A stretch of 64,000 bases of DNA. It comes from Solibacillus sp. FSL R5-0449. Its GTDB lineage: Bacteria > Bacillota > Bacilli > Bacillales_A > Planococcaceae. The translations under genes and the position numbers were made by a program. Below, in pieces: positions 1 through 64,000 of this stretch (the stretch's first letter is position 1; each line of letters opens with the position of its first letter). The stretch lies in contig NZ_CP150239.1 in NCBI RefSeq assembly GCF_037975215.1, positions 1,774,001 through 1,838,000 of the forward strand. The letters are read 5' to 3'. Below the pieces are notes generated by a model. It ran no database searches, was not told the origin of the DNA, and worked only from the letters and a program-made list of their open reading frames with translations.

Positions 1-734
1 TCTTTAATTGTACGACCATCGTTAAACATCGCTTTTTCAATATAATAATCCATACCAGTAGGATCTAATAAGTTTGCTTCAACAAAAAGGCCGTCCGATT
101 CATCAAAGGCTTTTGTCAGTTTTTTATGCATTGGGTAAAGATCCGGCGTTCCTACATGGATTGAGCCCAGCAAATATACTTTGGTATCTTCATCTTCCAC
201 TACCCATGCAACACCTTTCGCGCCTGCATTTGCCTGCTCAAATGTATTCTGGATTAGTCGTACGGCAAAAATAACCGCATGTTGTGTCGTAGCTTTTTGA
301 TCGAGCATCAAGCCTTTTTCAGAGCCTTGTAAAACTTTATGTTTCTGCATATATGTTACAGCGTCATCTACTGTATCTAATTTGTATTGACCGACAATAT
401 TATAGAGAAGGTTTATAATATCACCACGTGTACCATCGCCTTTAACCGCAACTGGATTAAACTTTTCTTTCTTCTCTAAATTTAAACTTGCAATCTTTTG
501 TTCAGTGAGTTCAATTAAATTATTTAAACGTTCCTTAGTAATCGCTGAACGGAAACCATCATAGTACCATTCAATCGGAAAAATTCCGTATTTTTCGCCT
601 TCATTCAAAGTACCGATTGCCCAGCTGCTTATATCCGGAGTTACTTCATCAGCTTTAACGGCAGGAATAATTGATGTCAGCATCAATGTAGTCCCCAATG
701 TAGTAGCTAAAACGGTTTTAGTCATCTTTTTCAT
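1..734 (-). CDS. TraB/GumN family protein, secreted (C-terminal part cut by window edge)
   Basis: I translated this from the reverse strand. It starts at the ATG at 732-734 behind GGAGG and runs off the left edge after about 244 codons. Residues 1-28 form a signal peptide ending around VKA. A middle part of about 130 residues resembles a helical S-layer-homology-like region. Near residue 175 begins a TraB/GumN segment with the family hallmark VYLLGSIHVGTP and later GLFVEANLLDP. TraB/GumN proteins are putative metal-dependent peptidase-like or signalling proteins whose exact activity is mostly unknown. The catalytic C-terminal part lies outside the window, so activity cannot be judged. Confidence 0.75.
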   Translation of the reverse strand, partial: MKKMTKTVLATTLGTTLMLTSIIPAVKADEVTPDISSWAIGTLNEGEKYGIFPIEWYYDGFRSAITKERLNNLIELTEQKIASLNLEKKEKFNPVAVKGDGTRGDIINLLYNIVGQYKLDTVDDAVTYMQKHKVLQGSEKGLMLDQKATTQHAVIFAVRLIQNTFEQANAGAKGVAWVVEDEDTKVYLLGSIHVGTPDLYPMHKKLTKAFDESDGLFVEANLLDPTGMDYYIEKAMFNDGRTIK

Positions 735-1057
735 TCAAACATCCTCCTGCATTAGAAAGTCATTCCCAAATTGATTTTATGAAATAAATTGGAGACGCGA
801 TGATGAAATTCATAATTGTTAAGTCATTTCCATAAATATCTCATTAAACAAGTGTAACATAAATTTATTTAAATATAGAATATTTTGGAACTTTCCCAAC
901 TTCACATACTTTCACTATCCAAGCTGTACTTAACTTTTATTCTAGATAATTTGGCATAAACAAAATTAACTATATTTTACAAAGGGAAATTATGCAGATT
1001 ATTTTTTTATAATTGGGGTATTTTAAAAAGTAGTTACAAGAAAGGTGGTTTACATTC
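735..1057. other. divergent intergenic region
   Basis: This 323-base AT-rich gap separates the divergent TraB/GumN and YusW-like genes. A perfect TATAAT lies at 1008-1013, 45 bases before the YusW-like start, but no good -35 box sits at the right distance. I see no small ORF, hairpin terminator or riboswitch in it. Confidence 0.4.
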
Positions 1058-1531
1058 ATGAAAAAATTTGCATTAATTTGCGCACTAAGTACAACTGCAT
1101 TGTTAGTAGGCTGTGGTGACAGCGAAGAAGCAACCAACTTACCAGACAATGCACCGACAGAACAAAATACGATGAATCAGACAAGTACTGTAACCGAAAC
1201 AACGGATGCCCCATTTAACTTTACTCACTTTGATTTGGATATCGAATATGCGGATGATAAAAGTTATGATGTGAGTTATGAAAATGAAGCATCCCGAGCG
1301 GAAGCACAGATTGAAGATGAAGTAAACAATACGAAGTTAGAAGGTAACGAAGCGACTAACAAATTGGTTCCGATTTTTGAAAGCTTCACATTAGATAAGG
1401 ATACACCTGATGATGAAGTAATTGATGAAGTACTCCAAAAATTTGAACAACCTGACAGCTTTTTGGAACTGGAATTAGAAATTAAATTTGCAGATGGTAC
1501 AGTAAAAGAGTACCGCCGCGTAGCACAGTAA
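1058..1531 (+). CDS. YusW-like lipoprotein
   Basis: A 157-residue protein with a lipoprotein signal peptide (lipobox LVGC, Cys at residue 19), a low-complexity acidic and threonine-rich linker to about residue 50, and a C-terminal domain that resembles the YusW-like family (FTHFDLDIEYADDKSYDV near the start, ELEIKFADGTVKEYRR at the end). It is probably anchored to the outer face of the membrane. The family has no assigned function. An AGAAAGGTGG ribosome site lies upstream and a strong bidirectional terminator follows, so it is probably monocistronic. Confidence 0.75.
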   Translation: MKKFALICALSTTALLVGCGDSEEATNLPDNAPTEQNTMNQTSTVTETTDAPFNFTHFDLDIEYADDKSYDVSYENEASRAEAQIEDEVNNTKLEGNEATNKLVPIFESFTLDKDTPDDEVIDEVLQKFEQPDSFLELELEIKFADGTVKEYRRVAQ

Positions 1532-1589
1532 TAATAAAATGGGTTTGACAGAAGTAAAAATTTTATAAGAACCGATTCTTCAGCCTACT

Positions 1590-1627
1590 AAAAAGCCGTT
1601 TTATCTCCTAGAGAAAAACGGCTTTTT
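1590..1627. terminator. bidirectional intrinsic terminator
   Basis: The arms AAAAAGCCGTTTT and AAAACGGCTTTTT form a hairpin with A- and T-runs on both flanks. It lies between the convergent YusW-like gene and the SLH-domain gene and can serve both. Confidence 0.85.
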
Positions 1628-1677
1628 GAGTTAGAGTTAGCCTGCCAATGTCGTATGCTATCCTAACGAAGGCTAAA

Positions 1678-3468
1678 TTAAATCATTTTTGCAATCTGCA
1701 AAGTTTTATACAATACTTTGGCCATTTGTGAACGCGTCAATTTTCCATTCGGGTCAAATTGGCCGTTTCCTTTACCATTAAAAATGCCTAGTTCATATGC
1801 CGCTGCGACATAATAACGATCAGCTGCTGAAAGCTGTTTAAAATCCGTAAATGGAACCTTATTTAAATCAGGATCTGAAATATGGATTCCTGCATATTGA
1901 AGTAATTGTATAGATATAACAGCCGCTTCTTTACGTGTCACAACTTTTTCGGCATTAAAAAAGTTGGAATGTGGCTTTTCAAGTATACCTGCTTCCAATA
2001 GAGCTTGAATGGAACTCTCAAACCACTTCCCATGAACATCCTGATAAGTAGAGAATTCATCTGTCGTTATATTCATGGAACGAGCAATCATCGCTGCATA
2101 TTGTGCCAATGTTACATGTGCATTCGGCTTGTAATACCCGTTCTCTCCTGATACGATTTTCCGTCTCGCCAATTGCTCGATTTCATAGCGATGCCCGTCT
2201 GCATGGATATCAAAAAGTTGTACTCGATTATTGATTGCTGTAAATTGTGCAGATGTTTTCGTTTTTATCGAATAGTTATTTGCTATCTTTCTGTAAGGTG
2301 TTGCTGCATACTCCCCATCATCATGCAAACGGACAATTGTTGCTGAGGAAGGTAAGCCCTTTACTTCTATATCAATATAGGATGAAAACTCAAAGCTTTC
2401 ATCATACAAACTTGCCGTAAATAGTATGGATTGTTCATTCGTTTCTTCTATTGTTAACGTTAAAACATCATTATTATTTGTATTTTGTACCGCAGATTTC
2501 GGAATTGAAAGTGTAACAGTATCCGATACCGTTATTTTCGTATTCGAATACTTGTTCATTTTGGAAACAGGCAATACTACTGTATACATTTGACCTTTTT
2601 TTGTAACTTCTATATTTGACGGATATTGATCTGGCTTGCCGGTTTCATCATAATAATATGGATCCCAGCCAGTAGGCGCATTGCGATGTACTTGTTCGAT
2701 ATACAGTAAATCATGATAATTGGAAACGAAGGTTTGCTGTAAGACATTTAATCCATTGTACATATCACGAACGGCTGATACTTGTTCGATTGAAGAGCTT
2801 GTCGACAATTTGGATATTTCGTTTAATACCTGCTGTGCGACTGAACGGTTGTTTGTCGGTGAATAATAGGACTCATATTCACGCTTTTTGTCATTCACCA
2901 GTGATGTTAATAACATCCTAAAATCGTATGGCAATAATTGATATGCCAGCATAGCCGTTTCATAATTGTAAACATAATTGCTGTCCTTTACAGATAATTG
3001 TTCAAGGTTAAGCTTTACGGCTTTCAATTTATTCAAGTTTTCCATATAATTCTGTAGCTGTAAGTATAAATAATTTGGAATGATCGCTTGCTGAGAAGAC
3101 GTCAAAGAATGGTAATATCGATTCGCTTCTTCAATATCACGCAAAAAAGTACTGTTTCGTGCAGAAATGGCTGACATTTTATTTGAAAAGGTTGTCAGCA
3201 CATATTGAGGGTTGTCTGTACTTTGCATGTAGTAAAAAAGTGTCGATGAATTACGGACTTGGTTTTGCTGATAATTTGATAATGCGTAATATGCATTTTT
3301 TGCCTCATTTAAATAATATTCGTATGTAGTACTTAATGGATTAATCTGGTCAATGAGTTTTTCCGTGTGTTCAACTTGCCAGTCATTTGCTGCATCTGGG
3401 TATGCAGGTACACTGAAGATGACAGCCGGTATTGTAAAAAGTGCCATATATTTTGTTGTTTTTTTCAT
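1678..3468 (-). CDS. S-layer homology (SLH) domain surface protein
   Basis: A 596-residue exported protein with an N-terminal signal peptide (about residues 1-25). Residues 30-270 are mostly helical and rich in Tyr, Asn and Gln, without a domain I recognise. Residues 290-400 look beta-rich. The last 190 residues carry three SLH-like repeats: YYKPNAHVTLAQYAAMIAR, FFNAEKVVTRKEAAVISI and GQFDPNGKLTRSQMAKVLY. SLH domains bind pyruvylated secondary cell-wall polymers, so the protein is expected on the cell surface. The ATG follows a GGAAGG motif. The function of the N-terminal part is unknown. Confidence 0.8.
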   Translation of the reverse strand: MKKTTKYMALFTIPAVIFSVPAYPDAANDWQVEHTEKLIDQINPLSTTYEYYLNEAKNAYYALSNYQQNQVRNSSTLFYYMQSTDNPQYVLTTFSNKMSAISARNSTFLRDIEEANRYYHSLTSSQQAIIPNYLYLQLQNYMENLNKLKAVKLNLEQLSVKDSNYVYNYETAMLAYQLLPYDFRMLLTSLVNDKKREYESYYSPTNNRSVAQQVLNEISKLSTSSSIEQVSAVRDMYNGLNVLQQTFVSNYHDLLYIEQVHRNAPTGWDPYYYDETGKPDQYPSNIEVTKKGQMYTVVLPVSKMNKYSNTKITVSDTVTLSIPKSAVQNTNNNDVLTLTIEETNEQSILFTASLYDESFEFSSYIDIEVKGLPSSATIVRLHDDGEYAATPYRKIANNYSIKTKTSAQFTAINNRVQLFDIHADGHRYEIEQLARRKIVSGENGYYKPNAHVTLAQYAAMIARSMNITTDEFSTYQDVHGKWFESSIQALLEAGILEKPHSNFFNAEKVVTRKEAAVISIQLLQYAGIHISDPDLNKVPFTDFKQLSAADRYYVAAAYELGIFNGKGNGQFDPNGKLTRSQMAKVLYKTLQIAKMI

Positions 3469-3650
3469 ACGTATAAACTACCTTCCTTTTGAAAACTGTT
3501 ACAAATAGTTTAGCATAAAATACCTATTCGTTGTATATTTTTCCAATTTTTATTTAATACTCTCAAGATGTACCTTTTGATTAAGTTTTATGTTTAAATA
3601 GATTATAATATCGAAAATAGTATTTTTTTATCATATGGTGTAAAATTCGA

Positions 3651-3678
3651 TTGACAAATTGGTGTTATGAAGTAATAC
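3651..3678 (+). promoter_or_regulatory. possible sigma-A promoter of the EAL protein gene
   Basis: A perfect TTGACA at 3651-3656 is followed 16 bases later by TAATAC at 3673-3678, a weak -10 match. It ends about 43 bases before the preferred start codon. Confidence 0.3.
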
Positions 3679-3721
3679 GTATCAATGAAATGGATTTTAT
3701 AGAGGGATGGTGGAAAAAGTA

Positions 3722-6229
3722 ATGGAAAATGATATGAACTACCTCAAATTCAAGCAATTATTTTCAGATCAAAATAAAAGTGAAGAAGTGAATAATGACT
3801 TTTTCAATTATTTCACATCTCTTACTAATAATCATCCGAATATTGTTGTTGTATTGTCTAAATTCGGTAAAGTACTTTCATCAAATAGTCAAAAACTCCA
3901 TGCTTTACTCGGTAAACCAATATTAAATGAAGCGGATTTCCGACAATTTGTTTATGGCGATAATTTGGAGTTACTTCGAAATACTTTTCAAAAAACATTA
4001 AAAGGACATTCCGAAAAATGCAATATTGAGATCAGGAATGATCTTAATAATACACTATTTCTCGACCTGACTTTCATTCCGATTATTATTGACGATGAGA
4101 CTATCGGTATCTATTTGATCGTAACCGATAATACAGATAAAACCTTAATGAAACAGGAACTGTTACTTTGGGAAAATCATTTGAATTATGCGCAGCAAAT
4201 AGCCGAAATCGGAAGCTGGGAATATCATTTCAAAGAAGACAAGCTAATCTGTTCAAAAAACTTTTATAATATGTTCGGATTGGATTACAAAAAATATATC
4301 AGTATTGATGAGCCTTTCAAGCAAATTCACCCTGATGATTTGAATATCTCAATTCAATATTTACAAAAATCCATTCATGAAGGCGAAAACTATACACATA
4401 AAGTTCGGGTTTATCATAAAAAAACAAATGAATTAAAATATTTTAAAGTACATGCAGAAGTCTTTTGGGAAGAAGGAAAACCGACGAAAGTCTTTGGCAT
4501 CATTAAAGATGAAACTTATCAAACTTTGCTGAAAAAGCAATTGATTGAGCAAAATGAAGGCTATAAATCCATTTTTGATAATCTTACTTCAGGGATATGG
4601 ATGAAGGAAGATATAGGCGGTAAATTCCTCTTTGCTTCTAAAGGTTTAGAGGAAATATTGGAGATTCCCCTCTCCACCCTATATGAAGATTCAAAAGCCT
4701 GGCATAATATGATTCAGCCAGTACATCTTACAGAATTGGAAAATGGGAAAAAGAAATTGATGCGCGGGAATAGTTTCCAGTGGATATATCGGATTAACTC
4801 CGGGAACGAAAATACAAAATGGCTGCTTGAAGAAGTTGTCCCCCGCCTTGATGATCATGGCCAAATAACGAATATATTCGGTTTAGTGACCGACATTACT
4901 TATGAAATTGAAAAAGAACACAAAATCAATTACTTATCCAACTACGATCATCTTACAGGTCTGCCAAATCAGCAAAGTCTGTTTAAACAATTGGACCTCT
5001 TATGTGAGAGCGATAATCCATTTGCGATACTTTATTTTGACCTTGACCGCTTTAATATTATTAATGACTCACTCGGCTATTATATCGGAGATAAAACATT
5101 AAAGTACGTAGCCAATCGTCTTGAAAAAATAATGCCTAAAGACAGTTATTTAGCTCGTCTGAGCAGCAATGATTTTATAATGATCATCCATAATTTTGAG
5201 AATAAAAAAGAAGTGCTTCAATATGCCAAAATGATAATCAAAAAAATAAGAGAACCATTTACGATTGAGGATTACGAGTTAAATATTTCAACTAGTATTG
5301 GAATTACCTTCTATCCTGATGAAGGGAAAGAAAAATTGACGCTTTTGAAAAATGCGCACACAGCCCTTCATAAAGCTAAAAAGGAAGGGAAAAGTAATTT
5401 TCAGCTTTCTTCTGATGAAGGCGATATATCAAATTATAAAAAATATGCGTTGGATCGGGATATGCGGAAAGCCATATCAAATGAAGAGTTTGAGCTACAC
5501 TTCCAGCCGCAGGTAGAGACGAGAAATGGTTCTCTTTGCGGTGCTGAAGCGTTAATTCGCTGGAATCATAAAGAATGGGGATTAGTCTCTCCCGGAGAAT
5601 TTATCCCGCTTGCCGAAGAAAATCATATGATCAATGGAATTACCGATTGGGTGATTGAAAAAGTATGTCAGCTTCTTAAAGAATGGAAGGAAAAAGGATT
5701 GCCGATCATCCCGATAGCAATTAATATTCCTCCTATTCGCTTTATGAAAAAAGGCTTGTTACAACATGTTAAGTTACAATTAGAAAAATACGGAATTGAT
5801 CCGTTCTATCTGGAATTCGAAATTACAGAAGATACTTTGCTGAATATCGAATCGAGCGTATATTTAACAATTCAAAGCCTGAAAGATCTTGGAATTCGCA
5901 TCGCAGTTGACGATTTTGGTACCGGCTATGCTTCATTAGCTTCGATACGAAAGTTTAAACCGAATAAAATTAAGATCGACAAAATATTTATCGATAATAT
6001 TAATAACGAGGATAAGGTAGATAACGGCATTATTTGCGCTACATTACATTTGGCGAAATCCTTGGAGATGAATGTTGTTGCTGAAGGTGTGGAAGAGTTT
6101 GAACAGCTTAAATTTCTTAAGAAGAATGATTGCGACGTCATTCAAGGATATCTATTTTCCAAACCATTAAAGAAAGAAGCGTTCGAAAATATTCTGAAAG
6201 CCGGCTATATATCCCCACAAGTTTCCTAA
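3722..6229 (+). CDS. PAS-PAS-PAS-GGDEF-EAL protein, likely c-di-GMP phosphodiesterase
   Basis: An 835-residue cytoplasmic protein with PAS-like sensor repeats over roughly residues 25-395, a GGDEF domain (about 400-560) and an EAL domain (about 580-825). No membrane segment is visible. The GGDEF active site reads RLSSNDF near residue 478 instead of RxGGDEF, so diguanylate cyclase activity is unlikely. The EAL site is well kept: AEALIRW, FEITEDTLL, DDFGTGYASL, KIDKIFI, VVAEGVE and GYLFSKPL. The expected activity is c-di-GMP hydrolysis tuned by PAS input, with the GGDEF domain perhaps acting as a GTP-binding regulatory module. I chose ATG 3722 because GGTGG at 3709-3713 fits it; an in-frame ATG at 3707 lacks proper spacing to a ribosome site. 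Confidence 0.85.
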   Translation: MENDMNYLKFKQLFSDQNKSEEVNNDFFNYFTSLTNNHPNIVVVLSKFGKVLSSNSQKLHALLGKPILNEADFRQFVYGDNLELLRNTFQKTLKGHSEKCNIEIRNDLNNTLFLDLTFIPIIIDDETIGIYLIVTDNTDKTLMKQELLLWENHLNYAQQIAEIGSWEYHFKEDKLICSKNFYNMFGLDYKKYISIDEPFKQIHPDDLNISIQYLQKSIHEGENYTHKVRVYHKKTNELKYFKVHAEVFWEEGKPTKVFGIIKDETYQTLLKKQLIEQNEGYKSIFDNLTSGIWMKEDIGGKFLFASKGLEEILEIPLSTLYEDSKAWHNMIQPVHLTELENGKKKLMRGNSFQWIYRINSGNENTKWLLEEVVPRLDDHGQITNIFGLVTDITYEIEKEHKINYLSNYDHLTGLPNQQSLFKQLDLLCESDNPFAILYFDLDRFNIINDSLGYYIGDKTLKYVANRLEKIMPKDSYLARLSSNDFIMIIHNFENKKEVLQYAKMIIKKIREPFTIEDYELNISTSIGITFYPDEGKEKLTLLKNAHTALHKAKKEGKSNFQLSSDEGDISNYKKYALDRDMRKAISNEEFELHFQPQVETRNGSLCGAEALIRWNHKEWGLVSPGEFIPLAEENHMINGITDWVIEKVCQLLKEWKEKGLPIIPIAINIPPIRFMKKGLLQHVKLQLEKYGIDPFYLEFEITEDTLLNIESSVYLTIQSLKDLGIRIAVDDFGTGYASLASIRKFKPNKIKIDKIFIDNINNEDKVDNGIICATLHLAKSLEMNVVAEGVEEFEQLKFLKKNDCDVIQGYLFSKPLKKEAFENILKAGYISPQVS

Positions 6230-6247
6230 GCATCACCATTTAAAGAA

Positions 6248-6288
6248 AAAAACCGAAGCAGCATCCAATGCCGCTTCGGTTTTTTATA
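6248..6288. terminator. bidirectional intrinsic terminator
   Basis: CCGAAGC pairs with GCTTCGG around a 13-base loop and is flanked by an A-run and T6. It lies between the convergent EAL gene and the peptide-binding protein gene. Confidence 0.85.
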
Positions 6289-8103
6289 TTATTTTGATTC
6301 GTTATATGCTTTTAAGAACTCTTTTACTTTTGCGCTGTCTGCTTCCAGTTTTAAACCTGTGTCAATTAAAGGTGAAACTGTTGATACAGCCGGCTTTTTC
6401 TTACCTTGGTAGTAGCTGATGAACTCTTCTTGGTTGATTGAGTGAAGGACTGCTTTACGTAAGTCTGCAGATTTCGCAGTTTCACGGCCGCTAGTATTGA
6501 ACAATAAGTACGATACGGCATTGCTGTCAGCTGTTTTTAATTGTAAGTTTTCATCGCCTTCCACTACATCTGTTTTCGTTTCAGGAACTGATTGTAATAC
6601 GTGGATTTCACCATTACGCAATGCAGATAGTGCACTGTCATTATCCTGGATGAAACGAACACTGATGTTTTCAATTTTCGGCTCATTTTCTGTTCCTGCC
6701 TGGTATGCAGGGTTTTTCACGAATGTTGCTTCATAGTCATTTTTCTTCACTAAAATATATGGACCTGATGCTGCTAAATGGTTTGCATAGCTCGCGCCTT
6801 CAGTTACAGTTGATTGGTCACCGTATGCGATATCCGTGTTTGGATCATAGCTTGCTACATCAAATGTATTGACTACAGTTACCGCAGCTTCTGATACAAT
6901 ACCGCCAGATTGGTGCGCTAAGTAGTTTAATACTTGCGGGAAAGGATTTGGTGTTGTCAATTTAACAACTTGGTATTTCCCTGATGCATTATCTACATCT
7001 TTTTCATCTGTTACAACTTCAGAAATCGCTGCAGGCAGATCATCCGATAATTCTTCTAAAATTGACTTGCCATCTGCAGTTTTCACTGAATCCAATGATG
7101 TAATATCCGATACGATTTCCACTGTATCAATATTTTCATGGATTGAATATGTGCGGTGATCCGGTACCGAAGTTTCGTCTTTTGCACGGTTTAATGAGAA
7201 TACAACATCTTCTGCTGATACTAAATCACCCGTATCAACAGCTTTTTCGCCTTCCACTTTTGCAAAGTTAATATCATCGCGCAGTACGAAATAATATTCT
7301 TCATTGTTTTCTGCAATTGCATGGTCGTATGAAAGTGAACCTTCTGATACAACTTCATCTGTATCTGATAAATTCACTAAACGTACATACATATTTGTAT
7401 TCAATGTATTGATCGAGCCATCATTTGCCTTAACAGGATCAAGTGATGTCAATGATGCCAATGCTTGGTGAAGTACTAATGTTTCAGATGCATTTTTACC
7501 TTCATCATTGAATGAAATTGATTCCCATGCCTGAGCACGTGATTTTGGCAGACGTACTGTATCCGGATTCACTTCCGCTTTATAAATACCTTGGAATTTT
7601 TGAGAAATATATAATGGTGCAATATAGGCATTGTCGAATACTAAAGCTTGTTCCAGCTCTTTATATTTTTCCTTTGCTTCATCACCCGTTAATGTACTCG
7701 CTTCATCGATTAATTTATCGACTGTTTCATCTGAAGTACGGCTGTAGTCCCCGCCTGTTTTGAATAAACCGCGTACTGCATAGTCCGGGTTACCAGTTAC
7801 AGTCGTCCAGCTTGAAATGGCAATATCAAAGTTTCCGGCATCCTGTTGTGCTGTGAAAGAACCGTAATCCGGTTGGATATTCAGTTTCACATCAAAACCA
7901 TTCTTCACTAATTGGTCACGCACAATATTCATGTCCTGCTCTGAAGAAGACATACCAAGTAATTCGATGACTGGTTTTGCTCCAGCCGTTTCAGTTGTTG
8001 AAGAATCTTTTTCCTCTACATCTGATTTTGTTTCGACACAGCCTGCTAATGCTACTGCTGCCACTGTTGCTGTTGATGCTAACGTAAATAATTTTTTATT
8101 CAT
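6289..8103 (-). CDS. peptide ABC transporter substrate-binding lipoprotein, apparently circularly permuted
   Basis: A 604-residue lipoprotein (lipobox LAGC, Cys22) of the DppA/OppA family (SBP_bac_5). The segment order is unusual. Residues about 44-205 match the normally C-terminal part of the family: FDIAISSWTTVTGNPDYA, then D-KLIDEA, YKELEQALVFDNAYIAPLY. Residues about 215-604 match the normally N-terminal and middle parts: LTSLDPV, LRDDINF, SAEDVVFSLNRA, ASGPYILVKK, ALRNGEI, then LRKAVLHSINQEEFI, ending with VKEFLKAYNESK, where a normal family member would continue into the segment found here at the N-terminus. I chose ATG 8103 because the signal peptide begins there; a longer reading would overlap the upstream permease gene. 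It follows the permease gene by 19 bases, as the last gene of a three-gene unit. Confidence 0.85.
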   Translation of the reverse strand: MNKKLFTLASTATVAAVALAGCVETKSDVEEKDSSTTETAGAKPVIELLGMSSSEQDMNIVRDQLVKNGFDVKLNIQPDYGSFTAQQDAGNFDIAISSWTTVTGNPDYAVRGLFKTGGDYSRTSDETVDKLIDEASTLTGDEAKEKYKELEQALVFDNAYIAPLYISQKFQGIYKAEVNPDTVRLPKSRAQAWESISFNDEGKNASETLVLHQALASLTSLDPVKANDGSINTLNTNMYVRLVNLSDTDEVVSEGSLSYDHAIAENNEEYYFVLRDDINFAKVEGEKAVDTGDLVSAEDVVFSLNRAKDETSVPDHRTYSIHENIDTVEIVSDITSLDSVKTADGKSILEELSDDLPAAISEVVTDEKDVDNASGKYQVVKLTTPNPFPQVLNYLAHQSGGIVSEAAVTVVNTFDVASYDPNTDIAYGDQSTVTEGASYANHLAASGPYILVKKNDYEATFVKNPAYQAGTENEPKIENISVRFIQDNDSALSALRNGEIHVLQSVPETKTDVVEGDENLQLKTADSNAVSYLLFNTSGRETAKSADLRKAVLHSINQEEFISYYQGKKKPAVSTVSPLIDTGLKLEADSAKVKEFLKAYNESK

Positions 8104-8122
8104 GAAAAATTCCTCCAAAAAG

Positions 8123-9619
8123 TTAATTAGATTTTGGGTCCAATGCGTCACGCAGTCCATCGCCGAAAAAGTTAAACGATAAAACAAGCAGCATAATACA
8201 TAGCCCCGGGAAAATCGCTAAATATGAATGTGATTCTAAATACGTACTTCCAACTTTTAAAATATTGCCCCACTCCGGTATATGCGGTTCAATACCTAAT
8301 CCGAGGAAGCTTAAACTACTCGTTGAAATAACAGCTCCTCCGATTGTTAAAGTTGCTTTGACAATCATCGGTGCCAGTGCATTTGGTACAATATGTTTGA
8401 AAATAATCGAGCGGTCATTTGCCCCTAATGCACGGGCAGATTCAACAAATTCATAGTTTGAAATCTGCAGTACATTTGCCCGCATTGTCCGCGCATATGT
8501 CGGGATAGCCCCGACACTTAAAGCGATGATCAGATTTGTCGTATTTGCGCCAAATGCGGCAATGATTGCAATAGCCAGCAAAATTCCTGGAATCGCATAT
8601 AAAATATCCAATGCACGCATAATCAAATTGTCGGTATTTTTACCGTAATAGCCGGAAATCGCACCGAGCGCCCCGCCGATTATCGCCGGGATGATCGTCG
8701 CACAAAAACCGACGATCAACGAAATTTGCGCACCGAATACAATGCGTGAGAACAAGTCCCGACCGAAATTATCGGTACCTAACGGATATTCCAATGTCGG
8801 TGTTTGCAGCAGTACTGCATAATTGTTTTCAACCGCAAAGTCATAATCGAATGTCCATGAACTAACAACCGACAAACTGAACATGAAAACGATGAAAAAC
8901 AGGCCAAATACAGCCATCGTATTGCGTAAGATTTTATTCCATGTTTTTTGCCATTTCTCTACTGCAGAAGGATCTGCATTTCGTGCTTTACGAATTAATG
9001 TGATACCTAGTAACAGCGAGAAGAAATTGCCTGTCAATGTTGGGATTAGCAGAACAATTCCAAGCGGCAGCATCCATTTAGGCGCTGTATCAACCGTAAC
9101 AAACTTTGCGATTAAAACAGCAGCTGCTAAATACAGCAATGCTAGTAGGATAAACCCGCCCATTGCAAGAACAAATGTATCCACTACATATGGTTTGAAC
9201 AAATTTAGCCCCGAAATCAGGATAATGAATATTTGCGTCATAAAAGCATAAACAGCAAATGTATATTCTGCCGTTTTATTTTTCGATGCGAGCATAAAAC
9301 CGAATCCAGCAGCAAATACATTCCCGACAAAAATAGTAAATATCAATGGGATACCAAGAAGACGTGTACGCTTTGTCAGTTCTCTGTACTTCGCCAAATC
9401 CTTTTTAATAAGCAGTGATGTGAGCCATACGTAAATTGTTGTACCTAGATAGATCGCAAAAAAACCAATTACATACGGTCGCCATATACCTTCTGAAAAA
9501 TTAAAACTATAAAGTAAAAACAGCAATGAAAAAATCGCAGAAAAAGCAATGGTAAACTGTGCATTTACATACTCTTGTGTTATTTTCAACAGCAGTTTTA
9601 CATCTGATATAAATTTCAC
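8123..9619 (-). CDS. peptide ABC transporter permease, DppC/OppC type, with N-terminal membrane extension
   Basis: A 498-residue membrane protein. The C-terminal 270 residues are a typical DppC-type permease: the entry motif PLGTDNFGRDLFSRIVFGA near residue 275, the EAA-type loop ESARALGANDRSIIFKHIVPNA, and the end motif FNFFGDGLRDALDP. The first 220 residues add about five or six predicted membrane segments not found in ordinary DppC, which is about 300 residues long. It pairs with the DppB-type permease just upstream (14-base gap) and the permuted binding protein downstream. The function of the extra segments is unknown. Confidence 0.85.
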   Translation of the reverse strand: MKFISDVKLLLKITQEYVNAQFTIAFSAIFSLLFLLYSFNFSEGIWRPYVIGFFAIYLGTTIYVWLTSLLIKKDLAKYRELTKRTRLLGIPLIFTIFVGNVFAAGFGFMLASKNKTAEYTFAVYAFMTQIFIILISGLNLFKPYVVDTFVLAMGGFILLALLYLAAAVLIAKFVTVDTAPKWMLPLGIVLLIPTLTGNFFSLLLGITLIRKARNADPSAVEKWQKTWNKILRNTMAVFGLFFIVFMFSLSVVSSWTFDYDFAVENNYAVLLQTPTLEYPLGTDNFGRDLFSRIVFGAQISLIVGFCATIIPAIIGGALGAISGYYGKNTDNLIMRALDILYAIPGILLAIAIIAAFGANTTNLIIALSVGAIPTYARTMRANVLQISNYEFVESARALGANDRSIIFKHIVPNALAPMIVKATLTIGGAVISTSSLSFLGLGIEPHIPEWGNILKVGSTYLESHSYLAIFPGLCIMLLVLSFNFFGDGLRDALDPKSN

Positions 9620-9633
9620 GTCGTTACCCTCTC

Positions 9634-11031
9634 CTAAGATTTTTTCATTTTCGAACGAATTCGTGGGTCAAAGAAAGCGTATAAAATATCGATCAGCATA
9701 TTCACGATGGAAATGGTAATTGCAATATAGACTACCCCACCCAAAATTGCCGGAATATCCGGAATAAACTGCTTGTCGACAATATAACTTCCTATACCGC
9801 TAATATTAAAGACTTTCTCTGTAACTGCCGCACCGCCGAGCATTCCGCCAAACAACAGTCCAATAACTGTAATAATCGGAATCATTGCATTGCGGATTGC
9901 GTGTTTTGTAATTACTTTCCGTTCACTTAACCCTTTAGCTTTTGCAGTAATAATATAATCTTCATGGATGACTTCCAGCATACTGGATCTTGTCATACGG
10001 GCAATCGATGCAGTAATCGATGTTCCGAGTACAACAATCGGCAGAACGATCGACATCCAATTTCCCGGATTATATGTAGCCGGGAACCATTTCAGTTCAA
10101 GCGAGAACGTCAAAATGAAAATCAGCCCTTGCCAGAAACTTGGTATTGATAAACCGATTAATGCGATTAACATGAATACATAATCGATAAATGAATTCGG
10201 ACGTACTGCTGAAATAATACCGACCGGAATGGCAATGGCAATCGCCATGAGTAATGAAAACATCGCGATTTCAAGCGTTACCGGAAATTTGTTCAATATG
10301 CTCTGCGTTACATCTTCCTTCCCGGCAAAGGATGTTCCTAGATCGAATGTGAACAGACCTGACAGTGAATGCCAAAGCTGCACTAAATAAGGCTGATCTA
10401 ATCCATATAGCTTATTAAAGTTTTCGACCTGTGCAGGTGTCGCCTCTACCCCAAGCAAATTGCGGGCTGGATCAAACGGCGAAATGTACAAAATCGTAAA
10501 CACGAGTGTTGCCACCCCAACGATAACGAACACACTCTGTAATAAGCGCTCAAAAATAAAGCGAGCAAATGGATTACTCGTAATAAGTAGTAAAGCATAC
10601 ATCAAAATGCCAGGAATTATCGTAATCAGTAAAAAATACGGACGTTTTAATAGAGTACTAAAATAATTTTTATAGGAGTTTTCCACTACTCCATTTGCCG
10701 CGAGTACTTTTTCAACTTCTCGCTCCAATTTTTGCTGAGCAAGCGATTTCGCATTATTGATGATAGTTTGCTCATCGATCTTTTGATTGAAAAACTGAGC
10801 TTTTGTCCGTTCTTCTACTTCATATTGCTTATGCCACTCGAATACTTTCTCATCTTCTATTAATTGTCTCTTCACATTCATAGCTTTTTCCGCATACGTT
10901 GATTTAGAACGATTTACTAAATAGAACGGAATTGTAAAAATGTGTACGAGCAGACCGAGCAGCACGAAAGCGAAATAATAACCCTTTTTCGAAGCATTTT
11001 TTTGAAAGCTTTCAAAAAATAAATGCTGCAT
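9634..11031 (-). CDS. peptide ABC transporter permease, DppB/OppB type, with N-terminal extension
   Basis: A 465-residue membrane protein, first gene of the unit. The C-terminal 310 residues are a DppB-type permease (FARFIFERLLQSVFVIVGVATLVF, then ISPFDPARNLLG, the loop DYIITAKAKGLSERKVITKHAIRNA, and a C-terminus with DPRIR). The first 150 residues are an extension: one membrane segment, a charged probably coiled-coil stretch (about 45-115), then a second hydrophobic stretch. The DppB family is normally about 310 residues. AAAGGAG lies about 13 bases upstream of the ATG, rather far, so a slightly different start is possible. Confidence 0.8.
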   Translation of the reverse strand: MQHLFFESFQKNASKKGYYFAFVLLGLLVHIFTIPFYLVNRSKSTYAEKAMNVKRQLIEDEKVFEWHKQYEVEERTKAQFFNQKIDEQTIINNAKSLAQQKLEREVEKVLAANGVVENSYKNYFSTLLKRPYFLLITIIPGILMYALLLITSNPFARFIFERLLQSVFVIVGVATLVFTILYISPFDPARNLLGVEATPAQVENFNKLYGLDQPYLVQLWHSLSGLFTFDLGTSFAGKEDVTQSILNKFPVTLEIAMFSLLMAIAIAIPVGIISAVRPNSFIDYVFMLIALIGLSIPSFWQGLIFILTFSLELKWFPATYNPGNWMSIVLPIVVLGTSITASIARMTRSSMLEVIHEDYIITAKAKGLSERKVITKHAIRNAMIPIITVIGLLFGGMLGGAAVTEKVFNISGIGSYIVDKQFIPDIPAILGGVVYIAITISIVNMLIDILYAFFDPRIRSKMKKS

Positions 11032-11201
11032 GTAACGAAAGCAGCTCCTTTCTTACAAATTCTTTCCACCCTCACTAACGTGTAAAGAATCTTCACACTT
11101 TTAATATTGTATAATCCCTACCTGTATAGTAATGTATTATGTAGAACGAACATTCAGAAGTCAATGAAATTATTTTATTTTTATTAAAGGATGAGCATTT
11201 T

Positions 11202-12938
11202 ATGAGTAAAAAGTTGCTTCAAGTAAAGGATTTACGTGTATCTTTTATAACTGGAGAGCAAGAATTCGAAGCCGTAAAAGGCGTAAGTTTTCATGTGAAT
11301 GAAGGTGAAACAGTCGGAATTGTAGGAGAATCCGGGAGCGGGAAAAGTGTGACAGCCCGTTCAATTATGCGTCTGCTTCCGTCTCCCCCCTCTTTTTTAA
11401 AGGATGGAACGATTGAATTTCAAGGAAAAAATCTGATTACGCAAACGGAAAATCAAATGGAAGCGATCCGGGGGAAGGACATTAGTATGATATTCCAGGA
11501 CCCGATGACTTCCACGAACCCTACTATTCGTATTGGTGACCAAATTGCGGAAGGTATAATAAAGCATCAAGGGCTTTCCAAAAAAGAAGCGTATTCGAAA
11601 ACAATTGAACTGCTGAAATTAGTCGGAATAAAAAATAGTGAAGAACGCTATAATCAGTACCCTCATGAATTCAGTGGCGGAATGCGTCAACGCGTGATGA
11701 TTGCCATGGCATTAGCGTGTAATCCTTCCCTTCTTATCGCCGATGAACCGACAACAGCGCTTGACGTAACAATCCAAGCTCAGATTTTATCGTTGATGAA
11801 GGATATGCAGCAGCGATTTGGTACATCTATTATATTGATCACACATGATTTAGGTGTTGTTGCGGGAATGTGTGACCGCGTAGTTGTTATGAAGGAAGGC
11901 GAAGTGGTAGAACAAGGTACGACGGAAGAAATTTTCGCGAATCCGCAGCACCCTTATACAAAGCGGCTTTTAAACGCGTTGCCAAAGCTTCATGAACCAA
12001 AGCAGCCAAAAGAACAGCCGAATCTATCTCCTGATTTAAATATTAACGTGCCTTTAGTGGAAGTTAAAAATATATCCAAGCATTTTGAATTAGCAAAAGG
12101 CAATGTATTAAAAGCGGTCAATGACTTATCATTCCAGATTTACCCTGGTGAAACATTAGGACTTGTTGGTGAATCAGGATCCGGAAAATCGACAACCGGA
12201 CGTACACTTCTTCAATTACACGAACCGACAGACGGTGAAGTGCTTTATAAAGGTGTGCCGGTCAGTCGCCTAACGAAAAATGAACTGAAAAGTATGCGTC
12301 GTCATATGCAAATCATCTTTCAGGATCCCTATTCAAGTTTAAACCCAAGAAAAAAAGTGCTGGATATTATCGGAGAAGCATTGGATGTTCATAAACTGTC
12401 CCCTTCCAAGGAAGCTCGCCGGGCAAGGGTGGAAGAATTATTGGAACTTGTTGGTTTACAAAAAGAGCATGCACTCCGCTATCCGCATGAATTCAGCGGT
12501 GGTCAGCGCCAACGCATCGGCATTGCACGTGCGCTTGCTGTGGAACCACAATTTATCGTTTGTGACGAACCATTATCCGCGCTTGATGTGTCCATCCAAA
12601 AACAAGTGGTGGATTTATTAAAAGACTTGCAGCAACGCCTAGGATTAACGTACTTGTTTATTGCACATGACTTATCGATGGTAAAGCATATTAGTGACCG
12701 TGTTGCCGTTATGTATGGCGGGAAAATTGTTGAGCTGGCAGAAAGTGAAGAGCTGTATGCCAATCCGCAGCATCCCTATACGAAAATGCTGCTCGATTCG
12801 ATTCCAATTCCGGATCCGGCCATTGAAAAACAGAAAAAGCGTATTGTGATGACAGACGAAGAACTGGCAAAGAACCGTTTTGATGTAGAGAACACAGAGC
12901 TTGTTGAAGTTACTAAAGGGCATTGGGTAGCGATTTAA
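11202..12938 (+). CDS. fused DppD-DppF peptide ABC transporter ATPase
   Basis: A 578-residue protein with two complete ABC ATPase domains in tandem (about 5-265 and 285-550). Both Walker A motifs read GESGSGKS (near residues 42 and 323), both signature motifs are present (SGGMRQRV and SGGQRQRI), and both Walker B segments are intact ([12 protein letters not shown] and [12 protein letters not shown]). Each domain ends with an oligopeptide-transporter C-terminal motif ([15 protein letters not shown] and [15 protein letters not shown]). It is transcribed divergently from the permease genes across 170 bases and very likely energises them. Most such systems keep the two ATPases separate, though fused forms are known. 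Confidence 0.9.
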
Positions 12939-12942
12939 AAGG

Positions 12943-12978
12943 AAAAAGACTTCAAATGTTCGATTTGAAGTCTTTTTT
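12943..12978. terminator. bidirectional intrinsic terminator
   Basis: AAAAAGACTTCAAA and TTTGAAGTCTTTTT form a long hairpin between the convergent ATPase gene and gerAC; the last bases overlap the gerAC stop codon. Confidence 0.85.
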
Positions 12979-14098
12979 ATTGGATTGATCCCGTACTTTT
13001 TATACCAGGTTTAACCGTTAAATTGAGTTTTGCATTTTTATAGGCTTCCTTCCATTCCTCTTTGGACATGCGCCGATTATGTAGAACTTTTGCTTTGTAA
13101 TCGATGCCGAAACCTAAAGGGTCATAGCCGTTTTTTTTCATCTCTGAAATGAATGTCGTAAATTTTTCTTCCGTTTCTTTTTTTAATTCTTCATTATACT
13201 TCGGCAGGTCTTTATTAATCATTGGTTTATGTGATTCTGCCACCGAGCCGTATAAACTAATTTTTATATCGAGTTCGATTTCTGAAGGATTATTAATTTT
13301 AACATTATATTTTGATTTAACCGTATCAATATTGGCAATGAAATGGTCACCATCCTCTTTTATTAGTAAATTCGCATGTTTTACACTTCTTGACAGCATA
13401 TTATAAATGGAAGTATTTAATGAATCCAATTCATACGTTTCTTTATTTGCGGAAAGTAATAAAGATTTATTAATTTCAAAATGCTGATCTTCATTATTTA
13501 TTTCGATAATCGGCAAAACACTATCGATCCAACCTTCTTTTATATTTCTTCTAAACTCAAATAAGTGGGTCGTCACAATATAGGGGGTTGTCGTACCATT
13601 ACCATCAAAGTAATTAAACAGTTCAGGATAGGCAGCTGATTCCCCTTGCGGAATCATTTTAATAATTTCTTCCGCATTAGGCCGTCCGACAGTTATCCAG
13701 GAAATCATCTGGATATCAGGTCTACGAATTAAAAAGTCCAAAATTTCCTTGTTTTTTTCATTCATCACTAATTCCTCACCTAGAACAATTAGCTTCGAAT
13801 GGCCAAATTCAAGCTCCTTATCTGAATAGGATTCCATCATACGAATTGCTTCCGAAAGAGTTTCCCCATTCTCCGATAAATAGGAATACTGAGGTTCTGT
13901 TGCCTCTCTGAATGATCCAGTTGGTTCATATAGCTTCAAAGTAACTTTGTACGGTTTTTCCTCATCATCGGAAACATCCAGAGCAATCATTGCAACAAAG
14001 ACACTTTTATCAATGTCTTTGAATGCGCAGCCAGATAATAGAACACTTCCCAATATTACTAATAGTAAAGTTCCTTTAATTTTTAGAAGGAAATTCAT
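12977..14098 (-). CDS. gerAC: germination receptor subunit C, Ger(x)C family lipoprotein
   Basis: A 373-residue lipoprotein (lipobox LLSGC, Cys24) matching the Ger(x)C family: FVAMIALDVSDDEEKPYKVTLKLYEP near the start, GHSKLIVLGEEL, and a C-terminal region ending with LGFGIDYKAKVLHNR and NLTVKPGIKSTGSI. It is expected on the outer face of the spore inner membrane as part of a nutrient germinant receptor with the A and B subunits. It overlaps gerAB by 23 bases. The gerA-type symbol reflects family membership; the germinant cannot be read from sequence. Confidence 0.88.
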   Translation of the reverse strand: MNFLLKIKGTLLLVILGSVLLSGCAFKDIDKSVFVAMIALDVSDDEEKPYKVTLKLYEPTGSFREATEPQYSYLSENGETLSEAIRMMESYSDKELEFGHSKLIVLGEELVMNEKNKEILDFLIRRPDIQMISWITVGRPNAEEIIKMIPQGESAAYPELFNYFDGNGTTTPYIVTTHLFEFRRNIKEGWIDSVLPIIEINNEDQHFEINKSLLLSANKETYELDSLNTSIYNMLSRSVKHANLLIKEDGDHFIANIDTVKSKYNVKINNPSEIELDIKISLYGSVAESHKPMINKDLPKYNEELKKETEEKFTTFISEMKKNGYDPLGFGIDYKAKVLHNRRMSKEEWKEAYKNAKLNLTVKPGIKSTGSIQ

Positions 14099-15191
14099 TA
14101 TTTTTCATCCTCCTGTTAATGTAACTAAACAATAGGATCATGCATGGAAAAATAAAAACCAAAATATCATAAAAATAACTCGAATACTGGAAAAGCTGAT
14201 ATTCCGTTAATACGGTTACATAGTATAAAGAAATCCCTACAAATATTGGAAGAGGGAAAAATATTCCGATTACTTTATCCTTATATTTAATTTTTTCCAG
14301 TTTAAATGTAAATTTTAAAAACTCTGCCGCCGCATACCAGTGAATGAGTATACTTAAAAAAGCGATTCCTAAATAGAAAAGTAAAAACATAAATAATACA
14401 CGTTCAACAATAAAATAATCCATCCTAATCGAATCGGTTGTTGCAATCCAAGGATAGACTAATTCATTAATCCCCTCAAATCCGTTAAAACCAATCGGTA
14501 TGAAATAGGTTGTAAAGAGCGTTCCAATCGATAATATAACGATAAACAAAATTTGTTTTTTACCAAATTTCTGTTTTTCTTTAAAAAATCGATTGAATAT
14601 AAATAAATTGGCCGCCCCCAAAAATAAAAAAAAGCAAGCAGAAAAAGAATGCCAATTCGGAACTTGATTTATATATAAAGCCGCTTCCTTAACAAAATCC
14701 CAATTTAAACTGTTGCTGCTGTATGCTTTAATAAATATGAAAAGAATGAGAGGACTTGTAATAATCATAATCATTTCAACGGTATACAGAACCCGTTCTG
14801 TTTTTAATACACAGCCAAAAATTACCGCTGATATGAGCGTCAGGGCAATTAGAATAATCGGCATTTCAGGACTTAAATAACGTATCAGTAAAAATGTAAA
14901 TGTTATTAGCGTAATAAGTCCTGCTACAAACCATAGGACAGCTAGCAGAAAAACGAAAGGCAAGTAAAACCATTTAGAAGTAGTTTTTTCCAGCAGTTCC
15001 GGTAATGTTTTTCCCGGATACTTAAGGAAAAATTTCGTATAGAGTATAACAAGAAGGACACCTGCTGGAATTGATAAAAGCAAACCCATAACAGAACCAT
15101 CATTATGAAAATGGAGAAGGATAGCTGGTACGGAAGCAATAATATTAGCAACCATATTAATAATAATTAAATAATAATAAAACCTGCTCAT
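14076..15191 (-). CDS. gerAB: germination receptor subunit B, spore germination permease
   Basis: A 371-residue integral membrane protein with about ten predicted helices, of the endospore germination permease branch of the APC superfamily (start MSRFYYYLIIINMVANII, later ATTDSIRMDYFIVERVLFMF). This subunit is thought to bind the germinant and act as an ion channel or carrier in the spore inner membrane. It overlaps gerAA by 4 bases (ATGA) and gerAC by 23, consistent with translational coupling. Confidence 0.88.
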   Translation of the reverse strand: MSRFYYYLIIINMVANIIASVPAILLHFHNDGSVMGLLLSIPAGVLLVILYTKFFLKYPGKTLPELLEKTTSKWFYLPFVFLLAVLWFVAGLITLITFTFLLIRYLSPEMPIILIALTLISAVIFGCVLKTERVLYTVEMIMIITSPLILFIFIKAYSSNSLNWDFVKEAALYINQVPNWHSFSACFFLFLGAANLFIFNRFFKEKQKFGKKQILFIVILSIGTLFTTYFIPIGFNGFEGINELVYPWIATTDSIRMDYFIVERVLFMFLLFYLGIAFLSILIHWYAAAEFLKFTFKLEKIKYKDKVIGIFFPLPIFVGISLYYVTVLTEYQLFQYSSYFYDILVFIFPCMILLFSYINRRMKNNEFPSKN

Positions 15192-16531
15192 GCTTCCTCC
15201 CCTGCCTTCGTTTTACTTTTCTTCTTTTCATTAAATTTCAGATACGGTTCACCGAAGCTGTCGATACTTACTAAATACATAATCAATGCGTAAAGCCCTA
15301 ACATTAAACCGGCCAATCCTAATAATGTTGATGCAAGGATAAACAAGAAGCGAATTACCCTAATGGAAAATGCCATTTCATTGATCGGAATAACAAACGT
15401 TGATATTGCCACCGCCGACACAATGATAACCATAATATCCGAAGCGAGCGATGCTTCTGTTACAGCCGTCCCTAAAATTAACCCCCCAACGGTTGTAGCC
15501 GTCGCACTGATCGTTTTCGGGAGTCGAATACTCGCTTCCAGCAGCATTTCCATAAAAAACAGCATAAACAATACTTCTACAAATGAAGAAAATGGAACGC
15601 CAATACGGCTTCCTGCAATGGTCAGTGCGAGTTCTGTCCTGAACACTTCCGGTGCAAATGAGGTAATACCGATATATAGACCTGGTAATAGAAGGCTTAT
15701 AAATAGCCCAGCATAACGGAGTATTTTAAGGAATAATGAAATATAGTAAGAATGGTAATTATCCTCCATCGATGTCATAAAATCGAAGAAATATACAGGG
15801 GCTATCAATGCTTGAGGGTTACCGTCCACCAATAATATAATTTTACCTCCAGCCAAGTTATAGACAATCCTGTCAGGACGTTCTGTCATAATTAACTGCG
15901 GAAATAGCGAATATTTTTGCTTATTAATATAGTTACTTAGCTGAACAGTAGATGTAATCACCTGCTTATCAACTTGCTGCAGTTTTTCCGTGATAATGTT
16001 CAGGGCATTTTTATTTACTTTTTCTTTGTCATAAATGATCGCCAGTTTATGATTGTTTACTTGTCCAATCGTGGAGTATTCAACATACAATGTCGGCTGA
16101 TGGTAATCGGATCGGATAATATTAATATTTGTCGCAATATTGTCGCTAAGTGCCAGCTGTGAACCATGAATTGTTGTTTCAACTGATGCTGTATTCGTCT
16201 GATCATTGAAAGAAAATTTCAGGTCTAGTAAATAAAATTTATTCTGGATTAAAAGAACTACATTGCCGTTTAACACCTCAGTTTTCAGTTGCTCCTGTGA
16301 CTTGCTGTCCTGAAATTGGGGTAGAGATTTTAAATATCGAATAAATTTCGACTCTGAATCCATTTCAAAATATGGTTTAATAATAATTTGTTGAAGCAAC
16401 TCCACATCGATAAGTGGCTTTATGTAAAATAATTCGGCTTTCTTATCATCATCTTCCATAGTCTTCATCGTAAATTCATTTGTATCTTTGAATTGTTCAT
16501 TAATCCACTTAATGTTCTCTTCCGAAGACAT
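15188..16531 (-). CDS. gerAA: germination receptor subunit A, GerA family
   Basis: A 447-residue protein. The N-terminal cytoplasmic half (to about residue 240) contains the GerA family core with GKIILLVDGNPQALIAPVYFFDFM near its end. Four to six membrane segments follow, including PGLYIGITSFAPEVFRTELALTIAGSR and PFSSFVEVLFMLFFMEMLLEASIRLP, and there is a basic cytoplasmic tail. It is the first gene of the three-gene operon. A sigma-G-like promoter lies 33 bases upstream. The ribosome site is only GGGG, which is weak. It is slightly shorter than typical A subunits (about 480 residues) at the N-terminus. Confidence 0.9.
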   Translation of the reverse strand: MSSEENIKWINEQFKDTNEFTMKTMEDDDKKAELFYIKPLIDVELLQQIIIKPYFEMDSESKFIRYLKSLPQFQDSKSQEQLKTEVLNGNVVLLIQNKFYLLDLKFSFNDQTNTASVETTIHGSQLALSDNIATNINIIRSDYHQPTLYVEYSTIGQVNNHKLAIIYDKEKVNKNALNIITEKLQQVDKQVITSTVQLSNYINKQKYSLFPQLIMTERPDRIVYNLAGGKIILLVDGNPQALIAPVYFFDFMTSMEDNYHSYYISLFLKILRYAGLFISLLLPGLYIGITSFAPEVFRTELALTIAGSRIGVPFSSFVEVLFMLFFMEMLLEASIRLPKTISATATTVGGLILGTAVTEASLASDIMVIIVSAVAISTFVIPINEMAFSIRVIRFLFILASTLLGLAGLMLGLYALIMYLVSIDSFGEPYLKFNEKKKSKTKAGEEA

Positions 16532-16563
16532 CGAATTACCCCAATCCCAACTAAACTTTTTTA

Positions 16564-16593
16564 TAGGATGCCCAATCTGAGCAATACTATTCC
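16564..16593 (-). promoter_or_regulatory. sigma-G-like promoter of the gerA operon
   Basis: On the minus strand GGAATA (16588-16593) is followed by 17 bases and CATCCTA (16564-16570). The known forespore sigma-G consensus is about TGAATA and CATACTA with 17-18 spacing. The fit and the position, about 26 bases of leader before gerAA, agree with forespore expression of germination receptors. Confidence 0.6.
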
Positions 16594-16616
16594 AGAATGA
16601 TTAGTTTTGGTTAAGA

Positions 16617-16647
16617 AAAAAGCCATCTCTTGATGAGAATGGCTTTT
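16617..16647 (-). terminator. intrinsic terminator of the 188-residue membrane protein gene
   Basis: AAAAGCCATTCTC pairs with GAGATGGCTTTT across a short ATCA loop, followed on the minus strand by a T-run. It separates this gene from the gerA promoter downstream. Confidence 0.8.
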
Positions 16648-16652
16648 CAGGT

Positions 16653-17219
16653 TTAATGGTTACTCGCTTTTAATAAGCGGTATGCATCCATATTTATCGT
16701 TTTCACTGGGCTGATATCTTCCATGATTTCTACAATATCCCTCAGTAATGGTGTTAAATTTTCTTCAATGAATTCTGTTTTCAACGCATCAGTTATTTCA
16801 ATTTCCAAGTTATCCATTCGGATCAGCAGTTCATCGCACATAATATGAAGAACTTCTTCTTCACGATAAGTTGGCGTATCGTTTAATAAAAGCTTTGCTC
16901 GCAAATCTAAATATTTATACCAGTAATCCCTTAAATCCAGCTGTTGCTTATTTCTATATTGCTGACGCTTAAAACCATTTGGATCTGTATTATTCGACAA
17001 AGTAAGCAGTCTTTCCATTTTGTACTCAATCGTTGACTGATTTTCTTTCATTTTCAGATGTTCTGCTTCAAGAAATTTTTGTTTCTTTTTTGCTTTTAAA
17101 AATTTTATTAGTTTCTTACCCGCATAATATAAGACAACTGCCCCAACGATAAACATCCAGTAGTTAATAATCAATCCTATAATAAATAATATGCCTATCC
17201 ACATCCATAGATTTTTCAT
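16653..17219 (-). CDS. membrane-anchored hypothetical protein
   Basis: A 188-residue protein I do not recognise. Residues 5-35 hold one long or two short hydrophobic segments (WIGILFIIGLIINYW, IVGAVVLYYAG), followed by a very basic stretch (KKLIKFLKAKKKQKFL) that should lie in the cytoplasm. Residues 50-188 are charged and helical, possibly coiled-coil. It stands alone, with its own terminator, between leuD and the gerA operon. Confidence 0.7.
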   Translation of the reverse strand: MKNLWMWIGILFIIGLIINYWMFIVGAVVLYYAGKKLIKFLKAKKKQKFLEAEHLKMKENQSTIEYKMERLLTLSNNTDPNGFKRQQYRNKQQLDLRDYWYKYLDLRAKLLLNDTPTYREEEVLHIMCDELLIRMDNLEIEITDALKTEFIEENLTPLLRDIVEIMEDISPVKTINMDAYRLLKASNH

Positions 17220-17296
17220 TGTTACACTCCCGATACTTCAAACAATGAAGAAAATTATAGCACCGTAAAATTGGCACAACAACCGGTAAAATAAGA

Positions 17297-17338
17297 CAAA
17301 GCCTCTTACTAGGGATGAACCCGAAGTAAGAGGCTTTT
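17297..17338 (-). terminator. intrinsic terminator after leuD
   Basis: AAGCCTCTTACT and AGTAAGAGGCTT form a 12-bp stem just after the leuD stop, with T-rich sequence following on the minus strand. It marks the end of the ilv-leu operon. Confidence 0.85.
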
Positions 17339-17341
17339 AGA

Positions 17342-17932
17342 TTAGTATGCTATGCGGTTTTTTTCGTATGCAGCGATTTGCTCTTCATACTGGAACGTAA
17401 GAGAAATTTCATCCCATCCATTCAGTAACATTTGTTTATAGTATGGATCGATGTCAAATGAATACGTTTTGCCGTAACCTGTCGTAACTGTTTGCTGTTC
17501 TAAATTTACTTCAATTGCCTGTGCTTCTGCTAAACCTCTTTCTAAAAGTTCGTCACATTCGCTTTCCGTTAATTTAATCGGTAAAATACCATTTTTGAAA
17601 CAGTTATTGTGGAAAATATCCGCAAAACTCGGTGCGATGACAACTCGGAATCCATAGTCAAGAATTGCCCATGGTGCGTGTTCACGTGATGAACCACAGC
17701 CAAAGTTATCTTGAGCAACTAAAATTTCCGCATTTTTATATTCTGGTTTATTTAATACGAAATCTTCAATCGGATTGCCGTTTTCATCAAACCGCCAGTG
17801 GTAAAATACGAATTGTCCGAATCCTGTACGTTCGATACGCTTTAAGAATTCTTTTGAAATGATCTGGTCTGTATCGACGTTTTTACGGTCAAGTGGTGCA
17901 TATATACTATTTACAATATTAATCGGTTTCAT
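17342..17932 (-). CDS. leuD: 3-isopropylmalate dehydratase small subunit
   Basis: A 196-residue protein of the LeuD swivel-domain family. It works with LeuC in leucine synthesis, isomerising 2-isopropylmalate to 3-isopropylmalate. The motifs ILVAQDNFGCGSSREHAPWAI and FADIFHNNCFKNGILP are typical of bacterial LeuD. Length is normal. It lies 12 bases after leuC and is the last gene of the operon. Confidence 0.96.
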   Translation of the reverse strand: MKPINIVNSIYAPLDRKNVDTDQIISKEFLKRIERTGFGQFVFYHWRFDENGNPIEDFVLNKPEYKNAEILVAQDNFGCGSSREHAPWAILDYGFRVVIAPSFADIFHNNCFKNGILPIKLTESECDELLERGLAEAQAIEVNLEQQTVTTGYGKTYSFDIDPYYKQMLLNGWDEISLTFQYEEQIAAYEKNRIAY

Positions 17933-17944
17933 GCTGATCTCTCC

Positions 17945-19354
17945 TTATGCTTCCTGCTTTTGTAGCTTACGAACATCGACAAAACGGCCGTGAATTGCAG
18001 CAGCTGCTGCCATCGCTGGTGATACAAGATGTGTGCGTGCACCTGCACCTTGACGTCCTTCAAAGTTACGGTTAGATGTTGAAGCACAACGTTCACCTGC
18101 TGGAATAACATCTTCATTCATCCCTAAGCAAGCAGAACAGCCTGATTCGCGCCATTCAAAGCCGGCATCAAGGAAAATGTGATGTAGACCTTCTTCTTCT
18201 GCCTGGCGTTTTGTCGACCAGGAACCAGGAACTACAATCCCTTTCACACCCGGTGCAAGCTTTTCGCCTTTTACAATTTCAGCTGCTGCACGTAAGTCAT
18301 TAATACGGGAGTTCGTACAAGATCCGATAAATACATGCTGGATTTCAATATCGGTAATCTTTTGCCCTTCTTGCAGATCCATATATTTCAGAGCTTTGTT
18401 TAACGCGGATTTGTCTGTTTCATTGTCATAATCAGCAGCAGTAGGAACTGTTTTTGAAACACCGACACCCATAGCTGGATTTGTCCCCCATGTTACAATC
18501 GGTTCAATTTCCTGTGCATCGATTTCTAGAACAATGTCATATTTTGCATCCGCATCGGAAGCAAGACTTAACCAGTATTTTGCCGCTTCCTCAAATTTTT
18601 CTCCTTGAGGAACGTGACGGCGGCCGCGTAAAAATTCAACCGTTGTTTCATCCGGTGATATCAGGCCAGCTTTTGCTCCCGCTTCAATCGACATATTGCA
18701 GATTGTCATACGCTCTTCCATTGAAAGCTTGCGGATTGCTTCACCTGTATACTCTACGATATGTCCTGTACCGACACCGATTCCCCATTTTGCAATGATT
18801 GCTAAAATGATATCTTTTGCTGTTACCCCAATACCAAGTTCACCGTTAACACGGATTTCCATTGTCGGCGGCTTTAATTGCCATAATGTTTGTGTCGAAA
18901 GTACATGTTCTACTTCCGAAGTACCGATTCCGAATGCGATTGCGCCGAATGCACCGTGAGTTGCTGTATGTGAATCACCGCAAACAATTGTTTTACCAGG
19001 TTGTGTAAGACCTAATTCCGGTCCAATAACGTGAACAATCCCTTGATCCGGATGACCGATATCCGCTAATTCGATACCGAACTCTTTTGCATTTTCAGCA
19101 AGTGTCATAATCTGTTTTTTTGCGATTGGATCGTTAATCGTCGGCAGGTTTTTTGTAGGTACGTTATGATCCATTGTTGCGAACGATAGATCTGTACGAC
19201 GCACTTTCCGTCCTGCCAGGCGTAGTCCTTCGAATGCTTGAGGACTTGTTACTTCATGAATTAAATGCAGGTCGATATAAAGTAAGTCCGGCTTTCCTTC
19301 TTCACGATGTACGACATGCTGTTCCCACACTTTTTCAATAATATTTTTCCCCAT
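17945..19354 (-). CDS. leuC: 3-isopropylmalate dehydratase large subunit
   Basis: A 469-residue aconitase-family protein that carries the 4Fe-4S cluster for the isopropylmalate isomerase reaction. Cluster and active-site motifs are visible: [21 protein letters not shown] and CSACLGMN. The start chosen is ATG 19354 ([13 protein letters not shown]) behind AAGGAACGGTGAG; the upstream GTG lies inside the ribosome-site region. It sits between leuB (71-base gap) and leuD. Confidence 0.96.
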
Positions 19355-19425
19355 AGTTCTCACCGTTCCTTAACCATATATAGTGTTGATATTCAAAACC
19401 ATCAACAGTTTTCTTTCGATTGAAA

Positions 19426-20526
19426 TTAGTTATATGAAATCATAATGCTGTCAGATACAAAGCTTGCATCGATTTCGTTTATCACTTTTTCTGTCCATTC
19501 ATCTGTTGATAATGTACGTTTATGTTCCTGAGCTAAATCGGCTGTATAATAGCCATCTTCGAACACGGCTGCAACGGCACGTTCGATTTCTGCTGCTTCT
19601 TCTTTTAAGCCGAATGAATATTGAAGCATCATTGCCACTGAAAGAATTGTTGCTGCCGGATTCGCAACACCTTGACCAGCGATTTCAGGAGCTGAACCAT
19701 GTACAGGCTCATAAAGTCCAAAATTATCGCCGCGAATAGATGCAGAAGGTAATACACCAAGTGAACCCGTAATAACAGAAGCTTCATCACTTAAAATGTC
19801 GCCGAATAGGTTTTCTGTCACGATGACATCATAATGACCCGGATTCGTAATCAGTTTCATTGCCACTGAGTCAACTAAGTTGTGTTCTGTTTCTACATCT
19901 GGGTACTGCTTTTTCTTTTCTTCTACAATCTCACGCCATAAACGGGATGTATCCAGTACATTTGCTTTATCTACTGAACAAAGTTTTCCACGACGTAAAC
20001 GCGCTAATTCGAATGCATTTTCAACAATACGTTCGATTTCTTCACGGGAATACACACATGTATCAATAGCACCTGCATCTGTTTTTTTACGTGGCTCTCC
20101 GAAGTATAGCCCTCCTGTTAATTCACGGACGATCATTAAGTCTACATTCTCCGCAACTTCACGCTTTAATGGAGAAGATGCAAGTAAACTTGGGAATGCT
20201 TTCACAGGACGTAAATTTGCAAATAAATCAAAGTGCTTGCGGATTTTTAATAAACCTTTTTCCGGACGCAATGCTGGCGGATTGTTATCCCATTTAGGAC
20301 CACCTACTGCACCTAATAAAATGGCATCACTTGCTTCGCACATTGCAATTGTTTCTTCCGGTAATGGATTATTGTACTGGTCAATTGCAGCTCCGCCGAT
20401 TGCCGCATAATTTAAATGAAATGTATGGTTAAAACGTTTCCCGATTACTTGTAATACTTTTACTGCACTTGCAACAACTTCTGGACCAATGCCGTCACCT
20501 GGTAGTACTGTAATTTTCTTTTCCAT
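19426..20526 (-). CDS. leuB: 3-isopropylmalate dehydrogenase
   Basis: A 366-residue NAD-dependent beta-decarboxylating dehydrogenase that converts 3-isopropylmalate to 2-oxoisocaproate. The signatures include ITVLPGDGIGPEV at the N-terminus, VRELTGGLYFGEPR, the conserved NLFGDILSDEAS and EPVHGSAPEIAGQ. I chose ATG 20526; in-frame codons upstream (to 20577) extend into the leuA-leuB gap and are not like the family. Confidence 0.96.
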   Translation of the reverse strand: MEKKITVLPGDGIGPEVVASAVKVLQVIGKRFNHTFHLNYAAIGGAAIDQYNNPLPEETIAMCEASDAILLGAVGGPKWDNNPPALRPEKGLLKIRKHFDLFANLRPVKAFPSLLASSPLKREVAENVDLMIVRELTGGLYFGEPRKKTDAGAIDTCVYSREEIERIVENAFELARLRRGKLCSVDKANVLDTSRLWREIVEEKKKQYPDVETEHNLVDSVAMKLITNPGHYDVIVTENLFGDILSDEASVITGSLGVLPSASIRGDNFGLYEPVHGSAPEIAGQGVANPAATILSVAMMLQYSFGLKEEAAEIERAVAAVFEDGYYTADLAQEHKRTLSTDEWTEKVINEIDASFVSDSIMISYN

Positions 20527-20651
20527 TTGTAAAACACCTTTCTTTCTACGTGAAGTAACTTGATGTAGAAGCGCCACCGATTATGATGACGCTATTTTCC
20601 CTAATGAGCTTTGCTCGTTGTTTCCTTTATGAGAACAACTTTATGAATCTA

Positions 20652-22196
20652 CTAAACCGAAATTGTCTGTTTATCGCGTACTTGCTGTTGGATCAATTGT
20701 CTGTTCACTGCATTTAAATACGCTTTTGCACTTGCTTCAAGCACGTCTTGCGCTGAATCACGTCCTGTTGATGTATAGCCGTTATATTTTAGATTAATGA
20801 CCGCTTCTCCAAGTGCATCGCGTCCTTTACCGACTGATTGTACTCGGTAGTCCAAAATATTGACTATACCGCCAACAAGCTGTTCTAGTGTATTAAAGAT
20901 CGCTTCGACTGAACCTGATCCTGTAGAGGCAATTGTTTTCAATTCGCCTTCTGGAGTCATAACGGATGCAGTAGCAGTTGGAATATTTTCTGTACCATAT
21001 TGAACTTGAACCGATTTCAGTTCAAATAATGGAACATCTTCTATTGAAACTTGCTGCTCAGTTAAGATCGTTGTTAAATCTTCTTCTGTTACTTCTTTCT
21101 TGCGGTCCGCCAATTTTTTGAACTCAGCGAAAGCTTTGTTCAGTTTTTCATCCGACAGCTGGAAGCCCATTGTTTCAGCTCGATCACGGAATGCTGCGCG
21201 GCCTGAATGTTTTCCTAAAACTAATGGAATATCGTCTTCACCGATCAGTGCCGGTGAAATGATTTCATATGTTTCAGGATTTTTCAGTACACCATCCTGG
21301 TGAATACCGGATTCATGTGCGAATGCATTTTTACCGACAACCGCTTTGTTCGGTTGAATCACTACATTAGTTAAACGGCTTACCATCTGTGATGTACGTT
21401 TAATTTCTTTTAAATTTAAGCCAGTTTCCACACCGTAGAAGTCTTTACGAATATGTAGGGCAACACCGATTTCTTCTAATGCGGCATTTCCTGCACGTTC
21501 ACCTAGACCGTTAATCGTACATTCTACTTGGTCTGCACCGTTCTCGATGGCAGCCAATGAGTTTGCAACCGCCATTCCTAAATCGTCATGACAGTGGGCA
21601 GAGAATTTAATTTTTTCTGCACCGATCACGTTTTCACGTAAATAACGGAATAAAGCGCCGTATTCTTCCGGTGTTGCATAACCTACTGTATCTGGAATAT
21701 TAATCGTTGTTGCACCTGCTTTAATAACTTCCTGGCAAATACGAACTAAAAATTCTTTATCAGAACGGAAACCATCTTCTGCAGAAAATTCTACAAGCGA
21801 GAATTTTTCCTTAGCATACTTGACCGCAGTAACGGCTTGCTCGATTACTTGATCCGGATTTTTCTTAAGCTTATATTCCATATGAATCGGGCTCGTTGCG
21901 ATAAATGTATGAACATGTGGCTGCTCCGCATGGCGAATTGCTTCCCAAACTGCATCGATATCGCTTTTCACAGCACGTGCTAAACCTGTGACGATTGAAT
22001 TCTTCACCGTTTTTGCGATTAACGATACGGCCTCCAAGTCACCTGGAGATGAGGCAGGAAATCCTGCCTCAATAATTGTGACACCTAAACGCTCTAGTTG
22101 TTTTGCGATTTCTACTTTCTCTGCTGTATTTAAGTTAATTCCAGCCGATTGTTCTCCGTCGCGCAATGTTGTATCAAAAATGTCAATTTTTCTCAT
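20652..22196 (-). CDS. leuA: 2-isopropylmalate synthase
   Basis: A 514-residue enzyme that condenses 2-oxoisovalerate with acetyl-CoA, the committed step to leucine. The catalytic TIM barrel (about 1-270) shows [33 protein letters not shown], the metal-binding HCHDDLGMA and the glycine-rich [14 protein letters not shown]. The C-terminal LeuA allosteric domain (about 390-510) is complete, so leucine feedback is likely. It begins 1 base after the ilvC stop. Confidence 0.97.
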
Positions 22197-22197
22197 A

Positions 22198-23226
<1,029 letters not shown>

Positions 23227-23306
23227 TTAAGTGAATGTTTTTTTATTTTGTAATTCGGGCTTCAGATGACATCCTCCACCCTGTTTAAAACCAATGTTGT
23301 ATTGCT

Positions 23307-23822
23307 TTATTTTAAAATCGATAATTGCGGGCTTTCGATTTTTTGTGCTTCACGGATAGCTGCTGTTGCACCTGTACGTGTTAATTCTTTAATGCCATAT
23401 GGACGAAGTAATTCGATAAAGGCATCGATTTTTTCCGGATGGCCTACAACTTCATATGTCACAACATTTTTTGATGTATCGACTACTTGCGGGCGGAATG
23501 GTTCTACGATTGCATTCATTTCCAGGCGCAAGTTCGGCGGAGATACTACTTTTATAAGAGCCAGCTCACGAAGAACGATCGCTTTTTCTGTAATATCGTT
23601 TACTTTTAATACATCAATTTGCTTTGAAAGCTGCTTGATTAATTGCTCGATTTTATTTTCATCTTCCACATGAACGATAAACGTCATTTTCGAAAAATTC
23701 GGTTGCTCTGTATGGCCTACTGTAATCGATTCAATATTGAATTGACGTTTCATTAATAAGCCAGTCACTCGGTTCAATACGCCGCTTTGGTTGATTACTG
23801 TTACTGTCAGCACTCGCTTCAT
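23307..23822 (-). CDS. ilvH: acetolactate synthase small (regulatory) subunit
   Basis: A 171-residue subunit with an N-terminal ACT domain ([28 protein letters not shown]) and a C-terminal ALS-type domain. It binds valine and confers feedback control on the catalytic subunit. Its start overlaps the ilvB stop by 4 bases, which indicates coupled translation. The same family is also called ilvN in some genomes. Confidence 0.95.
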
Positions 23823-25564
23823 GGCTTCTTCACTCCAATCATTTCATGTAATCCTTTACCAGGCGCAACCATTGGGAATACGCTCACAAGTTGTTTTACG
23901 CGGCAGTCAATTACAACCGGTTCATCTGAATTGATCGCTTCATCAAAGATCGCTTCCGCTTCAGAAATATTGTCGATGCGGTAGCCTTTAATGCCATATG
24001 CATCGGCAAGCTTAACGAAGTCCGGCTGAATTGGCATCAGGCTTTGTGAATAACGCTCCTCATAGAATGTTTCCTGCCATTGACGAACCATTCCTAAACA
24101 GCTGTTGTTAAGGATTACTACTTTTACTGGTAAGTTAAATTCTTTTAGTAGTGCAAGCTCCTGGTTTGTCATTTGGAAACCTGCATCCCCAACAATGGAG
24201 ATAACTTTTTTCTCAGGTTTTGCAAACTGTGCGCCGATCGCTGCCGGGAAGCCGAAGCCCATCGTTCCTAAACCGCCTGAAGTTACCCAGTTATGCGGAT
24301 TATTTAAGTGATAGTATTGGGCTGCCCACATTTGGTGCTGTCCAACATCTGTCGTAATGATCGCTTCACCGTCAGTCAATTTATGAAGGATCTCAATTGC
24401 TTGCTGTGGTAATACTTCTTCTCCTGCATCTTCATACCAAAGCGGATATTTATCACGGCTATCATTTAAGTAATGAACCCATTCCGTTGTATCCGGCCCT
24501 TCGAAGTCTTTTTTCAGCAATGCTAATAATGCTTCTTTGGCATCTGCAACAATCGGGATATCAGTCGGTACATTTTTTCCGATTTCTGCAGGATCGATAT
24601 CGATATGAATGATTGTTGCGTTCGGTGCAAAGGTCGCTAAATTTCCTGTTAGTCGGTCATCAAAGCGGGCACCGATATTAATTAATAAGTCGCATTTTGT
24701 AATCGCATCATTTGCCGTTGCATAACCGTGCATTCCGGCCATTCCGTAGAATTGTTTGTGCTGTCCGTGAATGCTGCCTAAACCAAGTAATGTATTAACA
24801 ACCGGCAAATTATATTTTTCAATAAATTCTGTCAATTGTTCACGTGCATCTGCGAATAATACGCCGGCACCTGCCAGTACTAATGGTTTTTTAGCTAAGC
24901 TTAATGCCTGAATTGCCTTTTGAACTTGCAGGTAATTCGGTTTTGTTGTCGGCTGGTAACCCGGCAAATAAATATCTTCCGGTGCTTTAATCTCATCCAT
25001 GAACACTGTTTGTGAAATATTTTTCGGGAAGTCAATAACAACCGGTCCTTTACGTCCTGTATTGGCAATATGGAATGCTTCTTTAACAATACGCGGGATA
25101 TCCGCTACGTCCTGCACCTGATAGTTATGTTTTGTGATTGGTGTTGTGATCCCCATAATATCCGCTTCCTGGAATGCATCAGTACCGATGACCGATGTTG
25201 CAACCTGCCCTGTAAAAATAACTAATGGAATCGAATCAATCATCGCATCGGCAATACCTGTTACGAGGTTTGTCGCTCCTGGCCCAGATGTTGCGATGAC
25301 TACACCCGGTTTATTCATAACACGAGCATAACCTTCTGCCGCATGGATCGCGCCTTGTTCATGGCGTGTCAGAATGTGACGGATCGGGTTGCGGTAAAGC
25401 GCATCATAGATTTGTAAAACTGCCCCGCCCGGGTAACCGAAAATAATATCAACATCCTGTTCATGCAGTGCCTGCACTAAAATATCCGCACCGTCTCTCG
25501 GTTTTGTTACTTGTTGAACTGTGGGCTTTTCGATTTCTTGATTTACTGAAACGTTTGCACTCAT
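23819..25564 (-). CDS. ilvB: acetolactate synthase large (catalytic) subunit
   Basis: A 581-residue thiamine-diphosphate enzyme that makes acetolactate and acetohydroxybutyrate. The N-terminal PYR domain has [15 protein letters not shown] and [14 protein letters not shown]; the C-terminal PP domain has [18 protein letters not shown] and [13 protein letters not shown] chose ATG 25564 behind GGAAGGAGA. It is the first gene after the T-box leader. Confidence 0.96.
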
Positions 25565-25633
25565 AGTAATTTCTCCTTCCTTTTTCAAAACTTTATATGT
25601 GAAATCATTTTTTAATCATTTTTTATAAATTGA

Positions 25634-26014
25634 TAAAAAGAAAAAGCCTTTTTCTCCGCACGCAAAAGAAAACCTCTTACGTAGGGATGAAAAAGACTTT
25701 TCATGGTACCACCCTCATTTATAACATCGACGAAAATTTGCTTCGTAAAGAAACAGAATCCACCTAGTTACCTCGCGAACCGCTTGAGCCTCTTTATTTC
25801 AAAATTCTTAAAGGAAATTTGTGCAACTAAACAAAGAGAGCGATTCATTAATAACGAGCAATTCGAATATGCCCGGAGCTATCTAATGGCGAATGCGTTT
25901 AATAGCTCACTCCGAGGGGATGTCGGATATAGTTGTATCGCCGGCTTCCACCAATACCGGCTCTCTGGTAAATACAAGACTCTATATCCTTTAACCTCAT
26001 CAACGTTTTAAAGT
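25634..26014 (-). promoter_or_regulatory. T-box leader of the ilvB-leuD operon
   Basis: On the minus strand the conserved antiterminator sequence AGGGTGGTACC (complement of 25705-25715) is followed by a terminator. Upstream lies a stem I with the kink-turn-like GTTGATGAGG, the AG bulge (ACCAGAGAGCC), and the arms GGATATAG and CTATATCC. The 3' side of the specifier loop reads GACATCCCCTC, compatible with an ATC (Ile) specifier if GAGG pairs with CCTC below the loop; CTC (Leu) is the alternative. The leader senses uncharged tRNA and lets transcription continue into ilvB. Confidence 0.9.
25640..25701 (-). terminator. T-box attenuator terminator
   Basis: On the minus strand AAAAGTCTTTTTC can pair with GAAAAAGGCTTTT, followed by a T-run. 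It lies just after the AGGGTGGTACC antiterminator element, with which it is mutually exclusive. Confidence 0.75.
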
Positions 26015-26020
26015 ATTCAG

Positions 26021-26049
26021 ATTATATTTTCATTACGCCGCCCTGGGAA
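26021..26049 (-). promoter_or_regulatory. sigma-A-like promoter of the T-box transcript
   Basis: TTCCCA (complement of 26044-26049), a 17-base spacer and a perfect TATAAT (complement of 26021-26026) overlap the end of ilvD; the -10 box includes the ilvD stop codon. The predicted start of transcription falls just before stem I of the T-box. Confidence 0.6.
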
Positions 26050-27692
26050 GCATTTGTTACTAATGCAGAGTAACGTGCTAACCAGCCGCGCTTAATTTTA
26101 GGTTCGAATGGTTTTAAGTTTTGACGACGCTCAGCAAGAACTTCGTCGGAAACTTGTAAATTGATTGTTCTGCTTGGCAAATCAATGATGATTGTATCGC
26201 CATTTTGTACTAATGCAATCGGACCGCCTTCAGCAGCTTCCGGAGAAATATGGCCGATTGAAATACCGCGTGATGCACCTGAGAAACGGCCATCTGTAAT
26301 GAGTGCGACTTTCGTTCCTAGTCCGCGTCCTTGAATTGCAGAAGTTGGAGCCAGCATTTCCGGCATGCCCGGTCCGCCTTTTGGACCTTCATATCGAATG
26401 ACTACGACATGTCCTTCTCGTACTCGACCGTCATCAATTGCCTGCTGTGCTTCTTCCTGCGAATCAAATACGATAGCTTCGCCTGTGAACGTTTTAATCG
26501 AAGGATCAACTGCTCCTACTTTAATTACCGAACCTTCAGGCGCAATATTTCCGAATAATACAGACAGTCCGCCTACAGCACTATATGGATTATCCTTAGT
26601 GCGGATGACACGATCATTTGTAATTTCATAATCTTTTACAAGCTCTCGCATCGATACACCTGCGATTGTCGGTCTGTCAGGGTGAATAGCCCCTGGAATT
26701 TTTGTTAATTCGTTAATAATTGCCTGAACACCGCCTGCTTTTGCAATGTCATCCATCGAAATATCCGATGCCGGCATAATTTTTGCAATGTAAGGAACAC
26801 GTTCTGCTACTTTATTAATATCTTCAATGTTATAGTCGATTTCTGCTTCATTGGCGATTGCCAGTGTATGAAGCACTGTATTTGTAGATCCGCCCATTGC
26901 CATATCAAGAGCAAAAGCATCATCAATTGCTTCTTTTGTAACAATGTCGCGTGGTTTAACATCTTCTTTAATCATACGAACTAAATGTTTCGCTGCTTCG
27001 TAAATTAATTCTTTACGTTTTTCACTTGTTGCAACAATCGTACCGTTACCCGGTAATGCTAAGCCGAGCATTTCCATTAAGCAGTTCATTGAGTTTGCTG
27101 TGAACATTCCTGAACAAGAACCGCATGTTGGACATGCATTGTTCTCGATATCAAGCAGTTCTTCAGCCGTCATCGTACCAGCTTTATGTGCACCGACTCC
27201 TTCAAAAACACTTGTTAATGATAATGTTTTACCTGAAGAAGACGTACCGGCTTCCATTGGGCCTCCTGATACGAATACAGAAGGAACATTGGTACGTACA
27301 GCTGCCATTAACATACCTGGTGTAATTTTGTCGCAGTTTGGTATGTAGAACACTCCGTCAAACCAGTGTGCGTTAATAACTGTTTCAGCCGAATCGGCAA
27401 TAATTTCACGTGATGGCAATGAATAGCGCATCCCGATATGACCCATTGCAATTCCGTCATCGACTCCAATTGTATTGAATTCGAATGGAATTCCGCCTGC
27501 TTCAATAATGGCCTCTTTTACTACATCCGCGAATTCTCGCAAATGAACATGGCCTGGAATAATATCAATATACGAGTTACATACACCGATAAATGGCTTT
27601 TCTAAATCTCTAGCCTTAACTTTACCTGTAGCGTATAAAAGACTACGGTGCGGAGCTCGGTCAACTCCCATTTTAATCATATCACTTCTCAT
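26022..27692 (-). CDS. ilvD: dihydroxy-acid dehydratase
   Basis: A 556-residue Fe-S enzyme that dehydrates dihydroxy acids to the keto acids of valine and isoleucine synthesis. Motifs include [35 protein letters not shown] (cluster cysteines), [10 protein letters not shown] and [16 protein letters not shown]. The ATG follows GAGGGG. Unlike many Bacillales operons, ilvD precedes the T-box instead of lying under it, so it may be controlled separately by its own upstream region. Confidence 0.96.
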
Positions 27693-27757
27693 TTTAAACG
27701 CCCCTCAACGTAATGCTTTTACTCTTGCTGTTTTTTATATGTTCGATTTTTCATATT

Positions 27758-27777
27758 AATTTCGAATATTCGAAATT
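27758..27777. promoter_or_regulatory. 20-bp perfect palindrome upstream of ilvD
   Basis: The sequence AATTTCGAATATTCGAAATT is its own reverse complement and lies 66 bases before the ilvD start. It is shaped like a transcription-factor operator. It resembles the AT-rich edges of a CodY box (AATTTTCNGAAAATT) only partly, so the binding protein is unknown. Confidence 0.4.
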
Positions 27778-27801
27778 TTTTGATCAGAAAGGATCGAATA
27801 T

Positions 27802-27849
27802 TACACCTTGTAAGCTCACATCAAATTGTCGCTTGAGTGATGTGGTGTA
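27802..27849. repeat. imperfect inverted repeat upstream of ilvD
   Basis: TACACC (27802-27807) and CACATCA (27817-27823) can pair with GGTGTA (27844-27849) and TGATGTG (27838-27844). There is no T-run beside it. It could be a leader structure or an operator. Confidence 0.35.
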
Positions 27850-28055
27850 CTAAATTGTTGTTATCATAGTACGAAATGAACTCCAACGTCAACACTATTT
27901 TTTGAATTTTTTATACAATTCAAAAAGTCTGAAATTATTGCAATCGCTTTCATCCTCATTGGTGTTGCCTTTTTACTCTTTCGTCACAATTTTTACAAAA
28001 AGTGAATTTTTAAAATTTTTTGTACATATTTATTGAACCCAATACTTTTCTAACA
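27850..28055. other. intergenic region without recognisable genes
   Basis: An AT-rich stretch between the ilvD upstream region and the terminator of the small minus-strand ORF. It has poly-A and poly-T runs, but I see no ORF, riboswitch or clear promoter. Confidence 0.4.
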
Positions 28056-28092
28056 TAAAAAAGAACCTAGCGCCTATTCAGGCTAGATTCTG
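28056..28092 (-). terminator. intrinsic terminator of the 34-residue ORF
   Basis: On the minus strand GAATCTAGCC pairs with GCTAGGTTC, followed by T6. It lies 18 bases after the stop of the small ORF at 28110-28214, which suggests that this ORF is on a real transcript. Confidence 0.7.
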
Positions 28093-28109
28093 TTAAATAT
28101 CGTAATTTA

Positions 28110-28214
28110 TTAGAGTAATAATAATTCAATAGCAAAATTTAAAATGATTAAACTGTGGATTCCTGCAAAAATTAACCCTTGACGGTTTAGCCTCTTCGTT
28201 ATTGCCATATCCAT
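28110..28214 (-). CDS. putative 34-residue membrane peptide
   Basis: I read this short ORF from the reverse strand: ATG at 28214, stop at 28110-28112. The product begins MDMAITKRLNRQG and then has one hydrophobic helix rich in Leu and Ile (residues 14-34). A GGGGTG motif lies 6 bases before the start and a terminator follows. The charge pattern suits a small single-span membrane protein. I do not recognise it and cannot exclude a non-coding RNA. Confidence 0.45.
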   Translation of the reverse strand: MDMAITKRLNRQGLIFAGIHSLIILNFAIELLLL

Positions 28215-28363
28215 ATTAATCACCCCATTTATTTGATATCCTAACTATACAACATTCGATTTCAAAAATCAAAATATTTTGAATATTTAATTAATGATTT
28301 AGCCCACATTTTTTCCATAACCATGGCATAATAACATTACAATGAATAAGGAGTGAATGACGG

Positions 28364-28906
28364 ATGAAAAAAGCTTTAATCGTGATTGATTATACGTATG
28401 ATTTTGTAGCAGACGACGGAAAATTGACTTGCGGTAAACCGGGACAGGCAATTGAAAAAAATATTAGTACTTTGATAGAGCAGTTTATTGAACAAAAAGA
28501 TGTTGTCGTATTCGCTAATGATTTACATTATGAAAATGATCCATATCATCCTGAATCTAAATTATTTCCGCCACATAATATTGTAGGAACTAACGGACGT
28601 GAACTGTATGGTTCTGTGAAAGATCTATATGAAATATATAAAGATTGCGTGATTTCTTTTGATAAAACCCGTTATAGTGCTTTTGCAGGAACAAATTTGG
28701 ATATTTTACTGCGGGAACGTGGCGTTGAAGAAGTTGTACTTGTCGGTGTATGTACAGATATTTGCATTTTGCATACGGCTGTGGACAGTTATAATTTAGG
28801 CTATAAAATTGCGATTCCTGAAAATGCCGTTGCAAGTTTTAATGAAATCGGTCATAAATGGGCACTTGGTCATTTCAAATCCTGTTTAGGTGCATCCATA
28901 ATATAA
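28364..28906 (+). CDS. pncA: nicotinamidase
   Basis: A 180-residue isochorismatase-fold cysteine hydrolase. The catalytic set is visible: Asp8 (ALIVIDYTYDF), a Lys in FDKTRYSAFAGT, and the nucleophilic Cys in GVCTDICILHTAVD. The metal-binding FANDLHYENDPYHPES is also present. The pattern closely follows the Bacillus PncA (YueJ) family, which hydrolyses nicotinamide to nicotinate for NAD salvage. It appears monocistronic. Confidence 0.88.
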   Translation: MKKALIVIDYTYDFVADDGKLTCGKPGQAIEKNISTLIEQFIEQKDVVVFANDLHYENDPYHPESKLFPPHNIVGTNGRELYGSVKDLYEIYKDCVISFDKTRYSAFAGTNLDILLRERGVEEVVLVGVCTDICILHTAVDSYNLGYKIAIPENAVASFNEIGHKWALGHFKSCLGASII

Positions 28907-29004
28907 ACAATAGATTAATTCATTTACACCATATTACTATTCAATAGAACATAATATTTTTCCATAATTTCCGGATCTGCTTAAAAACTTCCAGCTAAAA
29001 AAAT

Positions 29005-29030
29005 GTTTAAGGAATTGCCTGAAAGGAAAT
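29005..29030 (+). promoter_or_regulatory. possible sigma-B promoter of the GlsB-family gene
   Basis: GTTTAA (29005-29010), 14 bases, then GGAAAT (29025-29030) resembles the sigma-B pattern GTTT-N13..15-GGGWAW. It lies about 55 bases before the start. The downstream gene belongs to a stress-associated family, which fits, but the -10 match is imperfect. Confidence 0.4.
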
Positions 29031-29084
29031 AAATAACTAGATGCAATTATTATTGAATAATCTTAAACAAAGGAGTTGGACAGT

Positions 29085-29345
29085 ATGATGAGTTTCATCT
29101 GGTTCTTAATTATCGGAGGTATTTTAGGTTGGTTAGCTGGTGTTATTTTAGGTAAGGATGTACCGGGTGGTATTATCGGTAACATTATTGCAGGTATTGT
29201 CGGTTCTTGGATCGGCAGCATGATTTTAGGGAACTGGGGCTGGAAAGTTTCAGACTTCTATGTATTCCCAGCATTGATCGGTGCCATCATTTTAATCTTT
29301 ATTGTAAGCTTCATCCTACGCTCAATGCGTAAAGCAACAAATTAA
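29085..29345 (+). CDS. GlsB/YeaQ/YmgE family stress-associated membrane protein
   Basis: An 86-residue protein with three hydrophobic segments and the glycine-rich family signature: LIIGGILGWLAGVILGK, GGIIGNIIAGIVGSWIGS and a C-terminal helix. It acts in the cytoplasmic membrane; members are called transglycosylase-associated proteins, but no enzyme activity is established. I chose ATG 29085, nine bases after AAAGGAG, over an in-frame TTG at 29076. Confidence 0.88.
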   Translation: MMSFIWFLIIGGILGWLAGVILGKDVPGGIIGNIIAGIVGSWIGSMILGNWGWKVSDFYVFPALIGAIILIFIVSFILRSMRKATN

Positions 29346-29366
29346 GCTCATCAAGGATAAAGAGCA

Positions 29367-29396
29367 AAAAGTGTGACGTGTTGTCACACTTTTTTA
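29367..29396 (+). terminator. intrinsic terminator of the GlsB-family gene
   Basis: AAAAGTGTGAC and GTCACACTTTTTT form a strong hairpin with a T-run. It also lies just beyond the stop of the convergent transglycosylase-like gene. Confidence 0.85.
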
Positions 29397-29406
29397 TTTG
29401 TCTTCC

Positions 29407-30087
29407 TTATTCTTCATCAAGAGCAATTTGCTTCAATTGATTGCCGTAGTCCCGGTACTGCTTATAGTAGTATAAAATATCTTCCACGTAATCATCACTG
29501 TGATTATATTGAAAAATTGCTTTTTTCAACTGCCCGTCATTTACACCGGCAATGGATAAAAATTTGGCTGCACTGAATACGGCATCTTCAATATCAAACG
29601 GATCTGCTACACCGTCTCCGTTTGCATCTACCCCATAGCCGCCATATTTTTTTATTATGGCTGGATTCGTTTTATCATGGTCCGGGATGTCCCCCTGCCC
29701 TAAATCTTTGCATGAAGGATGTTGCCAGCCTACAAATGTACAGGGCATAAACTGTAGATGCCCTTCTGCGCCAACCGGTGAAATAAGTGTCTTCATTGTG
29801 GAAAAACGGGTTTCTACGCGGTGATGGGCCGCCAAAAGCGTCCACGGAACACCGTATTTCTGTTCGGCTGCGACGTAAACAGGGATATACTCGATTGGAA
29901 TTTCCAAATCAAACTGTTCCTGGATTTGCTGATACACTGTTTTATCGGTAAATGGCCAACCACGAAATTGCTGCCAGCTGGAATAAGCGACAATATAAAC
30001 CGTTAAAGTGATGGGGATAAGCAAAATAATTAATAAAATTTTAGTTTTCGGGGAGAGTAAAGGGTTCTTTTTCTTGCTTTTTGCCAT
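29407..30087 (-). CDS. membrane-anchored lytic transglycosylase-like protein
   Basis: A 226-residue protein with one N-terminal membrane anchor (about residues 18-38) after a lysine-rich start. The extracellular domain looks like an SLT lysozyme-fold enzyme: YVAAEQKYGVPWTLLAAHHRVET (likely catalytic Glu), GAEGHLQFMP, and DANGDGVADPFDIEDAVFSAAKFL, common in this group. It would cleave peptidoglycan glycan strands. I chose ATG 30087 behind GGTGG. Confidence 0.78.
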   Translation of the reverse strand: MAKSKKKNPLLSPKTKILLIILLIPITLTVYIVAYSSWQQFRGWPFTDKTVYQQIQEQFDLEIPIEYIPVYVAAEQKYGVPWTLLAAHHRVETRFSTMKTLISPVGAEGHLQFMPCTFVGWQHPSCKDLGQGDIPDHDKTNPAIIKKYGGYGVDANGDGVADPFDIEDAVFSAAKFLSIAGVNDGQLKKAIFQYNHSDDYVEDILYYYKQYRDYGNQLKQIALDEE

Positions 30088-30227
30088 ATAAGCCACCAAT
30101 CTTCAGACGTAATAATGTTGTTAACTATCATTCTACTAAAAAAGCAGGTAATTTTCACTGTTGAAAATTTGTATAGCAATGTATAAAATTAGACATTGTT
30201 TATTATAGTTAAGAGGAGTTGAATAAT

Positions 30228-30620
30228 ATGTGGAAAGAATTTAAAGAATTTGCTATGAAGGGCAATGTCATCGATTTAGCGGTTGCGGTTGTTATTGGTG
30301 CGGCCTTCGGTAAAATTGTTACATCATTAGTTGAAAATATTATTATGCCGCTTGTCGGTATGCTTACTGGCGGAATTGACCTGACAAATGAATGGAAGTT
30401 CGGATCAGGTGAAGCACAGGTTGCACTCGGCGTATTCGTTCAATCGATTATTGATTTCATCATTATCGCATTTGCCATTTTTATGGCTTTACGAATACTG
30501 ACAAAACTAAACCGTAAAAAGGAAGCGCAAGTTGCGGAAGAACCGACTCCTGAATTGGATGCAAAAGAAGAGCTGCTTAAGGAAATCCGTGATTTATTAA
30601 AAAACGAGCAAACTAAATAA
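30228..30620 (+). CDS. mscL: large-conductance mechanosensitive channel
   Basis: A 130-residue MscL protein with the N-terminal amphipathic helix ([31 protein letters not shown]), TM1, a short periplasm-type loop, TM2 ([18 protein letters not shown]) and the charged cytoplasmic helix ending [12 protein letters not shown]. It opens under membrane tension and protects against osmotic downshock. ATG 30228 follows GAGGAG; the in-frame TTG at 30219 lies inside that region. It has its own terminator. Confidence 0.95.
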
Positions 30621-30631
30621 AAATCACTAAT

Positions 30632-30668
30632 CCTGGGATACAAGTTTAACGTATTCCAGGTTTTTTTC
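30632..30668 (+). terminator. intrinsic terminator of mscL
   Basis: CCTGGGATAC and GTATTCCAGG form a hairpin followed by T7, 11 bases after the mscL stop. Confidence 0.88.
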
Positions 30669-30803
30669 TTTTTTATTTCAATTATTCCCCTATTCTACTT
30701 AATACTCGTTTCCCCTATTGTCCCTTTGATCTGTTCATGTTAAATTGATGTAATACTCGATTCATTCGAAATGTTTAGTAAATTCATGTAAGGAAGTGTA
30801 TTC

Positions 30804-31919
30804 ATGTCACAACGTTCAATTGAAACAAAATTAGTGCAGCTCGGAAATTTAAGTGATGCCAAAACAGGTGCGATCAATCCGCCGATTTATATGTCGACAG
30901 CTTATCAGCATACAGGCATTGGTGAATCGACAGGGTATGATTATACACGTACAAAAAATCCAACTCGTACGATTCTCGAACAAGGCATCGCTGAGCTGGA
31001 AAACGGCGATGCAGGATTTGCCTGTAGTTCTGGGATGGCGGCAGTACAACTTGTCATGTCATTATTTAAACCGAACGATGAATTAATCGTACCGGAAGAT
31101 TTATATGGCGGAACATATCGTCTATTCAAAACATTTGCGGAAAACTATAATATTAAACCGGTTTATAATCCATTTACTAATGTTGAAGAAGTTGAAAGTT
31201 TAATCAATGAAAATACGAAAGCATTGTTTATCGAAACACCGACAAATCCGTTAATGCAGGAAATTGATTTAGTGACATATGCGGAACTGGCGGAAAAACA
31301 TAACATACTGCTAATTGTAGACAATACATTCTACACTCCTTATTTCCAGCGTCCTCTTGAATTAGGTGCACATATTGTTTTACATAGTGCTACAAAGTAT
31401 ATTGGCGGACATAATGATGTTTTGGCAGGACTGGTCGTTGCCAAAGGAGCTGAATTATGTGAGAAGTTAGGATACTATCACAATGGTATTGGAATGGTGC
31501 TTTCGCCTATGGATTCATGGCTGCTGATTCGCGGACTGAAAACATTGCATTTACGTTTAAAGCAGCACGATGCGAATGCAAAAAAAGTCGCGCAATATTT
31601 AGCTGATGAACCTCTTGTAACGGATGTACTATACACAGGAAAAGGCGGCATGCTTTCCTTCCGTGTCAAAGATGCATCAATGGTCAACCCATTTTTAAAA
31701 GGGATCAAACTGATAACATTTGCAGAAAGTCTCGGAGGGGTTGAGAGCTTTATTACTTACCCTGCTACTCAAACACATGCCGACATGCCTTATGAGGAAC
31801 GTGTTGCACGAGGCGTTTGTGACCGATTACTTCGTTTCTCAGTCGGTATTGAAGAAGCGGAAGATTTAATCGCTGACCTGACACAAGTTTTTGATTCGTT
31901 AAGAGGTGAATTTGCATGA
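30804..31919 (+). CDS. metI: cystathionine gamma-synthase / O-acetylhomoserine thiolyase
   Basis: A 371-residue PLP enzyme of the Cys/Met metabolism family. The PLP lysine lies in VLHSATKYIGGHNDV, and GFACSSGMAAVQLVM, DLYGGTYRLF and IETPTNPLM are family motifs. It overlaps the next gene by 4 bases, as in the Bacillus metI-metC pair, which supports transsulfuration from cysteine to homocysteine. No SAM riboswitch is visible in the 135 bases upstream, unlike in B. subtilis. Confidence 0.88.
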   Translation: MSQRSIETKLVQLGNLSDAKTGAINPPIYMSTAYQHTGIGESTGYDYTRTKNPTRTILEQGIAELENGDAGFACSSGMAAVQLVMSLFKPNDELIVPEDLYGGTYRLFKTFAENYNIKPVYNPFTNVEEVESLINENTKALFIETPTNPLMQEIDLVTYAELAEKHNILLIVDNTFYTPYFQRPLELGAHIVLHSATKYIGGHNDVLAGLVVAKGAELCEKLGYYHNGIGMVLSPMDSWLLIRGLKTLHLRLKQHDANAKKVAQYLADEPLVTDVLYTGKGGMLSFRVKDASMVNPFLKGIKLITFAESLGGVESFITYPATQTHADMPYEERVARGVCDRLLRFSVGIEEAEDLIADLTQVFDSLRGEFA

Positions 31920-33079
31920 CAAACCGCATTGAAACCGCATTAGTTCATGGGGCAATCCGTGAAGGCTATGCCGATAAAAAAGGTGCTGTAAATGTGCCGA
32001 TGTATTTATCCTCGACTTTCCATCAGGAATCGATTGACGAATTTGGGGAATATGATTATGCACGTTCGGGAAATCCGACACGTGCCGCATTGGAAAAAGC
32101 GATTGCCGAACTTGAAGGCGGTGACCGAGGGTTTGCATTTGCCACAGGTATGGCAGCTGTATCTGCTTGCTTTATGATTTTATCTGCAGGTGATCATGTC
32201 GTGATTACCGAAGATGTTTACGGTGGTACATACCGTTTCGTTACAAAAATATTGCCGCGCTATGGCATTACGCATACATTTGTTGACTTTACTGATCTTG
32301 AAGCTGTAAAAGCAGCTGTGCGTCCGGAAACAAAATTAATTTATATGGAAACACCTTCGAATCCAACTTTAGGCATTACAGATATTCGAGGTGTAGTAGA
32401 AATTGCAAAACAACACGGTGCGCTCACGTTTTTGGATAATACGTTCATGACCCCGCTCCATCAAAAACCGCTTGAATTAGGTGTTGATGTTGTAATCCAT
32501 TCTGCTACAAAGTTTTTATCAGGGCATTCCGATATCGTAGCGGGACTTGTTGTGACAAAAGACGAAGCGCTGGGCAATGAGATTTATTTCGTTCAAAACT
32601 CATTCGGTTCTGTACTTGGTGTTCAGGATTGCTACACATTAATTCAAAACATGAAAACAACGGCTGTACGTTTTAACGAGGAATCACGTGTAGCGATGCG
32701 CATTGCACAATTTTTACATGCACATCCGTTAGTTGAAAACGTATACTATCCTGGACTCCCTACTCACCCTGGGTTTGAAATCCATGCAGCACAGGCAACT
32801 TCTGCGGGAGCGGTTTTATCGTTTAGTTTGCCGAATTATGACATTGCGAAAGCTTTTGTGGAAGCGATGAAAATTCCGGTATTTGCAGTTAGTCTTGGCG
32901 GTGTTGAATCAATTTTATCGTACCCTGCCAAAATGAGTCATGCCGCGATGGAGCCAGAAGAACGTGCAAAACGCGGAATTACTGATGGCTTGCTGAGATT
33001 TTCAGTCGGATTGGAAAATGAAGATGATCTGATTGAAGACTTTACACAGGCACTGGAAATCGCCAGTACAATTAAATAA
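31916..33079 (+). CDS. metC: cystathionine beta-lyase
   Basis: A 387-residue PLP enzyme of the same family, coupled to metI by an ATGA overlap. The PLP lysine is in VIHSATKFLSGHSDIVAG; FAFATGMAAVSACF, DVYGGTYRFV and METPSNPTLGITD are present. It would cleave cystathionine to homocysteine. The assignment between lyase and synthase rests on gene order and resemblance to the Bacillus pair. Confidence 0.87.
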   Translation: MTNRIETALVHGAIREGYADKKGAVNVPMYLSSTFHQESIDEFGEYDYARSGNPTRAALEKAIAELEGGDRGFAFATGMAAVSACFMILSAGDHVVITEDVYGGTYRFVTKILPRYGITHTFVDFTDLEAVKAAVRPETKLIYMETPSNPTLGITDIRGVVEIAKQHGALTFLDNTFMTPLHQKPLELGVDVVIHSATKFLSGHSDIVAGLVVTKDEALGNEIYFVQNSFGSVLGVQDCYTLIQNMKTTAVRFNEESRVAMRIAQFLHAHPLVENVYYPGLPTHPGFEIHAAQATSAGAVLSFSLPNYDIAKAFVEAMKIPVFAVSLGGVESILSYPAKMSHAAMEPEERAKRGITDGLLRFSVGLENEDDLIEDFTQALEIASTIK

Positions 33080-33086
33080 ATCGTTT

Positions 33087-33127
33087 AAAGGCCGCTAATC
33101 TCTTAAATAGGATTTTGGCGGCCTTTT
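33087..33127. terminator. bidirectional intrinsic terminator
   Basis: AAAGGCCGC pairs with GCGGCCTTT across a 22-base loop with flanking A and T residues, between the convergent metC and DUF4362 genes. Confidence 0.8.
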
Positions 33128-33136
33128 GTTGTGCGC

Positions 33137-33568
33137 TTAATCACTTGTCACCGATAATAAATTGATTTCGTAGCCACCTTCACATGATTTAAAATTATAA
33201 TCAGTCAGCGAACCCGTCACATCTTCGTTTAGCTCACCACATTGGTAATTTTCAATATTTTGACTTCCAAAATTATCTTCGCGGTTATCGACTTCGATGT
33301 TATATTGGCCTTCCTGATATTCAACTCTCCAGTAAATAGGTGCCCCCTCAATCGTATAGCGCGTCAGCTCCAACGACGATTGTTTATTATCTTCTGTATC
33401 TTTTAAAAATTGATGCAATAACTCCAAATTTTCAATCTCACCATTATGGTCAATAACACGATCATTTCGTACAGTTTCAACTTCCGTTTGCTCAATTGTT
33501 TCGGGTTGCACGTTTTCTTGACATCCAACCAATAGAAGCAATATGCCTAAAGCGAGTAAGTTTTTCAT
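33137..33568 (-). CDS. DUF4362-type lipoprotein
   Basis: A 143-residue lipoprotein (lipobox LLVGC, Cys16) whose mature part resembles DUF4362: HNGEIENLELLHQFLKDT, TRYTIEGAPIYWRVEYQ and IEVDNREDNFGS. Two cysteines near the C-terminus (YQCGEL and KSCEGG) could form a disulfide. The function is not known. Confidence 0.7.
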   Translation of the reverse strand: MKNLLALGILLLLVGCQENVQPETIEQTEVETVRNDRVIDHNGEIENLELLHQFLKDTEDNKQSSLELTRYTIEGAPIYWRVEYQEGQYNIEVDNREDNFGSQNIENYQCGELNEDVTGSLTDYNFKSCEGGYEINLLSVTSD

Positions 33569-33788
33569 GAGATCCCCTTCTTTAATGATTAGTTTTTCGA
33601 TTCTCTTTACCTATAGACGTATAAAAAGGAAAAAAGTTACAGATAAATTTATTTTGAATTCGAGATATTTTTCTTGTCGTCAAAACAGTTGAGTAGTAAA
33701 GTAATAGGTAAGAAATGAAGAAATCAGTTTCCTTTTGTGAGATTGGTCAGTGAGAACAACAGTGCGATTACTTATTGGAGGAATGAAC

Positions 33789-34727
33789 ATGTATACAATT
33801 CCAGGACATCATCATATTTCGATGATTACAAAAAATGCACAGCAAAACAACAAATTTTACCGTGATATTTTAGGATTACGCCGTGTTAAAGTGACGGTCA
33901 ATCAGGACGACACATCCATGTACCACCTCTTTTATGGGGATAAAACAGGCAGTCCAGGAACAGAGCTTTCCTTTTTTGAAATTCCGTTAGTTGGACGCAC
34001 TCACCGAGGTACAAATGCCATTACAAAAATCGGTTTGATCGTACCAAACGTTGATAGTCTGCAGTATTGGGTTCATCGACTGGATGAATTCGGTGTTCAA
34101 CATGAAGGCATCACAACATTTGCCGGTCGCCCTGCCCTTCTCTTTGAAGATGAAGAAGGTTTACGTTTGGCACTTATCGCTGCACCCAATACGAAAGTTG
34201 AACATTGGGAAGCATATGAAAAATCACCTGTTCCAGTTGAACATCAAATTCAAGGCATGGGAACTGTTGAAATGACGGTAAAAAATAAAGGAAAATTAGT
34301 TCGGACTTTAACTGAACTCTTTGGTTTTGTATTGAAAACACAAGACAAAACAACCGCCCTTCTTCAATCGGTCAATGATGAGATGTTTGGAGAAATTTAT
34401 ATTGTTGAACAGGACGGGCCTTCTGAAAAACCTGGTCGCGGCAGCATTCACCATTTGGCCATCCGGGTGAAAAATGATGAAGAATTGGCCTATTGGGATG
34501 AGCAAGTAAAAGCACGAGGGTTTATGTCATCAGGCATTGTCGATCGATTTTATTTTAAGAGCCTGTATTTCCGAGAGTCGAATGGTATTTTATTCGAAAT
34601 TGCGACGGATGGACCAGGCTTTTTACGCGACGGTCATGTGGACTCGCTCGGTGAACAATTGGATTTGCCGGATTTTTTAGAATCCCGACGTGTAGAAATT
34701 ACAGCAAAATTAAAGCCGATTTTTTAA
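33789..34727 (+). CDS. VOC-family ring-cleaving dioxygenase-like protein
   Basis: A 312-residue protein with two glyoxalase-fold (VOC) halves (about 1-140 and 150-310). Likely metal ligands are seen in GHHHISMITKN, SIHHLAIRVKN and GILFEIATDGPG. The pattern follows the ring-cleaving dioxygenase (MhqO-like) branch, whose Bacillus members act on hydroquinone-type compounds. I chose ATG 33789, seven bases after GGAGG. A flavin oxidoreductase gene starts 13 bases downstream, likely in one operon. Confidence 0.78.
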   Translation: MYTIPGHHHISMITKNAQQNNKFYRDILGLRRVKVTVNQDDTSMYHLFYGDKTGSPGTELSFFEIPLVGRTHRGTNAITKIGLIVPNVDSLQYWVHRLDEFGVQHEGITTFAGRPALLFEDEEGLRLALIAAPNTKVEHWEAYEKSPVPVEHQIQGMGTVEMTVKNKGKLVRTLTELFGFVLKTQDKTTALLQSVNDEMFGEIYIVEQDGPSEKPGRGSIHHLAIRVKNDEELAYWDEQVKARGFMSSGIVDRFYFKSLYFRESNGILFEIATDGPGFLRDGHVDSLGEQLDLPDFLESRRVEITAKLKPIF

Positions 34728-34740
34728 GGAGTCAGTGATT

Positions 34741-35796
34741 ATGGAACAATATCGAATTAATGAAAAAAACGGGATGGAGTTTGGACTATATACGTTAGGT
34801 GACCATATTCCGAATCCGTTAACAGGCTCACGCATCTCTGCGCAGCAGCGGATTCAGGAAATCATCGAAGCGAGCCAGTTGGCAGAACAGGCAGGTATTC
34901 ATGTATTTGCGGTCGGTGAAAGCCATCAGCAATACTTTACAACACAGGCTCATTCAGTTGTACTTGGTGCAATTGCACAGGCTACAAAACGCATTAAACT
35001 GTCAAGTTCTGCGACGGTATTGAGCGTAGCGGATCCGGTCCGTGTTTACGAAGATTTTGCGACAATAGATTTAATTTCGAATGGACGTGCAGAAATAGTT
35101 GCAGGTCGCGGTTCACGTGTTGGCGCACATGAATTGTTTGGGGTTAGTCTACGTGACTATGAGGAAATTTTTGAGGAAAAACTTGCTCTGTTAAAACAGT
35201 TAAATGACCATTCTGTAGTAAACTATAACGGCAAATTTCGCCCGGCATTAAAGGATGCCCATATTTTACCTCAGCCTTTAAATGGCTCGATTCCAATTTG
35301 GCGGGCTGTTGGCGGCCCTCCCGGTAGTGCGATAAAAGCCGGCTATATGGGCATTCCCATGATGCTGACGACTTTAGGTGGGCCTTCGATTAACTTTAAA
35401 CCTTCTGTTGATGCCTACCGCGAAGCAGCAGATCGCAGTGGTTTCGATGCGGCATCTTTACCAATTGCAACGACAAGTCTGTTTTATGTTGCGGAAACGG
35501 AAAAAGAAGCGGTTGATGGGATGCACCCACATTTAAGCGGCGGATTCCAGGCGATTCGAGGTCAAGGCTATCCTCGCTGGCAAGTGGAACAGGCACCAAA
35601 TGTGGAAGATGCACTCATGGTCGGCAGTCCAAACCAAATTATCGAGAAAATGCTGTACCAATATGAATTGTTTGGCATGCAGCGCTTCATGGCCCAAATC
35701 GATTTTGGCGGAGTGCCATTCAGTAAAGTAATGAAAAATATCGAACTGATCGGTAACGAAATCATCCCGGCGATTAAAAAATATACAGCGAAATAA
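34741..35796 (+). CDS. LLM-class flavin-dependent oxidoreductase
   Basis: A 351-residue bacterial luciferase-like TIM barrel. Typical segments are MEFGLYTLGDH, EASQLAEQAGIHVFAVGESHQ, SSATVLSVADPVRVYEDFATIDLISNGRAE and VAGRGSR. Such enzymes use FMN or F420-like flavins to oxidise varied substrates; the substrate here is unknown. ATG 34741 is preferred over GTG 34735 because AGGAG lies nine bases before it. The pairing with a ring-cleaving dioxygenase suggests aromatic or quinone detoxification (inference). Confidence 0.8.
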   Translation: MEQYRINEKNGMEFGLYTLGDHIPNPLTGSRISAQQRIQEIIEASQLAEQAGIHVFAVGESHQQYFTTQAHSVVLGAIAQATKRIKLSSSATVLSVADPVRVYEDFATIDLISNGRAEIVAGRGSRVGAHELFGVSLRDYEEIFEEKLALLKQLNDHSVVNYNGKFRPALKDAHILPQPLNGSIPIWRAVGGPPGSAIKAGYMGIPMMLTTLGGPSINFKPSVDAYREAADRSGFDAASLPIATTSLFYVAETEKEAVDGMHPHLSGGFQAIRGQGYPRWQVEQAPNVEDALMVGSPNQIIEKMLYQYELFGMQRFMAQIDFGGVPFSKVMKNIELIGNEIIPAIKKYTAK

Positions 35797-35803
35797 ATTG
35801 AAA

Positions 35804-35840
35804 CCCATCCTTTTCTTTTGAATGAAATGGATGGGCTTTT
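35804..35840 (+). terminator. intrinsic terminator after the flavin oxidoreductase gene
   Basis: CCCATCC and GGATGGG pair across an 18-base loop and are followed by CTTTT. Confidence 0.65.
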
Positions 35841-35881
35841 CCGATATTGCCTATGCAAAATCTGCATACACTTATTTCATT

Positions 35882-35916
35882 AAAAAACCCATGAAGCATG
35901 TATTTCTTCAAGGGTT
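35882..35916 (-). terminator. intrinsic terminator of the hydroxyacyl-CoA dehydrogenase gene
   Basis: On the minus strand AACCCTTGAAG pairs with CTTCATGGGTT, followed by a T-run, 28 bases after the stop. Confidence 0.8.
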
Positions 35917-35944
35917 AGAATTAGGTGGTATCGTACGTTTAGTA

Positions 35945-36838
35945 TTAATTCGATTTTAAAAATTCAGGATCCATATAGGAAGGATTTGGGTATTTGTAGA
36001 AACCTTCGCCTGTTGAAACGCCCATTTTACCTTGATCAATCATTTCGCGTTTAATTTTTTCTGCGATTAATTTTGCTGCCGGATCGTGCTCTGCGCGCAT
36101 TAAGTTTAAATTATATGGTGTTTCCATTCCTACGATATCGTATATTGCAAATGGTCCGCGTGGCGATCCTGTTGAAACCATCCAGTTTTTATCGATTGTT
36201 TGCGGATCTGCAATATCTTTCACCCAAAGCTCCATTGCCGCAGATAAAAACGGTACTAATAATGAATTAAGAATATAACCAGGCTGCTCTTTTTTCAGCA
36301 CAAACGGAATCATGCCGATATTACGTGCAAAATCTGCCACTTGTTCAACATACTGCATATCTGTTCCGGGATGTCCCATTACTTCCGCCGTATTGTTTTG
36401 CCAAATAGAATTCGCAAAGTGTAATGCCAGGAACTTTTCCGGACGGCCAGTAAACTCAGCAAATTGGCTTGGTAATAATGTTGAGGAATTGGAAGCAAAG
36501 ACTGTTTTTTCAGGTGCCACTTTCCCCAGGTTTTCATAGAATTTCTGTTTAATTTCTATACGTTCCGGCACTGCTTCGATTACAATATCTGCTTCTTTTG
36601 TTGCTTCTGCTAAATCAGTGTAATACTGAAGACTGTCGGACGCTTTTTCAGCACGGGCAACGTCTTGAAAATATTGGCCATATGTTGTCTTTAATGTAGC
36701 CATACGCTGTTTTGCCTTAGTAATTGCCTCTTCATTAATATCATAAACACTTACTTCAAATCCGAAAAATGCGGATTGGAATGCAATTTGACTACCTAAA
36801 ACACCGCTTCCTGCAATTGTAACCTTTTTATAATTCAT
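35945..36838 (-). CDS. 3-hydroxyacyl-CoA dehydrogenase
   Basis: A 297-residue NAD-dependent dehydrogenase. The N-terminal Rossmann domain shows VTIAGSGVLGSQIAFQSAF (GxGxxG), ADIVIEAVPERIEIKQKFY and ASNSSTLLPSQFAEF; the C-terminal part holds the helical dimerisation domain with GYILNSLLVPFL and GEGFYKYPNP. It would oxidise short-chain 3-hydroxyacyl-CoA, for example 3-hydroxybutyryl-CoA. It appears monocistronic with its own terminator. Confidence 0.85.
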   Translation of the reverse strand: MNYKKVTIAGSGVLGSQIAFQSAFFGFEVSVYDINEEAITKAKQRMATLKTTYGQYFQDVARAEKASDSLQYYTDLAEATKEADIVIEAVPERIEIKQKFYENLGKVAPEKTVFASNSSTLLPSQFAEFTGRPEKFLALHFANSIWQNNTAEVMGHPGTDMQYVEQVADFARNIGMIPFVLKKEQPGYILNSLLVPFLSAAMELWVKDIADPQTIDKNWMVSTGSPRGPFAIYDIVGMETPYNLNLMRAEHDPAAKLIAEKIKREMIDQGKMGVSTGEGFYKYPNPSYMDPEFLKSN

Positions 36839-36950
36839 AGAATCCTCTCCTTTTTTAATAGCTCAATCCACTGAGAGTATTCCCTGTTTTACGGTAAATG
36901 AAAAGCAGTTATCTTATAAAATGACAATTAGTGAGGGTTATTCATTCAAT

Positions 36951-36990
36951 AAAAAAACCCCGCAAAAGGAATGACTCCTTCGCGAGGCTC
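36951..36990 (-). terminator. intrinsic terminator of the organosulfur cluster
   Basis: On the minus strand GCCTCGC and GCGGGG, with an inner GGAGTCATTCC hairpin, are followed by T7, a few bases after the FMN reductase stop. Confidence 0.82.
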
Positions 36991-36993
36991 ATT

Positions 36994-37527
36994 TTATACA
37001 GTTACTTTACTTTTGGGTGCAACACTTTCCCACACCTTTTCGATGCGTTCTTGTGCTGCTTCATCCAATGTAAAGCCATTATCAGTTTTCGTTACTTGTT
37101 TATCAACGATATAAATAGGGCTTGAAATTGTTGTCGCTCCTAAAATCGAAAGTACCGGCTTCAGTGAATATTCCAGTGCCAATAAGTGTGCGATGGACCC
37201 GCCGATTGCAACTGGTACGACAATTTTATTTTCCAATCCTTTTTGCGGCAGTAAATCGATGAATGTTTTCAAAATGCCGGTATAGGAACCTTTATAGATC
37301 GGTGTCAGGAAAAAGACGATATCCGCCTCACCTACTTTGACAATCTCTTCGGCAATTGCCTCACTCGCATAGTTTGCCGTAATCAAATCTTGCGCAGGCA
37401 ACTGGTGGACCTGAATCGTTTCATGAGAAATACCTTGCTGTTCCAGCAATGTTTCAATGGATTGCTGAACACCTGTTAATCGGGATATCACACTGTTTCC
37501 ACCATTAATTAAAATCGCTTTTGTCAT
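36994..37527 (-). CDS. NAD(P)H-dependent FMN reductase (SsuE-like)
   Basis: A 177-residue flavodoxin-like reductase (AILINGGNSVISRLTGVQQSI, FFLTPIYKGSYTGILKTFIDLLP, VVPVAIGGSIAHLLALEYSLKP). It would supply FMNH2 to the two monooxygenases encoded directly upstream, as SsuE does for SsuD. ATG 37527 is preceded by AGGAGGAG at eight bases. Last gene of the cluster. Confidence 0.88.
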   Translation of the reverse strand: MTKAILINGGNSVISRLTGVQQSIETLLEQQGISHETIQVHQLPAQDLITANYASEAIAEEIVKVGEADIVFFLTPIYKGSYTGILKTFIDLLPQKGLENKIVVPVAIGGSIAHLLALEYSLKPVLSILGATTISSPIYIVDKQVTKTDNGFTLDEAAQERIEKVWESVAPKSKVTV

Positions 37528-37541
37528 GATCCACACTCCTC

Positions 37542-38864
37542 CTAAATATTTTGTAAAGTATAACGGGATGGGACTTGTTTTAACCCTAAATTCTCACGTA
37601 GTGTCTTACCCTCATATTCTGTACGGAATACCCCGCGCTTTTGTAGCTCAGGAATTACTAAATCAATAAAATCGGTAAAGCCGCCCGGGAAGTACGGAGG
37701 CATTAAGTTGAAGCCATCCGCAGCTTCCTCATCTACCCACTCAATCAACTGATCTGCGATTTCACTTGGTGAACCGAAAATAATGCGATGACCACGTGAA
37801 CCGGCGATACGTAAATAAAGCTCACGAATAGTCAGGTTTTCGCGTTCTGCCAGCTCAATGATCAGCTGTTGACGGCTGCGGTTCCCGTTTGTCGGAGGAA
37901 TGTCTTTCGGCAATGGACCATCCAGATCATGTTGCGAAAGGTCAACACCTAAGTAGTCTGCCAAAAAGTCCAAACCAATTTCCGGTGTTATTAACTGTTG
38001 CAGTTCCTCATATTTGGCGTAGGCCTTTTCTTTCGTTTCCGCTACGTAAATTGATACACCAGGCATGATTTTGATATCAGCGCGGTCACGTCCTGCAGCA
38101 ACTGCCTTGTCTTTCAGTTTTTTATAAAATTGCTTTGCATCTTCAAGTGTCTGCTGTGCCGTAAAAATAACATCTGCTTGTTGTGCGGCAAGTGTCGTAC
38201 CGGATTCCGAAGACCCTGCCTGCACTAATACAGGTCTGCCTTGCGGAGGACGCGATGAATTTAACGGACCTCGTACTGCGTAATATTCACCTTTATGGTT
38301 CAATGTGTGCAGTTTGCCTTTTGTAATATATTCACCCGTCTTTTTATTGCGTGCCAATGCATCATCTTCATAAGAATCCCATAAACCTTTTACGACTTCG
38401 ACAAATTCATCTGCCCGTTCATAGCGAAGTGAATGATCCAGATGGTGGTCCTTGTTAAAGTTGCTCGCTTCTGCCGAATAGTAACTTGTCACAATATTCC
38501 ATGCTGCGCGCCCGCCGCTTAAATGATCAAGCGATGAAAACTTACGCGCGATATGAAATGGCTCATTGTATGTTGTGGACGCAGTAGCTGTTAAACCGAT
38601 ATTTTTAGTCACAGTTGATAACACACTGAGTAATGTAAGTGGTTCAAAGCGAACTTGTTCTGCCGGGTGTGAAAGTTCGTTAAAAGATAAACCGTCACTT
38701 AAAAACAGCATATCTAATTTTCCTTGCTCGGCTTTTACAGCAACTTCTTTAAAAAATTCGACATTCTCGCTTGCATCCGCCTGTGCATCCGGGTGACGCC
38801 ATGAAGCGATATGATGCCCTGTACCCATTAAAAAGACGCCTAATTTCATTTGTTTTTTCGTCAT
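37542..38864 (-). CDS. NtaA/SnaA/DmoA-family FMN-dependent monooxygenase
   Basis: A 440-residue luciferase-like monooxygenase of the NtaA/SnaA/SoxA/DszA group: KLGVFLMGTGHHIASWRHP, LDHLSGGRAAWNIVTSY, RYERADEFVEVVKGLWDS and VLVQAGSSESG. These enzymes use FMNH2 and oxygen to cleave organosulfur or amine compounds. The substrate is unknown; context points to a sulfur source. It lies 14 bases before the FMN reductase gene. Confidence 0.87.
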   Translation of the reverse strand: MTKKQMKLGVFLMGTGHHIASWRHPDAQADASENVEFFKEVAVKAEQGKLDMLFLSDGLSFNELSHPAEQVRFEPLTLLSVLSTVTKNIGLTATASTTYNEPFHIARKFSSLDHLSGGRAAWNIVTSYYSAEASNFNKDHHLDHSLRYERADEFVEVVKGLWDSYEDDALARNKKTGEYITKGKLHTLNHKGEYYAVRGPLNSSRPPQGRPVLVQAGSSESGTTLAAQQADVIFTAQQTLEDAKQFYKKLKDKAVAAGRDRADIKIMPGVSIYVAETKEKAYAKYEELQQLITPEIGLDFLADYLGVDLSQHDLDGPLPKDIPPTNGNRSRQQLIIELAERENLTIRELYLRIAGSRGHRIIFGSPSEIADQLIEWVDEEAADGFNLMPPYFPGGFTDFIDLVIPELQKRGVFRTEYEGKTLRENLGLKQVPSRYTLQNI

Positions 38865-38875
38865 TTGCGTACCTC

Positions 38876-40003
38876 CTACACTAACTGTTCTTCGCGTTTA
38901 GCCAATATATCATGAACAAGTGGAATGACCTTTTCGCCAATCTCTTCGATTACTTCCAAATGCGGGAAACCACGCAATAACACTTTGTCAAAGCCTAAAT
39001 CTACGAATTCCACGATACGCTCAGCTACCTGCTGCGGCGTGCCGACAAGCGCAATCGAATTGCCGGATAACACTTGTGTTAACCCTGCCCAAATATTCGG
39101 TGCAATCACGAAATTATTATCTTTTGATTCTAGCATCAACTGATGAAGGCGGCTCACACCTACCGCTCCGTTGTTTAACGTATTGGCATGTTTTGCTGCC
39201 AATACTTCAGGTTCTACTTGGCTAATAATTTTGTTCGCATTTTCAAACGCCGCTTCTTCTGTTTCACCTAAGACAACCTGGAATGAAACACTGTAGGATA
39301 GATCGCGATTTTTTTCTTTCGCCAACTTCACAACCGTTTCAAGCTCTTCTTTTGTCGTTTCCAATGTTTCGCCCCAAAGCATGTAAACGTCCGCTACATC
39401 TGTTGAAACTTCTTTTGCAATCGGTGATGATCCACCGAAGTAAATCGGAGGAGCATTTTTAACAGGCAATGGTAAGTTCGCGCCTTTTAATGTGTAAAAC
39501 TCGCCATCATAATCGAACGTTTCTCCGTTGAACAGACGTTTTAAAATTTCAATATATTCGCGTGTACGCTTGTAACGATCTGTATGTGATAGGAAATCCC
39601 CGTCATTTTCAAGTTCTTTCGGTGCCCCGCCTGTTACGACATTGACAAATACTCGGTTATTCGACCAGTAGTTGACCGATGAATACTGTTTCGCCAGTTG
39701 TGTTGGCGCAGTAGAACCAGGACGAACCGCAAACAGAAAGTTCAAACTATTAGTATTGGCTGTCAAATGAGATGCAGCAACCAATGAATCAACACAGCTT
39801 CCGCCAATCGGCAACAGTAATGTCGAGAAGCCTGCTTTTTCAGCGGCCTGTGCAACTTTTGTAATATACTCTACAGAAGGTTCACGATCTGAATCTACCC
39901 CGACACCTGACCATGTTTGTGCACCTTTATTTGACGTTTGGTTTCCTACATATTCACTATCACCAGAAGTTGGCGCCATTGTAATAAACTCTACTTTTGT
40001 CAT
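38876..40003 (-). CDS. SsuD-like FMNH2-dependent sulfonate monooxygenase
   Basis: A 375-residue luciferase-like enzyme resembling SsuD alkanesulfonate monooxygenase: FSTLLLPIGGSCVDSLVAAS, FLFAVRPGSTAPTQLAKQY, RVFVNVVTGGAP, PPIYFGGSSPIAKEVSTD and a C-terminal LLRGFPHLEV. The start, MTKVEFITMAPTSGDSEYVG, differs from classical SsuD, so a related specificity (for example a sulfone) is possible. It would release sulfite from sulfonates. Confidence 0.85.
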   Translation of the reverse strand: MTKVEFITMAPTSGDSEYVGNQTSNKGAQTWSGVGVDSDREPSVEYITKVAQAAEKAGFSTLLLPIGGSCVDSLVAASHLTANTNSLNFLFAVRPGSTAPTQLAKQYSSVNYWSNNRVFVNVVTGGAPKELENDGDFLSHTDRYKRTREYIEILKRLFNGETFDYDGEFYTLKGANLPLPVKNAPPIYFGGSSPIAKEVSTDVADVYMLWGETLETTKEELETVVKLAKEKNRDLSYSVSFQVVLGETEEAAFENANKIISQVEPEVLAAKHANTLNNGAVGVSRLHQLMLESKDNNFVIAPNIWAGLTQVLSGNSIALVGTPQQVAERIVEFVDLGFDKVLLRGFPHLEVIEEIGEKVIPLVHDILAKREEQLV

Positions 40004-40015
40004 TTGAATTCCCCC

Positions 40016-40387
40016 TTATTTTGTAACCGGCGCACTTGCTACTACTTCATCAGCCGGTAATTCGTTTGATTGTTGAATGGAACCTGATTTCAACTGTTCT
40101 GCCACCTGAGCAAATGATTGATTTGCCGGTATATTAATGAATGAAATTTGTTCTTCCTGCGCTTTTTTATAAGATAATTCGCAGAAAGTTTCAGGCGGTG
40201 CAACAAAAGTTGTCGCGCCCAATTCAATCGCTTTACGTAATGTTGCGCCACGGCGTCCTTCTGTTAAATCAAGTGCCGGATTACGCAAATCTTCTACAGA
40301 ATGGTCCTTCTGAATGATACGTAAAATTGTTCCTTCCACAATCGGTGTTACAAGACCTTCATCATTTACTACTACTGCAATCGCCAT
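40016..40387 (-). CDS. small protein of unknown function in the organosulfur cluster
   Basis: A 123-residue soluble protein. Its layout (IAVVVNDEGLVTPIVEGT at the start, then KAIELGATTFVAPPETFCEL, then a helix QSFAQVAEQL) weakly recalls the NifX/Nitro_FeMo-Co fold; this is my pattern impression only. It has one cysteine, in PPETFCELSY. It lies between the sulfhydrylase and the SsuD-like gene with gaps of 12-15 bases, so it is surely co-transcribed. It might be an accessory or carrier protein. Confidence 0.7.
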   Translation of the reverse strand: MAIAVVVNDEGLVTPIVEGTILRIIQKDHSVEDLRNPALDLTEGRRGATLRKAIELGATTFVAPPETFCELSYKKAQEEQISFINIPANQSFAQVAEQLKSGSIQQSNELPADEVVASAPVTK

Positions 40388-40402
40388 TTTAAAATCCCCC
40401 TG

Positions 40403-41701
40403 TTATTTTGTTATTTGAGCAACTTCGGCAGCTTTTAGTAAGCTTTGTGCCAAGTCGTTTTTAATATCTTCAATATCTTCCAAACCAATTGATAAACGGA
40501 TCAGACCAGGTGTGACTCCACTTGCCAATTGCTGCTCTGGTGATAATCGTGAATGAGATGTGCTTGCCGGATGGATGACAAGTGACTTCGAGTCGCCGAC
40601 ATTGGCAACATGTGAAAGAAGCTGAACATTATTAATAAATGCCTTCGCTGCCTCTAGTCCGCCTTTTATCCCAAAGCTGAAAATCGACCCCGCCCCTTTC
40701 GGTAAATACTTCTCTACTAAATTGTTTGGATCATTGCCAGGCAGTGTCGGATAATTTACCCATTCCACCAGATCATGATCCGCTAAATATTCAGCAATGG
40801 CCTGTGCGTTCACAACATGCTGTCGTACGCGCACTGCCAGTGATTCAAGACCTTGAATGAAAAGCCATGCATTGAATGGTGATAATGTGGCACCTAAATC
40901 ATGCCCCAGCTCAAAGCGTGCCTTCGTAATGAATGCCTTTTCTCCTGCTGCTTCAACAAAAGAACGGTTGCCGATCAATTCATTCGGTTCTACGAAGCTT
41001 TTGAATCGAGGCGCTTTCCATTCAAATTTACCGCCATCAATAATCGCACCGCCCAAAGACGTTCCGTGACCGCCGATAAATTTCGTTGTCGAGTGCACAA
41101 CAATATCTGCTCCAAATTCAATCGGCTTTGATAAGTAAGGTGTCGCAAATGTATTATCAACAATAAGAGGTACATCATGGCGGTGGGCTACTTGTGCCAA
41201 TCCTTCAATATCTGCAATTTGCAGGCTCGGATTACCGATTGTTTCAGTGAATACAGCGCGTGTTTTGTCATTGATCGCTGCTTCAACTTCCTGCAAGTCA
41301 GATCCTTCAACAAAGCGTACTGTTACACCGAAGCGAGGCAATGTTTTAGAGAACAATGTATACGTACCGCCATAAAGAGCATTCGTTGCGACAATTTCAT
41401 CCCCTGCCTGTGCGACAGTCAGTACAGCAATCAGGATTGCCGCCTGCCCGGAAGCGACCGCAAATCCTCCGACACCGCCCTCCAAGGCAGCTAGACGTTC
41501 TTCAAATACTGCATTTGTCGGATTGGCATTTCGCGAATATAAATAGCCGCTTTCCTGTAATTTGAATAAGTTTGCCGCATGTTCCGTATCATCAAATACA
41601 TAGGAAGTCGTCTGGTACAGCGGCACTGCACGTGATCGTGTTACCGGATCAACAGTTTGACCCGTATGGAGTGCGATTGTTTCCTGATTGAAAAATGTCA
41701 T
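40403..41701 (-). CDS. O-acetylhomoserine/O-acetylserine sulfhydrylase-like enzyme
   Basis: A 432-residue PLP enzyme of the Cys/Met family, MetY type by its length and start (ETIALHTGQTVDPVTRSRAVPLYQTTSYVF). The PLP lysine is in VVHSTTKFIGGHGTSLGG. In this setting it would capture sulfide made from sulfite or thiols into homocysteine or cysteine. It follows the TlpA-like gene by 14 bases. Confidence 0.87.
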   Translation of the reverse strand: MTFFNQETIALHTGQTVDPVTRSRAVPLYQTTSYVFDDTEHAANLFKLQESGYLYSRNANPTNAVFEERLAALEGGVGGFAVASGQAAILIAVLTVAQAGDEIVATNALYGGTYTLFSKTLPRFGVTVRFVEGSDLQEVEAAINDKTRAVFTETIGNPSLQIADIEGLAQVAHRHDVPLIVDNTFATPYLSKPIEFGADIVVHSTTKFIGGHGTSLGGAIIDGGKFEWKAPRFKSFVEPNELIGNRSFVEAAGEKAFITKARFELGHDLGATLSPFNAWLFIQGLESLAVRVRQHVVNAQAIAEYLADHDLVEWVNYPTLPGNDPNNLVEKYLPKGAGSIFSFGIKGGLEAAKAFINNVQLLSHVANVGDSKSLVIHPASTSHSRLSPEQQLASGVTPGLIRLSIGLEDIEDIKNDLAQSLLKAAEVAQITK

Positions 41702-41715
41702 ATGAAAATTCTCCT

Positions 41716-42207
41716 TTAATAAAGAAATTTTTGAGTAAGTGTAAGCAATTCCTGTTCCGTCAGTTCACCTTTTACGGTGTGTACTACTTTTCCGTCCTGC
41801 AAAAACAACGTCGTAGGCAATGTCAAAATTTCATAGTTTTCTTTCAGCTGCCCTTGACGATCTAAAAGAATCGGGAACGGTAAATCGAATTTCGCTAAAT
41901 ATTGATTGACCAGCCTTGTCGGTTCTTCCACATTGACTGCATAGAGCTCAATGTTGTGAGACTGAAGTGTTTCATACGCCGCTTTAAAGGCGGGCATTTC
42001 CCTTTCGCATGGGGGGCAGTAGGTTGCCCAGAAATTAAGAATATAGCTGCCTTCTTCCGGTATGGCAACTTGCTCACCGGAAGTAGTTTGGAGCAAAATT
42101 TCTTCGGTTTTCGCTTCTGCCTTTTGTTTGGACGTGTTGGAGATAATGGCATAGCTTAGCGCGATAATCAGGACAGCGAATAATAAAAGCTGTATCCATT
42201 TTTTCAT
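41716..42207 (-). CDS. TlpA/ResA-like membrane-anchored thiol-disulfide protein
   Basis: A 163-residue protein with one N-terminal membrane anchor (LLLFAVLIIALSYAII) and an extracellular thioredoxin-fold domain with active site CPPC in NFWATYCPPCEREMPAF. The cis-Pro region LTLPTTLFL is present. It would act on disulfides outside the membrane. It overlaps the upstream YtkA-like gene by 4 bases. Its place inside a sulfonate cluster is unusual. Confidence 0.82.
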   Translation of the reverse strand: MKKWIQLLLFAVLIIALSYAIISNTSKQKAEAKTEEILLQTTSGEQVAIPEEGSYILNFWATYCPPCEREMPAFKAAYETLQSHNIELYAVNVEEPTRLVNQYLAKFDLPFPILLDRQGQLKENYEILTLPTTLFLQDGKVVHTVKGELTEQELLTLTQKFLY

Positions 42208-42557
42208 TTAAGCTTCACCTCAATTTCAGGCATTTCATGCAGTTCTCCATAACTGACATGGGAAACCACTTTATAGGTGCCGGTACCATCGAAGCTCGTT
42301 TCAATCGAATACTTCCCGTCCCCTCTATAATCTGGCTTTACAGAACCGATCGTATTTCCGTTTGGATTTATCAGCTCGAATTCAATTTCCACATCGTATT
42401 GAATCGGTTCGCCGTTTTGCGTTACGGTTGCTGTGATTGTTACCGGTTCAAATGCTTCCAGCTCGGATTTACTGGCATTCAGTGACACATCGAGTGTTTC
42501 ATTTGCATGTGCACTACAGCCTGCCAGCAACAGGATTGTAAGTAAAATTTTTTTCAT
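42204..42557 (-). CDS. YtkA-like lipoprotein
   Basis: A 117-residue predicted lipoprotein (lipobox LLAGC, Cys14) with an Ig-like beta-sandwich domain of the YtkA/FixH-like type: EAFEPVTITATVTQNGEPIQYDVEIEFELINP and GDGKYSIETSFDGTGTYKVVSHV. It overlaps the permease gene upstream and the TlpA-like gene downstream by 4 bases each, so all three are translationally coupled. Its role is unknown. Confidence 0.72.
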   Translation of the reverse strand: MKKILLTILLLAGCSAHANETLDVSLNASKSELEAFEPVTITATVTQNGEPIQYDVEIEFELINPNGNTIGSVKPDYRGDGKYSIETSFDGTGTYKVVSHVSYGELHEMPEIEVKLK

Positions 42558-43324
42558 TTGCCATCAGCCTTTAAATTTGTCCAGAATAGCAAGCGTTTTT
42601 TCAGCTTTTCGAATGCGATCATGACAGCCACAATGATAATACTGTTAAAAATGATGCCTGCAAGGACGTAATGATATTGTGAAAAGTCACTGTAATACTG
42701 GATGAAAAAGCCCATTCCCGATGAAGCCCCAAACATTTCGGCAATCGTTAAAATCAGGAAGCTCATACCGAGTGAAGTACTGGCACCGCTCAAAATATGG
42801 GGTGCACTTGCAGGTAACACGACTTTCAACAGGAATGTCGGTCCTTTTAAGCCAAGTGATTTTGCATTGTCCAAATAATGTTTTTCTATCAGAAGAACAC
42901 CATGAATCGTTCCTAAAAATACCGGCCAAAAGGCACCGATAAAAATAAGTGACATCGAAGCCGTTTGGAAAGTCGGTAAAATCGCAATGACATATGGAAT
43001 GAACAATGTTGGCGGAATCGGACTTAATGCATGAAAATAAGGCATTAATATTTCACGTGACCGTTTGTTCAATCCGAAAAACAGACCGCCTACAATACCT
43101 GTCACTAAAGCTCCAAAGAACCCTGGTATCAGTAGTTTCATCGAACTTACAACACCGGTTAATAGCTCACCAATTTTCGCGGAAAAGGATTCAACGACCG
43201 TTAGCGGCTGCGGGAATATTACCGGATTGATCCATGTCGCATATTTTGTGACAAGGGCCCAGACTGCAATAAATATTATTCCTATCAATATAGTAAGATT
43301 ATAGCGTTTAAAAAATGTGAGCAT
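42554..43324 (-). CDS. SsuC/TauC-type ABC transporter permease
   Basis: A 256-residue permease with about six membrane segments and the family pattern ALSPIPPTLFIPYVIAILP, the coupling loop NAKSLGLKGPTFLLKVVLPASAPHILSG, and the end FFIQYYSDFSQYHYVLAGI. It pairs with the ATPase and binding protein just upstream for sulfonate-type substrates. I chose ATG 43324 behind GGGGTGGG, since residues of the longer reading extend into the binding-protein gene. Confidence 0.88.
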   Translation of the reverse strand: MLTFFKRYNLTILIGIIFIAVWALVTKYATWINPVIFPQPLTVVESFSAKIGELLTGVVSSMKLLIPGFFGALVTGIVGGLFFGLNKRSREILMPYFHALSPIPPTLFIPYVIAILPTFQTASMSLIFIGAFWPVFLGTIHGVLLIEKHYLDNAKSLGLKGPTFLLKVVLPASAPHILSGASTSLGMSFLILTIAEMFGASSGMGFFIQYYSDFSQYHYVLAGIIFNSIIIVAVMIAFEKLKKRLLFWTNLKADGK

Positions 43325-43337
43325 TCCATCCCACCCC

Positions 43338-44408
43338 TTAAATGTTTTGTTCATTAAAACGAACGAGCTGATCTTTGTAATAAGCATCATCCGGATATTG
43401 TTCAATTAATTCGTTTAATGCTTTTTCGTATAGATCGATATTTACATAGTCGTTTACATCAATATCATCCACATTTTCAACATAGCCGATTTCTTTCATC
43501 TGCTCCCACATTTGAACTACTTTCTCTCTGCTTGGATCAGAAGAATAATTCGAGTGGCTGTCGTTTACGATTGTATTAATTACTTTTTCATCGACTTTCA
43601 TATATTCTTTCGCAGCTGTTACAGCTGATTGCGGATCCTCAATCTTTTTACGTTCTGCGCGAATAAGTGCCTTTAAAAAACGTTTATACGCTTCACCATC
43701 TTCTTCCGCCAATAATTCCGAACGTGTTACGACACGGCAGCATACATGCCCTTCCTGTAGATCATTGCTCCATGCAACTGCTTCAAGACCCATATCAACC
43801 GCCTGTGCGTAGAATGAGTTTGCCGATACTGCAACGTCCACTTTTCCTGACGCTACCGCTTCAAGCAGCATACTGCCTGTTTTGAATTCAACGATTTCCA
43901 GATCTTTTTTCCAGTCGATCCCCGCATCTTCAAGTGCAGAGCGGAAAACGATATCCGATGTAAAGATTCTGATTGTCCCTACTTTTTTACCTTTATAGCT
44001 TTCAAGCGAAGTATATTGCCCCGCATTTTCCTTTTTCGTTAGGATCGGGTGTCCGCCTTCCAAATGACCACCGATAATCGAGAAGTCCGAGCCGTTTGCA
44101 ATAAATGTTAACGGTCCAGCTGTACCGAAAGTTAATCCGACATCGATTTTCCCTGCTTGGAGTGCATTCAGACCGTCTGCCGAGTTTGCAAATCCAACAC
44201 GATTGACCGCAATATGTTCTTCTTCAAAATAGCCTTCCTGGTGGGCAATATCGACGAGTGTTCCGCCTGCAGACTGACTTAAACCAACCGTAATTTCATA
44301 GTCGTCAGAGGCTTCCCCTTTCGAAACTTGTTCGTCATCTCCACATGCAGTAAGCAATCCTGCTGCTAAAGCAAGTGAAGCGATCCATTTCTGATTTGTT
44401 CTTTTCAT
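43338..44408 (-). CDS. SsuA-type ABC transporter substrate-binding lipoprotein
   Basis: A 356-residue lipoprotein (lipobox LLTAC, Cys22) of the NMT1/SsuA family: GLSQSAGGTLVDIAHQEGYFEEEHIAVNRVGFANSADGLNALQAGKIDVGL and KKVGTIRIFTSDIVFRSAL are the typical beginning of the two lobes. It would capture sulfonates, taurine-like or related anions outside the membrane. The ligand cannot be decided from sequence. It lies 12 bases after the ATPase gene. Confidence 0.86.
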   Translation of the reverse strand: MKRTNQKWIASLALAAGLLTACGDDEQVSKGEASDDYEITVGLSQSAGGTLVDIAHQEGYFEEEHIAVNRVGFANSADGLNALQAGKIDVGLTFGTAGPLTFIANGSDFSIIGGHLEGGHPILTKKENAGQYTSLESYKGKKVGTIRIFTSDIVFRSALEDAGIDWKKDLEIVEFKTGSMLLEAVASGKVDVAVSANSFYAQAVDMGLEAVAWSNDLQEGHVCCRVVTRSELLAEEDGEAYKRFLKALIRAERKKIEDPQSAVTAAKEYMKVDEKVINTIVNDSHSNYSSDPSREKVVQMWEQMKEIGYVENVDDIDVNDYVNIDLYEKALNELIEQYPDDAYYKDQLVRFNEQNI

Positions 44409-44420
44409 TTAACGATCCTC

Positions 44421-45296
44421 CTATATTCCTGCGCCGTCTGTTATTTCCGTTTTTAAACTATTGACGATCTGTTCGTTCATCTCGTTTAAAAGGGATTCAC
44501 GAAATGCACGGAACTCCTTGTTTTCAAATAACTTCTGACGATCCGTTCCTTTTTTCTCAATCGGTACGTGGATGCTTTTCGTTACCGCACCGTTTTTCCC
44601 CGGAGCAAAGATGACAATCCGGTCCGCCAAATAAATGGCTTCGTCAACATCATGTGTCACAAAAACAACGGTACGTTTTTGCTCGGCACTGATTTGAACA
44701 AGCAGATCCTGCAATTGAATACGTGTAACAGGATCCAAAGCGCCAAATGGTTCATCCATCAGTAGTAAGTCCGAACCGTAGCTTAATGCCCGCGCAATGG
44801 CTGCACGCTGTTTCATACCACCGGACATTTGCCCTGGATATTTTTTTACCGCATGCCCTAAGTGAACAAGTGTCAAATACTGCTCTGCAATATGTGCCAG
44901 TTCTTTTTTCGGCATTTTCTTATTCCGTTGTTTTAATGCAAGCATGACATTCGCCTGTGCCGTCAGCCATGGAAATAAGGAATAGTCCTGGAAAACAACA
45001 CCGCAATCCGGATGCGTTTCCTTAACGGATTTGCCGTTTATTTCGATATCGCCATTTGAAAATGGTTCAAGCCCTGCCATCATTCGAAGTAATGTACTTT
45101 TCCCGCATCCGGATGGCCCCATGAATACGAGAAACTCGCCCTCTTGCACCTCCAGCTGAATATTGTTTAGTATTTTTGTCGTCGCATCATAACTGAAATC
45201 GATATTCTGCACTTTAATTTTCGTTTTTATCTCGTTGCTATGTTTCGTTGATAGAGGGTTTTGTTGTAGCACTGGACGTTCCAATAACTGAACCAT
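44421..45296 (-). CDS. SsuB/TauB-type ABC transporter ATPase
   Basis: A 291-residue ABC ATPase with Walker A GPSGCGKST, Q-loop VFQDYSLFPWL, signature MSGGMKQRAAIARAL, Walker B LLLMDEPFGALDP and switch VTHDVDEAIYLADR. The sequence type is that of nitrate/sulfonate/taurine importers. It is 4 bases from the SfnB-like gene upstream. Confidence 0.9.
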   Translation of the reverse strand: MVQLLERPVLQQNPLSTKHSNEIKTKIKVQNIDFSYDATTKILNNIQLEVQEGEFLVFMGPSGCGKSTLLRMMAGLEPFSNGDIEINGKSVKETHPDCGVVFQDYSLFPWLTAQANVMLALKQRNKKMPKKELAHIAEQYLTLVHLGHAVKKYPGQMSGGMKQRAAIARALSYGSDLLLMDEPFGALDPVTRIQLQDLLVQISAEQKRTVVFVTHDVDEAIYLADRIVIFAPGKNGAVTKSIHVPIEKKGTDRQKLFENKEFRAFRESLLNEMNEQIVNSLKTEITDGAGI

Positions 45297-45300
45297 GTAC

Positions 45301-46440
45301 TCACTCTCCTAACAGAAATTTTCTACCTAATGATTGAATCGACGTATCAACCGGAACATGCAATGTCATCGTCCGCAAGTTACGCCAATAGCGGTCAAAC
45401 CCATATCGTCCTGCAGTAGCGCGGCTGCCCATCACTTCGAAAATTTTTGAAGTAATATCAAGCCCTACTTGTGTTGTAAAGATTTTAGCTGTTTGTAATG
45501 CATCATCCAGATTACTGCGATGCTTAGGGGTAATCTTTTCGGGTTCATCCCATAGTTTCTGTAATAGTTGATCCGCTTTTTTAACAACCAGATTCGCTGC
45601 TTCAACCTGTACGTAAAACTGGCCGTAATGATGCTGGATGATCGGATCTTCAATCGCCGAAGTTTGTGTAATAGCACGCGGTCTTGTTTGTTCTCTCGTA
45701 TATGTAAGCGCTGATTGAAGGGCACCTTCTGAAATTCCTAAATAGACATGGTTTAAAATAAATGTCGCGATATTCAGACGCAGTTGAGAAAACTCACTTG
45801 CATAAAATCCTTGCTGCAACACTTCTTCTTCGTGTACTTCAACTTCGCTGAAAATAATCGTTCCACTATCTGTTTGACGTTGGCCCATATTATCCCAATC
45901 GCCTTTTATATCTACACCTATCCGATTACTAGGAATAACGACCAACAATGGCTCATCCTGTCCTTCTACAATTGCTGATACTAATAATACATCTGAATCG
46001 ACACTGCCTGAGCAGAACGTTTTTACCCCGTTCAGCACATAACCTGTTGTTGTTTTTTCAGCCTTCAATTGAATAGCTACCGGGTTAAATGCATTTCCCC
46101 AAAAATAATTATGTTTTGCAGTTTCGCGGTAATAAAATTCCTTTTGCTCTTGGGAACCGCATAAATGCGGTGTAACAAGATTGATAAAGTGATAGCCTAT
46201 TACATGTGCCAGTGAACTATCAGCTCGTGCGATTGTTCGAACGACTTGAAACACATCTTGCCAATTCCCACCTAAACCACCGTATTCAGTCGGAATTAAA
46301 AGTTTCAAAAGGCCGCTTTCACGAATTAAATCCCGTTCAAACTTAGCATTGCCACCAACTTTATCTCTTTCTACGGCTGTTTGTTCAAACTGTTCCGCAA
46401 GCTTTTCCGCGATTTCGTCAATATGTGCAACTGCTCCCAT
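45301..46440 (-). CDS. SfnB-like sulfur-acquisition oxidoreductase (acyl-CoA dehydrogenase family)
   Basis: A 379-residue flavoprotein of the acyl-CoA dehydrogenase superfamily, DszC/SfnB branch: ESGLLKLLIPTEYGGLGGNW, RADSSLAHVIGYHF, YVLNGVKTFCSGSVDSDVLLV, GDWDNMGQRQTDSGT and a C-terminus with GRYGFDRYWRNLRTMTLH. Such proteins use reduced flavin and oxygen on organosulfur compounds rather than acyl-CoA. It is the first gene of the eleven-gene cluster. Confidence 0.85.
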   Translation of the reverse strand: MGAVAHIDEIAEKLAEQFEQTAVERDKVGGNAKFERDLIRESGLLKLLIPTEYGGLGGNWQDVFQVVRTIARADSSLAHVIGYHFINLVTPHLCGSQEQKEFYYRETAKHNYFWGNAFNPVAIQLKAEKTTTGYVLNGVKTFCSGSVDSDVLLVSAIVEGQDEPLLVVIPSNRIGVDIKGDWDNMGQRQTDSGTIIFSEVEVHEEEVLQQGFYASEFSQLRLNIATFILNHVYLGISEGALQSALTYTREQTRPRAITQTSAIEDPIIQHHYGQFYVQVEAANLVVKKADQLLQKLWDEPEKITPKHRSNLDDALQTAKIFTTQVGLDITSKIFEVMGSRATAGRYGFDRYWRNLRTMTLHVPVDTSIQSLGRKFLLGE

Positions 46441-46498
46441 AACACCTCTCCTTTACTAGTTATAGAATTTTCTTGCAATTCAGTATTCTTAATTCGTT

Positions 46499-46527
46499 AG
46501 TTTACAGATGCATTAATTTAAAGTCAA
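46499..46527 (-). promoter_or_regulatory. sigma-A-like promoter of the organosulfur cluster
   Basis: On the minus strand TTGACT (46522-46527), 17 bases and TAAACT (46499-46504) lie about 58 bases before the SfnB-like start. The upstream AT-rich stretch with TATTCCAGTATGAAT may hold a regulator site, but I cannot assign one. Confidence 0.5.
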
Positions 46528-46653
46528 TAGTCAATTTGAATAATTCATACTGGAATAGTATGCTTTTAGCAAATTGATGTAAAAAAACGTATTCATATGT
46601 ATTTATTAACAAACTTATTATGTGATTTAAAGGGGATTGGAAGTTTGAAGTAG

Positions 46654-46685
46654 AAAAAACCACTATTTACATAGCGGTCTTTTTG
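46654..46685 (-). terminator. intrinsic terminator of the 72-residue membrane protein gene
   Basis: On the minus strand GACCGCTAT pairs with ATAGTGGTT, followed by T6, 13 bases after the stop. Confidence 0.78.
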
Positions 46686-46697
46686 TTATTAGTATGT

Positions 46698-46916
46698 TTA
46701 ATAATTCATGACTTGATAGTAAACAACAATTTGATAAATTGCCGGAACAATTAATGCGATTGCCAGGGAAATAACTGCTCCCCACTTCGATTGGTTCACT
46801 AATCGCTCATTGTCGATTTTCAATTGCTGAAAAAATGACAGTATAAAATATAATGCACTGACTAAAAAGATAGGGGTTACGAATGTGAGCCAAATACCTG
46901 CATTCATTCCATGCAT
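46698..46916 (-). CDS. small two-span membrane protein
   Basis: A 72-residue protein (from ATG 46916, four bases after AAGGA) with two hydrophobic helices (LTFVTPIFLVSALYFILSFF and VISLAIALIVPAIYQIVVYY) separated by a charged loop. I do not recognise the family. It follows the SLAP-type gene closely and probably shares its transcript. A longer in-frame reading to 46949 would overlap the upstream gene. Confidence 0.65.
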   Translation of the reverse strand: MHGMNAGIWLTFVTPIFLVSALYFILSFFQQLKIDNERLVNQSKWGAVISLAIALIVPAIYQIVVYYQVMNY

Positions 46917-46938
46917 CGATTCCTTCACCTCAATCCCA

Positions 46939-47316
46939 TTATATTTCAATAACCAACTGTTTTATTTCTGTGAATAGAAAATCATTACTTTCGTCGAAAA
47001 TAAAAGTCCACGGCATTGAACAATAAGGAGGAATTTTGAGTGCATCAATTGTAAAATTTCGAGCAATTCGACTCGTTTCTGTTATAATACTGACCTTCCT
47101 ATTATTAAAAGTAAGATGTCGATCTGTCCGATTATGAATAAGTGTAGTAATGAGGATCTGTTTTTTATGATTAATGGCCTTACGAATTACATCACAGGAA
47201 ATGAGCTGATCTTGTTCTTTCGTTTTCTGAAAAGCTTGTTCGATTATTAATCGGTCTTGTGTTGAAATCGTTTTATCCCATGCTGCTTCAAATTGCAGTT
47301 TTTGCATGAACTTCAT
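46939..47316 (-). CDS. SLAP-domain-type protein
   Basis: A 125-residue protein matching the SLAP-domain pattern of Bacillales: AAWDKTISTQDRLIIEQAF, a middle ILITTLIHNRTDRHLTFNN, and the hallmark end LKIPPYCSMPWTFIF. SLAP proteins are linked to surface-protein or accessory Sec systems; this member has no signal peptide. The function is unknown. Confidence 0.7.
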   Translation of the reverse strand: MKFMQKLQFEAAWDKTISTQDRLIIEQAFQKTKEQDQLISCDVIRKAINHKKQILITTLIHNRTDRHLTFNNRKVSIITETSRIARNFTIDALKIPPYCSMPWTFIFDESNDFLFTEIKQLVIEI

Positions 47317-47418
47317 CCTTCCAATGAATTATTTAGGTAAATAAGCAATAAAACAACCTTTCTATGATGATACATGTTACAGTAGGAAAGAATCTTAAAA
47401 GTTAGAAGGCGAAAAAAT

Positions 47419-47802
47419 ATGATCGAAGTAAAGAATTCTCCGATAAGTGACGGGGAATACAATCGCGGTATTTTTGCGATTAATGCAATTCCTAAAGGAA
47501 CGTTATTCCACCAAGCACCGGTACTAAGCTATCCAAACGAGCAACATGAACATATTGAAAAAACAAATCTTGCGGATTATGCGTTTGAGTTTGGTATTGG
47601 ACGCTCAGCAATCCTATTAGGCTACGGGATGCTATTTAACCATTCATATGAGCCGAATGCCACATATGAAATTAATTTCGACAACGAAACATTCGATTTC
47701 TTTGCTTATAAAGATATTGAAGCCGGCGAAGAAATTTTTATTAATTATAATGGGGATGTTGATGACAACGACCCACTATGGTTCAACAACGAAGAAGAAT
47801 AA
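47419..47802 (+). CDS. SET-domain protein, putative lysine methyltransferase
   Basis: A 127-residue compact SET domain with GIFAINAIPKGTLFHQAPV, the pseudo-knot motif GMLFNHSYEPNATYEI and the closing DIEAGEEIFINYNGD. These match the S-adenosylmethionine-binding and catalytic Tyr motifs of SET methyltransferases. No pre- or post-SET cysteine cluster is present. Bacterial members are common but poorly studied; the substrate is unknown. It is monocistronic. Confidence 0.85.
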   Translation: MIEVKNSPISDGEYNRGIFAINAIPKGTLFHQAPVLSYPNEQHEHIEKTNLADYAFEFGIGRSAILLGYGMLFNHSYEPNATYEINFDNETFDFFAYKDIEAGEEIFINYNGDVDDNDPLWFNNEEE

Positions 47803-47806
47803 AAAG

Positions 47807-47838
47807 AGGAGCTGTCTAAAATTGGACAGTTCCTTTTT
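47807..47838. terminator. bidirectional intrinsic terminator
   Basis: GGAGCTGTC and GACAGTTCC form a hairpin with an A-rich 5' and T5 3' flank, between the convergent SET-domain and esterase genes; it overlaps the esterase stop. Confidence 0.8.
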
Positions 47839-48571
47839 CTATTTCAACGAGAAAATCAATAATATCTTGCGTCAGCAATTGGCGTTCTTTTCCTAATGTA
47901 ATTAGGTGGCCACTATTGTCGTATTGTTTTTTTGTAATGACCTTGCTTGTTGCACTATTTTCAATTATATCTATACTTTGATGAAAAACCGGTTCGTCCA
48001 GCATACCTTTTGCCAGGAAAAGCGGCTGTTTCAGTAAATGAAGCTGTTTGCCCGTATTAACGATAAACTGCTGCAGCGCAATCATTTTATCGGCAGGTCT
48101 TGGAAAGTGCTCATTCAAAAACGCTTGCAGTTCCTGTTCAGAGCTCCCTTTATTTTGTAAATACCTTTTGGAATAATAGACGACACGTTGTTCCAATCCT
48201 TCCACGGGCCGCTCTATTACTGGCGAAGATATAATACATAAAGCCTTCACTTCAGGAAATTCATTTGCCAGCCTTATTCCTAGTACACCACCTAACGACT
48301 GGCCAATGACAGTAATCGCTTCATAATTTTCATCGATTAAAAATTGAACAGCCTTTCTGCTATGTTCCCATATTTGTTCCATAGAACTTGCAAATAATTG
48401 TTCCGGTGATGCTCCGTGCCCTGCCAAATTAGGTGCATAGCTTGTATACCCTTTGCTATGAAGCATTTTTGCCAAATAGTTCATCTCTTTCGCATTGCTC
48501 GTAAAACTATGTAAAAGCAGAACGGCTTGTGTATTTCCTTTTAAATAAATATCCTCTACAAAATGCTGCAT
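47816..48571 (-). CDS. carboxylesterase, alpha/beta hydrolase (Est30-like)
   Basis: A 251-residue serine hydrolase. The nucleophile elbow is GQSLGG, the oxyanion region is VLLLHSFTSNAKEMNYLAKML, and the likely Asp and His lie in KGMLDEPV and SGHLITLGKER. The pattern follows the Bacillus/Geobacillus carboxylesterase family with a small cap. I chose ATG 48571 after AAGGGG. No signal peptide. Confidence 0.85.
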   Translation of the reverse strand: MQHFVEDIYLKGNTQAVLLLHSFTSNAKEMNYLAKMLHSKGYTSYAPNLAGHGASPEQLFASSMEQIWEHSRKAVQFLIDENYEAITVIGQSLGGVLGIRLANEFPEVKALCIISSPVIERPVEGLEQRVVYYSKRYLQNKGSSEQELQAFLNEHFPRPADKMIALQQFIVNTGKQLHLLKQPLFLAKGMLDEPVFHQSIDIIENSATSKVITKKQYDNSGHLITLGKERQLLTQDIIDFLVEIEKGTVQF

Positions 48572-48728
48572 GTTGATCCCCTTTTCATTTGTGACAATAT
48601 TATAGCATAACAACTCTCTCTATCTGACTTTTCATCAAGTTTAATAAGCGGAAACAGTGCATTTGTCTTATGGTTCGGCTACAATATGGGGTGAGTAAAA
48701 TAACAGATGAAAGGAGAATCATATTAAT

Positions 48729-49292
48729 ATGAGATCAATATTATTATCGATTCTTGCTGCACTATTTTTAGCTGTACCGAACGCAGCAGCACATACGTAT
48801 TTAGACACGACTACCCCCGAGGACGGTGCAGTTGTAACTGAACCGTTACAGGCAATCGAACTTACATACGCCGGAAAAATTGAAGTAGGCAGTACATTTA
48901 ACGTCATTTCAAGTAACGGTGAAAAAATAGAAACCGTTTCGATGGATTTAGTTGATGGTGTATTAGTGGGTAGTTTCGCTTCTCCATTACCAAATGATGA
49001 TTATACTGTTGAATGGAATAGTATTAGTGAGGACGGTCACCCATTATCAGGTCAATTCTCCTTTACGGTTGATGCACCTGTAGCAGAAGAACCGGTAGAT
49101 GAAGAAGTTACAGAAGTTGACGAAGAGCAAGCGGAAGTAAACGAAACGGCAGATAATGATACTGCAGAAACAACTGTGGCAGCTGAAGAGGAAACTTCAA
49201 ATAATACATTACTGTATATCGTTGGAGCCCTTTTACTTCTTATTATAATCGTAAGTGTTTTCACTATTGCTAGACGGAAAAATATAAAATGA
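48729..49292 (+). CDS. CopC-domain copper resistance protein
   Basis: A 187-residue exported protein: signal peptide ending AAA before HTYLDTTTPEDGAVV, where the N-terminal His is the usual copper ligand of CopC. The CopC beta-sandwich (about 22-118) ends WNSISEDGHPLSGQFSFTV, with a further conserved His. An acidic Glu/Val/Thr linker and a C-terminal membrane anchor (LLYIVGALLLLIIIVSVFTI) follow. It overlaps the CopD gene by 4 bases. Confidence 0.88.
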   Translation: MRSILLSILAALFLAVPNAAAHTYLDTTTPEDGAVVTEPLQAIELTYAGKIEVGSTFNVISSNGEKIETVSMDLVDGVLVGSFASPLPNDDYTVEWNSISEDGHPLSGQFSFTVDAPVAEEPVDEEVTEVDEEQAEVNETADNDTAETTVAAEEETSNNTLLYIVGALLLLIIIVSVFTIARRKNIK

Positions 49293-50368
49293 TGGCATTG
49301 ACAATTTTTAGTCAATTTTTACTCTATGTAAGTTTAGCTCTTCTAATGGGATCATTACTCTTATACTGTATCCCTGAAACAGTTCGTCCGAAAATTGATA
49401 TTCCTGCAAAGTGGATCATTGTAAGTGCAGTCATTCTGCCTTTTGTCACTTTTGTACCGAATATTCAGTTGCTGACAATTTTGACTCCGCAGTTCGGTTT
49501 CATTGAATCAGTAGGCATGTTGCTTATGAAATTTAAAGTTGGCCATTCATGGCTCGCTATCGCAGGTTTCACTATTATTTTGCTTATAGTGCTTCGCCAG
49601 TTTCTAAAGAAACCGTCTAAGCTTATAGCGATCATGGTGATTTTTATTTTAATCGCTATGATGGCAGCAATAGGTTATATAAGTCATGCAGGTTCGATGA
49701 CAGGGATTGTCGGATCGGTACTGGATTTTGTCCATCTTCTAGCTGTCAGTATATGGCTTGGCATTTTAATCATGATGAGCTTCTTCTCAAAAGATGCGCA
49801 AAATTGGGAAGCCTTTTTAAAATGGTTCTCCCCTGTTGCACTTGTAGCTTTTACAGCTGTTGCTTTAACAGGTGTCCTTATGACTGACACAATCGTGCCG
49901 GGCTATGTGACAAGCTGGTCGAGCAATTACGGACAGTTTCTATTTATTAAGCATGTTCTGCTAGTACCTTTGACAGTTATTATTTTAGCTAACAGTCTGC
50001 TTATAAAACTGAAAATGAACAAGCCATTATTTGAACCGCGTACATGGGTAAGGATTGAAACGATTTTGCTCGTATTGATTTTGTTCATTACCGCGCTATA
50101 TAGTGAACAACAGCCACCCAGCTTTTATGTTCTGGAAATTTCACCGTTTTTTGAACTATTTTACCGGAGCTCGATTGAAGCAGGCATGCGCGGATATTTC
50201 CAAATGACAGGTATCGGGTTAGGGTTTTTCCTCATGACTGCATTGTTTATTGGGCTTGTCATTGTAAGCTATATTAAACAGCTACCGGTCGTTGTATCGG
50301 CTGCCATGACTTTTGCGATTACATTATGTTTTTACATGGGCTTTATGTCGATTGTATTTTTTAAATAA
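49289..50368 (+). CDS. CopD-domain membrane protein
   Basis: A 359-residue protein with about eight or nine membrane helices. The central part carries the CopD domain (YISHAGSMTGIVGSVLDFVHLLAVSIWLGILIMM), with His residues typical of copper transport. Together with the CopC protein it corresponds to the two halves of Bacillus YcnJ, which is one fused protein. The likely role is copper import or handling at the membrane. Confidence 0.85.
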   Translation: MMALTIFSQFLLYVSLALLMGSLLLYCIPETVRPKIDIPAKWIIVSAVILPFVTFVPNIQLLTILTPQFGFIESVGMLLMKFKVGHSWLAIAGFTIILLIVLRQFLKKPSKLIAIMVIFILIAMMAAIGYISHAGSMTGIVGSVLDFVHLLAVSIWLGILIMMSFFSKDAQNWEAFLKWFSPVALVAFTAVALTGVLMTDTIVPGYVTSWSSNYGQFLFIKHVLLVPLTVIILANSLLIKLKMNKPLFEPRTWVRIETILLVLILFITALYSEQQPPSFYVLEISPFFELFYRSSIEAGMRGYFQMTGIGLGFFLMTALFIGLVIVSYIKQLPVVVSAAMTFAITLCFYMGFMSIVFFK

Positions 50369-50380
50369 CTACCAAAAATA

Positions 50381-50424
50381 AAGGGTTGTAGTACAAGTCC
50401 GTTTCGACTTATACTACAACCCTT
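50381..50424. terminator. bidirectional intrinsic terminator
   Basis: GGGTTGTAGT and ACTACAACCC, with an inner AAGTC/GACTT stem, form a long hairpin between the convergent CopD and TspO-like genes. Confidence 0.85.
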
Positions 50425-50432
50425 CTTCATTA

Positions 50433-51158
50433 TTACACTAGCCTTTTCGTTTTCATGCGCATATAGTGGATGAGTGCCACAATGATTAATATGATTGTTA
50501 ATACGATTGTTCCGTACTGCATTGTCGCATCATCTGTTTTGACAGCGATACCGACCAGCGCCCAAACGATAACGAGGGTAAAGAAGATATCCTTTGAGAT
50601 GGCAACAGCCAAATACCCTAAAATAACTGCAACACCGACAAGTACGAGTGATCCGACCACTTCAGAGATTCCTAAATCAACCCCATTGTATTTTAACACA
50701 TAGCTCACATTCGCAATTGTCGCTACGGATAACCATGCTAAGTAGAACGAAAACGGAAAGCGTTCTGAAAAACCGGTTTCATTGTTTTTATACTGCTTAT
50801 AAATCGCAATGAGTGTAAATAATAAAAAGAACATTACGATAATGGACAGGATAAACTGTTCATAATGCCAGCTGAACAGCCAAGCAATATTAAATATGCA
50901 GCTAATGATAAATAAAATCCCTACTTTTCCGTTAAAACGATTGTCTTTCACTTTGCGGTATATCGTAATCAGCCATATGACAAGCAATACATAAATTAAT
51001 GACCAAATTGAAAATACATAACCTGCCGGCGTAAATAATACTTCTAATCGATCCGAAATATCTGCTGCCGTTTGACCGTTTATCGGCAGTGTATTTGATA
51101 GCACATTCACCACTATTACCGCGATCATGGCTATCCACATAGTAATATACAAACCCAT
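50433..51158 (-). CDS. TspO/MBR-like membrane protein
   Basis: A 241-residue protein with about eight hydrophobic helices. The first five resemble the TspO/MBR (tryptophan-rich sensory protein) family: FTPAGYVFSIWSLIYVLLVIW, FNIAWLFSWHYEQF and PFSFYLAWLSVATIANVSYVL. Ordinary TspO has about 160 residues; here extra helices follow (VVGSLVLVGVAVILGYLAVAI and more). It probably binds hydrophobic ligands. Function is unproven. Confidence 0.72.
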   Translation of the reverse strand: MGLYITMWIAMIAVIVVNVLSNTLPINGQTAADISDRLEVLFTPAGYVFSIWSLIYVLLVIWLITIYRKVKDNRFNGKVGILFIISCIFNIAWLFSWHYEQFILSIIVMFFLLFTLIAIYKQYKNNETGFSERFPFSFYLAWLSVATIANVSYVLKYNGVDLGISEVVGSLVLVGVAVILGYLAVAISKDIFFTLVIVWALVGIAVKTDDATMQYGTIVLTIILIIVALIHYMRMKTKRLV

Positions 51159-51277
51159 CTTTCATCATCCTTTTTTCTAGAATTAGGGAACTATACCCTT
51201 TTTCAAAAAAGAATATGCGGTTTAATCGGGATTACGATTTAAATGCAATGGATTTGTACATTTCTCTCCGTTATCTA

Positions 51278-51910
51278 TTAGGATTGTTTTTCCAATGCTA
51301 GTTTAATGCCAAAACCGATAAGAACAGCTCCGGTCAATGATTCGATTACCGATTGTGTAGCAGGTTTTTTCATGAATTCACGGATTTTGTTCAATAAAAA
51401 TACATAGAGTGCAAACCAGACAAAAGTTAAAACAATATAGATGATTCCCATCGTTAAAAATGGCCAAAACGGCTCTGCCCCTTTTGATAGGAACTGCGGT
51501 AAAAATGTAAGGAAAAATACCGCTACTTTAGGATTCGTAATATTTGTGACAAGGCCCTGCTTAAAATAGGAATTGCCTTTTGCTTCAATTTCCGGAATAT
51601 CCGTCATTTCCTCTGCCTCTGTTTTTTTAGCACGCAGGCTAATCAATGTTTTGATACCCAAATAGCATAAATACGCTGCTCCGACATATTTCAGCACTGT
51701 AAATGCCACGGCTGATTTCACGATAATTGCCGACAGCCCTGCAACCGCTGCGATTGTATGGACGGTTAACCCTGCACAAGAGCCGACCATCGTTTGAAAC
51801 CCTCCCTTTTGTCCGTTAACAATCGTATTTTTCGTAACGATCGCTGTATCCGGACCTGGCAGTATGATCAGTAGTATACACGCAATAATAAAGAACACTA
51901 CATTCTCCAT
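51278..51910 (-). CDS. LysE/RhtB-family amino acid exporter
   Basis: A 210-residue protein with about six membrane segments and the LysE signature near the N-terminus (ILPGPDTAIVTKNTIVNGQKGGFQTMVGSCAGLTVHTIAAVAGLS), followed by YVGAAYLCYLGIKTLISLR and FKQGLVTNITNPKVAVFFLTFLPQF. It would export amino acids or related compounds. The periodic repeat array lies upstream of its start. Confidence 0.88.
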   Translation of the reverse strand: MENVVFFIIACILLIILPGPDTAIVTKNTIVNGQKGGFQTMVGSCAGLTVHTIAAVAGLSAIIVKSAVAFTVLKYVGAAYLCYLGIKTLISLRAKKTEAEEMTDIPEIEAKGNSYFKQGLVTNITNPKVAVFFLTFLPQFLSKGAEPFWPFLTMGIIYIVLTFVWFALYVFLLNKIREFMKKPATQSVIESLTGAVLIGFGIKLALEKQS

Positions 51911-52051
51911 TTACTCACCTTCATTTTCTGAATTTTTAAATATGTTAACATGTTGATCAGAAGGAAGCCAGGGGTATTTTCAGTTTAATAGTTAAGCATG
52001 CTTGGTTGTTTTTATGTATGGCGGACTAAATTTTGTAACCGTCGACTGATT

Positions 52052-52224
52052 TTATTAGAAGTTTTTTCGTTTTATTAGAAAACTTCTATGGTTTATTAGC
52101 GTATTTCAACTATTTATTTGAACATCTGAGAGACTTATTAGAACAATTGCCTTATATATTAGAAAATCGGCAACTTATTAGAAGATTTCTACCCGATATT
52201 AGATGATTTACGATTATATTAGAA
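52052..52224. repeat. phased array of nine TTATTAGAA-like units (array 1)
   Basis: The core TTATTAGAA or a close variant starts at 52052, 52072, 52093, 52114, 52135, 52156, 52175, 52196 and 52216, so the steps are 20, 21, 21, 21, 21, 19, 21 and 20 bp. Spacers of 10-12 bases differ in sequence. The array lies between the lysE-type gene (starts 51910) and the end of a DUF2812 gene (52240), directly after that gene's stop on the minus strand. It is not coding in any frame, as TAG and TAA stops recur. A matching array is at 61729-61900. Confidence 0.8.
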
Positions 52225-52239
52225 ATTCTAGATCCGCGC

Positions 52240-53436
52240 TTAGTATTCCGTAAGCAAAACAATTTTCTCAGCGGCATTTTCTATAATAACATCCGCCCCT
52301 ACCTCACCTGAGTAACCAATATACATGACAGACTGGTCTTTAACGAAGATAAATTCTTTATTATAGTCGCTTTGGCGTATAAGTAACCGGTCGAATTCCT
52401 TATGCTCTCCTTCCATAAATGATTCTGCTTCATTTACAAAACTATGCTTTGTGATAAGGTCATCAACCAATGGTGCAACAAGGGATTTAAAGTTTAAACG
52501 GTAAACCTCCGAAGAGATACTTGGTTCATAACTGTTGTTTGGGTCAGACCTTTGCCCTTTCTTTTCAATGAAATTTTCCCTCATACTAAATTGTATAGGA
52601 GCGACTATACTCCAGTTTTCCGAGTAATTATTTCCCCAATCTACTTCATCTATCATAAAAACATCCCGTTCAAGGTTTGGCGCAGTTTCAATTGTCGCTA
52701 ATCTTACAAACGGTAGCGATGAATCTTCTTCCGGTAATGTAAGTGTATCCATCTGAAGTAACTGATAAAACGGAATGAAAATCGCAAATAAAGATATTCC
52801 CATAGTCATTACATTAACTATTATGTTATTGCGATAAAAAATCTCCCATGGTTTATGATGATTATCATAATTTTCTTCATTCATATTGCGTCGTATGCGT
52901 GCAATACCTAGAAGTCCCATTGCCATGGAAATCAAGTAATAGAGGTTCAACAATGAGAGGACCATTGTTGTAAATATATGACCTTCAATTAATGTCAATG
53001 TTGGTGTATTTCCTGTGAACCAAATACTGCCAATTAGCCAAAAAAGGGCTATCACAGCCAATAAAATAAAGATGAAACTTATCAATGTTTTCTTGAAAAG
53101 GGCATTTGCTACAGTTATTTGCTCTTCCCGATCTATTGGGGGTTCATTTATTTTACGATCTGTCGGTGCAGCGAATACGTGAAAATGGCGGTCACTCGCA
53201 ATATAGTCCCAGCCGCTTTCTTCAAATAACCGGATTTTTTCACTTGATATATATTTGCTTTTTGCGAGTTCCAGCCGGTAATCCATTCGTTTACGATCAC
53301 CTTTTTTAAATTTCGCAAAATGTGTGCCAATCTCATAAAAATGAAGACCTTGCTCAGACATATCTGAAAACCAGCTTTCATGTTCCTTGATGCGCCAATA
53401 TTGGCCCGGTCTTAATCTGCGTACGATTTCTGCCAT
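52240..53436 (-). CDS. DUF2812-domain membrane protein (first paralog)
   Basis: A 398-residue protein. Residues 5-95 form the DUF2812 domain (LRPGQYWRIKEHESWFSDMSEQGLHFYEIG, then RKRMDYRLE, then ESGWDYIASDRHFHVFAAP). Four hydrophobic segments follow (about 115-240), then an extracytoplasmic or cytoplasmic domain ending VIIENAAEKIVLLTEY. It is a paralog of the next gene upstream (53603-54781), similar in all parts. The ATG follows AAGGAGGGAG. A terminator separates it from the paralog, so it may have its own promoter. Function unknown. Confidence 0.82.
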   Translation of the reverse strand: MAEIVRRLRPGQYWRIKEHESWFSDMSEQGLHFYEIGTHFAKFKKGDRKRMDYRLELAKSKYISSEKIRLFEESGWDYIASDRHFHVFAAPTDRKINEPPIDREEQITVANALFKKTLISFIFILLAVIALFWLIGSIWFTGNTPTLTLIEGHIFTTMVLSLLNLYYLISMAMGLLGIARIRRNMNEENYDNHHKPWEIFYRNNIIVNVMTMGISLFAIFIPFYQLLQMDTLTLPEEDSSLPFVRLATIETAPNLERDVFMIDEVDWGNNYSENWSIVAPIQFSMRENFIEKKGQRSDPNNSYEPSISSEVYRLNFKSLVAPLVDDLITKHSFVNEAESFMEGEHKEFDRLLIRQSDYNKEFIFVKDQSVMYIGYSGEVGADVIIENAAEKIVLLTEY

Positions 53437-53556
53437 CGCTCTCCCTCCTTATATACCTGACCTAACCATAGAATAGAAGGGAAAGTTTGTAAATAATTAA
53501 TTAGGACCAGGAAAGCATTTCAGCACTTCCTGATGCACTAAAAATATTCTCAGCAC

Positions 53557-53589
53557 AAAGGCAACCCTGCCCATGCAGGATTGCCTTTT
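53557..53589 (-). terminator. intrinsic terminator between the DUF2812 paralogs
   Basis: AAAGGCAA-CCTGC and GCAGG-TTGCCTTTT form a strong stem with a CCAT loop, 14 bases after the stop of the upstream DUF2812 gene. Confidence 0.82.
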
Positions 53590-53602
53590 ACACCGCTTGG
53601 AA

Positions 53603-54781
53603 CTATCTTTCCGCAAGCAGCACTATTTTCTGAGCTGCATTTTCCACTACTACATCCAGATCTGCATATCCGTAATAACGTATATACATTACCACCTTAC
53701 CTTTAGAAGCAACTAATTGCTTCCATTCTTCATCCTCGCGCGTAACAAGATGATCAAAGACAGGGTGTTTCCTTTCGATGAAACTTTCCCTCTCATCCCC
53801 ATACGTATGCCACTCCATCAAGTCAGACAGCAACGGTTTAGCGAATGCCTGAAATGTTAAATTGTATATTTCAGAAGAAACGCTCGGTGAATAGGTTCCG
53901 CTTTCTTCCAACCACATTTCGTCCGTCTCGAACTGTACGGGTGCAAAGATACTCCAATTTGTTGTATAACGGTTTGCCCAACCGAATTCATCTGTATAAT
54001 ATTCATCCCTGTTCAGCTGTGGATTTTGTTCGATATCCGCTAAACGGACAAACGGCAAGTTTTCGTCATTCTTTGGAAGTGTAAAGGTATCCATTTTTTT
54101 CAGTTGATAAAATGGCATAATTAAGCCGCATACAAGAATAATCCCTATAAAGACAACCGACAATATACCATTTTTCCGCAAACTCTTTTTCCATGGAGCG
54201 TGATGATTGATGGCTTTGCCTTCATTTAAACTTTTTTTCAATTCTTTAATCGCCAGCATTGCTTTTACCGCATTAATAACATAGTAAATATAAAGGATCG
54301 TGATGGTACTTTGCTGAACGACATATCCTTCAACCAACCGTAAAACAGGCGTTCCATCCAAAAACCACATCGCCAAAAGCATACCTAAAATCAAGGCTAC
54401 TCCCAGAGAAACCCATACTAAATTAAATACGAGTTTTTTATAAAGCCGCTGTAAAGTAAATGCCTGCTCAGCTGGATCTGTATGAATTTCAGGTGCTTTT
54501 TTTTCAGTTGGCGAAGAGAAAACATGAAACCACTGATAGCTTGTAACATACTCCCAGCCGTTTTCCTCGTACAGATCTATTTGCTCATATGTAATTAACT
54601 TTTTACCTGTCACTTCAATGCGGTATTCGATTCGCTTCGGTTCACCTTTTTTAAAATGAGCTAAATTGGTTCCCATTTTATGAAGATGGAGTCCTTGTAA
54701 CGACATATCCGAAAACCAGCTTTCGTGTTCTCCGATTTGCCAGTAGTTGGTTGGTCTGATTTTACGCACTACTTTACCCAT
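53603..54781 (-). CDS. DUF2812-domain membrane protein (second paralog)
   Basis: A 392-residue protein built like its neighbour: an N-terminal DUF2812 domain (IRPTNYWQIGEHESWFSDMSLQGLHLHKMG, YEENGWEYVTSYQWFHVFSSP), four membrane segments (about 110-235) and a C-terminal domain ending VVVENAAQKIVLLAER. Its start overlaps the PadR gene by 8 bases, so it is translationally coupled to the regulator. DUF2812 proteins often accompany PadR regulators. Function unknown. Confidence 0.83.
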   Translation of the reverse strand: MGKVVRKIRPTNYWQIGEHESWFSDMSLQGLHLHKMGTNLAHFKKGEPKRIEYRIEVTGKKLITYEQIDLYEENGWEYVTSYQWFHVFSSPTEKKAPEIHTDPAEQAFTLQRLYKKLVFNLVWVSLGVALILGMLLAMWFLDGTPVLRLVEGYVVQQSTITILYIYYVINAVKAMLAIKELKKSLNEGKAINHHAPWKKSLRKNGILSVVFIGIILVCGLIMPFYQLKKMDTFTLPKNDENLPFVRLADIEQNPQLNRDEYYTDEFGWANRYTTNWSIFAPVQFETDEMWLEESGTYSPSVSSEIYNLTFQAFAKPLLSDLMEWHTYGDERESFIERKHPVFDHLVTREDEEWKQLVASKGKVVMYIRYYGYADLDVVVENAAQKIVLLAER

Positions 54782-55091
54782 CGTTTCCCTCCTCTAATAC
54801 ACTGCTGTCGGAAATTAGAGATTTCAGACGTGCATATTCGTTTCTTAATGCATGCTCACCATCTTCCGTTATTTCATATATTTTTCTGCGGCCATCATCT
54901 TTTGACAAAACAATGAGACCGTCTTTTTGCATTCTTGATAGGACACCATATAATGTGCCGGGCCCCATTTTCAAACGGCCTTTTGATACTTCTGTAATGG
55001 ATTGCATTAGCTGATAACCATGATTAGGACGCATTAATGCCAACAGGACATAATACATTGCTTCCGTCATCGGTCCGCCATTATAAGACAT
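54774..55091 (-). CDS. PadR-family transcriptional regulator
   Basis: A 105-residue winged-helix protein: GPMTEAMYYVLLALMRPNHGYQLMQSITEVSKGRLKMGPGTLYGVLSRMQKDGLI and the wing SKDDGRRKIYEITEDGEHAL. I chose ATG 55091, seven bases after GGAGG. A 30-bp palindrome just upstream is probably its operator, so it would repress its own operon with the DUF2812 gene, in response to an unknown ligand. Confidence 0.9.
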   Translation of the reverse strand: MSYNGGPMTEAMYYVLLALMRPNHGYQLMQSITEVSKGRLKMGPGTLYGVLSRMQKDGLIVLSKDDGRRKIYEITEDGEHALRNEYARLKSLISDSSVLEEGNDG

Positions 55092-55108
55092 ATTCATTCC
55101 TCCAACTA

Positions 55109-55138
55109 TTATGTCACGCGATATATCGTATAACATAA
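55109..55138. promoter_or_regulatory. 30-bp palindromic operator of the PadR operon
   Basis: The outer arms TTATGT and ACATAA and the central CGATATATCG are symmetrical over 30 bp with few mismatches. PadR regulators commonly bind ATGT-N8..10-ACAT-like inverted repeats near their own promoters. It lies 18 bases upstream of the start codon. Confidence 0.65.
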
Positions 55139-55189
55139 CAATAAACTACAGGAAATAATTTGTAAACTTGTTATTGAAAGCAAAGAAAA

Positions 55190-55212
55190 ACCACCTCAAA
55201 TTTTTGGAGTGG
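55190..55212 (-). terminator. intrinsic terminator of the rib operon
   Basis: On the minus strand CCACTCCAAA pairs with TTTGAGGTGG, followed by T5, 14 bases after the ribH stop. Confidence 0.75.
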
Positions 55213-55225
55213 CGTTCAATAATCT

Positions 55226-55693
55226 TTATTTAAACATTTTATTCAAGTTTGCCATTTCAATGGCAGACATTGCGCTGTCATAGCCTTTATTGCCTGCTTT
55301 CGTACCAGCACGTTCGATTGCCTGTTCGATATTTTCAGTTGTGACAATGCCGAAAATTACCGGAACGCCTGTATCCAAGCCCGCTTTTGCAATGCCTTTA
55401 GCTGCTTCGTTACATACATAATCATAATGTGTTGTAGACCCGCGAATGACTGTACCTAAACCGATAACGGCATCATAGTTATACGTTTCAGCCATTTTTT
55501 TTGCTACAAACGGTACTTCAAATGCACCTGGTACCCATGCTGTATCAATATTTGCTTCGTCAACACCATGTCTCTTCAGGCCATCAATTGCTCCGCTTAA
55601 TAATTTATCATTTATAAATTCATTGAATCGTCCAACGACAATTCCGATTTTCAAATCTGTTCCGACTAATTGTGCTTCAAATGTTTTTCCCAT
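55226..55693 (-). CDS. ribH: 6,7-dimethyl-8-ribityllumazine synthase
   Basis: A 155-residue enzyme that condenses the pyrimidine intermediate with dihydroxybutanone phosphate. Motifs include [56 protein letters not shown] (catalytic His) and [24 protein letters not shown]. Last gene of the ribE-ribB-ribH operon, 15 bases after ribB. Confidence 0.97.
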
Positions 55694-55708
55694 TATAAAT
55701 TGCTCCTT

Positions 55709-56320
55709 TTATACCAATACGGTAGTTAATTTTATATATTGAACTAAGTCTTCGATAGTAATAAATTTCAAGTTATGTTTTTGTGCCAGCTTTTTGAGCT
55801 GCGGCATGCGGGCCATTGAACCGTCTTCGTTCATAATTTCACAGATGACCGCTACTTCATTCGAACCGCATAGCTTTGCCAGATCGACGCCCGCTTCCGT
55901 ATGTCCGCGGCGTTCCAACACGCCTCCCTGTTTTGCAATGAGCGGGAACACATGGCCCGGACGATGAAAATGCTCAGGTTTTGTTGCAGGATCCAGTAAT
56001 GCTAACATTGTTTTAGAACGCTCAAATGCACTTATACCAGTTGTTGTATGGATATGATCGATACTAATCGTAAAAGCCGTTTGATATGTATCGGTATTGC
56101 TTTGCACCATCGGATGAAGGGAAAGTCTTTCTGCAATGGCAGAAGAAATCGGTGTACATATTAACCCTCTTCCATGAAGTGCCATGAAATTGATATTTTC
56201 CGGTGTAGCAAATTCCCCTAAAACAAGAAAATCCCCTTCATTTTCACGGTTCTCGTCATCTGACACAATAATAATTTCACCGTTTTTCAATGCCTGAATT
56301 GCTTCTTCAATCGTATTCAT
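55709..56320 (-). CDS. ribB: 3,4-dihydroxy-2-butanone-4-phosphate synthase
   Basis: A 203-residue monofunctional Rib[42 protein letters not shown], then [28 protein letters not shown] and [14 protein letters not shown]. In Bacillus this activity is normally fused to GTP cyclohydrolase II (RibA) in about 400 residues; here the RibA half is absent and must be elsewhere. It starts 13 bases after ribE. Confidence 0.94.
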
Positions 56321-56333
56321 TTATACCACTCCT

Positions 56334-56969
56334 TTAAAATCCAGTACGTTGCAAAAAGTCCATTGTTAGCGTACTTCCCGTTTGATTTTGCAAATGTTTT
56401 TTTACATATTTTCCGATCAGATCTGTTTCAATGTTCACAACATCTCCCGGCTTTTTAAAGCCTAATACGGTCTGCTCATATGTATGAGGGATTAAGGAAA
56501 TGGTAATGAATGTATCCGTCACGTCAAAAATTGTTAAACTCGTGCCGTCTACTGTAATTGAGCCTTTCTTAATGCATTCTGCAATCAAATGCTTTTCCAT
56601 TGCCAGGTCAATATAAACGGCATTGGCAACAGGTCTTTTACGTTGTATTGTCGCAATCCCATCAACATGGCCTGAAACAATATGCCCGCCAAAACGACCA
56701 TTCGCCGACATCGCCCGTTCCAGATTGACAGGCATTCCTGCTGCTAATTGCTGGAGGCTTGTTGCTTTGACCGTTTCTGGCATGACGTCCGCCAAAAATA
56801 CGGATGACGAGAATTGTTTCACTGTCAGACAGACACCGTTAACGGCAATGCTGTCCCCGAGTTGAACATCCTCTAAAATTTTGCTTGCGCAAATGGCTAG
56901 TTCCATCGCTTGTGTGGACTGGCTGATTGTATCAACCGTTCCCAGTTCTTCAATGATTCCTGTAAACAT
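56334..56969 (-). CDS. ribE: riboflavin synthase alpha subunit
   Basis: A 211-residue enzyme with two lumazine-binding repeats: MFTGIIEELGTV, QLGDSIAVNGVCLTV, GRFGGHIVSGHVDGIA; then SITVDGTSLTIFDV and IPHTYEQTVLG. It converts two dimethylribityllumazine molecules to riboflavin. I chose ATG 56969 after AGAGGTGA; the GTG upstream lies in that ribosome site. It follows two FMN riboswitches. Confidence 0.95.
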   Translation of the reverse strand: MFTGIIEELGTVDTISQSTQAMELAICASKILEDVQLGDSIAVNGVCLTVKQFSSSVFLADVMPETVKATSLQQLAAGMPVNLERAMSANGRFGGHIVSGHVDGIATIQRKRPVANAVYIDLAMEKHLIAECIKKGSITVDGTSLTIFDVTDTFITISLIPHTYEQTVLGFKKPGDVVNIETDLIGKYVKKHLQNQTGSTLTMDFLQRTGF

Positions 56970-56991
56970 CCTGCTCACCTCTTTTTAAAAT

Positions 56992-57023
56992 TAAAAAAAG
57001 AACCCCGATTGATTTCGGAGTTC
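56992..57023 (-). terminator. expression-platform terminator of the proximal FMN riboswitch
   Basis: On the minus strand GAACTCCGA pairs with TCGGGGTTC, followed by T7, directly before the ribE ribosome site. FMN binding would favour it. Confidence 0.85.
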
Positions 57024-57095
57024 GATGAGAGCAAAATTGAGCATCATCAAATAAGCTTTTTGAAGTTAATTTTCAAAAAACTGCTGACATTGCTT

Positions 57096-57225
57096 CCTTC
57101 TCCCATCCAGACTATAACTGTCGGCTTTGGACTTGCACCAAATCCTGCACACAAAAGTGGCTCACGGGCTTAGAGGTAAACTCATCACCGTCGATTGGGA
57201 ATTTCACCCGACCCCGAAGGAAATT
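57096..57225 (-). promoter_or_regulatory. FMN riboswitch (proximal copy)
   Basis: On the minus strand the RFN element is clear: CTTCGGGGTCGGGTGAAATT at the 5' side, then ACGGTGATGAGTT-like and GTGAGCC segments, and CAGTTATAGTCTGGATGGGA near the 3' end. It lies about 130 bases before ribE and is followed by its own terminator. It should turn off ribEBH when FMN is abundant. Confidence 0.93.
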
Positions 57226-57242
57226 ATTTTTTTCAATGAAAT

Positions 57243-57272
57243 AAAAAAATCCCGTCACAAAGGCGCGACAGG
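57243..57272 (-). terminator. terminator between the two FMN riboswitches (second)
   Basis: On the minus strand CCTGTCGCG pairs with GTGACGGG (mostly paired), followed by ATTTTTTT. It lies between the two riboswitch copies. Confidence 0.75.
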
Positions 57273-57285
57273 AAAAGTGTATAGC

Positions 57286-57322
57286 AAAAAATCACATTTA
57301 AAATCAAATTTTTAAAAATGTG
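57286..57322 (-). terminator. terminator just after the distal FMN riboswitch
   Basis: On the minus strand CACATTT and TAAATGTG, with AT-rich inner sequence, form a hairpin followed by T6. It starts 9 bases after the distal riboswitch and could be its expression platform. Confidence 0.6.
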
Positions 57323-57330
57323 TTGCCATT

Positions 57331-57462
57331 CCTTCTCCCATCCAGACTATAACTGTCGGCTTTGGATTTGCACCAAAATCCTGCACACATAAAGTGGCTC
57401 ACGGGCTTAGAGTTCAACTCATCACCGTCGATTGGGAATTTCACCCGACCCCGAAGGAAATT
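57331..57462 (-). promoter_or_regulatory. FMN riboswitch (distal copy)
   Basis: A second complete RFN element, almost identical to the proximal copy; I count only a handful of substitutions and small insertions over 130 bases. It lies 105 bases upstream of the proximal copy on the same strand, with two hairpin terminators in between and no gene. Confidence 0.93.
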
Positions 57463-57478
57463 ATTTTATTTGAAAGTT

Positions 57479-57507
57479 ATTGTAACATAAATAAACTCAA
57501 AAGCTAA
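57479..57507 (-). promoter_or_regulatory. possible sigma-A promoter of the rib operon
   Basis: TTAGCT (57502-57507), 17 bases and TACAAT (57479-57484) on the minus strand lie just before the distal riboswitch. The -10 box is good, the -35 box weak. Confidence 0.4.
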
Positions 57508-57649
57508 TAGTATTTTTGCACCTACTTACTTTTAGTTTCCCAATCCTTTTATCTCTATTCCCCTCTATGAAATTAAAATTTTGAAACTTTCCTTAGAGGT
57601 AATTCGTAGAAGAATATACATAATATTACAATAAAATGAAAGGAGTTAT
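57508..57649. other. AT-rich intergenic region
   Basis: Between the rib promoter region and a possible small ORF. I see no strong hairpin or motif, apart from an AAAGGAG ribosome site at its right end. Confidence 0.35.
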
Positions 57650-57763
57650 GTGAAAAGCACTGAAGTAGTTCTGCTAATAATAATTAAAGCGTTCTTTAGT
57701 TTGCTTATTAGCTTATTTCAAATTATTAAAATACAGTATATAGTGTCGGATAATCTTCAGTAA
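57650..57763 (+). CDS. putative 37-residue membrane peptide
   Basis: A GTG-initiated short ORF with AAAGGAG four bases upstream. The product begins VKSTEVVLLIIIKAFFSLL and is largely hydrophobic to about residue 31, then polar. It lies 68 bases before the VC0807-type gene on the same strand. I do not recognise it; the ribosome site is the main support. Confidence 0.35.
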   Translation: MKSTEVVLLIIIKAFFSLLISLFQIIKIQYIVSDNLQ

Positions 57764-57831
57764 TATAATTCATTTAACACTTTATATACATTATTAAGGG
57801 TATTTAAGAATTCAATGTAATGGAGGCTTTT

Positions 57832-58515
57832 ATGGCGAATAATTCACAGTCAAATAAATATTTTATCTTTTTGGAACTACTTTTCTATGCAGTCCTACCT
57901 TATGCGATATGGAAGTTTGGGCGGGAGCCATTTGGTGACTATGCCGCGATGCTGCTGTCCACCGTTCCCGGTATAATTTATACAATTTACCGCTTTGCAA
58001 AAGATCGGCAGTTTAATGTGACGGGCTTGTTTATTTTAAGCTCGATGCTTATAGGTACTACGGTTGATTTATTGGCAGGCTCAGCGGAGCAAATGATTTG
58101 GAATAATGTTTATTTAGGTCTTTTTTACACATTTATCTATGGAATATTATTTATCATTAAAAAGCCTTTTCCTTTGTATGTTGCAATTGATTTTGCCTAC
58201 TTGCAAGGCTATGCAAGAAAGGACAGCAAAACATTATTTTTCCAAAAAGGAATTTTCGGATGGTTTCAGCTGATTCAGGTTGTGTTCATAATTCGAGGGC
58301 TCGTTATGGCAGGAATTACGGTCTTTCTGTTGCGGAAATACGGGATTGACGGCTATGGTGATATGCTAATTTATAAACGAGTGGCAAGTTGGGTATTTTC
58401 AGGAATTGTCATGGGGATGTTCTTTTATATTAATGTAATTGTGCAAAAATACACGAATCGAATGCAGGAAAAGCAGGAAGAGAAGCTGACAGAACATGAT
58501 ATTGTTGCCGAGTAA
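57832..58515 (+). CDS. VC0807-family membrane protein
   Basis: A 227-residue protein with about six membrane helices and the family pattern FLELLFYAVLPYAIWKFGREPFGDYAAMLLSTVPGIIYTIYRF, GLFILSSMLIGTTVDLLAGSAEQM and FPLYVAIDFAYLQGY. The C-terminus is charged and cytoplasmic. I chose ATG 57832 eight bases after GGAGG; the ATG at 57820 overlaps that site. Function unknown. Confidence 0.78.
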   Translation: MANNSQSNKYFIFLELLFYAVLPYAIWKFGREPFGDYAAMLLSTVPGIIYTIYRFAKDRQFNVTGLFILSSMLIGTTVDLLAGSAEQMIWNNVYLGLFYTFIYGILFIIKKPFPLYVAIDFAYLQGYARKDSKTLFFQKGIFGWFQLIQVVFIIRGLVMAGITVFLLRKYGIDGYGDMLIYKRVASWVFSGIVMGMFFYINVIVQKYTNRMQEKQEEKLTEHDIVAE

Positions 58516-58538
58516 TTAATTTCGAAAGGATGATAGAG

Positions 58539-58742
58539 ATGACATCGATCGTCAAAGTAAATGAATGCCCTAAATGTGGCGGTACGGAGTTAGGAAGAGG
58601 AAAACATAGCGGGTACAGTGTGATGTCACCTGTTAATAAATTAAGTTTAGGATGCAATATTGAATATATTATTTGTACGGATTGCGGTTTTATTATCGAG
58701 GGCTATGTTGTAAAGCCTGAGAAATTTAAAGGGACTTTTTAA
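58539..58742 (+). CDS. small zinc-ribbon protein
   Basis: A 67-residue protein with two CxxC pairs (ECPKCGG and ICTDCGF) that should bind one zinc ion. I chose ATG 58539, eight bases after AAAGGA. It lies 23 bases after the VC0807-type gene, likely in the same operon. The role (nucleic-acid or protein binding) is unknown. Confidence 0.75.
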   Translation: MTSIVKVNECPKCGGTELGRGKHSGYSVMSPVNKLSLGCNIEYIICTDCGFIIEGYVVKPEKFKGTF

Positions 58743-58764
58743 TAAGATATCACGATTACAAATA

Positions 58765-58798
58765 GCCCATTGCATATTGCAATGGGCATTGTATTTTC
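58765..58798 (+). terminator. hairpin terminator of the zinc-ribbon operon
   Basis: GCCCATTGCA and TGCAATGGGC form a 10-bp stem with a TAT loop; the following ATTGTATTTT is a weak T-tract. Confidence 0.65.
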
Positions 58799-58820
58799 TA
58801 TTTGTTTATAAAAAATTCTT

Positions 58821-59000
58821 TCATCCTACTAATTCAGCTTTTACAGAATAATATGCTTTTTGAATCTCCTTTGCATCTGCTGGGTATGTCGCTATCAACT
58901 CATTACGTAACTCTTTAAGGCTTTTTGAATAACTTCCTGTAAAGCCATTCATTATAGCTGCCAAAAACACAGGATTGTAATTTCTTTTCATTCGTCTCAT
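58821..59000 (-). CDS. 59-residue protein encoded directly downstream of metE
   Basis: I read this from the reverse strand: ATG at 59000, stop at 58821-58823. The product starts MRRMKRNYNPVFLAAIMNGF and continues with a charged helical part (SLKELRNELIATYPADAKEI). It begins 12 bases after the metE stop with a GGGGCGG motif in front, so it is probably the second gene of a B12-regulated operon. I do not recognise the family. It looks soluble and helical. Confidence 0.55.
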   Translation of the reverse strand: MRRMKRNYNPVFLAAIMNGFTGSYSKSLKELRNELIATYPADAKEIQKAYYSVKAELVG

Positions 59001-59011
59001 AGTAACCGCCC

Positions 59012-61282
59012 CTAATTCAACTGTTTAAGTCGCTCTTTTGCGGCCACCATATTTTTCAATGATGCAATGGTCTCTTGTTCCGTACGAGTTTTCAGGCCAC
59101 AATCGGGATTGATCCAAAATTGTTCTTTTGCGATTACTTTTTTACTATTTTCTATAATGGTTGCCATTTCTTCCACAGTTGGAATACGCGGGCTATGAAT
59201 ATCATATACACCTAAGCCAATTCCAAGTCCATATGGTGTTTCTTTTAATACTTTTATCAGCTCACCGTGACTTCGTGACGTTTCAATTGAAATCACATCC
59301 GCATCCAATGATTCTATTACATCAATAAAATCGTTAAATTCACAATAACACATATGTGTATGAATCTGGGTCGTTTCACGCACACCGCTTGTCGCTAATT
59401 TAAATGCAGCTACACTCGCATCGATATAAGACTTATGCAGACTTTTACGTATTGGCATACCTTCTTTCAAGGCAGGTTCGTCTACTTGAATTATATTGAT
59501 TCCCGCATTTTCAAGTGCCCTTACTTCTTCTCTCAGTGCCAAACCGATTTGATAAGCTACTTCTGAGCGTGCTAAATCATCTCTTACAAATGACCAGTTC
59601 AATATGGTAACGGGTCCCGTCAACATCCCTTTGACCGGCTTTTCCGTAAGTGATTGTGCTGCACTTACTTCCTTTACTGTCATCGGTTCTTTCCATTCAA
59701 CATCTCCGTAAATAAGTGGCGGTTTTACACAGCGCGATCCGTACGAAACTACCCATCCGTTTTTCGTAAACGCAAAGCCATTTAATTTTTCACCAAAAAA
59801 TTCGACCATGTCTGTTCGCTCAAATTCCCCATGGACGAGAACATCTAGACCAAGTTCCTCCTGAATCGAAATCCAACGTGCGGTTTCGTTCGCGTTGAAT
59901 GCTTCATACTCTATTGTTGTAATTTCTCCTTTACGCCATAAACTACGGTTTTTCTTAACTTCTGCGGATTGCGGGAAACTCCCGATTGTTGTTGTAGGAT
60001 AGTCAGGTAACTGTAAAAAGGCACGTTGTAGCTTACTACGCTTGTTATAGTTCTCTGCTCGTTTAAATGCTTCCGGTGTTAATGCGTTTACTTGTGCATG
60101 TATAGCTTCCTTTTGTCTTGATTCATGCAGCGCCAAAGTGCGAATTGCTTTTTCGCTTTCTAAAAAAGCCTTATTATGAGGAAATTCCAGGTGAAGTATC
60201 TTCCCTTTAATCATTTGCAGTTCCGTTATTTTTTCATTTGCGAATGCTAAAGCATTTAGCAGCTCTGGCACAATGCCATCCTCTCCCGCTGTTGTAACTG
60301 GCACATGCTGAAGGCTACACGAGGTTTGTAGATGTATTGGTGAAAATGGTACATAGGATCGTATTTCCGCGACTAGCGCCAACTGCTTCTGCAACTCGGC
60401 TCTCCATATATCCCGACCATTAATAATTCCGGCATATAAAACTTTATCTTTTGGGAAAGCAAATTTTTTTAACGATGCTATATTTTCAATTTTTCCATGA
60501 ACAAAGTCCAGTCCAAAGCCATCAACAGGCAATTTAATAATTGTTTCATAGTCGGATAACGCTTCAAAATATGTTGTGCAGATCATTTCAACAGTCAGTC
60601 CTTTTAATACTTGATGATAGAAATGCTGAACTAATGCAATATCTTCGGAAGTAAGGTCTTTTGTAAGGCTTGGTTCTTCAAGCTGGATCGAAGTTGCACC
60701 GCTTGCTTCCAACGACTGAAGCAACTCTTTATACACATTTACCAGCTGCTGAATATAGTGTTGTTTTTGTGCGTCACCTACACCTTTTGTAAGTTTATAA
60801 AAGGTAAAAGGACCGATAATAGTCACACGAGGGATTGTGCCGAATGCTTCGATTGCCTCCTGAATATATTGCGCGTAAACATTGTGTTGCAATGCCAGTT
60901 GCTGTCCCTCGTATTCCGGTACAATATAGTGATAATTCGTATTGAACCATTTCGTCATTTCACATGCCACCACATTTTCAGCACCGCGCGCCATTGCAAA
61001 ATACGCTGTTAAATGATGCTGCAGGGAAAGGTGGTCGTATCTAGATGGAATCATATTAAACATAACGGCTAAGTCAAGCATGCGGTCATAATATGTAAAA
61101 TCTCCTACTGTTAAAATATCCAGCCCCAAATCCTGTTGCTGCTGAAGTTGAGCGATACGTAAGTTTTTCATTTCCTGTTCATAACTTTCCAAAGATAATT
61201 GTTCTTTCCAAAATGCCTCTGTTATACGCTTCCATTCACGATTCTGTCCAATATAAGGGTAGCCAATTACTGCTGTTTTCAT
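59012..61282 (-). CDS. metE: cobalamin-independent methionine synthase
   Basis: A 756-residue enzyme that methylates homocysteine with methyltetrahydrofolate-triglutamate. It has the two TIM-barrel halves; the catalytic half (from about residue 430) has TTIGSFPQSAEVKKNR, VHGEFERTDMVEFFGE and zinc ligands in HTHMCYCEF and NPDCGLKTR. ATG 61282 is preceded by AAGGAGG at eight bases. A cobalamin riboswitch lies upstream, which fits repression when the B12-dependent enzyme can work. Confidence 0.97.
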   Translation of the reverse strand: MKTAVIGYPYIGQNREWKRITEAFWKEQLSLESYEQEMKNLRIAQLQQQQDLGLDILTVGDFTYYDRMLDLAVMFNMIPSRYDHLSLQHHLTAYFAMARGAENVVACEMTKWFNTNYHYIVPEYEGQQLALQHNVYAQYIQEAIEAFGTIPRVTIIGPFTFYKLTKGVGDAQKQHYIQQLVNVYKELLQSLEASGATSIQLEEPSLTKDLTSEDIALVQHFYHQVLKGLTVEMICTTYFEALSDYETIIKLPVDGFGLDFVHGKIENIASLKKFAFPKDKVLYAGIINGRDIWRAELQKQLALVAEIRSYVPFSPIHLQTSCSLQHVPVTTAGEDGIVPELLNALAFANEKITELQMIKGKILHLEFPHNKAFLESEKAIRTLALHESRQKEAIHAQVNALTPEAFKRAENYNKRSKLQRAFLQLPDYPTTTIGSFPQSAEVKKNRSLWRKGEITTIEYEAFNANETARWISIQEELGLDVLVHGEFERTDMVEFFGEKLNGFAFTKNGWVVSYGSRCVKPPLIYGDVEWKEPMTVKEVSAAQSLTEKPVKGMLTGPVTILNWSFVRDDLARSEVAYQIGLALREEVRALENAGINIIQVDEPALKEGMPIRKSLHKSYIDASVAAFKLATSGVRETTQIHTHMCYCEFNDFIDVIESLDADVISIETSRSHGELIKVLKETPYGLGIGLGVYDIHSPRIPTVEEMATIIENSKKVIAKEQFWINPDCGLKTRTEQETIASLKNMVAAKERLKQLN

Positions 61283-61310
61283 AAACAATTCCTCCTTAAA
61301 TTTGTTACAT

Positions 61311-61346
61311 AAAAACCAAAACCCCTCTTTCCAAATGAAAGAGGGG
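61311..61346 (-). terminator. expression-platform terminator of the cobalamin riboswitch
   Basis: On the minus strand CCCCTCTTTC and GAAAGAGGGG form a perfect 10-bp stem followed by a T-rich tract, 29 bases before metE. Confidence 0.88.
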
Positions 61347-61444
61347 TGTGAATGTTTAAGAGATTGACAAAAGAAACCTTTGTTTTATCAAAGGATGTTG
61401 TCTCACTTTCGCACAAAATCACCACCTATTTCCACGTAGGTATT

Positions 61445-61622
61445 GGCGTGTACTAGTTTCCGGCAGGTCTCCTGGCTCATCATCAACGTTCTTGTGATCC
61501 TTCCCATCAATAGACAGTGGTTGAATATCACGAACTCCGATTTACAGTTGCGGGACAGCACCAGACTTTCACTGGTTTCCCTTTTCAGCTTGTTCTCACA
61601 AGCACCGTAACTTACACAGTAT
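61445..61622 (-). promoter_or_regulatory. cobalamin riboswitch controlling metE
   Basis: On the minus strand the B12-box hallmark GAGCCAGGAGACCTGCC is present near the 3' end, together with CGGTGCTTGTGAGAACAAG, AAAGGGAAACCAGTGAAA and GCTGTCCCGCAACTGTAA typical of the conserved core. It lies upstream of metE and its terminator. Binding of adenosylcobalamin should end transcription. Confidence 0.93.
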
Positions 61623-61728
61623 GTAATTTCGTATACTATATCATAGAATTTGAGTTTTGAAAATTCTTTTTATTTATTGCTTTCTCAATTTCTGGTTTGA
61701 ACAATTTCGGTTGATGCCATTGTGCTTT

Positions 61729-61900
61729 TTTTTAGAAGAAATTGATTTATATTAGCACTTCTGCAGGTGATTTTAGAAGAGTTGGCGTACTTTTTAGCTG
61801 AACAGGAACTGATTTTGGCGTATCCCGCAACTATATTAGACATTCCGTAACTTATTAGAAAATCAGCGGGTTTATTAGCACATTTAATATTTTATTAGAC
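61729..61900. repeat. phased array of nine TTATTAGAA-like units (array 2)
   Basis: The G of each core TTAG-like motif falls at 61735, 61755, 61776, 61797, 61818, 61839, 61858, 61878 and 61898, giving steps of 20, 21, 21, 21, 21, 19, 20 and 20 bp. One unit (TTTTGG) is degenerate. Number of units and spacing nearly equal those of array 1 at 52052-52224, while spacers differ except for short pieces such as ACTTCT in unit 2. It lies between metE (upstream of its riboswitch) and the terminator of the SCO1-type gene. Confidence 0.78.
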
Positions 61901-61913
61901 CAACACCCACTCC

Positions 61914-61958
61914 ACAAAAAAACTTGCGTTAAAAGTTACAGCACTTTTTCCGCAAGTT
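61914..61958 (-). terminator. intrinsic terminator of the SCO1-type gene
   Basis: On the minus strand AACTTGCG pairs with CGCAAGTT across a 22-base loop, followed by T7. Confidence 0.72.
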
Positions 61959-61975
61959 AATCTATCATTCCACTA

Positions 61976-62587
61976 TTAATTTAAACGTTCATCAATGAGT
62001 GCTTCCATATCACTCGCAATCGTTTCATATGGAACACCATCTTCTCCAGTACCATAACCTGAATAGTTTTTTACGGCAATTCCTTTTTCATCCACGAGGA
62101 AAAATGTATCGGCGTGGATAACTTGTGAATTCCCTTCAATTGCCTGGACAGGAGTTTTAAATGAGTTTCTGCCAAACTGCTCGATAAATTTTTGATCATA
62201 TCCTGTCAGCATATGCCATTTTGATTCGTCTACCGGTTTATGACGCGATAAATATTCTGTCAGACGCTCCGGTGTATCATAGTCAGGATCAACTGAAAAC
62301 GCGACAATTTTATAATCTTCCAGACCTTTTTTTTCAAGGTGGTCCTGCACCCGGGTCATATTCATCGTCATAGGCGAGCAAATCGTTGTACAGCTTGTAA
62401 AGATGAACATCGCCAGCCATGGTTCCCCTTTTAGACTTTCCAGTGTCACCTCATCATTCCGGTGATCGGTCATCGTAAACCCGCTAATTTCAAAGTTTGT
62501 CGTCGGTTTAAACTGATAATTACTGCAAGCTGTGAGAACGGTTGCTGCCAAGAGCATAAGTGCGAATACTATTTTTTTCGTTTTCAT
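61976..62587 (-). CDS. SCO1/SenC-family copper chaperone lipoprotein
   Basis: A 203-residue lipoprotein (lipobox LTAC, Cys21) with a thioredoxin-like fold. The copper site is visible as CTTIC in FIFTSCTTICSPM and the later His in IHADTFFLVDEKG. SCO1 proteins deliver copper to cytochrome c oxidase CuA. It is monocistronic. Confidence 0.9.
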   Translation of the reverse strand: MKTKKIVFALMLLAATVLTACSNYQFKPTTNFEISGFTMTDHRNDEVTLESLKGEPWLAMFIFTSCTTICSPMTMNMTRVQDHLEKKGLEDYKIVAFSVDPDYDTPERLTEYLSRHKPVDESKWHMLTGYDQKFIEQFGRNSFKTPVQAIEGNSQVIHADTFFLVDEKGIAVKNYSGYGTGEDGVPYETIASDMEALIDERLN

Positions 62588-62693
62588 TTCTCTCTCTCCA
62601 CTCTTTGAACATTACTCTCATCTTACCCAATATTTAGTATATTCTCAATAGTTATTGAAGGAATGGTTGTGTGTCAACATTGTGAAGAACTTT

Positions 62694-62834
62694 TTAAGCT
62701 CTGTCTGCAGGATGATGTAATGATACAAGTGCGGTATGAATCGCTTCAAGCTTTGTTTCTATCCGATACAGTAAATAAAATGATATAAAGATCGGAAATG
62801 TTACTTCCTGAAGAATCGCTATCCACTGCTCCAT
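62694..62834 (-). CDS. YvrJ-family small membrane protein
   Basis: A 46-residue protein read from the reverse strand: ATG at 62834 behind AAGGAGGGG, stop at 62694-62696. It begins MEQWIAILQEVTFPIFISFY and has the YvrJ pattern of one membrane helix followed by YRIETKLEAIHTAL. It commonly accompanies DUF2922 and DUF1659 proteins, as here. Function unknown. Confidence 0.82.
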   Translation of the reverse strand: MEQWIAILQEVTFPIFISFYLLYRIETKLEAIHTALVSLHHPADRA

Positions 62835-62856
62835 TAATATCCCCTCCTTACATTTG

Positions 62857-62887
62857 AAAAGCCGGTAAAGCATTACACTTCACCGGC
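62857..62887 (-). terminator. hairpin between DUF2922 and YvrJ genes
   Basis: On the minus strand GCCGGT pairs with ACCGGC across a 15-base loop, followed by TTTTC. A weak terminator that may lower yvrJ expression. Confidence 0.5.
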
Positions 62888-62899
62888 CCGCCCTTGCTA

Positions 62900-63121
62900 T
62901 TAGCTGTTCAGTTCGATCGCTGTAACATTACGTTCAACGATGCGCGCTGATTTTTTCACATTGAATAAAAATCCATCCTTCGAAAATACCGCCTGATCAA
63001 TAATCGTCTGCATCGCAGCGTTCACTTCAGCCTCCGTAAGATTCGGCTTCGGATCATTAATATTGATCGTCATCGTATTTCCTGCAATATTGGCAAATGT
63101 TAATTGTAGAACTTGTGCCAT
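62900..63121 (-). CDS. DUF2922-family protein
   Basis: A 73-residue protein: VLQLTFANIAGNTMTININDPKPNLTEAEVNAAMQTII and a C-terminal KKSARIVERNVTAIEL match DUF2922. A small soluble protein, usually encoded next to DUF1659, as here. Function unknown. Confidence 0.88.
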   Translation of the reverse strand: MAQVLQLTFANIAGNTMTININDPKPNLTEAEVNAAMQTIIDQAVFSKDGFLFNVKKSARIVERNVTAIELNS

Positions 63122-63152
63122 ACGCTCACCTCCTTTACTTCGTTAATCTTAA

Positions 63153-63371
63153 TTAGTCTGTAATAATATCTTTTTGCGTTTTCACAGATTCGATAAAATC
63201 GTAATCTGTTAAGCCGACGATTGTTGTAGCAACTGTGTAGAGCTGTTGTGCAGTTGCATTTCTTTCCAGGTTACGGAATGTGGAACTTTTAATAATCGGC
63301 TCGTTAAATTCATCAAGGCCTGTCTGAAAGTATACTGTTAACGTTGCAGTTAAAAATCCGAATTCGTTCAT
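63153..63371 (-). CDS. DUF1659-family protein
   Basis: A 72-residue protein matching DUF1659: ATLTVYFQTGLDEFNEPIIKSSTFRNL and AQQLYTVATTIVGL. I chose ATG 63371 behind AAGGAGGTGA; the in-frame GTG at 63380 lies in the ribosome site. First gene of the DUF1659-DUF2922-YvrJ cluster. Function unknown. Confidence 0.87.
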   Translation of the reverse strand: MNEFGFLTATLTVYFQTGLDEFNEPIIKSSTFRNLERNATAQQLYTVATTIVGLTDYDFIESVKTQKDIITD

Positions 63372-63535
63372 GTTTATCACCTCCTTGCCCTATATATGTC
63401 ATGTTTTACAGAAAAAAGGGACAAGGACGATGAAAAATTTTACAAAACCTTATATAATAGACATTAATGAGGTATATCACCATTAGTTTAGTAGAAAGAA
63501 TTTCATAGACAATATTTAGTAGTGAGGTGAACATT

Positions 63536-63970
63536 GTGGGCTTAGATGGCTGGTTTTTATGGTTTATTTTATTTTGGGTGGTAGTATTGGTTTCGCTTAT
63601 GGGGATTGGCGGCTTTTTTATGTTCCGCAAGTTTTTGAAGGCTCTGCCGAAACAGGATGGTAAATCGGATCTAGATTGGCAAAACATATACTTAGATAAA
63701 ACGATTCACCTTTGGGGTGAAGATGAAAAACAATTACTTACCGAGCTTGTCAGTCCTGTACCAGAGCTATTCCGCCAAGTTGCGAAAGAAAAGATCGCCG
63801 GTAAAATCGGTGAAATCGCATTGAATGAGCGTGCCTCTAAAATCGACCTGGACTTAATTATTCGCGGCTATATTATTGCTTCACCAAAACGCGACCATAA
63901 GTTTTTACGTAAAAAACTTACTGAAATGAAGATTGATACGACGAATTATGACCATTTATTTGAGGCATAG
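63536..63970 (+). CDS. DUF2621-type membrane-anchored protein (YneK-like)
   Basis: A 144-residue protein with one N-terminal membrane helix (WFLWFILFWVVVLVSLMGIGGFFMF) and a soluble domain (DWQNIYLDKTIHLWGEDEKQLLTELVSPVPELFR, then DLIIRGYIIASPKRDHKFLRKKL). This resembles the DUF2621/YneK family of Bacillales. I chose GTG 63536 five bases after GAGGTGA; the GTG at 63527 is part of that site. Function unknown. Confidence 0.75.
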   Translation: MGLDGWFLWFILFWVVVLVSLMGIGGFFMFRKFLKALPKQDGKSDLDWQNIYLDKTIHLWGEDEKQLLTELVSPVPELFRQVAKEKIAGKIGEIALNERASKIDLDLIIRGYIIASPKRDHKFLRKKLTEMKIDTTNYDHLFEA

Positions 63971-64000
63971 GACAAAAGCGCTAAAGAGCCCGTTCAACTC

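Follow-up and report, generated by a model that had tools for sequence, protein, structure and literature searches.

BIMEs are present in dozens of intergenic copies, at the 3′ ends of genes and between convergent genes. Iterons and the ParR/parC-type centromeres are built of direct repeats spaced about 20 to 22 bp apart, which place protein copies on one face of the helix, and both iterons and partition centromeres are single loci beside rep or par genes. The STAR-like and bcr repeats of Firmicutes are intergenic, multicopy, and lineage specific; we know of no helical-phase rule for them. Here we describe an array of short direct repeats (array 2) in a 64,000-nucleotide stretch of the chromosome of Solibacillus sp. 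FSL R5-0449 (positions 1,774,001 to 1,838,000 of contig NZ_CP150239.1; the window). We are confident that the array family is a phase-locked duplex-DNA element, and on balance we favor the reading that this element is dispersed and cis acting, serves as a platform for an unidentified protein, and is represented in array 2 by a decaying copy. Support for phase-locking of the DNA is good; both the protein and its function are inferred.

The nine cores of array 2, their coordinates, and the surrounding features are listed in Table 1. The original prediction had described nine cores with exactly this series of steps and a second array (array 1) with nearly the same spacing, including a 19-bp step between units 6 and 7 in both arrays; we recovered all of these features, and a single step differs between the two arrays (step 7, 21 bp versus 20 bp). 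On inspection, the spacer pieces said to be common to both arrays in units 2 and 6 are visible by eye, and no significance figure is attached to them. Both arrays do sit between two minus-strand genes, and the gene whose 3′ end the last unit of array 2 points at proved to be SCO1/SenC. When scored against nine ideal TATTAGAA cores, array 1 agreed at 68 of 72 positions and array 2 at 59 of 72. Scores from 3,000 first-order Markov resamples of the 400 bp surrounding array 2 averaged 39.3 and never exceeded 47. Chains elsewhere in the window reached at best 45 on the plus strand and 44 on the minus strand; array 2 lies above all of these values and is therefore real. It nevertheless has the bottom score among the 56 best copies in the genome.

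Table 1. Features of array 2, of the second copy in the window, and of their surroundings (positions count from the first nucleotide of the window)
Feature	Position	Strand	Remarks
Array 2, nine TATTAGAA-like cores	61730..61900	+	Steps 20, 21, 21, 21, 21, 19, 20, 20
Core 1 of array 2	61730..61737	+	TTTTAGAA
Core 2 of array 2	61750..61757	+	TATTAGCA
Core 3 of array 2	61771..61778	+	TTTTAGAA
Core 4 of array 2	61792..61799	+	TTTTAGCT
Core 5 of array 2	61813..61820	+	TTTTGGCG, decayed; TATTAGCA in the G007, G008, and G003 orthologs
Core 6 of array 2	61834..61841	+	TATTAGAC
Core 7 of array 2	61853..61860	+	TATTAGAA, after the 19-bp step; sole perfect core
Core 8 of array 2	61873..61880	+	TATTAGCA
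Core 9 of array 2	61893..61900	+	TATTAGAC
Array 1, second copy in the window	52053..52224	+	Nine cores, steps 20, 21, 21, 21, 21, 19, 21, 20; core starts 52053, 52073, 52094, 52115, 52136, 52157, 52176, 52197, 52217; unit 4 is TATTTGAA
Inverted repeat, then T run on the minus strand	61921..61958	-	16-nt arms, 88% complementary; terminator-like SCO1/SenC end, 20 bp from array 2
SCO1/SenC gene, 3′ end facing array 2	61976..62587	-	PF02630, E 8.5e-27
Cobalamin riboswitch upstream of metE, neighbor of array 2 on the other side	61445..61624	-	Not beside array 2 in G003 and G005
metE, cobalamin-independent methionine synthase	59012..61288	-	PF01717, PF08267
FMN riboswitch, first of two	57091..57225	-	Same strand as the second, about 100 bp apart
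FMN riboswitch, second of two	57326..57462	-

Array 2 belongs to a repeat family that is dispersed over the FSL R5-0449 chromosome. A three-unit TATTAG pattern had 127 matches on one strand and 77 on the other, compared to 0 and 2 for the reversed control. A sequence-only model of the nine-core block, built from ten copies that included arrays 1 and 2, gave at least 97 matches at an E value of ≤0.01 on the 3.58-Mb contig, with 150 of 3,820 initial candidates having been scored; the match to array 2 (genome positions 1835728 to 1835904) scored 100 bits with an E value of 2.1e-28, array 2 being one of the ten model-building sequences. Steps were counted in the best 56 of the at least 97 matches (62.9 bits or more), and the 41 other matches (E values up to 0.01), which are partial or weak, were left outside these counts. 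Since spacing is built into the model, copies with other spacings score lower and are underreported. In 55 of these 56 copies, step 6 was 19 bp; steps 2, 3, 4, and 5 were 21 bp in 55, 56, 55, and 56 copies, respectively (222 of 224 steps); and step 7 was 20 bp in 52. Step 1 was 21 bp in 35 copies and 20 bp in 19, and step 8 was 20 bp in 29 and 21 bp in 27. The nine-core span was 164 bp in 34 copies, 165 bp in 14, 163 bp in 7, and 161 bp in 1, with a variance (0.53) below the summed variances of the steps (0.87), indicating that deviations in the steps compensate for one another (permutation P = 0.005; the copies are not independent). Core positions carried up to 2 bits of information, and most spacer positions in units 1 to 5 carried less than 0.7; across the 56 copies, certain spacer bases were conserved in units 6 to 8, and TATTTGAA was the commonest form of unit 4. 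Over the same copies, spacers and flanks are G rich to the left of the element and C rich to the right (the composition table omits two copies, and the covariation test omits these two and five near-duplicates). A large inverted symmetry along these lines was considered and rejected, because complementarity within the same copy was not above that between copies.

Upstream sequence sufficed for a survey in all but two of the 56 copies, and in 27 of these 54, four extra cores at 21-bp steps (fit of at least 27/32) precede the nine. Neither array 1 nor array 2 has this upstream block. In the 24 better-fitting copies, the linker from the last upstream core to the first of the nine was 81 to 82 bp in 20 and 71 to 72 bp in 4. 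In BLAST comparisons with flanks, distant copies share a unit of about 323 bp that extends approximately from the first upstream core to slightly beyond the last core and that starts and finishes with cores in the same orientation. Whole elements also occur in tandem (genome positions 313676 to 314325, 1078331 to 1078852, and 1155175 to 1155689), either as three copies 235 to 236 bp apart or as pairs about 340 bp apart.

The original prediction held that the arrays are homologous elements in which core and phase are under selection and spacers are free, a claim that equal divergence of cores and spacers, or unrelated spacing in other copies, would have refuted. We therefore compared the copies in FSL R5-0449 with their orthologs in five other Solibacillus genomes (G003, G005, G007, G008, and G012), accepting only pairs whose flanks matched over at least 200 bp on either side. 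Tandem loci (313, 1078, 1155, 2878, and 2880 kb) and genomes G004 and G006 were excluded, and 2 of the 45 resulting pairs, both at locus 2660771, were dropped because their spacers were more than 45% diverged. In the remaining 43 pairs (21 loci), core positions 1 to 6 differed at 70 of 2,322 sites (3.0%) and spacers at 856 of 4,196 (20.4%), a 6.8-fold difference in rate; restoring the two dropped pairs gave 82 of 2,430 (3.4%) and 953 of 4,373 (21.8%). Only 9 of 344 steps had changed, six of the nine being step 1. The claim is thus supported on both counts: divergence is not equal, and no unrelated spacing was found across these genomes. At array 2 itself, G008 and G003 differed at 0 of 54 core sites and 27 of 99 spacer sites, and G007 and G008 differed at 2 of 54 and 23 of 99, respectively (counts for G012, which is out of register owing to an insertion, were left out). 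The FSL R5-0449 copy differed from each of G007, G008, and G003 at 5 of 54 core sites and has thus decayed. At locus 2660771, upstream core 4 of G005 is fused in phase to core 3 of the nine-core block compared to G003; judged from the alignment, this fusion looks like a deletion between repeats.

The linker between the two blocks follows a similar rule. Of the 30 ortholog pairs that have both blocks (14 loci), 28 have linkers equal in length to within 1 bp; for flanks of similar size, this was so in 11 of 38 cases downstream and 5 of 18 upstream. The linker sequence itself diverges, with 25% mismatches and many small gaps, some of which may be compensating gaps invented by the aligner. The two exceptional pairs are one locus, 128187, at which the linker is 71 bp in FSL R5-0449, 81 bp in G005, and 82 bp in G003; no decayed core was evident in it. 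Most apparent 92-bp linkers conceal a decayed core one unit in, and apparent 118- and 121-bp linkers contain intact cores, so these are not independent classes. With gaps that might hide a core (at least 5 of 8 matches) removed, 51 linker clusters remained, of 50 bp (1 cluster), 59 bp (1), 61 bp (1), 69 to 72 bp (9), 80 to 83 bp (37), and 91 to 93 bp (2). The best period outside the 80- to 83-bp class (14 clusters) was 10.5 bp, and none of 20,000 uniform draws was equally regular. Ortholog pairs share loci and linker clusters are possibly related by descent, so that these P values are too small. Other genera show recurrent gaps of 40 to 42, 61, 82, and 103 bp. Linkers that keep their length and fall into classes 10.5 bp apart indicate duplex DNA that is read from one side, whereas an RNA or a coding sequence predicts no such thing. 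The steps of 19 to 20 bp after unit 6 depart from a strict 21-bp phase and count against our explanation.

Formally, the family could be a dispersed, selfish repeat that is mobile in the manner of a MITE or otherwise, with cores that bind a transposase or recombinase supplied in trans, and that gene 3′ ends merely tolerate. Its dispersal is real (distant copies are 86.6% identical between 1529148 and 2660771 and 80.7% identical between 281665 and 500551), its distribution in the genus is patchy, whole elements are found in tandem, and G004 and G006 have an array of opposite orientation at the SCO site. However, every core in an element has the same orientation, and array 2 (the only copy to which this observation applies) has no convincing terminal inverted repeat, its ends offering only an 11-nt pair that is 82% A/T rich (61726 to 61736 and 61911 to 61921). 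Moreover, orthologous copies stay in place and keep their cores relative to their spacers, whereas a dead insertion should decay evenly. An empty-site comparison was attempted at locus 1529148, where the array is missing from G008; the terminator of G008 differs as well, so that no clean empty site was obtained. We regard a purely selfish origin as unlikely, although it cannot be set aside.

We next consider where the copies of this phase-locked element lie. By simple open reading frame (ORF) calling, which locates the genes beside the copies other than array 2 without naming them, 22 of the 56 copies lie between genes running in the direction of the array, 10 lie between genes running against it, 20 are in convergent gaps, 1 is in a divergent gap, and 3 are undetermined; the sole divergent-gap copy adjoins a 98-amino-acid ORF that is possibly spurious. 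As a background we took gaps of at least 100 bp in the window and in 400 kb from two array-free relatives (n = 205; 122 codirectional, 53 divergent, and 30 convergent). Convergent gaps were enriched among the arrays (20 of 53 versus 30 of 205; Fisher P = 3.6e-4) and divergent gaps were depleted (1 of 53 versus 53 of 205; Fisher P = 1.9e-5), while the preference for the strand of the flanking genes (22 with versus 10 against) was weak (P = 0.05). A terminator-like hairpin with a T run lay within 110 bp on the left of 23 of the 56 copies and on the right of 17, compared to 58 of 1,500 random windows, which were not matched for gene ends. At array 2, the neighbor on the metE side is different in G003 and G005, but the ortholog, which is truncated in G005, stays beside the end of the SCO gene; the site after that gene is occupied by the oppositely oriented array in G004 and G006.

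Convergent and 3′-end gaps are the neighborhood expected for topological relief, and the arrays could accordingly be strong sites for gyrase or another topoisomerase, like BIME-2, in which case the DNA at gene 3′ ends would be wrapped and periodically bendable. BIME-2 elements are bound by gyrase, which prefers some of them, and the Escherichia coli gyrase motif is about 130 bp long with GC content changing at a period of 10.75 bp (PMC6379681). The motif, as presented there, is degenerate, whereas the 8-bp core here is nearly fixed; the array period is two turns; and gyrase is a conserved enzyme, whereas the cores differ between genomes. This explanation is improbable in our view.

Model matches were found in 11 of 16 Solibacillus genomes, with 1 to 72 per genome, and the absence of a match from the other 5 (G002, G009, G010, G011, and G014) indicates that the element is dispensable. 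Eight genomes, G000, G003 to G008, and G012, are rich in arrays. Arrays of any core were sought in 200 kb each of two array-free genomes, G010 and G014, and none were found. A looser pattern (three TATTMGMMM units at 20 to 21 bp) was present in 21 of the 261 genomes from the order; these represent 5 of the 19 genera and include 12 of the 16 Solibacillus genomes. Of 299 genomes drawn from the class, 3 matched, namely, FSL R5-0449 and 2 of 271 outside the family, one of the latter with an ordinary near-perfect repeat. In a separate scan of named genomes, the matches listed included arrays in Ureibacillus, Lysinibacillus antri, Psychrobacillus, several Bacillus species, Cytobacillus, and Lederbergia; many of those listed from other phyla are unexamined or resemble ordinary tandem repeats. 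The search pattern favors TATT-like cores.

Where several arrays of one genome were observed, they mostly have a common core, which is TATTAGAA in Solibacillus, TATTAGACA in G097, TATTCGCCA in Ureibacillus and others, TATTCGACC in Bacillus sp. BA3 and Psychrobacillus G162 and OK028, TATTAGCC in L. antri and Lederbergia, and AATCGGTCGGT in G169 and G170. FSL R5-0449 and the S. merdavium pair have two families each, the second having AAGTAGAA cores in FSL R5-0449 and GTGNCGAATA cores at 21 bp in S. merdavium and S. faecavium. Arrays of Ureibacillus contain both TATTCG and TATTAG. The AAGTAGAA arrays of FSL R5-0449, at about 654494 and 697185, have exact 21-bp steps and free spacers. In G006 and G004, a GTGNCGAATA array with a 21-bp period follows the gene end orthologous to locus 1529148, replacing the TATTAG element found there in FSL R5-0449. 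G001 has CGCACG repeats with 20- and 21-bp steps alternating and only two TATTAG model matches. G169, G170, G124, and G200 have phased arrays of AATCGGTCGGT (20 to 21 bp), CGCCCGATTAT (20 bp), and TATCACCG (21 bp), which surfaced because the reversed control pattern matched in these genomes. G250 and G260, which belong to the genus with Ureibacillus, have 103-bp higher-order repeats composed of three 21-bp units and one of 40 bp, with two cores.

Some of these cores raised the possibility that the arrays bind a known global regulator, above all Spo0A, and act as a sink or loading platform for this regulator of sporulation. The 0A box is TGTCGAA, of which Spo0A contacts G2, C4, and G5 (PMC3485338). 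The GTGNCGAATA cores of the second S. merdavium and S. faecavium family contain TGNCGAA, as do the TATTCGACA arrays of Bacillus sp. SJS and B. fonticola, which read TGTCGAATA in reverse. The main Solibacillus core, in contrast, reads TTCTAATA in reverse, lacks G5, and failed the 0A-box test, and the AAGTAGAA, CGCACG, and AATCGGTCGGT cores do not fit. The likeness to the 0A box was also partly selected, since the TATTMGMMM pattern favors CGAATA-like cores. A Spo0A platform is thus very unlikely. A restriction- or BREX-like reading of TATTAG was dropped because it leaves the phasing unexplained, and possible plasmid relatives were rejected because the matches were weak and chance-like.

A functional RNA or a small protein is more remote still, and we consider it highly improbable. 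The arrays come after transcribed genes and might be transcribed, and 21 bp is seven codons, so that an array could encode a heptad-repeat peptide (TTA GAA, or Leu-Glu, once per seven codons); the 19- and 20-bp steps together restore the frame at unit 8 in most copies. However, stops in the TTA-GAA frame were not depleted (23, versus 21.1 [standard deviation, 4.0] in column-shuffled copies), and 20 of 54 copies have at least one stop over units 2 to 6. RNAalifold returned no consensus structure on either strand of 55 aligned copies (0.0; gaps were placed arbitrarily). Complementarity between spacers was not in excess within copies relative to that between copies (45 spacer pairs in 49 copies; mean z, -0.09; highest, 1.8), and Rfam had no match over the arrays in the window or at four other loci, while it does find riboswitches. 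A common RNA fold was also rejected after single-sequence folding of seven copies, which had no shared shape. Scarcely credible is the notion of neutral, decaying tandem repeats, in which a 21-bp unit was amplified by slippage and its core retained by chance: unit loss and whole-element tandem copies do exist, and some other genomes carry ordinary near-perfect 21-bp repeats, but this notion is contradicted by the rate difference between spacers and cores in orthologs, by the step at place 6 common to nearly all copies, and by linker lengths that are kept in phase.

Returning to the protein platform that we favor, the full element comprises 13 TATTAGAA cores in the same orientation (4 + 9), which lie two helical turns apart on a single face of a duplex of about 323 bp, and a linker of free sequence that changes length mostly by whole turns. 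A sequence-specific protein would dock on each core, and the bound copies may touch or polymerize along the one face, bending or wrapping the DNA; both steps are inferred. We think it probable that a dedicated protein reads the core, and the dialect of each genome would then follow the specificity of its own protein. The dialects point to a recognition surface that varies along with the core, and core differences between genomes count against one conserved protein, which would not predict them. No such protein was found, and no binding has been demonstrated. The complex, positioned at the ends of transcription units, might act as a topological or nucleoid-organizing node that fixes supercoils and insulates neighbors, which is the least certain step. 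Lying at gene ends and avoiding divergent promoters, the arrays look more like structural or topological elements than like promoter elements, yet we hold a role in topology or the nucleoid to be somewhat doubtful. Tentatively, and without expecting every part of it to hold, we propose an undescribed nucleoprotein scaffold of the Bacillales in which phase-locked arrays of about 320 bp and a fast-evolving, dialect-matched protein organize local topology.

If this is true, one group of spore-formers has, at tens of sites per genome, a nucleoprotein structure that is missing from annotation. The element is a natural experiment on helical phasing: its linkers vary freely in sequence yet keep to whole turns, so that the geometry of an unknown complex can be read from genomes alone. 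The dialects offer a direct route to the protein, whose recognition surface should vary in step with the core. We recognized no earlier description of such arrays in the open-access literature (titles, abstracts, and counts; subscription journals are mostly uncovered), and priority is unproven.

Compared to known systems, the arrays combine features that are otherwise found apart. They share with the Spo0A box only the TGNCGAA inside the cores of some relatives, which is absent from the main Solibacillus core. Like the STAR-like and bcr repeats, they are intergenic, multicopy, and lineage specific, a likeness that does not rest on sequence comparison. Like REPs and BIMEs, they are extragenic and lie at gene 3′ ends, with 20 of 53 copies in convergent gaps and 1 of 53 in a divergent gap; REPs, however, are palindromes in alternating orientation, whereas the arrays are one-way direct repeats in helical phase, and they failed the palindrome test, having no conserved hairpin by complementarity (49 copies) or by alignment folding (55 copies). 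With iterons and partition centromeres they share direct repeats about 20 to 22 bp apart in helical phase. They differ from these in lying at no fewer than 56 places on one 3.58-Mb contig, beside unrelated genes (metE and SCO1/SenC in the case of array 2, which thus failed the test of adjacency to rep or par genes), and in having spacers that are free in sequence.
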